DNA from: a virus | Virus record (IMG/VR): IMGVR_UViG_3300027734_000282 | Span: 1-26,036 of that record | Strand: one strand, 5' to 3' | DNA: 26,036 nucleotides | Translations under genes and position numbers: made by a program | The notes under the pieces: generated by a model | What the model was told of the DNA's origin: nothing | Databases searched by the model: none | Seen by the model: only the letters and a program-made list of their open reading frames with translations | In this document: one piece after another, positions 1-26,036 of the stretch | Layout of the letters: every line of letters begins with the position of its first letter | How positions within the stretch are numbered: position 1 is the stretch's first letter

Positions 1-480
1 TTCGCCGTAGGTCACTTGGTTTTCGCACGCAGTATCGTATGCTACATCTGCATCGGATATGTACTCAATATGACGTACCATACCATCAAATATTTCTGCT
101 ACTTCGACATCCGCTTTATCGTCTGCTGGTATCACTTTTCCAGAGGGTCGGTTTTGTCTTTGTTCGTTTGTTACTTGCCTGACGTGTTGTGGCAATTTGT
201 TAATTGTCAAACACGGTCTAGCATTAATCGTTTGTCCTTGGACTGAACCTCTAGTTGCTAACACATCCGCTGGCCATTGCCATTGGTTGTCAGGTGAACC
301 AGCCATAAACCGCAAGTCATCCAGTTCATCTTCCCTTGATTCGCTATATGCTGATAGCGCCATCTCAAACCGAGCGCGCATCGCCGATAGGGTATCTTTT
401 GGATCTTCTGCCGTTGTTGGGTTACTGCCTGTGTCGGCTACTTTGCCAACAATGTTCATGGATGTTTGGTCGTACGCCAT
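1..480 (-). CDS. Portal protein, P22-type, N-terminal part (cut by window edge)
   Basis: The frame is open from an ATG at 480 to the window edge, giving 160 codons without a stop, so this is the N-terminal part of a longer protein. The sequence matches what I know of P22-type portals: a DTLSAMRARFEMA-like segment near residue 30, the stretch NQWQWPADV, then RPCLTINKLPQHVRQVTNEQ with RQNRPSGKVIP, and a segment ending DTACENQVTYGE. In this family twelve copies form the ring at the capsid vertex through which DNA is packaged and ejected. The start overlaps the stop of the 51-residue gene by one base (TAATG), so translation is probably coupled. It is last in the visible packaging operon; scaffold and coat genes would be expected further left. 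The call is recognition of family sequence, not a search. Confidence 0.88.
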   Translation of the reverse strand, partial: MAYDQTSMNIVGKVADTGSNPTTAEDPKDTLSAMRARFEMALSAYSESREDELDDLRFMAGSPDNQWQWPADVLATRGSVQGQTINARPCLTINKLPQHVRQVTNEQRQNRPSGKVIPADDKADVEVAEIFDGMVRHIEYISDADVAYDTACENQVTYGE

Positions 481-635
481 TATTTATTCTTTTTAGCCGT
501 TTTAGCAGAGTCTTTAAAATCTTTAGCAGTTGGCGCGCCTTTAGCACCAGCTGATCTCATTTTCTCACCTGAACCAGCGGCGATACGTTTTTGTTTAGCG
601 TGAATATTGGCATATAAGCCAGGTTTAGTTGCCAT
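480..635 (-). CDS. Small basic conserved phage protein, 51 aa (DUF6321-like)
   Basis: A 51-residue, lysine-rich protein lies between the large terminase and the portal. It contains GLYANIHAKQKRIAAGSGEK and a GAPTAKDFKDSAKTAKKNK tail. I recognise this as a small phage family usually found beside terminase or portal genes, probably the one catalogued as DUF6321; the number is from memory. No catalytic motif is visible. The high positive charge fits binding to DNA or to the portal/terminase complex, but that is inference. Both ends use one-base TAATG overlaps with the terminase stop at 635 and the portal start at 480. It therefore has no independent ribosome site and is probably translated by re-initiation at roughly terminase-like levels. 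Confidence 0.85.
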   Translation of the reverse strand: MATKPGLYANIHAKQKRIAAGSGEKMRSAGAKGAPTAKDFKDSAKTAKKNK

Positions 636-2161
636 TATGATCCCATCCAAGAGTTAAGTATTGCGCCTTGACTTTGATACGTATGTTTCTGAATTATACC
701 TTTAAATTCTCGATGTGCAACAGGAAATGCAAAAGTTAATGCAATAGCGTCTGCAGCGTCAGGTGAGGCTAGTCCTCTAGCCCTCATGTCTTTCTTCGAT
801 TCCAAGAAAATAGACCCTTTACTGTCAGGCTTCATCATAGGCGATATCAGATCACTTTTCAAGTATCTGTCTGGCGGAATCGATGCCGATTTCAACCACT
901 CCCTCATGTCGCCCCACATCTCAGCGCGCTTGTTGCCGTACATCATGCCGTTCTTTGCCTTGTTCCCAAAGTTCACACCCTTGATCTTGTACCGTTGCTC
1001 TTTTAGCCGATCCACCACACCTGCACCCAAACCGCCTTCGTCAATGTTGACCAGCGCTGGTTGGTACTGCTCGATGGCCTCAATCACACGTCCAACTGTT
1101 TCCATTGTATCGTCACCTTTGTGCCGTTTGATGGCAATTACATCGCGCCCTTGTCTAACAGCTATAACCGTTGAGTCTGAGCCAAACCGTGCAGGGTCAA
1201 CCCCAATAATAATTGGTGCAGTCTCATCTTTGTACTTCTCACGTTCCATCGCTTCATCCACGATGCTCACACTTATGAACTGATCATCCGATGCGTTGGG
1301 GAACATACCGTACACTTCAACGTGCGCTTGTACCGAATCAGATCCATACTCGTCAATAATCTGCTCATACACGTTTTTGTCTGTGCCTTCTACCTGCCTG
1401 GCGTCAATGTTGCGATTTTTCCAAAACTCACGTTTAGAATGAAACGCCTCATAGAAGTACCCACTATTACGTCTTGGGTTACTAAACGCCAGCCAAAACC
1501 TGTTCGGCGTGTTCTCTGTAAAGAACCCCGATGTCACCGACCAGATGGAGTCATCAATACCTGACGCTTCGTCAAAGATGACCATTACACCGTCGTAGTT
1601 GTGTACCCCAGCGTAGGCGTCAGGATTCTCAGCCGACCACAGTCGCCCTTCAACTCCCCAATAACGGGTGCCTTTCTTAAGGTCACGCTCGACTAACTCA
1701 GTCAGCCATTTAGCAGGCATGACTCGTGTTGCTGACACTTCGAACCAATGGCTGTTGATGGACATACTTAACCACTTAGTTATCTCGGCCCATGTGACAG
1801 AGCGCAGCTGCGACTCACTATTAGCCGACACGATGATGGTCGCACCTATCCTTGTGGACAGCATCCAATGCTCAAGCCAACTAACCAGCGCCGACTTGCC
1901 AATACCACGACCAGACGCCACCGCTTCACGCAGTACGTCAAAGTCTACCTTGCCTTGGTTCTGTTTGATATGCTCGGCTATGTCTAGCAAGATCTCACGT
2001 TGCCATTTGCGTGGGCCTGTAAAGTTTTCAAGTGGCGTACCTTTTTCACCCCAAGGATAGCAGTACATCACAAACGCCAATGGATTGTCCTTAATCGCTG
2101 GACTCCACAGCCGTGACATTAACTCTTGTTCGTCTTGCGCTGAATAGATGGTTGTTTGCAT
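635..2161 (-). CDS. terL: Terminase large subunit (packaging ATPase/nuclease)
   Basis: This 508-residue protein is the motor that drives DNA into the procapsid and cuts the concatemer. The N-terminal ATPase has a Walker A motif SGRGIGKSA at residues 83-91, a Walker B VMVIFDEAS at 192-200 with the acidic pair D197/E198, and a coupling motif LAFSNP at about 224-229. The C-terminal RNase H-like nuclease shows its three acidic clusters: D322 in GVDPARFGSD, D374/E375 in NIDEGG, and D468/D471 in SPDAADAIAL. The length is typical. The start at 2161 overlaps the preceding stop by one base (TAATG). It acts with the portal two genes downstream and with the putative small subunit two genes upstream. Confidence 0.95.
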   Translation of the reverse strand: MQTTIYSAQDEQELMSRLWSPAIKDNPLAFVMYCYPWGEKGTPLENFTGPRKWQREILLDIAEHIKQNQGKVDFDVLREAVASGRGIGKSALVSWLEHWMLSTRIGATIIVSANSESQLRSVTWAEITKWLSMSINSHWFEVSATRVMPAKWLTELVERDLKKGTRYWGVEGRLWSAENPDAYAGVHNYDGVMVIFDEASGIDDSIWSVTSGFFTENTPNRFWLAFSNPRRNSGYFYEAFHSKREFWKNRNIDARQVEGTDKNVYEQIIDEYGSDSVQAHVEVYGMFPNASDDQFISVSIVDEAMEREKYKDETAPIIIGVDPARFGSDSTVIAVRQGRDVIAIKRHKGDDTMETVGRVIEAIEQYQPALVNIDEGGLGAGVVDRLKEQRYKIKGVNFGNKAKNGMMYGNKRAEMWGDMREWLKSASIPPDRYLKSDLISPMMKPDSKGSIFLESKKDMRARGLASPDAADAIALTFAFPVAHREFKGIIQKHTYQSQGAILNSWMGS

Positions 2162-2709
2162 TAACGACCTAAATTAAGTTTAACTGACCTACCCGTACCA
2201 GGGGGTATTTTTTCGCCTGCATAATCGCGAATTAACCCATAAGGCCCAAATGCGCCATAATCGCCTGTTCGGACTTCTTGTGACGCGTTTTCTTGCGGAG
2301 GGTTAAAATCGTAAATATCAACAACTTGCATATTACCGTTTGCATCGCGTGCATAACGAAACCGCCCTAAAGTAGTTTGAATATTTCCTAATGGATCACC
2401 CATAGAAAATAATCCTGGCGTAAGCGACGCGGGCGTTTTACCTTGTTTTTGCATTTCTTTTCCTAATAACGCGTAATCACCATATTTAATGCTTCCACTA
2501 TCCCCACCTTTAAGCATTATTAATTGACGAATAGCTTCAATTTCTTCGGGTGAAAAATGTGTTTCAGTTATTGGCGATTTAATACCTTGCGCGGTTTCTA
2601 TTAATGTGCGAGCAGAAGTAGGAAATCGTTGTGGGTTTAATCTTTGCACACCAAAGTCAATTAAACGATTAATACCTGTAACTTGAGGTGCAAGTTTATT
2701 TTCTGCCAT
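2161..2709 (-). CDS. Unrecognised phage protein between the terminase genes, 182 aa
   Basis: I do not recognise a defined domain. The protein is soluble, with no signal peptide or membrane segment. Its middle includes HFSPEEIEAIRQLIMLKGG and a GDYALLGKEM segment. The C-terminal third reads RFRYARDANGNMQVVDIYDF, then YGLIRDYAGEKIPPGTGR. That tail reminds me of C-terminal segments in other phage proteins of unknown role, where a strand-rich region ends in a short conserved tail. It is tied by one-base TAATG overlaps to the small terminase upstream and the large terminase downstream, so it is co-translated with both. Position alone suggests a role in packaging or virion assembly; nothing in the sequence proves it. 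Synonymous bases favour A/T like its neighbours, with no sign of recent transfer. Confidence 0.75.
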   Translation of the reverse strand: MAENKLAPQVTGINRLIDFGVQRLNPQRFPTSARTLIETAQGIKSPITETHFSPEEIEAIRQLIMLKGGDSGSIKYGDYALLGKEMQKQGKTPASLTPGLFSMGDPLGNIQTTLGRFRYARDANGNMQVVDIYDFNPPQENASQEVRTGDYGAFGPYGLIRDYAGEKIPPGTGRSVKLNLGR

Positions 2710-3167
2710 TACGCCACCTTTTCTTTAAGCTTATGTTTCACGTGGATCATAGGTTGAGCTTCTACTTCCTTAAATACGCCTTCAATCACTCTAGTCTGTG
2801 CTTGCTCAAGTGCTTGCGTGATAGAGATGCGTTGCTCAACGTCAATCGATAACTGCTGCTTAGCCACCCAGCCATGTTGATGCTTTAAGACTTCAAGCGC
2901 GGACTTAGCGTCGCCAGCAAGTGCAGCATCACGCAACACGTTTGCCATTTCAGCTTCGCCATCTGCACGACCTTTTAATTCTGCCATTTCAGCAATTGGG
3001 TCTAATTGGGTGAGTTGTCGGTATTCAGTAGGCAACATTCCAGATGCAAGCGCTAAAGAATCACCTTTTAGTCCTAGCTTTGATGCATGGTATATCCTCT
3101 CTAACCTCGCCTCTGTTGCTTCGAGCTTGCGAACCTCATAAGGGAAAGATTGAAAATTATCAAACAT
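2709..3167 (-). CDS. terS: Terminase small subunit (putative)
   Basis: This is a 152-residue, mainly helical protein. An N-terminal helix-turn-helix-like region includes LKGDSLALASGMLPTEYRQL (about residues 33-52). An acidic helical middle follows, and then SALEVLKHQHGWVAKQQLSI, which resembles the oligomerisation segment of phage small terminases. In that family a ring of subunits recognises the packaging site and activates the large subunit. The identification rests on helical character, size and place as first gene of the packaging operon two genes before the large subunit. No Shine-Dalgarno sequence precedes the ATG at 3167 (the upstream bases read ATTCCAAA), which is unlike the other operon-leading genes here. 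There is no good alternative start nearby. A non-terminase DNA-binding protein remains possible. Confidence 0.8.
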   Translation of the reverse strand: MFDNFQSFPYEVRKLEATEARLERIYHASKLGLKGDSLALASGMLPTEYRQLTQLDPIAEMAELKGRADGEAEMANVLRDAALAGDAKSALEVLKHQHGWVAKQQLSIDVEQRISITQALEQAQTRVIEGVFKEVEAQPMIHVKHKLKEKVA

Positions 3168-3195
3168 TTTGGAATATTAGCATATTTTCTAAAAA

Positions 3196-3225
3196 ATAAA
3201 AAATTGTTTGTAAACGCTCCGTCAA
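3196..3225 (-). promoter_or_regulatory. Candidate promoter for the packaging operon
   Basis: On the minus strand TTGACG (3225-3220) is followed after 18 bases by TTTTAT (3201-3196), which matches four of six bases of a sigma-70 minus 10 element. Initiation would fall near 3190, about 20 bases before the small terminase ATG. The minus 35 is good and the minus 10 weak, as expected of a late promoter needing help or of a chance match. Confidence 0.35.
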
Positions 3226-3307
3226 CACAAGGCCCTTGGCTGTGGCCCTGGGGGGGGTGTCTAAAAGCAAACAGTTTTTTGCTGGCGGGCGTCAGGGCGC
3301 CTGGCAC

Positions 3308-3648
3308 GTGTAAGCAATGTTAGCATTGTAAGTCATGGTTTTTTAATTGATAGCATACGGGCGCCTAGCTTATGAATGTAAGTCATATAAGCATTTAGTT
3401 ATTAGTATGCTTACCTTACTTACAGTCATGGCGTGAAAATACATGGCGTGGAAGTGTAGGCAATGTATGCAATATTGTCACTCATTTTTAATTGGTCACG
3501 TTCACTGTCATATTACTGTAATATTTAATCTTATTAAATAGGTAGATAAAGATTACTTACAATGCTTACATTCAAGCTCCATAATGCTTTCATGCCAATT
3601 ATGGCCGCTTACAATGCGCTTACATTCGACTTACACAATACTTACAAT
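3308..3648. repeat. Cluster of CTTACAATGC-type repeats (iteron-like)
   Basis: The 10-mer CTTACAATGC occurs exactly at 3556-3565 and 3608-3617, and inverted at 3323-3332. Shorter CTTAC(A) copies on the plus strand begin at 3410, 3415, 3419, 3565, 3619, 3630 and 3641. TGTAAG copies in the opposite orientation lie at 3309-3314 and 3377-3382. The left copies mostly point one way and the right copies the other, on either side of the AT palindromes at 3510-3540. Spacing in the right group is about 9-11 bases, close to one helical turn. Such arrays normally bind a replication initiator or a cooperative regulator; which applies here is unknown. Confidence 0.75.
3510..3540. repeat. Two overlapping AT-rich palindromes
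   Basis: ATATTAC-T-GTAATAT (3510-3524) has perfect 7-base arms around one base. TATTTAAT-CTT-ATTAAATA (3522-3540) has perfect 8-base arms around three bases. They share three bases and sit between the two groups of CTTACA repeats. The first looks like an operator. The second would melt easily and could serve as an unwinding element if this is an origin. Confidence 0.65.
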
Positions 3649-3690
3649 TAACTATTTTTAACTTTATTTGCTTAAATGCAACAAAATACG

Positions 3691-3719
3691 TTGCAATAGT
3701 GTTTTTTATGTGATACCCT
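3691..3719 (+). promoter_or_regulatory. Candidate promoter of the small early-type operon
   Basis: TTGCAA (3691-3696) and TACCCT (3714-3719) are separated by 17 bases, and a TG dinucleotide at 3711-3712 makes an extended minus 10 (TGATACCCT). Transcription would start near 3726, leaving about 60 bases of leader before the ATG at 3786. The promoter lies just downstream of the repeat cluster, so a protein bound there could regulate it. Confidence 0.45.
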
Positions 3720-3785
3720 AAACCCTGTAGTACAGCAACACAAGAAAACAAACAGCAAGTAAACAATCAATTAAAGGAAAGTAAA

Positions 3786-4082
3786 ATGCAAATACAGAAA
3801 ATTATCAGTTTCAATACAGGCCGCAAATATAGCGATAAAGGGCAGCGCATTGCCGCTGCTAATCATAATAATTTAGTCTTAATTGTCGATATCGATCGAG
3901 GCCTAGAATATGCATTATTGAATGCTAATTTAGATCGTAAATCAATCATGCTCAATTATGACAACGACAACTATATTAATATTGGCCCTGAGTTATTCGA
4001 GGGCGATTATGCAGCTATGAATGAATTTATCAATCAATTAAAAGATCATGCAGCTGCATTTCCTAGCTGCGTATTAAATTAA
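3786..4082 (+). CDS. Hypothetical early protein, 98 aa
   Basis: This is the first gene of the plus-strand operon of small genes, preceded by AAAGGAAA ten bases before the ATG. The protein is soluble and slightly acidic. It has a basic N-terminus (MQIQKIISFNTGRKYSDKGQ), a strand-like core NLVLIVDIDRGLEYALLN, and a helical C-terminal part. No catalytic motif, cysteine cluster or membrane segment is visible, and I do not recognise the family. Its place directly behind the candidate promoter and repeat cluster suggests early expression and possibly host take-over or regulation, but this is only position. Confidence 0.75.
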   Translation: MQIQKIISFNTGRKYSDKGQRIAAANHNNLVLIVDIDRGLEYALLNANLDRKSIMLNYDNDNYINIGPELFEGDYAAMNEFINQLKDHAAAFPSCVLN

Positions 4083-4103
4083 TCTAATCTAAAGGAAAAT
4101 ATC

Positions 4104-4217
4104 ATGTCAAAATTTATTAGCAAATACGCGGCCGAGATAGCTGTAATATCTATTTTTATCTGGATCATTGGCGGCGTCGTAATACCATTTATTGAAGTAT
4201 TTAGCAAACTAAACTAA
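4104..4217 (+). CDS. Small single-pass membrane protein, 37 aa
   Basis: A short open frame starts at an ATG eight bases after AAAGGAAA and ends TAA at 4217. A basic N-terminus (MSKFISKYAAE) leads into a strongly hydrophobic stretch, IAVISIFIWIIGGVVIPFI, at about residues 12-30, followed by a short polar tail. The ribosome site is of the same form as its neighbours, which supports it being translated despite its size. It probably inserts in the inner membrane. Function is not known; superinfection exclusion or modulation of host membrane proteins are possibilities only. Confidence 0.65.
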   Translation: MSKFISKYAAEIAVISIFIWIIGGVVIPFIEVFSKLN

Positions 4218-4228
4218 AGGAAACTAAA

Positions 4229-4480
4229 ATGCAAACAAATCTATATTTTGCCGAGTTAACAGATACATTCGCTGGAGAAGCTAACTATTCATGGGTACAG
4301 AGGTTTAAAGTTACTGCTAAGTCTCAAAGGGGCGCGATACAAAAACTATCTCGAAAGATAGGGCTTAATTATCGTTATGACGGTATGAGATATAACTCTA
4401 AATCAGGAGCTACTTGCATTTTTATTAATGATTTTGATCATGAAAGTCATGAACACTATTCTAACCTTAAAGTCATTTAA
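4229..4480 (+). CDS. Conserved small phage protein, 83 aa
   Basis: An AAAGGAAA site lies seven bases before the ATG. The protein begins with a strand-rich region containing DTFAGEANYSWVQRFKVTA, then a helix AQRGAIQKL-like (here SQRGAIQKLSRKIGL), then strands ending near residue 70. I recognise the TFAGEANYSWV segment from small proteins common in phages and plasmids, none with a known function as far as I recall. No metal or catalytic residues stand out. It is soluble. The gene is followed by a long stem-loop (4485-4525) before the next ribosome site. Confidence 0.78.
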   Translation: MQTNLYFAELTDTFAGEANYSWVQRFKVTAKSQRGAIQKLSRKIGLNYRYDGMRYNSKSGATCIFINDFDHESHEHYSNLKVI

Positions 4481-4484
4481 TACT

Positions 4485-4525
4485 GTAAGCATATAAGCGC
4501 TTTAATACGGCGCTTATGTGATTAC
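4485..4525 (+). other. Long imperfect stem-loop between early genes
   Basis: The arms 4485-4500 and 4510-4525 pair over 16 positions with one U-G wobble and one G-A mismatch, around a nine-base loop. The inner eight pairs (ATAAGCGC with GCGCTTAT) are perfect. No T-tract follows, so it is not a standard terminator. It could attenuate transcription, be an RNase processing site, or protect the upstream message. The 5' arm carries another TGTAAG copy. Confidence 0.5.
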
Positions 4526-4575
4526 TATTAAAGTAATCAATTCACTAAACTAAACTAAAGTAAAGGAATTTAATT

Positions 4576-4830
4576 ATGAAATGTATACAAACAAAATATT
4601 TAGATGTAACAGAAAATCAAGGGTCACGTATCAAAGCATGGGTTGACGGGACTAAATTTTCTGTCATTATTCCCTATGACTATTCAATGGATATCCCTAA
4701 GTTACATTTTAAAGCCGTTAAAGCTTTAGTAGAAAAATATAACTTGGATTGGGATATATCTGAAATGGTATTGGGTTATATAGGTGGTGGGTATGTATTT
4801 TGTTTTCCACAATCAATTATTAAGGCCTAA
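4576..4830 (+). CDS. Hypothetical small phage protein, 84 aa
   Basis: GTAAAGGAA lies about nine bases before the ATG. The protein is predicted to mix strands and helices: an N-terminal strand region (KCIQTKYLDVTENQGSRIKA), a central KFSVIIPYDYSMD, a helix HFKAVKALVEKYNLDW, and a C-terminal GYIGGGYVFCF. This layout, with the words TKYL, GSRIKA and a final GGGYVF, is familiar from short phage proteins of unknown function. No catalytic residues are evident. It stands after the stem-loop at 4485-4525, so its level may differ from that of the genes before it. Confidence 0.75.
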   Translation: MKCIQTKYLDVTENQGSRIKAWVDGTKFSVIIPYDYSMDIPKLHFKAVKALVEKYNLDWDISEMVLGYIGGGYVFCFPQSIIKA

Positions 4831-4832
4831 AT

Positions 4833-4937
4833 ATGAAACAACCTAATAAATGGGATTACATCATCGGCGGCCTATTTATGGCCGTTTTAGGCGCGTTATT
4901 GGCGCTTGTTTACGTTTATAAAACAGGAGGTTTTTAA
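4833..4937 (+). CDS. Small single-pass membrane protein, 34 aa
   Basis: An ATG follows TAAGG by eight bases and reads 34 codons to TAA. The polar start MKQPNKWDYI leads into a hydrophobic helix, IGGLFMAVLGALLALVYVY (about residues 11-29), and a KTGGF tail. The last codons GGA GGT also supply the strong AGGAGG site for the next gene, so the two are physically interlocked. It is the second tiny membrane protein in this operon. Function is unknown. Confidence 0.6.
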   Translation: MKQPNKWDYIIGGLFMAVLGALLALVYVYKTGGF

Positions 4938-4938
4938 T

Positions 4939-5625
4939 ATGAATATTCATTTAACTATTAAGAGCGCCAATGCTAAAACAGGGCCTATCCCTGTTAGTAC
5001 TTCAAGCGCGAGTACTTGTCCTAGTGATTGTCCATTTAATAATTCTAATGGATGCTATGCAAGCGGCGGCCCTTTAGCTTTACATTGGGCAGCTGTGACG
5101 CGCGGCGATCGCGGCGATAACTTCGCGGATTTTTGCGACAAAATAGCAGCGCTGCCAGATAACCAATTATGGCGACATAATCAAGCGGGTGATTTGCCTG
5201 GTAATGGCCGCGATATTGACGGCGCGGCGCTAGGTGATCTAGTGAAAGCTAATCAAGGCAAGCGCGGCTTTACATATACACATTACAATCCAGGCAATGG
5301 TAAAAACGCGGCCTATATTAAGGGATGTAATGACTTCGGATTTACTGTTAATTTAAGCGCCAATACGCCGCATCATGCGGATCAATTAGCAGCGCTTAAT
5401 ATTGGCCCTGTCGTAACTGTATTGCCAATGGATCAAGTAAATAATACGTATACGCCTGGCGGTCGCAAAATAGTAGTTTGTCCTGCGACAATCCGCGATG
5501 ATGTGAGCTGCAGCACTTGTAAGCTCTGTTCGATCCGTGATCGGGATATCATTATCGGCTTCCCAGTTCATGGATCACAACACAAAAAAGCCGCGCGTGT
5601 ATTCAATATTCAATCAATCAATTAA
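4939..5625 (+). CDS. Cysteine-rich conserved phage protein (DUF7227-like)
   Basis: A 228-residue protein starting at ATG 4939, chosen because AGGAGG lies eight bases upstream; an in-frame TTG at 4906 lacks such a site. I recognise the family from many phages and plasmids (I believe DUF7227, distantly like the Gp88 family): opening LTIKSANAKTGPIPVSTSSA, then WRHNQAGDLPG (about 78-88), RGFTYTHYNPGNGKNAAYIK (109-128) and GFTVNLSAN (134-142). Cysteines cluster at 27, 31 and 39 (CX3CX7C) and at 181, 191, 194 and 197 (CX9CX2CX2C), suggesting one or two metal or iron-sulfur sites. The alternating strand/helix pattern fits a barrel. No function is established to my knowledge. Codons are clearly richer in GCG, CGC and GGC than those of its neighbours, hinting at a different origin. 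Confidence 0.85.
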   Translation: MNIHLTIKSANAKTGPIPVSTSSASTCPSDCPFNNSNGCYASGGPLALHWAAVTRGDRGDNFADFCDKIAALPDNQLWRHNQAGDLPGNGRDIDGAALGDLVKANQGKRGFTYTHYNPGNGKNAAYIKGCNDFGFTVNLSANTPHHADQLAALNIGPVVTVLPMDQVNNTYTPGGRKIVVCPATIRDDVSCSTCKLCSIRDRDIIIGFPVHGSQHKKAARVFNIQSIN

Positions 5626-5634
5626 AGGAAAATT

Positions 5635-5805
5635 ATGTCTCAATTATTCGAAGAAGTAGCAAAACATGGGCTTGCTTATTGTGAATACAATCAAGCGCTT
5701 ATTAGTTTACAAAACTTAACCCCGGCGCAAAAAATACAGATAGTTAAGGCCTTGATCGAAGATATCTATAAAACAGCTGTAAACGAAAATGAAAGGTTTT
5801 TATGA
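5635..5805 (+). CDS. Hypothetical small helical protein, 56 aa
   Basis: A short frame starts at ATG 5635, seven bases after AAAGGAAA, and ends TGA at 5805. The protein is predicted to be mostly helical, with MSQLFEEVAKHGLAYCEYNQ followed by LTPAQKIQIVKALIEDIYK. There is no membrane segment and no recognisable domain. Its stop overlaps the next start (ATGA at 5802-5805). The standard ribosome site and lack of any competing frame make it credible. Confidence 0.62.
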   Translation: MSQLFEEVAKHGLAYCEYNQALISLQNLTPAQKIQIVKALIEDIYKTAVNENERFL

Positions 5806-5864
5806 TACACGCGTTATTAGTAGGCGTTTTAATACTTGTATTGATCGCGGTATTCGATCTATAA
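5802..5864 (+). CDS. Very short membrane peptide, 20 aa
   Basis: A 20-codon frame starts in an ATGA overlap with the previous gene and is preceded by AAAGG five bases upstream. Almost all of it is hydrophobic (MIHALLVGVLILVLIAVFDL), so if made it would be a single membrane helix. It is the last reading frame before the operon terminator. The coupled start and ribosome site favour it, but at this length chance cannot be excluded. Confidence 0.4.
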   Translation: MIHALLVGVLILVLIAVFDL

Positions 5865-5884
5865 CCCTTCAACCCTTAAACAAT

Positions 5885-5912
5885 GGCCCGCTTTATGCGG
5901 GCCTTATTATTT
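5885..5912 (+). terminator. Intrinsic terminator of the plus-strand small-gene operon
   Basis: GGCCCGC (5885-5891), loop TTTAT, GCGGGCC (5897-5903) form a perfect seven-pair GC stem, followed by TTATTATTT. It lies between the converging plus operon and the primase-helicase gene, whose stop codon (5907-5909) falls in the T-rich tail. On the opposite strand the stem is followed by ATTGTTT, so weak bidirectional action is possible. Confidence 0.88.
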
Positions 5913-8216
5913 AATCTTTACTGTTTGCGCAGCTGGCGGATCTTCCACAGCTCGGCGCAGCTCACTCTTACTCAATATATGTGCAAGCTCGGGCGCGCAA
6001 TAGATATGCTTTTTAGTGGTGTAATCACGCGAAGCTATACGACCGCAATCGATCCACCCTGCCTCTTTAAGCGCGTGCAATAGCGCGGCCTGCGGTACTT
6101 TGACGCCGCTAGGGGCAGCGCCTGCCAGGCGATCACATAACGCATGGAAGGGTGATCCTATAACCCCCCTTGTGAATTCCCCCTTACGGTCTCTTAGCAT
6201 TTCAACCAGATAGCTTTCGGCCATGCTCATTCCATGCTCAACTAGGTTCGCTTTAAATTCAGTCATCATTGGCGCAGCTGATGGGTTGAATCCCCCTACA
6301 TCACGCTTATGTAACCACGCTGAAATCGATTCAAATCCCCCTTTTCTATACCAAGCCCATAATGCACTCGCACGCTTGGTATCCATGCGCGGTGCAGCAG
6401 ACCATACGCAAAACCAGCGCCTATCTTGTGACGCTAAACTAATCGGCACAGGGTCATTACTAAACGCTAAAACGAACACCCTATTAGCCATTTGGTAGGG
6501 ATGCAAACCCTTACGGTTAATCGGTAACATTTCAGGCGGTGCGGCAATGATTGGCTTAAGTTGGTTAGCCAATTGCCTGCGAGCTGCAGCGTCAGGTTCT
6601 TTTAATTCGTTAATGAGTAATATCTCGGACTCTAATTGATAACCCCATTGGCTATTAATAGAGTTATTATCCATAATCCCCCTATTTTTCAGGTGACTAC
6701 CACAGACCGCCCATATAAACGGCGCCCACATCGTATCCTTACCGCTCCCCTCATCACCCCCATGCAAGACAGCGTGATTAATCTTAAGTTCAGGGTATTG
6801 CACCTTAAACGCCATAATGTTCAATATATGGTCTAACTCGGCAGGCTCAGGCACCAACTCACGACAATGGTCTAGCCACGCTGAAATCGAAGGCGCACTA
6901 GCAGTTACGCTCGACACGTCTGGACGTGCATCACGCCAGCGATTGCCAAACAGATCACCATCACGTGACACAATCACGCTCTCACCTGCAGCGTACGTGA
7001 TACCTACAAGTGCCTTGGCGCCCATCGCCTGACGGTTTTCATCAAAGCAATTGCTAGGTAGGATACGAGTACCAGAGTGTATTGACTTGCAATCAATATG
7101 ACGAAACAACGCATTGAACGTCTGTCTTGATATTTCACGCCTATCTTGCATATCAAAATAGGACTCATCGTCTTGCACATAGGCAAACCGCTCATACCAT
7201 TGCGCCTTCTCAACACGTCCAAGCTCTTTACGCTCAACTTCAGCAATAACGGCGGCGGCGTCATCTGTAAATACCTCAGATGGACTGATTTTAGACAACG
7301 CAACATTCATTGCCTCAGCAATCAAGTCATCACGCAAACCATGATTGACTGTTGGGCCACCATTGTTAGCAACCCACGCTAAAAACGACTTGGAATCAAA
7401 ATCAACACAATGGGAATGTAAGCAACAGTATGAACGGTCAAGAGGCTTGTAACGCCCTTCAGGATTACCGTCGGTATGCTCTGCATTGTTAGGGCAGATA
7501 ACGCTTAACCACCCTTCGCCATTAATTTTGGACAAGATGAGGCCTTGATTGTTTAGCCATGCTAACACGTCATCATCGCCATTGTCTACCAAACGCAAAG
7601 GTGTATAGTGGTTAGTATCAGCAGGGGCAGGCGTGACATCTAAAGCATAACAAATTTGTTCTATTGTGTATTCGTGTGTAGGGTTGAACTGTATTAACTT
7701 GGATACAAAGTTATCACGTCCAGGCTTTAAATTAACAGAACCTGGCAGACGCACATTACGTACGGCATTGGTCGCACCTGCGTCTGTATAGCCTGCCTGT
7801 GCAATCGCTTTGACGGCTGCAGTAAACTCCCCTTTGGTTGGCTGCTCTGAAAACGCATAGCCGTATTGGAAGTTCCCCTCTGACGTTTCTAATATCCATG
7901 TCGGTGCAAGTGGTGGCACTTTGGACTTGGTGCCAATGTCATCAAGCATCATAAATAAGACATATTCGCAGTTGGCTGCACTTGCAGATATGCGCCCATC
8001 TTGGAAGCGATCAATAATAAATGATGCAGTATTGACGTACCAAGCCTCGCCATCACGCATCTTCTGACTAGGTAGATAGGCAGGCCATGTACATTTAATA
8101 GCACCATCGGCGTGGAATTGCATAACACCGTCTTTTAATTGTGGTTTTTGTCTAACAATTAACGCAGTTTCTCCCTGTGGCGCTAATTGTGTGATATATT
8201 CTAATAAGTTTTGCAT
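5907..8216 (-). CDS. Primase-helicase (PrimPol-type primase plus SF3-like helicase)
   Basis: A 769-residue replication enzyme. The N-terminal part resembles RepB/PrimPol-type primases: an acidic MMLDDIG motif at about 89-95 and RNVRLPGSVNLKPG at 153-166. A probable zinc-binding region follows, with C241, H247, C264, C265, H267, H269 and C270. The C-terminal ATPase is of the superfamily 3 type seen in DUF5906 proteins: Walker A GGDEGSGKDT (486-495), Walker B EILLINE (531-537), motif C FVLAFSND (581-588) and an arginine-finger candidate in QDRRW (597-601). It should open DNA at the fork and lay primers for the polymerase encoded just upstream. GGAAGGA about ten bases before the ATG supports the start. 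The last 300 bases are visibly richer in GC. Confidence 0.92.
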   Translation of the reverse strand: MQNLLEYITQLAPQGETALIVRQKPQLKDGVMQFHADGAIKCTWPAYLPSQKMRDGEAWYVNTASFIIDRFQDGRISASAANCEYVLFMMLDDIGTKSKVPPLAPTWILETSEGNFQYGYAFSEQPTKGEFTAAVKAIAQAGYTDAGATNAVRNVRLPGSVNLKPGRDNFVSKLIQFNPTHEYTIEQICYALDVTPAPADTNHYTPLRLVDNGDDDVLAWLNNQGLILSKINGEGWLSVICPNNAEHTDGNPEGRYKPLDRSYCCLHSHCVDFDSKSFLAWVANNGGPTVNHGLRDDLIAEAMNVALSKISPSEVFTDDAAAVIAEVERKELGRVEKAQWYERFAYVQDDESYFDMQDRREISRQTFNALFRHIDCKSIHSGTRILPSNCFDENRQAMGAKALVGITYAAGESVIVSRDGDLFGNRWRDARPDVSSVTASAPSISAWLDHCRELVPEPAELDHILNIMAFKVQYPELKINHAVLHGGDEGSGKDTMWAPFIWAVCGSHLKNRGIMDNNSINSQWGYQLESEILLINELKEPDAAARRQLANQLKPIIAAPPEMLPINRKGLHPYQMANRVFVLAFSNDPVPISLASQDRRWFCVWSAAPRMDTKRASALWAWYRKGGFESISAWLHKRDVGGFNPSAAPMMTEFKANLVEHGMSMAESYLVEMLRDRKGEFTRGVIGSPFHALCDRLAGAAPSGVKVPQAALLHALKEAGWIDCGRIASRDYTTKKHIYCAPELAHILSKSELRRAVEDPPAAQTVKIK

Positions 8217-8244
8217 CTGTAATATCCTTCCGTGAATTGATTTG

Positions 8245-8271
8245 TCCCCTAGTCACATAGGGGATTTTTTT
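8245..8271 (+). terminator. Intrinsic terminator reading antisense to the replication operon
   Basis: TCCCCTA (8245-8251), loop GTCACA, TAGGGGA (8258-8264) and seven T residues (8265-8271) form a textbook terminator, but only for plus-strand transcription. The flanking genes are on the minus strand, where the stem is preceded by A residues and followed by CAAATC. The T-tract overlaps the polymerase stop codon. It probably stops rightward read-through past the terminator at 5.9 kb. Confidence 0.75.
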
Positions 8272-10240
8272 ACTTACCGTAACGAGTCATTGTTTCTATT
8301 TCAATATCTAAGGGTAAACCCTCTCCCCATGCTGGTGGCGTACACATGACTTGTTTCATTTGTTCGACTACGATTTCAGGCTCTGAGGTTTCAACCACAA
8401 TTTCATCATGGACGTGTAATACAACATCATCCAGTCCACGCAGAGAATGTCGAAGTAAATCATTGGCGACAGCTTGCGTGATGTTCTCACAGGCAAGCCC
8501 CCGCCATAATCGACCTCTAGGCCATTCGGTTGCGTCTGATGCTGGTTTCCATGCGGCTTTGGCATAACTGACTCCATCGGTTTCTAATCGTGCGAATGGA
8601 TAGCATAGCACACGTCCGCTAGGAAGTGCGTACCAAAGATGTTGACCATCATACAAATATGTGACACGCCCTGCGCTAAACTCATGGTTGGGATTACGCA
8701 TCGCCCTGGTATACGCACTCTCTAACTCTTGCCAATAAGTTGGCGCCCAAGGATTAGCCATACGCCAGCCATTGACCATGCGCTTGGCTTCGGCTTCTGA
8801 CAATAAGATGCCATATGCCCTACCCATTGCAGCAAACGCTCCAACACCACCTGAAAAGCCACAGGCTAATTCTTGAACTTTACCAATCTGACGTTGCTCG
8901 CTCGTTATTTGAGCTACTGGTACGTGAAATGTTGCACTTGCGTTGACTTTATAAACATCTTCTTTTGTCCGAAATATGTCTAATTTTTTCACCCCTGCAG
9001 AGCAGTTGGATAGCCAAGGATTTACCCTAGCCTCAACTGCTGACCAGTCGGCAACGACTAATGATTGTCCCCTATCGGATATGAGGGCAGGTCGTAACAT
9101 GGACTTGAGGACATCGGTAACGCGCTTTCCGTAAACAGGTACAATTGCGTGGCCTCTAACCATTGACTGCCTAACGGCGTCAGGATCTTTGGCACACTTT
9201 CGTGTGAAATTATGGACTTGAGCGCCGTAACTAGATGCGCGGCCTGTTGCTGCTCCTCCAGCGAATACGAAAGCACCTCTGACTCGATTATCTTCTTCAT
9301 CGGCTAGCTCACACAGTCGTTTAAATTTGGCAACACTCGACGCCCATAAATCGTCCGCACATTGGATAACGTCTGCAACTTGCGGCGGAACTTCGTCTGG
9401 GTTCTCGCTGGCAAGGATAAGTAAATTAGCCCTAATAGTTTTATCGATCGAATACTTTTTTTCGCCATCTTTATAAACCTCCATTAATTTTTTAGCCTGA
9501 TCACCAACACGTGCTAACACCCATTGACGCATCTTTGGGCTACGCACGCTTAAGATTTCACCTTCGGTTACTTCTGCTACGATTGTTTCAATTTCTTCTA
9601 ACTCAACGCTTGCATACTTGATTGCTGACTCTGCCAATGCTTTATCGAGCAATACGCCACGGTCATTAATCTGTTCATTAATATGATAGTCTAACAACTC
9701 ATCATCTGACAACTGACGCATTGCCTGGCTAATCGCACGCATTGCTCTGACATCCTGCTCGCAGTATGCAACCATCTCATTCATCAAAATAGGGTCATCG
9801 TTAAAAGTACCATCACTTTTAGGAATTGATAGCAAACGTATCAATTGATTACCTCTATGGTCTTTACGCATATTGGTGCTGGCAAACCTGCCAACATCTT
9901 CAAGACTGCCAGGCGCACAATTAGCACGTGCTTGAGTTGCAGTACAATAGAACTGTTCTAGCATTGGTTCGGGGATTCCTTTATCTGGACACAAGACGTA
10001 CCACATAATGAGGCGCTCAAAGGCAGCATTATGCGCCCTAATTTGACCACCTGACTTGATAAGATCAACGATACGACTAGGGAATGGCTGATGTGGTAGC
10101 CAAGTAGTTACTTCTTCATCATTAAACGCATAGGATAGGCATAACACTTGTGTGCTTGCATCTCTAGCATAGTTATAAACGCCACGACTAAACAAGTCGC
10201 AACGGCTGCGTGTCTCAAAGTCAATCCAAAGTATTGTCAT
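8270..10240 (-). CDS. polA: DNA polymerase, family A, with 3'-5' exonuclease
   Basis: A 656-residue phage replicative polymerase. The exonuclease domain shows Exo I WIDFET (D7, E9), Exo II in RAHNAAFE (about 68-75) and Exo III YCEQDV with D163. The polymerase domain has motif A VVADWSAVEAR (D398), motif B RQIGKVQELACGFSGG (R450, K454) and motif C LHVHDEIVVE (D612). Aligning motif B with E. coli Pol I puts leucine 458 at the position of Phe762 and phenylalanine 462 at that of Tyr766. There is no thumb insertion for thioredoxin that I can see. It ends 53 bases before the primase-helicase start and would share its transcript. A 106-base structured gap separates it from the upstream 52-residue gene. 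Confidence 0.95.
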   Translation of the reverse strand: MTILWIDFETRSRCDLFSRGVYNYARDASTQVLCLSYAFNDEEVTTWLPHQPFPSRIVDLIKSGGQIRAHNAAFERLIMWYVLCPDKGIPEPMLEQFYCTATQARANCAPGSLEDVGRFASTNMRKDHRGNQLIRLLSIPKSDGTFNDDPILMNEMVAYCEQDVRAMRAISQAMRQLSDDELLDYHINEQINDRGVLLDKALAESAIKYASVELEEIETIVAEVTEGEILSVRSPKMRQWVLARVGDQAKKLMEVYKDGEKKYSIDKTIRANLLILASENPDEVPPQVADVIQCADDLWASSVAKFKRLCELADEEDNRVRGAFVFAGGAATGRASSYGAQVHNFTRKCAKDPDAVRQSMVRGHAIVPVYGKRVTDVLKSMLRPALISDRGQSLVVADWSAVEARVNPWLSNCSAGVKKLDIFRTKEDVYKVNASATFHVPVAQITSEQRQIGKVQELACGFSGGVGAFAAMGRAYGILLSEAEAKRMVNGWRMANPWAPTYWQELESAYTRAMRNPNHEFSAGRVTYLYDGQHLWYALPSGRVLCYPFARLETDGVSYAKAAWKPASDATEWPRGRLWRGLACENITQAVANDLLRHSLRGLDDVVLHVHDEIVVETSEPEIVVEQMKQVMCTPPAWGEGLPLDIEIETMTRYGK

Positions 10241-10248
10241 AATAAAGT

Positions 10249-10340
10249 AGGGGTGTCGATTTGGTTACTAATGCCTGTGTGCTGGAAGGCAGAAAAAATA
10301 CACACTTGTAACATCCTCGATTGTCTGCCTAACCACCCCT
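10249..10340 (-). other. Nested inverted repeats in the gap upstream of the polymerase gene
   Basis: AGGGGTG (10249-10255) pairs with CACCCCT (10334-10340), GGTTA (10263-10267) with TAACC (10330-10334), and AGGCAGA (10287-10293) with TCTGCCT (10324-10330). They are nested, although the second and third share bases on the right side. GTGTG near 10277 and CACAC near 10301 offer an alternative pairing. The element fills the leader of the polymerase gene, so it could be a structured leader, a processed RNA or an operator region. Confidence 0.4.
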
Positions 10341-10346
10341 TGTTCT

Positions 10347-10505
10347 TTAATCAGCTTCGATTACGTCTGTTGGAGGAACAGGTACTTGCGGTATCGCTTG
10401 TGACCTAATCTTATCAACAATCGGTTGCGCCATTTCATACGGTGCTTTACCTAATGCTAATAAAATCCCATTTATTTCTTCTACAGTTAAGTTTAACTTA
10501 ATCAT
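10347..10505 (-). CDS. Small phage protein, 52 aa
   Basis: A 52-codon frame from ATG 10505 to TAA 10347. The start is one base past the stop of the upstream gene, so translation is probably coupled. The first half, KLNLTVEEINGILLALGKAP, followed by YEMAQPIVDKIRSQ, is a two-helix unit that I recognise from short phage proteins in replication or structural clusters. The tail is proline-rich and acidic. No function is known to me. Its place between the putative ssDNA-binding protein and the polymerase suggests an accessory replication role, on context alone. Confidence 0.65.
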   Translation of the reverse strand: MIKLNLTVEEINGILLALGKAPYEMAQPIVDKIRSQAIPQVPVPPTDVIEAD

Positions 10506-10506
10506 A

Positions 10507-11157
10507 TTAAGCACCTCTACGTCTACGTGCAGGAGCTGGCGCTTCGATTGCAGGCGCTGCAGTTTCCTCTTGTGTATCTTTTGTATCTACATCCATTGTT
10601 GCCCATGTTTGTATGTCAAAAATAGGTGTATAAATACGGCCATATGACTTATGACTATAATGCTCTTTCTTAAGCAATACAATCGGTACTGGCTTCGTTT
10701 GATCTGTTTCAACTTGTGTAGCAATAGCAACTGCTAAGGCTTGTACGGCACGCTTACCACCAACGGATGTTGTTGTATAGCGAACTTCTAAACCTGCATC
10801 CTCGCCTGATACACACTTCATAGACATACCAACTTGTGTTTCCCAACCCTTTTTCGCGTTAGGTGGGGCTACATCAAGTTCAGGCAATGGTTGTGCAACT
10901 GATACCATCTTCTCACCTAAAACCTCACCATCACCCCATGCGATAAAACCATGCACGAATGAGAACGGATTAACTGCCCATGTTGAATCATCTTCGATTT
11001 CGGTTTGATCTGCACCGAACACCCAATGACCTGTTTTGTCCATCTTAATAATGACAACACCTGCTGCACCTACATCGGTTTCTAAAGCGCGTAATGCTGT
11101 AGATAATGCGGTTACTGAAGGTAAATTTGCTGCTGAAAATGTGGTTATATTTGACAT
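10507..11157 (-). CDS. Putative ssDNA-binding replication protein, 216 aa
   Basis: The protein is strand-rich with an aromatic core: KMDKTGHWVFGADQTEIEDD (about 39-58), SFVHGFIAWGDGEVLGEKMV, GWETQVGMSMKCVSGEDAG, and LEVRYTTTSVGGKRAVQALA. I recognise these segments from a phage family annotated only as hypothetical, which occurs beside DUF2800 nucleases and family A polymerases. That is the place where DUF2815-type ssDNA-binding proteins usually sit. The C-terminus is acidic and alanine/proline-rich before a basic ARRRRGA end, unlike the acidic tip of bacterial SSB. The ssDNA-binding role is therefore inference from position and beta-rich character. It starts 11 bases after the DUF2800 gene, and an AAGGAAC-like site precedes the ATG. 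Confidence 0.7.
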   Translation of the reverse strand: MSNITTFSAANLPSVTALSTALRALETDVGAAGVVIIKMDKTGHWVFGADQTEIEDDSTWAVNPFSFVHGFIAWGDGEVLGEKMVSVAQPLPELDVAPPNAKKGWETQVGMSMKCVSGEDAGLEVRYTTTSVGGKRAVQALAVAIATQVETDQTKPVPIVLLKKEHYSHKSYGRIYTPIFDIQTWATMDVDTKDTQEETAAPAIEAPAPARRRRGA

Positions 11158-11168
11158 TTAATTGTTCC

Positions 11169-12296
11169 TTATTGGATTTTAGAAAGGGCTGCGGTAAGTT
11201 GCTTCCCGATTTGTACTACCGCTGGACGAGGATCATCTTCTCGAGCCAACGTACTGCCACTACTTACTGCTACTACTAAGTCATCAGGCAATTTAGTTCC
11301 TGACTTCTTAAGTACTTTTTCTGCTTGCGCAGGTGAAATCATTTTAGACACATACAATTCATCTTTTGGGATGACTTTAGATAATACATCATCTGCAATA
11401 TCTTCATTAGCCCATTGACGTGTAGCACGCTTGTTGACCAACTTCCAACCAGGCACAGGTACATCGGCTTCTAACATTTGATGTGCTAATGCTCTAAGAT
11501 CTGTAATCCATTGTTCTAACAAGTCACAGTTGGCTAAATAACCACCAATTTTGTCAGCGTCTAACGATTTAAGTTGTAAGTCTAACGCTCTATCAACTGC
11601 ACCTGTCATCTTAGGACATACAGGCTTGGCGGCACACCAACGGCAATGGTCACCTGCCATAATAGGCGCATCTGTTTTTGCTGATTTTTGTACCGCTTGT
11701 GCAAGTTGTTGTTCAAACTGCTTAACACGTTCAACGGTTGTCACCCAACGTCTAAGTGTTGGTGGTTGAATAATGACACATTCAATCTCTGTCACACCTT
11801 CAAACACCCAAGATACAGATGGCGTACGCATGGCCGCAGCTGCATAAAATAATAATTGTTCGTTTTCTTCTACACCAACGGCTACGCCATCACCAAATTT
11901 CCAATCTAAAACAATTGCTTTGTTGCCAATGCGACCAAGCAAGTCACATGAGCCAAACACGTCGGGTAAAAAGTCACCAAAGTTAACTTCGGTTTCTACT
12001 GCGTATTCCATTTCAAGATTAGGGTCAACTACACCTAATAAATCTAACGCAACATGAATCTTGTTATCGATTAATTCTTGTGTTAACGATTGCTCTTGAT
12101 ACGTCATGCCAAGTAATGATTCAGGCGATACATCTTTACCTAAAACTTGTGCAATTGCATCGTGTAATAACGTGCCTTCGTCAGCGTATTTGCTACTAGG
12201 CTTAGGTGGCATTGTTGCACTTAATGCTACAGAACCAGGACAAGCAATAACGCGCTTGGCTGTTGAACCGCCGACTATTTTTGAATGATTTGACAT
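11169..12296 (-). CDS. DUF2800 family nuclease, PD-(D/E)XK type with probable Fe-S cluster
   Basis: A 375-residue protein of the DUF2800 family, related to RecB/Cas4 nucleases. Visible motifs are H45 in GTLLHDAI, D118 in FGSCDLLG, D131/K133 in VLDWKFG and Q147 in NEQLLFYAAA, the usual order of the RecB-like active site. Cysteines at 19, 218, 221 and 227 (ACPGS near the start, CRWCAAKPVCPKM later) match the split four-cysteine arrangement that holds an iron-sulfur cluster in Cas4 and AddB. It probably trims or recombines replicating phage DNA. AAAGGAAA seven bases before the ATG sets the start, and it leads the replication operon behind a strong promoter. Confidence 0.88.
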   Translation of the reverse strand: MSNHSKIVGGSTAKRVIACPGSVALSATMPPKPSSKYADEGTLLHDAIAQVLGKDVSPESLLGMTYQEQSLTQELIDNKIHVALDLLGVVDPNLEMEYAVETEVNFGDFLPDVFGSCDLLGRIGNKAIVLDWKFGDGVAVGVEENEQLLFYAAAAMRTPSVSWVFEGVTEIECVIIQPPTLRRWVTTVERVKQFEQQLAQAVQKSAKTDAPIMAGDHCRWCAAKPVCPKMTGAVDRALDLQLKSLDADKIGGYLANCDLLEQWITDLRALAHQMLEADVPVPGWKLVNKRATRQWANEDIADDVLSKVIPKDELYVSKMISPAQAEKVLKKSGTKLPDDLVVAVSSGSTLAREDDPRPAVVQIGKQLTAALSKIQ

Positions 12297-12330
12297 TTAA
12301 TTTCCTTTACTTTAGTTGAATTGAAATTTT

Positions 12331-12360
12331 ATTATACACACTTTTAAAAATATGTGTTAA
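12331..12360 (-). promoter_or_regulatory. Promoter of the replication operon
   Basis: On the minus strand TTAACA (12360-12355, five of six consensus bases) and a perfect TATAAT (12336-12331) are 18 bases apart. Initiation near 12324 would give a leader of about 28 bases with AAAGGAAA before the ATG at 12296. The region also has to drive the opposite operon starting at 12371, for which I found no comparable promoter. The opposing transcript may overlap these elements. Confidence 0.68.
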
Positions 12361-12370
12361 ACTTTTTTAC

Positions 12371-12667
12371 ATGGAAATTAAAAATAAATTGGAAAGGGAA
12401 AGTGAAATTGAAAAATACTTTATTTGGGCTGTGCTTTCGTTGGGTGGAAAGACGTTTAAATTCAAGTCTGTTAATCACCGTGGCGTTGCTGATCAAATTG
12501 CTTGTTTACCTGATGGCACAACCTGGTTTGTCGAAATCAAACGCCCTAAAGGCGGTCGCTTATCGCCTCTCCAAGATATATTTGCGAAACAAATGAAAGA
12601 ATTAAATCAGAAGTATGCGTGTTTATGGACAAAAGAACAAATAGAAGATTGGAAAAATAAAGTATGA
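12371..12667 (+). CDS. VRR-NUC domain nuclease
   Basis: A 98-residue single-domain protein of the VRR-NUC family, a PD-(D/E)XK branch that includes the structure-specific nuclease domain of FAN1 and stand-alone phage enzymes. Motifs: E12/E14 region in RESEIEKYF, the catalytic aspartate in HRGVADQIACLPDG (about 37-50), and WFVEIKRPKGGRLSPLQ (about 54-70), holding the ExK pair and the following Q. Phage copies have been linked to cleavage of branched DNA; the substrate here is not known. No Shine-Dalgarno sequence precedes the ATG, as expected if its transcript starts close by. Its stop overlaps the methyltransferase start (ATGA). Confidence 0.92.
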   Translation: MEIKNKLERESEIEKYFIWAVLSLGGKTFKFKSVNHRGVADQIACLPDGTTWFVEIKRPKGGRLSPLQDIFAKQMKELNQKYACLWTKEQIEDWKNKV

Positions 12668-13968
12668 AATATTTATCAGTTTGTAGTGGTATTGAAGCAG
12701 CAACTGTAGCTTGGCATCATATGGGTTGGACTCCTGTCGCATTTAGCGAGATAGAGAAATTTCCATCTGCCGTATTAGCACATCATTATCCCAATGTGCC
12801 TAATCTTGGGGATATGACTAAATATAAGGAGTGGAATTTAAATGAATCAATTGACATTCTTGTTGGAGGAACCCCCTGCCAATCATTCAGCGTGGCAGGT
12901 CTTAGAAAAGGACTTGAAGACCCACGTGGAAACCTTGCCCTTACCTATGTTGGAATACTTGATAAGTTTAGACCCAAGTGGTTCGTTTGGGAAAACGTGC
13001 CAGGTGTCCTCAGTTCAGGTGGTGGACGGGATTTTGGTTCCTTCCTTGGGGCGGTGGCAGAACTCGGGTATGGGTTCGCTTACAGGGTGCTTGACGCTCA
13101 GTACTTTGGAGTCGCCCAAAGACGTAGACGAGTGTTTGTTGTCGGATGTCTTGGAGATTGGCGAAGTGCAGCAGAAGTTCTTTTTGAGTCCGACTGCTTG
13201 CGAAGGGATATTACGAAGAGCAGAAAAACGGGGAAAGAAACTACCACCGCTTTTGTACCAAGCCTTGCTAACTGCCTCCAAACAACAAGCAACGACTATA
13301 GCAGAGCCGATGGATTTAATATGATTGCGTATGAATCTCACCCTGCTGACAGTCGCATTAAAGAAATGGGTGAAACGTGTCAAACCGTAACTAGCCGTTG
13401 GGGTACTGGTGGCGGTAACGTGCCATTAGTACAAGCTTTTGATTCATATAATTTAAGTCTTTCAAATACTAATCAAACTATTAAAAGCCCTCAAGGTGGA
13501 ACGCTTGAAAGCGTTGGTGGTGTTATTCAAGCATTTAGAAAATCACGCAGGGCGCAATCAGTAGATGATTATGAAACATGGGTCGATGATGGTAAAGCTA
13601 ATACGATTAACACGTTTGATTTAGGTGATATTAGAACGACTCATGCAGTTGCATATAGTGTTCGTAAAGATGCAAAAGCAAATACGTTTAGTGCAACTGA
13701 ACTTGAAGTATCTAACGCCATAGGAGCATTGCGTCCAAGCCCACAATCACATCATGCACAAGTATTTGTAGCGCAACCTATGGCAGTCAGACGCTTGACA
13801 CCAATTGAATGTGAACGATTACAAGGCTTTCCTGACAATTACACCGACATTAAACTTAAAGGCAAAGATACACCTGATGGCCCACGTTATAAAGCGTTAG
13901 GCAATTCAATGGCAGTACCTTGCATGAAATGGATTGGTGAAGGTATTGATATGATAGAGAACCCATGA
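12664..13968 (+). CDS. DNA (cytosine-5) methyltransferase
   Basis: A 434-residue C5 cytosine methyltransferase. Motif I is SVCSGIEAATVAW (5-17), the motif IV catalytic loop GGTPCQSFSVAG has nucleophile C72, motif VI is WENVPG (109-114), motif VIII is AQRRRRVFVVG (151-161), and motifs IX/X are RRLTPIECERLQGFPDNY (376-393) and ALGNSMAVP (411-419). All key residues are present, so it should be active. The specificity cannot be read from sequence. Between motifs VIII and IX lies a long variable region (about 195-372) built of repeating modules, each ending in words such as IAYE, VQAFD, IQAFR, AVAYS and QVFVA. The gene is joined by ATGA overlaps to the nuclease before it and the helicase after it. 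It may mask phage DNA from host restriction. Confidence 0.95.
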   Translation: MKYLSVCSGIEAATVAWHHMGWTPVAFSEIEKFPSAVLAHHYPNVPNLGDMTKYKEWNLNESIDILVGGTPCQSFSVAGLRKGLEDPRGNLALTYVGILDKFRPKWFVWENVPGVLSSGGGRDFGSFLGAVAELGYGFAYRVLDAQYFGVAQRRRRVFVVGCLGDWRSAAEVLFESDCLRRDITKSRKTGKETTTAFVPSLANCLQTTSNDYSRADGFNMIAYESHPADSRIKEMGETCQTVTSRWGTGGGNVPLVQAFDSYNLSLSNTNQTIKSPQGGTLESVGGVIQAFRKSRRAQSVDDYETWVDDGKANTINTFDLGDIRTTHAVAYSVRKDAKANTFSATELEVSNAIGALRPSPQSHHAQVFVAQPMAVRRLTPIECERLQGFPDNYTDIKLKGKDTPDGPRYKALGNSMAVPCMKWIGEGIDMIENP

Positions 13969-15296
13969 AACTACGAAACTACCAAGAATTAGCAGCTGAT
14001 TTCTTGTACGAGAATGACAAGGCTATGATCCTTGCGCCAGTTGGTGCAGGTAAAACTGCTATTACGCTGACTGCCATGGATGAGATGCTACGTTATAACA
14101 TTGTTAAACGCTGGCTAGTCGTAGCACCCAAGCGTGTCTGTACTGACGTATGGCCTGTTGAGCAACCTAAGTGGGCGCCTAGTATGAAGTTAGCCGTAGC
14201 TGTTGGTACACCTAAGCAACGTCAGGCAGCGTTTGATTCTGAAGCCGATGTAGTTGTGATTAATTACGACAACTTGCAATCCTTACTTGAAGTAAGGGAT
14301 TTTGATGGCATTGTGTTTGACGAGTTGACTAAACTTAAAAACCCTTCAGGCGTACGGTTTAAAGCACTATCTAAACTAATTGACCATATCAAAATACGTT
14401 GGGGTTTGACAGGTAGTTTTACAAGTAATGGACTTGAAGATGTCTTTGGACAATGTAAGATTATTGATCAGTCGCTACTTGGACGGTCTAAAGGAGCGTT
14501 TATGCAAAAGTATTTTGTACTCATGAATAAAGACTTTGGTGAATGGGCGCCTAGACTTGGCTCACTTGTACAAGTTATGGAACAAATTAAACCATCTACG
14601 TTTGTGCTAGATGCTGGCGAGTATGCTGACAAGTTACCGCCATGCAATGTAATCGAGATGCGTTGTGATATGGCAGACCGTACGCATTACGAGAAGATGC
14701 GTAAGGACTTTGTTGTGCAGTTTGAAAAAGAACAAATTACGGCCATTAGCGCAGCAGTTGTTACAGGCAAACTAGCGCAAATGGCATCAGGTTTTATCTA
14801 TCAAACAGAAACAACAGCGTCTAATACATTTGGTCGCATGAACGTCACTCAAGTGCCAATATGGTTTAGTAGCCATAAGTTTGACCTGTTAGATGAATTG
14901 ATTGAGGAAAACCAACACGCTAACACCATCATTGTGTACAACTACATTGAAGAATTGGCTGAACTCAAGCGTCGGTATCCTACCGCACAGACAATTAATG
15001 ATTATAAAGCGATTGAGCGTTGGAATGAGGGCAAGATTGAGATGCTACTGATTCACCCTAAGTCAGCAGGGCATGGTTTAAACCTGCAACATGGCGGTTG
15101 TAAGATGGTGTTTGTATCGTTGCCTTGGAGTCTTGAGTTGTACGAGCAAACGATTGGTAGACTGCACCGATCAGGTCAAAAACAAGCTGTATGGGTTTAT
15201 TTGTTACTCACTAACAAAACAATTGAAGAACGTATTTTAGGCGCCCTAAAGGATAAAAGGGCAATTTCTGATATAGCAATGGAGGAATTAAAATGA
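13965..15296 (+). CDS. SNF2-type DEAD-box helicase/translocase
   Basis: A compact 443-residue superfamily 2 ATPase. The first RecA-like lobe has a Q-motif-like NYQELAADFLY, Walker A APVGAGKTAIT (24-34), motif II VFDELTK (117-123, DELT in place of DEAH) and motif III LTGSF (148-152). The second lobe carries a SAGHGLNLQHG segment and motif VI EQTIGRLHRSGQ (about 394-405), the SNF2 hallmark. It lacks accessory domains. Small enzymes of this type accompany VRR-NUC genes in many phages and are thought to remodel replication or recombination intermediates. Overlaps on both sides (ATGA at 13965 and 15293) place it in a tight operon. Confidence 0.93.
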   Translation: MKLRNYQELAADFLYENDKAMILAPVGAGKTAITLTAMDEMLRYNIVKRWLVVAPKRVCTDVWPVEQPKWAPSMKLAVAVGTPKQRQAAFDSEADVVVINYDNLQSLLEVRDFDGIVFDELTKLKNPSGVRFKALSKLIDHIKIRWGLTGSFTSNGLEDVFGQCKIIDQSLLGRSKGAFMQKYFVLMNKDFGEWAPRLGSLVQVMEQIKPSTFVLDAGEYADKLPPCNVIEMRCDMADRTHYEKMRKDFVVQFEKEQITAISAAVVTGKLAQMASGFIYQTETTASNTFGRMNVTQVPIWFSSHKFDLLDELIEENQHANTIIVYNYIEELAELKRRYPTAQTINDYKAIERWNEGKIEMLLIHPKSAGHGLNLQHGGCKMVFVSLPWSLELYEQTIGRLHRSGQKQAVWVYLLLTNKTIEERILGALKDKRAISDIAMEELK

Positions 15297-15466
15297 AATC
15301 ATTAGCGTTTTTAATGGCATTATTTATTTGTTTATTTGTTATGGTTATTACCGCCATACCTGATTACCAAATGCGTAAGATATTAAAGAATTGTGAATTA
15401 GTAGAAATTAGCCCTGACTATACTGCACAAGAAAAGTCAGATTGTAGAAAGATGAGGATGAAATGA
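15293..15466 (+). CDS. Small membrane-anchored protein, 57 aa
   Basis: A 57-codon frame begins in an ATGA overlap with the helicase stop and ends in another with the next gene. An N-terminal hydrophobic segment, LAFLMALFICLFVMVITAI (about residues 4-22), is followed by a polar region with two cysteines (C34 and C51). The segment could be an anchor or an uncleaved signal. With the cysteine-containing tail outside, an inner-membrane protein with a periplasmic disulfide is conceivable. GGAGGAAT upstream is a good ribosome site. I do not recognise the family. Confidence 0.65.
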   Translation: MKSLAFLMALFICLFVMVITAIPDYQMRKILKNCELVEISPDYTAQEKSDCRKMRMK

Positions 15467-15663
15467 AACGATTAGAAAATTACAAGGCCAAATTAAAAGC
15501 TGCACAGGCCGAAGAAACCATACGGATGCGCGAATACAACACCGCTATGCGCGCGCTTAAAAAAATTATTAATGAAGTAAGTACATTACAAGATAAGGTA
15601 GATTATGAAAACACTAAGTTGGCGAAAGCTGCAAGCCGTGCTGAATCAGCTGACAGAATCTGA
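15463..15663 (+). CDS. Small coiled-coil protein, 66 aa
   Basis: A highly charged, wholly helical protein (MKRLENYKAKLKAAQAEETI onward) with heptad-like spacing of leucine, alanine and isoleucine, consistent with a coiled coil. It starts in an ATGA overlap with the membrane protein gene, with GATGAGGATG as ribosome site. The last 59 bases overlap the next gene in a different frame. No function is recognised. Proteins of this size and composition in phage replication clusters are often DNA- or host-protein-binding adaptors, but this is general experience only. Confidence 0.65.
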   Translation: MKRLENYKAKLKAAQAEETIRMREYNTAMRALKKIINEVSTLQDKVDYENTKLAKAASRAESADRI

Positions 15664-15799
15664 AGTATTGACCATGTTAGAAGAAGAAAGACGTACGTTA
15701 AAGCGTGCGTCTATTTTGGAGCGTTTACACATGAGGTACAACACCTTGCGTGTGAGCCGTGAGCGTATTGAAATTATGAAGGAAGCTATTGCGCCATGA
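15605..15799 (+). CDS. Conserved small helical phage protein, 64 aa
   Basis: The protein reads as two helices joined by a turn: LSWRKLQAVLNQLTESEVLT, then EEERRTLKRASILERLHMRY and NTLRVSRERIEIM. The sequence QRLHxRYNTLRxxRER is one I recognise from short proteins in many proteobacterial phages, which supports this frame being real although it overlaps the previous gene by 59 bases. A GGTAG-like site precedes the ATG at 15605. Its stop overlaps the next start (ATGA at 15796). Function unknown; the basic second helix could bind nucleic acid. Confidence 0.7.
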   Translation: MKTLSWRKLQAVLNQLTESEVLTMLEEERRTLKRASILERLHMRYNTLRVSRERIEIMKEAIAP

Positions 15800-15963
15800 T
15801 CCAACCAGACTTTTCAACTTGGTCACACGCCAACTTGGTGAAGTTTGCAAGTGAAACGTATGCCAAAGTTATCGATGATTTATATGAGATGGAAGAACTA
15901 AAAAAAGATTTAAAGGCAGCTATTCAAGCTTATCGTGAAGTTAACACAAGGACAGAAAAATGA
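15796..15963 (+). CDS. Hypothetical small helical protein, 55 aa
   Basis: A 55-codon frame from an ATGA overlap at 15796 to TGA at 15963, which overlaps the next start. The sequence IQPDFSTWSHANLVKFASET is followed by a charged helix, EMEELKKDLKAAIQAYREV. The WSHANLVKFA pattern with a following coiled helix is seen in short phage proteins of unknown role. There is no membrane segment. Four-base overlaps on both sides argue for translation as part of the operon. Confidence 0.62.
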   Translation: MIQPDFSTWSHANLVKFASETYAKVIDDLYEMEELKKDLKAAIQAYREVNTRTEK

Positions 15964-16109
15964 AAAAGAAAGCCCCAATTAAACCTGTATCATATTGGCA
16001 GATTAAAGAGTGGAAGTATGTGCCAGCGTGTAGCACCAACGTGCTAGAACGCTTTAAAGCAACTGGTTGGAACGTGCCAAGTGAAATGAAAGCAAATAAT
16101 GGCGCATAA
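15960..16109 (+). CDS. Hypothetical small basic protein, 49 aa
   Basis: This is the last well-supported gene of the plus-strand helicase operon, starting in an ATGA overlap at 15960 with AAGGA seven bases upstream. The product is basic and aromatic (MKKKAPIKPVSYWQIKEWKY, then NVLERFKATGWNVPS). The two W/Y-containing stretches around a short helix suggest a small folded unit, possibly winged-helix-like, but 49 residues give too little to call. No terminator hairpin follows. Function unknown. Confidence 0.58.
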   Translation: MKKKAPIKPVSYWQIKEWKYVPACSTNVLERFKATGWNVPSEMKANNGA

Positions 16110-16132
16110 AAATGTAGTTATAAATAATAATA

Positions 16133-16282
16133 TGTACGAAAAAGTGTGTAAGTGTACGAAAAAGTTTACTGAACGGTAATAAATCAGGTGTAATTGGGTG
16201 TAAGAATGGGTTTATTTACCGATAGGTAATTATGTACGAAAAAAATATACATATTTCGGACAAATTTACTGATAGGGATGTT
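16133..16282. repeat. Three degenerate 50-base tandem repeats
   Basis: TTTACTGAACGGTAAT (16165), TTTACCGATAGGTAAT (16215) and TTTACTGATAGGGAT (16265) start exactly 50 bases apart. TGTACGAAAAA occurs at 16133, 16153 and 16233, and the 16133 and 16233 copies each stand 32 bases before a TTTACTGA. The middle TTTACCGATAGGTAA has inverted arms TTACC/GGTAA. Each unit also spells a short frame with the residues F-T-(E/D)-R. The units could be binding sites or remnants of a duplicated small gene. Confidence 0.65.
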
Positions 16283-16363
16283 GATTATTTGGTCAATATT
16301 TTGAGCAATTTGTGTGGTTTGTTACTCATTTTGTACATCTGTTATCGTTTTTGTGCGTTATAG
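16232..16363 (+). CDS. Possible small membrane protein, 43 aa
   Basis: A 43-codon frame runs from ATG 16232 to TAG 16363. A charged start, MYEKNIHISDKFTDRDVDYL, leads into a hydrophobic helix, ILSNLCGLLLILYICYRF. GATAGG lies about six bases before the ATG. The first repeat unit 100 bases upstream encodes a look-alike start (MYEKVCKCTKKFTER) that stops after 15 codons, as if the start of this gene had been duplicated and broken. The size and the repeat setting leave real doubt that it is expressed. Confidence 0.3.
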   Translation: MYEKNIHISDKFTDRDVDYLVNILSNLCGLLLILYICYRFCAL

Positions 16364-16412
16364 GTATCATTTTGTAGTTTATTTTTTTACTTATAGGTAT
16401 ACTTTTAGTTTA
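16358..16412. repeat. Direct repeat TTATAGGTAT...TTT(G)TAGTTTA
   Basis: TTATAGGTATCATTTTGTAG (16358-16377, then TTTA) and TTATAGGTATACTTTTAGTT (16391-16410, then TA) are near-identical and start 33 bases apart, about three helical turns. They lie just past the end of the minus-strand late operon. They could be paired protein sites. Confidence 0.5.
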
Positions 16413-16415
16413 GTT

Positions 16416-16784
16416 TTAGAACCCTATTTTAGACAGGCCGTATAGCTTGCATATACGGTTGGCGTACGACTTAAACACTCGGTCATGTTCTGCCCAAAAT
16501 TTAGTTTTAAAGCGTTTCATATGTATAGTTTCGTGCAAAATGCTTCCAAGTAGTTCATCATATGTTTGATTTTTGGATTTATTTATGCAAATTTCATGCA
16601 ACTCTGTTTCATCGTTGTACATATACGTAGCGTACGCAGGTATAGTTTGTGCATCATCTACATACACTTGATCAACGCAAATAAACTTAATTTGTGCCGT
16701 GTTAGGTAACTGCCATTTATCAAGTGGTGGCAACTGACACACCATGCAGTAAATGATTTCACAAATTTTAGGCGATGGTGTCAC
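16416..16784 (-). CDS. SprT-like zinc metallopeptidase (putative)
   Basis: A protein of about 122 residues with the zinc-binding motif LHETIH (HExxH at about 84-88) and a third ligand candidate, H100 in AEHDRVF. This order, with a short helix between, matches SprT/Spartan-like domains. Members of that family cleave proteins cross-linked to DNA or act as general metallopeptidases. I chose the GTG at 16784 because it forms a GTGA overlap with the phosphoesterase stop, the same coupling seen for the endolysin; a TTG at 16790 would add two residues. It is the last gene of the late minus-strand operon. The zinc-finger segment of Spartan is absent. A bacterial-wall or host-protein target is also possible. 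Confidence 0.68.
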   Translation of the reverse strand: MTPSPKICEIIYCMVCQLPPLDKWQLPNTAQIKFICVDQVYVDDAQTIPAYATYMYNDETELHEICINKSKNQTYDELLGSILHETIHMKRFKTKFWAEHDRVFKSYANRICKLYGLSKIGF

Positions 16785-18010
16785 TTCCAACTAATCCATT
16801 CTAAGTTAAATTCTTTTTTCTGCTTGTCAACATAAATAGGAATTGAGAATGTAATTCCATACTCAGGATGTGTAAGCCACATGGCTTGTCTTGGTGGTTC
16901 AAAGCCAAAGTTGTTGCTGTAAGCGTACTCGTCATAGCCTTTAAGGCTACCATTGACGATAAGGCGCTCTAGTTGAATTAGTTGATGCCAATGACCTATT
17001 ATCATTGTGTCGTAAGACATATCAATCTGAGCGTTCCTAGAGCGTTTGCGATGATCTCCACGAATGATTGGGCCTAATGCACCAATAACCCCATCTCCAC
17101 CCCTAAACTGATCACCATGCGTTAATAAATATTTATGTCCATAAATAGAGTAATAAGCATCTGACCCATCAGGTATTAAAAATTGAACACGTTTATCGTT
17201 TTCAAAATGCTTGGCTAAGAATTGATATAAAAGCCAATCAAAAGATGTAAAGTTTCTACCTTTAGCTCTAATCTTATGTGTGTTACGTCCATGATTGCCC
17301 GATACGCAAGGTACAAAAACATTTCCAAATTCATCTGCTAACGTGCTAATACACCAAATGAGTACACCAAATAAATCAATCACCGTTGGCATAATTTCTT
17401 TTTCATTTGTTGCCATTAATTCTTCATGTATATCACCTGATACCATGTCCCCACCTAATACATAGACAATGCCAGGATAATCAGTATGCGCAATATTATT
17501 CTTTAGCAAATCTATGGTTTTATATACCATAGTTTTAGCTCTATCTCTAGCAATTTCTAAATTAAATTCATTAACGCCATTGATTTGATTAGGATCAACA
17601 ACTTCACCCCAATGCCAATCAGACGCAAATAGCGTAGGTACGCCAGCAAATTTTTTCTTTTTATCAGTTTTAATAAGCCATTTTGGAACTGTAACTGACA
17701 AATCTTTTATTTTAATAATTTTGCGTTTGATATAATCAGCAGTTAGTTTTTCTTCTTCTTGACTAAATGCCATCGACTCTAAATGTTTAATTCTATCTTG
17801 GGCTTCTGCTAATTTATCAACGACGTTTATTTCTTCTTTTGTAGCTTTTATGTCCTCAACTAGACCTTTATGTTGCGCTGTTTTTAAACGTGAAGTAAAC
17901 GTATTGGGGTGCATACCAAGAAGCTTTGCTGCTTCAACTTTGGACTTTGTTTTCTTAAAAGCGTTAACGACAAGCCTTAAATCTTTATCAGGTATAGACG
18001 GCGTAGACAT
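16781..18010 (-). CDS. Calcineurin-like phosphoesterase with N-terminal helix-turn-helix
   Basis: A 409-residue protein with two parts. Residues 8-50 form a Fis/HTH_8-like helix-turn-helix (LRLVVNAFKKTKSKVEAAKL and LGMHPNTFTSRLK). A charged linker follows. Residues 125-400 are a metallophosphoesterase with the full metal-binding set: SDWHWGE (D131, H133), GGDMVSGD (186-193), SGNHGR (237-242), THGD (297-300) and GHWH (339-342). Such enzymes hydrolyse phosphodiesters; whether the substrate is DNA, RNA or a nucleotide is unknown. The HTH suggests it is targeted to DNA. AAGGAAG before the ATG and a possible promoter upstream suggest separate control from the lysis genes. Confidence 0.88.
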   Translation of the reverse strand: MSTPSIPDKDLRLVVNAFKKTKSKVEAAKLLGMHPNTFTSRLKTAQHKGLVEDIKATKEEINVVDKLAEAQDRIKHLESMAFSQEEEKLTADYIKRKIIKIKDLSVTVPKWLIKTDKKKKFAGVPTLFASDWHWGEVVDPNQINGVNEFNLEIARDRAKTMVYKTIDLLKNNIAHTDYPGIVYVLGGDMVSGDIHEELMATNEKEIMPTVIDLFGVLIWCISTLADEFGNVFVPCVSGNHGRNTHKIRAKGRNFTSFDWLLYQFLAKHFENDKRVQFLIPDGSDAYYSIYGHKYLLTHGDQFRGGDGVIGALGPIIRGDHRKRSRNAQIDMSYDTMIIGHWHQLIQLERLIVNGSLKGYDEYAYSNNFGFEPPRQAMWLTHPEYGITFSIPIYVDKQKKEFNLEWISWK

Positions 18011-18032
18011 ATTCTTCCTTTAAGTTATGCAA

Positions 18033-18041
18033 TTTATATCA
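18033..18041 (-). promoter_or_regulatory. Candidate extended minus 10 promoter for the phosphoesterase
   Basis: On the minus strand TGATATAAA (18041-18033) is an extended minus 10 element with five of six bases of TATAAT. Its initiation site would be about 20 bases upstream of the start codon. No good minus 35 lies at the right distance. The 57-base gap after the endolysin, unusual in this tightly packed operon, supports an internal promoter. Confidence 0.38.
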
Positions 18042-18067
18042 CAACTATATGAAATATATGTGAATGT

Positions 18068-18661
18068 TTACTTTAATATATTTAATACTTTATTAATGTT
18101 GTTAATACGCTCTTGTAAGCCTAAAACACCGCCATTGATACGCCTAGTCATCGTTGTGTAATCATTAATATCTGCTAGTGCGTTTAACTTCCTTGTCGAC
18201 CAAAACCATCCTGCTGACAATGTAGCGTACTCAGGTGTTGCTACCAACTCAGGCTTATTCACTATTTCAGAATTTTGAATAGCGTTGGCAAATGCGGTGT
18301 AATTAGCACGCCCAGTCAGTTGTATTAATCCACGACCAAAGAACTTACCACCGTCCCCAGGTTGCGTATTGCCAAGATCAGCGCGGTTGCCGTAGATTAA
18401 TTCAGCAATGGCTGGTTTGCCTTTGGCAACTGCATCTTGTGCTTTAAGAATAGAAATTCTAGGCCATACTTGCGTTAGTCTTACCGCAGAATAGTTAAGG
18501 TTTTCTTCTACGTTTTTAAAATTACTTTCATGCAAACATTGACCAATAAAACAAGCCATACGAATTGGAGTGCTAATATCGTAGCGTTTAAAGGTGTCAT
18601 TTAAAGGTGTTAACCATTTAGCATCAATACCAATCTTTGCTAACTGGTCTGCAGTAATCAC
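18068..18661 (-). CDS. Endolysin, glycoside hydrolase family 19
   Basis: A 197-residue single-domain GH19 enzyme. The catalytic acids are in CLHESNF (E45) and VEENLNYSA (E53 or E54). The family signature GKFFGRGLIQLTGRANY lies at about 107-123, followed by WFWSTRKLNALAD (about 152-164). GH19 phage endolysins cut the glycan strands of peptidoglycan to release virions. No signal peptide or wall-binding domain is visible, so it needs the neighbouring holin to reach the wall. The start is a GTG at 18661 in a GTGA overlap with the holin stop. The size is typical of endolysins from phages of Gram-negative hosts. Confidence 0.94.
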   Translation of the reverse strand: MITADQLAKIGIDAKWLTPLNDTFKRYDISTPIRMACFIGQCLHESNFKNVEENLNYSAVRLTQVWPRISILKAQDAVAKGKPAIAELIYGNRADLGNTQPGDGGKFFGRGLIQLTGRANYTAFANAIQNSEIVNKPELVATPEYATLSAGWFWSTRKLNALADINDYTTMTRRINGGVLGLQERINNINKVLNILK

Positions 18662-19062
18662 TTTGTCACGCCTTTAACTTTTTCGTAACTACGCATACCG
18701 CCAAGACCAAGTAAGCCCATAAGGACTGTCAGTAATGTTTGCATATCAAACGCAAGCACAACTTCTTTATGCCCATTGGCGACTAAAATAAAGTTAGCAA
18801 TAGGTAATAATAAGAAATGTAATGCAAATGCACTACCACTTACCCAACCAACAAACGGGCGCCATCCTGATACAAATAAAGATGCACTCTTGGCTTCTTC
18901 TTTATTGATGTCAGTTTGCGCAGTCATGCTAGCAAGTTCGCCAGTTTGTTGTAGTTCTAACAGTTTAAGTTTAGCTGCGTCAGCTTGTGCAGGGTCAGGG
19001 AATATACGGGTAATTAACGTATTGCCCAAGTCAAGTGCTGCAGATATAGGATCAAATGCCAT
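18658..19062 (-). CDS. Holin, three-helix (Holin_3TM) type
   Basis: A 134-residue protein with an amphipathic N-terminal region (DPISAALDLGNTLITRIFPD) and a charged alanine-rich helix. It has a hydrophobic stretch near 70-97 (GWVSGSAFALHFLLLPIANF) and another near 108-124 (TLLTVLMGLLGLGGM), then a basic tail. This is the pattern of the Holin_3TM family, found in many phages directly before endolysins. It would form holes in the inner membrane at the end of infection. It is coupled to the endolysin by GTGA and to the previous gene by a one-base TAATG overlap. Confidence 0.88.
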   Translation of the reverse strand: MAFDPISAALDLGNTLITRIFPDPAQADAAKLKLLELQQTGELASMTAQTDINKEEAKSASLFVSGWRPFVGWVSGSAFALHFLLLPIANFILVANGHKEVVLAFDMQTLLTVLMGLLGLGGMRSYEKVKGVTK

Positions 19063-19271
19063 TATTTCACCACAAAGTAATGAGAGAGAAAACCAACAAT
19101 AGAACTGAACGCGCTAACAATCATCATACCCACCCAAAAGCCACCACGACCTTTATTAGCAAGTGCAAGTAATTGTTCCATACCTTCTTCAAGTTTGTCT
19201 ACCTTGGTTGATAGTTGATCTACTTTTTCCCAAAGTTGACCGTATTTAACTGGATCTATCTCGAATGACAT
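19062..19271 (-). CDS. Small coiled-coil membrane protein of the lysis cassette, 69 aa
   Basis: The N-terminal half is a coiled coil (LWEKVDQLSTKVDKLEEGME) and the C-terminal half a membrane helix (GFWVGMMIVSAFSSIVGFLS) ending in HYFVVK. This layout recalls XhlA-type haemolysin proteins and some antiholins, which work next to holins. A spanin is less likely, because the helix is C-terminal and no lipoprotein gene is nested in it. It immediately precedes the holin gene and its stop overlaps the holin start. It most likely modulates lysis timing. Only the topology supports this. Confidence 0.7.
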   Translation of the reverse strand: MSFEIDPVKYGQLWEKVDQLSTKVDKLEEGMEQLLALANKGRGGFWVGMMIVSAFSSIVGFLSHYFVVK

Positions 19272-19273
19272 AA

Positions 19274-21997
19274 TTACCTCGCAAGGGCGTTTTGGTTGAT
19301 TTGGTTAATTTGATTTGCGCCTAATGCTGCTGGCGATGTTAAAGCATTTAAAGATTGTGTTGCAACATCTTTAAATTTATTATCTCGATCAAGTTTAGTC
19401 TGCGATTTAGTAAACGCTGCTGCTGCCGTTTCGGAATTATGTAATTCTCGTGCTATTTCAACAGCTAATTTATTATCAATTTTACCTTTTGCACGGTTAA
19501 TAACAATGTTTGCAATTGTTGCAGCTTTATTAAAAAAGACGTTAGGTTGTTTACCTACAGCTTCTGAGGCTAATTTAACCGCACCGCCCCCAGCAGTTGA
19601 ACCTTGCGCGGCTAACTTTTCAAAATCAGCGCCAGTTTGAATTTCTTGTTGAATTTTTTGTACTACTGCACGAACTTCTGGCAAACCTTGCGTTAAAGTA
19701 TCAAGATTTTTTGCAGTTGTTAATGCATTATTTGTACCTGTTGTAGCAGGTAATTTATTGCCTGTTTCTTCAATTAAACGATACACATCAGCCATTTGTT
19801 TAGCATCAGCAAATGTTTTAGCCGCTGTTTTAGGATCATGCGCTTTTAATGCAGCCATGATTGTTTCTTCATTCTTAGTTAAATTTTCTAATGCTTTGGC
19901 CCCACTTCCAGGCTTACCAGATGTTACGCCTGCCATAGCGTCTTGTATAACTCCTCGAGCTAATGCTGACTTAGCAGGTGCGTCCATACGTTTTAGCGCC
20001 ATGTCCATTACCATTGGGTCTTTGACAGCTGCAACACGTAATTCATTAGTGTTTTTAAAGTTAAGTGTTTTAGATGCTAAATCTAAAGCTTCTTCACTAG
20101 CTTTAACTTTGCTTAAATCTTTGTTTATAGATTCTAATTTAGACCGAATACCTGCGCCAGCTTCATCTAACGCTGCAATTTGCTTTTCATTTTTAGCCAT
20201 AAATGATGCGTGCGCATTGGACCCAGCCGTAGGCGACAACACTTGTTGACGGTATAAATCTTCAACGCCTGTTGCAATTGTTTTCATTGCTGCTGGGTCT
20301 TGGCTATAAATTTTAAGAAACTGACGTGTGTTACCTTCGCTTGATAACATTTTTGGCACAATATCTTCAGCCACCAACATGGGTTGATTTAATGTGCTTG
20401 TCCTACTTAAATTAGCAGGTTGACCAGTACGAAATACTCCAACAATACGATCTTTAAATAATTCATTTGCGTTTTGAAATAGTTTATAAGCTTCTGGAGA
20501 TGTACCTGCTTTAATAGATCCATTTAACGCTTCGTATAATTCATTTAAATTTCTTCTTGCAATATTAGCGCCTGGTTCAATAGAACCCTTAAGCGCCGCA
20601 CGATCAATATTAATAGCTTGACGTATCTGATGCGCTTCTTCTAAAGTAATAGGTTTAGCCTTAGTTGAAACTGTTGTAGTAAGGCCATCACCCATATTAA
20701 CTACTTGTTTGCCTGTACCATATTTATTTAATAAAGCCGCCGCATTAGGTGCTAAACCTTTAATTTGCGTTATTAAATCATCTAATTGACCTTTTGCAAC
20801 ATTAGCTAAACTACTAACATCAATGTTTGCTTTAGGCGATGCTTCAAACGCTGCGGTATATGCAGGGCCTGTAACTGTTTGTTTAACATTCTGTTCAATA
20901 GCTTCGCTTGTTTTAGCTAACTGCGCGCCTATGTCTACTTGGCTTACGTTTGCAACATTACCTGCAATTCTAGCTTGTTCAGCTGCAAGTGCTTGTTGTT
21001 CAGCTGATAATGTTTGATTAACTGCTCTACGTGGTGCATTGGGCGATACATTGCTAACAGGTAAATTTTGTTCATTTAAAGCATTTAAATTAGTCGTTGC
21101 GTTTGCTAATTGATTAGCTTGACCAGCTTTTAATGCCGCATCTCGAGCGTTATATAAATCCCTAATAACAGTAGACGCATCTTGCGTGGATCTAGCAAAC
21201 GATGCTAAACCACTACTATTTAATGCTACTGCCGTTTCTTCAATTGTTTTGCCTTGCTGCAACATTTGAATAGCCGCGCTTATTTTAGCTGGGTCGTTGT
21301 CTAACGCTTCCAAATACCCACGCGCTTTAATGTTAGCCGCGCCGCCAGGCATTAATGGTTCAGCAAGATTGTATGCGGCTTTAAATGGCGCAACCGCTAC
21401 ACTACCTGCTTTTTGTACAATAGGATTAGCAGCAGCAATTTTAACGCCTGCTTCAACAGGTAATAATGGGTTAGTGTATTTACCTACGGTAGATAACGCT
21501 TCACCTGCTTTTACTACAGGTGCTATTTGTGCAACTTTACCTGCTTTAGTAACTGCACCGCCAGCACCGCTAAATAACATTGACATATCGCCTAACGCGC
21601 CAGCAGGGTCAGTATATAAAGTATTAGTTAACGCATCTAAACTACCATACCGATCTTTATACATTCCACCAACGGCATTAGCCAAATCCATCATTTCTTT
21701 AGTGGATTTATCACCAAAGAATTCATCTATTTGTTTTACACTTTCAGGTGTTAAAGTGTGAAGCATTGCCCCTGTTGCAATTTTACCTATTGTGCTAACC
21801 GTTTCAATAGGGTTTGTAACGGCATGATATACACCGCCTAATAATTCACCGCTACTTTTTACTACGTTTCTACCAAATCCACCAAGTGATCTAGGTTGTT
21901 CAGCTGCCACGTTTTGACGTACAGGTTGCGCAGTTGATAAGTCAAAACCGCCAGTTGCAGATTGTACAGGTTGTGCAGTTGATAAATCAAAAGCCAT
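19274..21997 (-). CDS. Large internal virion / DNA ejection protein (gp16-like position), 907 aa
   Basis: A very long, mostly helical, alanine- and asparagine-rich protein. Its N-terminus has two copies of FDLSTAQPV (residues 3-11 and 18-26). A glycine-rich hydrophobic part follows at about 50-180 (for example NPIETVSTIGKIATGAM), and long predicted coiled-coil regions extend from about 270 to 880. No lysozyme or transglycosylase motif is visible. It is last in a run of three large genes placed like P22 genes 7, 20 and 16, whose products leave the virion to form the periplasmic DNA conduit. The assignment rests on order, size and composition. It overlaps the previous gene by one base. Confidence 0.72.
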   Translation of the reverse strand: MAFDLSTAQPVQSATGGFDLSTAQPVRQNVAAEQPRSLGGFGRNVVKSSGELLGGVYHAVTNPIETVSTIGKIATGAMLHTLTPESVKQIDEFFGDKSTKEMMDLANAVGGMYKDRYGSLDALTNTLYTDPAGALGDMSMLFSGAGGAVTKAGKVAQIAPVVKAGEALSTVGKYTNPLLPVEAGVKIAAANPIVQKAGSVAVAPFKAAYNLAEPLMPGGAANIKARGYLEALDNDPAKISAAIQMLQQGKTIEETAVALNSSGLASFARSTQDASTVIRDLYNARDAALKAGQANQLANATTNLNALNEQNLPVSNVSPNAPRRAVNQTLSAEQQALAAEQARIAGNVANVSQVDIGAQLAKTSEAIEQNVKQTVTGPAYTAAFEASPKANIDVSSLANVAKGQLDDLITQIKGLAPNAAALLNKYGTGKQVVNMGDGLTTTVSTKAKPITLEEAHQIRQAINIDRAALKGSIEPGANIARRNLNELYEALNGSIKAGTSPEAYKLFQNANELFKDRIVGVFRTGQPANLSRTSTLNQPMLVAEDIVPKMLSSEGNTRQFLKIYSQDPAAMKTIATGVEDLYRQQVLSPTAGSNAHASFMAKNEKQIAALDEAGAGIRSKLESINKDLSKVKASEEALDLASKTLNFKNTNELRVAAVKDPMVMDMALKRMDAPAKSALARGVIQDAMAGVTSGKPGSGAKALENLTKNEETIMAALKAHDPKTAAKTFADAKQMADVYRLIEETGNKLPATTGTNNALTTAKNLDTLTQGLPEVRAVVQKIQQEIQTGADFEKLAAQGSTAGGGAVKLASEAVGKQPNVFFNKAATIANIVINRAKGKIDNKLAVEIARELHNSETAAAAFTKSQTKLDRDNKFKDVATQSLNALTSPAALGANQINQINQNALAR
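21920..21991 (-). repeat. In-frame repeat coding FDLSTAQPV twice
   Basis: Bases 21965-21991 and 21920-21946 encode the same nine residues, 15 codons apart, at the extreme N-terminus of the 907-residue ejection-type protein. The two copies are almost identical at DNA level (GTACAGGTTG(T/C)GCAGTTGAT on the plus strand), so the duplication is recent or kept uniform. Similar short N-terminal repeats are familiar from other phage internal proteins. Confidence 0.7.
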
Positions 21998-23550
21998 TAT
22001 TTGACCTCTACAAATTTAGAGTTATCAGGGCTTACATACGCTCTATTTCCTTTAGCGTCTGTTTTTAACGTCCAATCAGCACCGACGCCTGCTGGTAATT
22101 TAGTATTTGTAGATTCATTATGTTTGCCACGAATTTTTTGATATTCAGTTTTAGCGTCGCTTGTTAATTTTTTATCAAAATCTGTACGGCCTGTTGTGTT
22201 TTCATATTGCAAACCTAAACTATTAAGCTGACCACCTAATAATTGTTTATACGTATTAATTACGCCTTTAAGCTGCGCAGGACTATTAGCCGCGGCAAAA
22301 TTATTTTCAGCTTCTAGACGTTCCCTAACACCGCCGCCACTAGCAACAACGGCTTTAATAATTTCAGCAGTAACAATTTGTTTAGCTGCGTCAAAATTAG
22401 TTGGCGCAGGTTGGCCTGTTTGTTTAGCCACAATGTTGCCAAGATAATTAAATGCTTTAACATCGTTATTTTTTAATGCGTCAGATAATTTATCCATTGT
22501 TGCTAAATGATCAATAGCGGTGTTAAACGCAGTAACTTGACGGCCTTGCATACCAGTAGAATAATCTTTAATAGCTTTGGTTTTAGACGCATTATCTTGT
22601 TTATTATTAACAATTTGCGTTGCCATAGCTGCTGAGTCAAATGGCGCAGGCGCGGTTGCAGAAGCATTTGGGTTTGCATTAGGCGTTGTAGGTGTTACTG
22701 CATTTGGATTACCATACAATTCAGTTGCGCGGTTAAGAATAGCCGATTTAATTGCGCCTGCACTTTTGCCTATACCTAATGGGGGTAATTGACCTGTTTG
22801 AATGTAAATTTGCGCTGCCGTATCAATTGCAGCAGGTGTTAATGTACCTGTTGCATTTAATTCAGCTTCTAATCTTTGTTGTGATATAGCAATTTGTTGT
22901 CTAGCTCTTGCATCTGTCGCTATTTCACCTGGAGTCATAGTTTTATTAATTTGACTTATAGTTGTTGGCGCGGCTGAATACGGATCAATACTACGTGTTA
23001 TTACAGAACCACCAATATCTGTATCTTTAATAACAGGTTTTAAATCACTTGCTGTTGCGCCTTGACTTGCTAAAAATGCTATTCTTTCAGACATAGGCAT
23101 AGTTAATAATTGATCTCGTGTAACTTTAGCTGCAGCTATTTGTTGCGGAGTAAAAAACCCACTAGATTCAAAATCCTCAAAATGCGCTTGAATATTTGCA
23201 TTAGATGGATTTCTACTTAAATCACGTTTCATTTGTGAAGTAAGATCTTGCGCATCTTTTTGCGCTTTAATTTGTTGCGCGCGCGTTGTAGCTTGTTTTG
23301 CTTGATATTCAAACGCAAGTTTAGGGTTAATTTTACCTACTTCACTAATAAAATTAGGGTCATTTATATCTTTTCCGCGCAAAGCATTAACATCTTCAAG
23401 TTCTTGTTGTACTTGTTGCATTTTTAATGCGTTAAGTTGATTGGCTTGCTCATTACTTTGAATTTGCGACATAGCCGCATACCGATTCATTGGATTTTCA
23501 ATTTGAATAGGCTTAACGCCTAATGCAATGTTTGGATCAATAGTTGCCAT
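21997..23550 (-). CDS. Internal virion / DNA ejection protein (gp20-like position), 517 aa
   Basis: A 517-residue, glutamine- and alanine-rich helical protein. It opens with DPNIALGVKPIQIENPMNRY, a beginning I recognise from structural proteins of podoviruses that precede the largest ejection protein. Residues 20-130 are a long coiled coil with many Q and N. A low-complexity stretch of N, A, P and T lies near 275-305 (TPTTPNANPNASATAPAP). The C-terminal third is helical and ends in ADWTLKTDAKGNRAYVSPDN. There is no enzyme motif. By position it matches P22 gp20. One-base overlap with the next gene and a nine-base gap after the previous one indicate shared expression. Confidence 0.72.
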   Translation of the reverse strand: MATIDPNIALGVKPIQIENPMNRYAAMSQIQSNEQANQLNALKMQQVQQELEDVNALRGKDINDPNFISEVGKINPKLAFEYQAKQATTRAQQIKAQKDAQDLTSQMKRDLSRNPSNANIQAHFEDFESSGFFTPQQIAAAKVTRDQLLTMPMSERIAFLASQGATASDLKPVIKDTDIGGSVITRSIDPYSAAPTTISQINKTMTPGEIATDARARQQIAISQQRLEAELNATGTLTPAAIDTAAQIYIQTGQLPPLGIGKSAGAIKSAILNRATELYGNPNAVTPTTPNANPNASATAPAPFDSAAMATQIVNNKQDNASKTKAIKDYSTGMQGRQVTAFNTAIDHLATMDKLSDALKNNDVKAFNYLGNIVAKQTGQPAPTNFDAAKQIVTAEIIKAVVASGGGVRERLEAENNFAAANSPAQLKGVINTYKQLLGGQLNSLGLQYENTTGRTDFDKKLTSDAKTEYQKIRGKHNESTNTKLPAGVGADWTLKTDAKGNRAYVSPDNSKFVEVK

Positions 23551-23559
23551 AATTATTCC

Positions 23560-24324
23560 TTAATCAATTAAGCTGCCATTGTAGCTAGTAGGAACGCTTG
23601 CCCCACCACCGCCAGGCATATACACGTTGCTTGCGCCATATTGATTTGATAAATTACCGTACTGAGATCTGTTGTTAAACGCATTTAACATATTTTGATT
23701 CTGATAATAGTTTAGTCCTGTACCAACACCGCTTGATATAGCGTTAGCGCCGCCAATCATACCAGATGCGTTTGCGTTGCCTGCACCAATAATATTACCT
23801 GCTGCAGCGTTACCAAAGTTACCAATCTGATTAGCTTGGTTGTTAGCAGATGATTGACCTAAATTAGCCAAGTATTGCTGGTTAGCCGTATTGGTATTGT
23901 AGGCTTGTAAGTTTTGTGCGTTGTTTGCTAAGTAGCGATTGTATGCGTTTTGGTACTCTTGTGAGCCTGCCGCTTGACCAAACTCAGTAGCGCCACGTAA
24001 TGCGTTGCCTGAAATTAATCCACCTCTAGCAGCTGCCGTAGCGTTTAAACCTTTCATGCCTTCATTAAACCTAAACGCATAGCCTGGGTCTGCTTGGTAA
24101 TTAAACTTTTCAGGTGTGTACGCAGCTTGTCCAGCCAATCTATTTACCGCATCAACGCCAGGATAATAGAATGGTTTGTTTAACTCAATCTGTTGATTTA
24201 GCGCATTTTGTTGCGCTTGCGTAGCGTCCGCAGATGCTTGCGCTTGTGTGTTTGCAGCGCTTTTACTTGCCATGCTACCAATTAATGCGCTGCCTACGAC
24301 AGCTCCTGCAACCCATCCAGCCAT
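23560..24324 (-). CDS. DNA transfer/ejection protein (gp7-like), 254 aa
   Basis: The N-terminus is a hydrophobic, glycine-rich segment (AGWVAGAVVGSALIGSMASK), followed by an alanine/glutamine helix. Next comes LNKPFYYPGVDAVNRLAGQA and PGYAFRFNEGMKGLNATAAA, then RGGLISGNALR. These segments are characteristic of a phage tail-associated or DNA-transfer protein family placed like P22 gp7. The remainder is rich in N, A, Q and Y with many short repeats such as NQANQIGNFGNAAAGN. In P22 gp7 is ejected first and helps form the outer-membrane part of the conduit. The hydrophobic start fits membrane insertion after ejection. The family recognition is good; its exact role is inferred. Confidence 0.78.
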   Translation of the reverse strand: MAGWVAGAVVGSALIGSMASKSAANTQAQASADATQAQQNALNQQIELNKPFYYPGVDAVNRLAGQAAYTPEKFNYQADPGYAFRFNEGMKGLNATAAARGGLISGNALRGATEFGQAAGSQEYQNAYNRYLANNAQNLQAYNTNTANQQYLANLGQSSANNQANQIGNFGNAAAGNIIGAGNANASGMIGGANAISSGVGTGLNYYQNQNMLNAFNNRSQYGNLSNQYGASNVYMPGGGGASVPTSYNGSLID

Positions 24325-24848
24325 TATATTTCTCCCTCAATCGCAATTAATTCGCTATTTGTTGGTAATTGTTTAATTCTATTTTCACCTAAACCACATT
24401 CAGGCACAACATATAATCTATCTTCTAATGCTAAAATATCTTCGCAGTTATCAGGATTAGCATAAATATCTACCCAAACAACCTCATCTTCAAATACACG
24501 GCCTACACGTTGTTCACCAGCACAAGCATTAAACTCACATGGCGCGGTTAATATCTTTACTTCTGTACCAATATTAACTGCAATTGTACCCTTTTCTAGC
24601 CGAACTTTGTAAGGTGTTTTATGCGCGGCACCAGTTAAAACTGTCCAAGGCGGTACGGTAATAGTTCTTTCATAAACTTCAGGCAAAAACGTATGTGTAG
24701 TTACAATATCAGCCTGATCCATCTTTAGCAATTCGTCTTGCAATTTAAGAATTTTTGCAGGATTTACTTCAATATTAGCAATGCCCATATTGGCAAATAC
24801 GGGTACTTCAGGCGTAAACCCTTTACCGTAGGTAATAGTCATTTGCAT
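24324..24848 (-). CDS. Cupin-like structural-region protein, 174 aa
   Basis: The centre reads TITVPPWTVLTGAAHKTPYK, then VRLEKGTIAVNIGTEVKILT and RVGRVFEDEVVWVDIYANPD. This is the strand pattern of a single small cupin-type barrel that I recognise from phage proteins near tail fibre and internal protein genes. The usual metal-binding histidines are mostly absent (one H near 76), so it is likely a binding or structural fold, not an enzyme. Two flanking regions carry short helices and several cysteines. It ends in a one-base overlap with the gp7-like gene. Function unknown; a virion decoration or fibre-associated protein is plausible. Confidence 0.65.
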   Translation of the reverse strand: MQMTITYGKGFTPEVPVFANMGIANIEVNPAKILKLQDELLKMDQADIVTTHTFLPEVYERTITVPPWTVLTGAAHKTPYKVRLEKGTIAVNIGTEVKILTAPCEFNACAGEQRVGRVFEDEVVWVDIYANPDNCEDILALEDRLYVVPECGLGENRIKQLPTNSELIAIEGEI

Positions 24849-24849
24849 A

Positions 24850-25140
24850 CTATGCTTTCAATATCCTATAGTTTTGATATACAACATACGCATACAACAC
24901 ATTAAATATAGTTAATGCAAAAATAGAAGCGTTAAATGGTACTGTATATACAATAAAACCTACTGCTAATATGCTTGCAGTTTTCATTAACACAAAGCCT
25001 TCTATGATTCCAATTTTAGCAAATAACCATGCCATAATGGGATTACCTTCATGTCCTTTACCTGAGTTAATGACGTGATACGTTGTCCAAAAGTCTAGGA
25101 ATTGGAGGATTACGAATAGGGCAAATAAAATATAAATCAT
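24850..25140 (-). CDS. Small polytopic membrane protein (DUF5658-like), 96 aa
   Basis: Three hydrophobic segments are visible: residues 1-14, about 40-66 (IGIIEGFVLMKTASILAVGF) and about 68-90 (FNASIFALTIFNVLYAYVVY). The first loop contains LQFLDFWTTYHVINSG and GHEGNPIMAWLF, the D-x-x-T-T ... E-x-N-P pattern of DUF5658-type membrane proteins of unknown function, which occur in bacteria and phages. The start overlaps the fibre stop (ATGA). A membrane protein between the fibre and the ejection genes is unusual; a role in blocking superinfection or in virion release can be imagined, but nothing shows it. Confidence 0.72.
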   Translation of the reverse strand: MIYILFALFVILQFLDFWTTYHVINSGKGHEGNPIMAWLFAKIGIIEGFVLMKTASILAVGFIVYTVPFNASIFALTIFNVLYAYVVYQNYRILKA

Positions 25141-26036
25141 GGATGATTGGCTTTGTATTCGTTAAATTCTGCTGACAATTGTTGTACTGCTTTAATTAAA
25201 GGCGCAATCAATTCTTCGTAGCCAATAGACATAACATCCTGACCGCCATTCATAGAATGATCTTGGAATCCGCCAAAGTCTACACCAGAAGCAGTAATTG
25301 CTTCTTTTACTTCTTGAGCAATCAATCCATGATGGTATCGGTTACGTTTTTTGCTACCGTCTGAATTTAGTTTAGATAGTTGATTATCTTTAACCCATTT
25401 TGTCAATGCTAATTCATGTGCTTCTTTTTCTGCGTCAGTTGCATTAGGTTCAATTGGTTCAGGTAATGCAGTTTTATAATCATCACGCATATCCCACTTG
25501 AAATCTACAGGGCGCAAAGAATTAATAAAATCTAATCCAAGAACCGTTGGTCTAATGTCCGCTTTGTCTCGAATATCAGAACGATTTTGCACAGTACCGT
25601 AAACATACGTTGTTGTGCTTGAATTACCAATCTGGACTTGATTTGAGCCTGTAACAGTTGCTTGATAGCCTAATAATGTCGTATTTGTATACGCTGCACT
25701 ACCTACTGTTCCACTTCCTAATGCAGTATTGTAATCTCCAGTAGATGTTACCGATAACGCTTGTTCTCCAATGGCTGTGTTACCTGCGCCTGATGTAACG
25801 GCTTGACCAGCAAAACGGCCAACAAAAGTATTGTTGTAACCACCTGACAAGGCAGCACCAGCACTTTGACCAACTGCTACGTTTTGATAACCTGCTTGAA
25901 TGTTTGGCGCAGCCGTATTACCAATAGCTACGTTATTGCTTCCAGTACAAGGAAGCCCTGATCCATACATTGCATCATTACCTACGGCTACGTTACCTGC
26001 ACCTGTTGTTGTTGCATTTGCTGCCCTTCTACCAAT
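25137..26036 (-). CDS. Tail fibre/spike C-terminal part with S74 chaperone domain (cut by window edge)
   Basis: The frame stays open to the window edge, so the N-terminal part is missing; an internal ATG at 25970 is not the real start. The visible upstream part is built of YadA-like head repeats (NVAIGN, NVAVGQSAG, NTFVGRFAG, NTAIGEQALS, NTALGSG), spaced about 15-20 residues, which form a trimeric beta-roll. The last 145 residues or so are an intramolecular chaperone of peptidase family S74: NRSDIRDKADIRPTVLGLDF, then RPVDFKWDMRDDY and HHGLIAQEVKEAI. The serine of RSD and the lysine five residues later fit the family's proposed self-cleavage dyad. The domain helps trimerise the fibre and is then cut off. 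The fibre probably binds the host receptor. Confidence 0.9.
   Translation of the reverse strand: MGRRAANATTTGAGNVAVGNDAMYGSGLPCTGSNNVAIGNTAAPNIQAGYQNVAVGQSAGAALSGGYNNTFVGRFAGQAVTSGAGNTAIGEQALSVTSTGDYNTALGSGTVGSAAYTNTTLLGYQATVTGSNQVQIGNSSTTTYVYGTVQNRSDIRDKADIRPTVLGLDFINSLRPVDFKWDMRDDYKTALPEPIEPNATDAEKEAHELALTKWVKDNQLSKLNSDGSKKRNRYHHGLIAQEVKEAITASGVDFGGFQDHSMNGGQDVMSIGYEELIAPLIKAVQQLSAEFNEYKANHP

Follow-up and report, generated by a model that had tools for sequence, protein, structure and literature searches.

A repeat array in the non-coding region directly upstream of terS is very probably the replication origin of a phage whose own primase-helicase would use its C-terminal domain to bind the repeats (iterons), the variable bases being read by residues 728-734. 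The array was analysed in a stretch of viral DNA of 26,036 bases, hereafter the window. The source is a podovirus-like phage, and the annotated viruses nearest to it are podoviruses that have not been cultivated and whose head genes are P22-like. In sequence comparisons covering about 240 of its relatives, the word repeated in the array can be predicted from a few residues near the C-terminus of the primase.

The non-coding region at 3168-3785 divides the leftward terminase operon from a small rightward early operon. Between the TerS and TerL genes lies a 182-aa ORF of no assigned family (2161-2709, minus strand); of the 136 loci collected first, only 3 have a homologue, which in L047 sits at a different place. 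A DUF7227 protein (PF23872, E 1e-89) is encoded at 4906-5625 on the plus strand, and only some of the relatives have one.

Within the 618-bp intergenic region, CTTACA was found in 10 copies and CTTAC in 12, compared with 0.51 (maximum 3) and 1.3 (maximum 6) expected from 2000 dinucleotide shuffles. The entire window contains 51 copies of CTTAC/GTAAG, of which 12 are located at 3310-3645, and the densest non-overlapping 350-bp segment elsewhere holds about 3. The 10-mer CTTACAATGC occurs exactly three times in the window, always inside the array (3323-3332, minus; 3556-3565 and 3608-3617, plus). The initial annotation was correct in counting three copies of this 10-mer, one of them inverted, and about twelve of CTTAC(A) in 340 bases, and the enrichment over the rest of the record, the lack of which it had said would refute it, was found. 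A better description of the repeat unit is the 9-mer ATGTAAG[C/T]A, with about 15 sites in the array. An AT-rich core separates seven forward sites and one inverted pair, on the left, from six reverse sites on the right, in agreement with the earlier description of left copies pointing mainly one way and right copies the other. Neighbouring sites are 9 bp apart on the left and at 3554/3563, and those at 3606-3639 follow one another at 11 bp (Table 1; the copy at 3417 was read by eye from the sequence). The two AT palindromes reported for the core are real, but not perfect as had been claimed, since they are interrupted by a 1-nt centre (3510-3524) and a 3-nt centre (3523-3539).

Table 1. Coordinates of the array, its neighbours and the proposed initiator in the window.
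Feature	Position	Strand	Remarks
TerL gene	635-2161		leftward terminase operon
TerS-like gene, left neighbour of the array	2709..3167	-	array directly upstream of terS
Left iterons 1-3 (GTGTAAGCA, ATGTTAGCA, TTGTAAGTC)	3308..3334, starts 3308, 3317, 3326	+	9-bp spacing
Left iterons 4-5 (ATGTAAGTC, ATATAAGCA)	3376..3393, starts 3376, 3385	+	9-bp spacing
Inverted iteron pair (AGGTAAGCA, CTGTAAGTA)	3408..3425, starts 3408, 3417	-	9-bp spacing
Degenerate iteron pair (GTGTAGGCA, ATGTATGCA)	3454..3471, starts 3454, 3463	+	
AT-rich core, putative unwinding element, between both iteron groups	~3485..3545	.	conserved in close relatives
Right iterons (TTGTAAGTA, ATGTAAGCA)	3554..3571, starts 3554, 3563	-	9-bp spacing
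Right iterons, four copies	3606..3647, starts 3606, 3617, 3628, 3639	-	11-bp spacing
Primase-helicase, 769 aa, proposed origin-binding initiator	5907..8216	-	RepB_primase PF16793 + DUF5906 PF19263
C-terminal domain, residues 664-745, proposed iteron-binding domain	5982..6227	-	AlphaFold, predicted winged-helix topology
Wing loop, residues 728-735 (ASRDYTTK), proposed specificity determinant	6012..6035	-	

Scans with PolA and TerL yielded 136 viral loci, about 95 of which include the region upstream of TerS. Nearly all of these have an array at this place, with a similar layout and a different word; the words repeated among the relatives include TGTGGACA, CAAATTGTCA, TTTGGGTCAT, TGTTGGCTAT, ATTGTCA, TTGGGTCA and TGTGRGTCA, besides others. 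Alignment of the words on a shared TTGT was rejected, as their positional orientation was against it, and the consistent frame is TGT-xxx-CA. Between the window and locus L061, TerS is 100% identical and the flanks and the AT core are near-identical, whereas the iteron stretches have diverged and the words differ. In the close relatives the AT-rich core is kept and its palindromy is not, being broken in L023 and L005. On these comparisons the array is conserved as a structure and its word is not. The initial annotation had stated that loss of the array in close relatives keeping the flanking genes would speak against it; none of the close relatives examined still has the exact motif, but the array itself persists, built from a different word.

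In a more distant clade (L133, L135, L139, L042, L044, L048 and L053), the stretch 0.1-0.4 kb upstream of TerS holds a second array, located between the iteron array and TerS, in which AAGTTAGTG/CACTAACTT form inverted pairs about 10-14 bp apart. In DSL-LC05 (L140:33500-33950), with a TerL 67% identical, many ACCCAGTGGGTCA repeats are present at the corresponding place to the right of TerS; this phage was discarded for comparison because its primase-polymerase is another one, so that it is not orthologous at the primase gene.

The initial annotation had seen no initiator gene of known type, and this claim did not hold, as a primase-helicase is encoded 2.3 kb from the array and residues in its C-terminal wing predict the iteron word. 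In this 769-aa protein a primase is fused to an SF3/D5-like helicase, both PF16793 and PF19263 being detected by Pfam, and no TOPRIM (DnaG-type) primase domain was found by the same means. The fold of the helicase core matched the NrS-1 primase CTR (E 2e-18), SaPI5 Rep (7ola, 2e-7), PriRep1 and poxvirus D5/E5. The C-terminal domain is predicted by AlphaFold to be compact, with the order H-S-H-H-S-loop-S (pLDDT ~85-94), and its helix 709-719 is nearly invariant. Sequence and fold searches of this domain alone against the PDB gave nothing significant (best fold E 0.1, some of the weak matches being winged helices), and it had no Pfam match; the term 'winged helix' is thus based on the predicted topology. 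The residues linked to the word fall in the predicted loop between its last two strands, the wing.

As the binding partner must change when the word changes, the genes were screened for alignment columns tracking the word. Among 28 close-group loci, primase columns 728, 730, 733 and 734 separated the two main word classes perfectly (fraction 1.00), compared with maximum fractions of 0.17 for TerS, 0.13 for TerL, 0.24 for Pol, 0.24 for the NTase, 0.39 for the exonuclease, 0.15 for the VRR nuclease and 0.30 for the helicase. In an earlier run that included the class of the window, the top four of all primase columns for motif association were 733, 728, 730 and 734. The word tracks six primase residues within 728-734 and no other testable gene, the early genes E98 and DUF7227 beside the array being too patchy (7-8 loci) for a fair column test. 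A covarying regulator in the early operon was also sought, and rejected: of the 45 ORF families tabulated, none was universal or matched the classes.

A tree built from primase residues 1-640, with the C-terminal part omitted, requires at least 17 changes of word class. Some class labels (L008, L021, L053, L109, L116, L133, L139, L026 and L043) were set by hand. Well-supported branches provided 8 independent pairs, and in all 8 the combination of Lys728 and Asp733 accompanied the TGTGGACA class (p = 0.008); the contrast for class A was likewise consistent in 5 of 5 pairs, which are too few for significance. As judged from the tree, wing and word have been swapped together many times, in many independent switches. 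Some of these look like recombination of a short wing cassette, because the Ser729 codon is AGY in every close-group class A wing; it is TCN in all the others listed. Other switches are independent, as in L052, with the wing ASHDYPS and the word ATTGTCA.

The rule linking wing to word was fixed before new loci were fetched with three primase queries, which provided 144 distinct unseen loci. The rule made 91 calls among them, of which 87 were right, in the sense that the predicted word class was the most frequent one with at least 4 copies. Three loci were under the count threshold, having no class at four copies, and one, L185, contradicted the rule, with another class ahead by 4 to 3. As the blind-test loci are not phylogenetically independent, the independent-pairs test is the proper test of significance. 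Loci with wings outside the rule were mostly without known words and had new ones, from which further pairs were derived after the fact: M728 with TGT[T/A]AGTCAT, N728 with TGCACGTCAT, G728 with TGCGGGTAAT and ARE[F/H][G/S] with TGTTGGCTAT.

As the wing of the window, ASRDYTT, was unique among the loci, its codons were used for a pattern scan, which returned one other viral contig with this wing, L371 (37,719 bp), whose primase is clearly distant; its TerS is 66% and its TerL 82% identical to that of the window. This contig contains 12 TGTAAG in total. Six of them, first three forward and then three reverse, are packed into 353 bp immediately before TerS on its upstream side, and the remaining 6 are scattered across the other 37 kb. 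A TGTAAG cluster was sought in the contig of another locus, L372 (wing ASREYTT), and was not found. The exact wing-word pair of the window rests on two phages, the window itself and L371. This distant phage with the wing of the window also carries longer blocks (TGTTGGCAATGTAAGTCATGGTTTTTTGGCCGTAAGTTTC, twice, in L383, G001:C1:35500-35930) that join TGTTGGC and TGTAAG words and possibly represent an origin in transition between types.

The initial annotation had left the choice between an origin and a cooperative operator, by which a transcription factor would control the divergent terminase and early operons through the array. The position between divergent operons and the many spaced sites in both orientations fit such an operator, and binding of the primase-helicase could also repress nearby promoters, so that an operator role may hold in addition. 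As the explanation of the array it is nevertheless unlikely: none of the early-gene families is universal or follows the word classes, which the primase wing does, and an array of about 15 sites on both sides of a conserved AT core is more than operators typically have. The origin part of the earlier reading, with initiator sites around an unwinding element, is strongly supported over the operator part. It is somewhat more improbable still that the array and the 3' end of the primase gene, only 2.3 kb apart, were merely co-inherited by recombination while the array binds something else. The shared AGY codon of the class A wings does point to a cassette moved in this way, but simple linkage would produce a broad block of association rising towards the array, whereas the codon-level peak was confined to approximately residues 728-734 (about 7 codons), with a third-position signal of 0.48 compared with 0.09-0.17 around it, where silent positions stayed at background level, and was weaker in the codons closer to the array. 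In addition, phages that have diverged widely show the association too, as do independent cases (L052 against class A; L371 against the window), and the words of loci not seen before were predicted by the rule.

Two other roles appear highly improbable. The location directly upstream of terS would suit a packaging (pac) site bound by the neighbouring TerS, but TerS was rejected as the specificity protein because it is 100% identical in L061, whose iteron word differs, and no TerS column tracks the classes (maximum 0.17). An origin dependent on host DnaA, defined by DnaA boxes (TTWTNCACA) and a DnaA initiator, would be in line with the class B arrays, in which TTGTCCACA/TTATCCACA match the DnaA box and, in loci such as L088, L091, L020 and L060, are indistinguishable from it by eye, and with MW202483, which encodes a DnaA domain-IV protein. 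In the array of the window, however, TATCCAC/TGTCCAC were sought and none was found, and the array does not correspond to this definition; moreover, the words change with the primase wing. The protein of MW202483 (L141:31423-31719; Bac_DnaA_C, E 1e-17) stands alone in the early operon of a phage whose array word is ATGTAAACA, and it was discarded as a general binder, since homologues are absent from the window and from the other loci.

The identification of the primase-helicase as the binding partner of the array is strongly supported by the comparisons, from which we infer a direct protein-DNA contact, a functional origin, and melting and loading. In the proposed mechanism, the C-terminal domain of the primase-helicase would attach to the iterons, and its wing residues 728-734 would recognise the variable bases. 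Once several copies were bound, they would melt the AT-rich core (~3485-3545), load as a ring helicase and prime. This sequence of steps is proposed by analogy with P4 alpha, SaPI Rep and Cch2, and the mechanism would be of the same kind. Cumulative GC skew, which the initial annotation had suggested as a check, gave no support: in the window the curve falls overall and reaches its extremes at the two ends, not at the array, and in MW202483 the extremes are at 38.7 kb and 4.4 kb, with the array at 28.2 kb. GC skew is uninformative or negative for the origin site.

In P4 alpha, a winged helix binds the origin repeats (PMC4234260). This protein has a TOPRIM primase (PMC4234260), whereas that of the window combines a RepB-type primase with DUF5906; a natural series of word switches for P4 was not found described in the papers searched. 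The C-terminal domain of SaPI Rep and SCCmec Cch2 recognises iterons downstream of the gene (PMC7581432), and the window protein shares with them a helicase core of the D5-like kind, whose fold matched that of SaPI5 Rep (7ola). Like origins of the P4-alpha/SaPI-Rep type, the window has short non-coding iterons flanking an AT-rich region. In contrast, the SaPI origin is directly downstream of rep and the array of the window is 2.3 kb past the primase 3' end, beyond the small early operon, and unlike SaPI it belongs to a free phage.

Covariation of initiator domains with iterons is already known from PLE satellites and geminiviruses (PMC8263062, PMC2974675). In the PLE satellites of Vibrio cholerae, the RepA_N DNA-binding domain and the origin covary and are swapped as matched modules, for which selection by an origin-cutting phage nuclease has been proposed (PMC8263062). 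The PLE exchange involves an entire domain and two types, with three iterons of ~30 bp, whereas the group of the window has six wing residues, at least 10 words of ~9 bp and at least 17 changes; no RepA_N domain was present among the Pfam matches of the window proteins scanned. In the iteron-related domain of geminivirus Rep, a few residues covary with short iterons and are changed together by recombination (PMC2974675), but this is a rolling-circle protein of plant ssDNA viruses, unrelated to that of the window in protein and mechanism. No report of such covariation for phage primase-helicases was found in the open-access papers searched. On the sequence comparisons, what appears new is the scale and number of types, the confinement to the wing loop, the wing-to-base code, its predictive power and the repeated matched switching.

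For a large phage group that is almost entirely uncultivated, the analysis locates the probable origin and the probable initiator; many relatives have arrays that resemble DnaA boxes and might be mistaken in annotation for host-DnaA origins. It also raises the question of what selects for repeated switching of origin specificity. Tentatively, and as a possibility about which we are rather doubtful, the origin may be a compatibility locus, at which the wing cassette of ~7 codons travels together with its matching array from one phage backbone to another; the resulting types of replication specificity would prevent relatives or satellites that infect the same cell from sharing or hijacking each other's initiator, and the variants would form a readable amino-acid-to-base code of the wing. 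The group represents a natural specificity experiment, in which the protein and origin backbones stay nearly constant while the wing occurs in dozens of types, each having its own word; a 115-aa domain and short oligonucleotides would allow the wing-to-base code to be tested directly.
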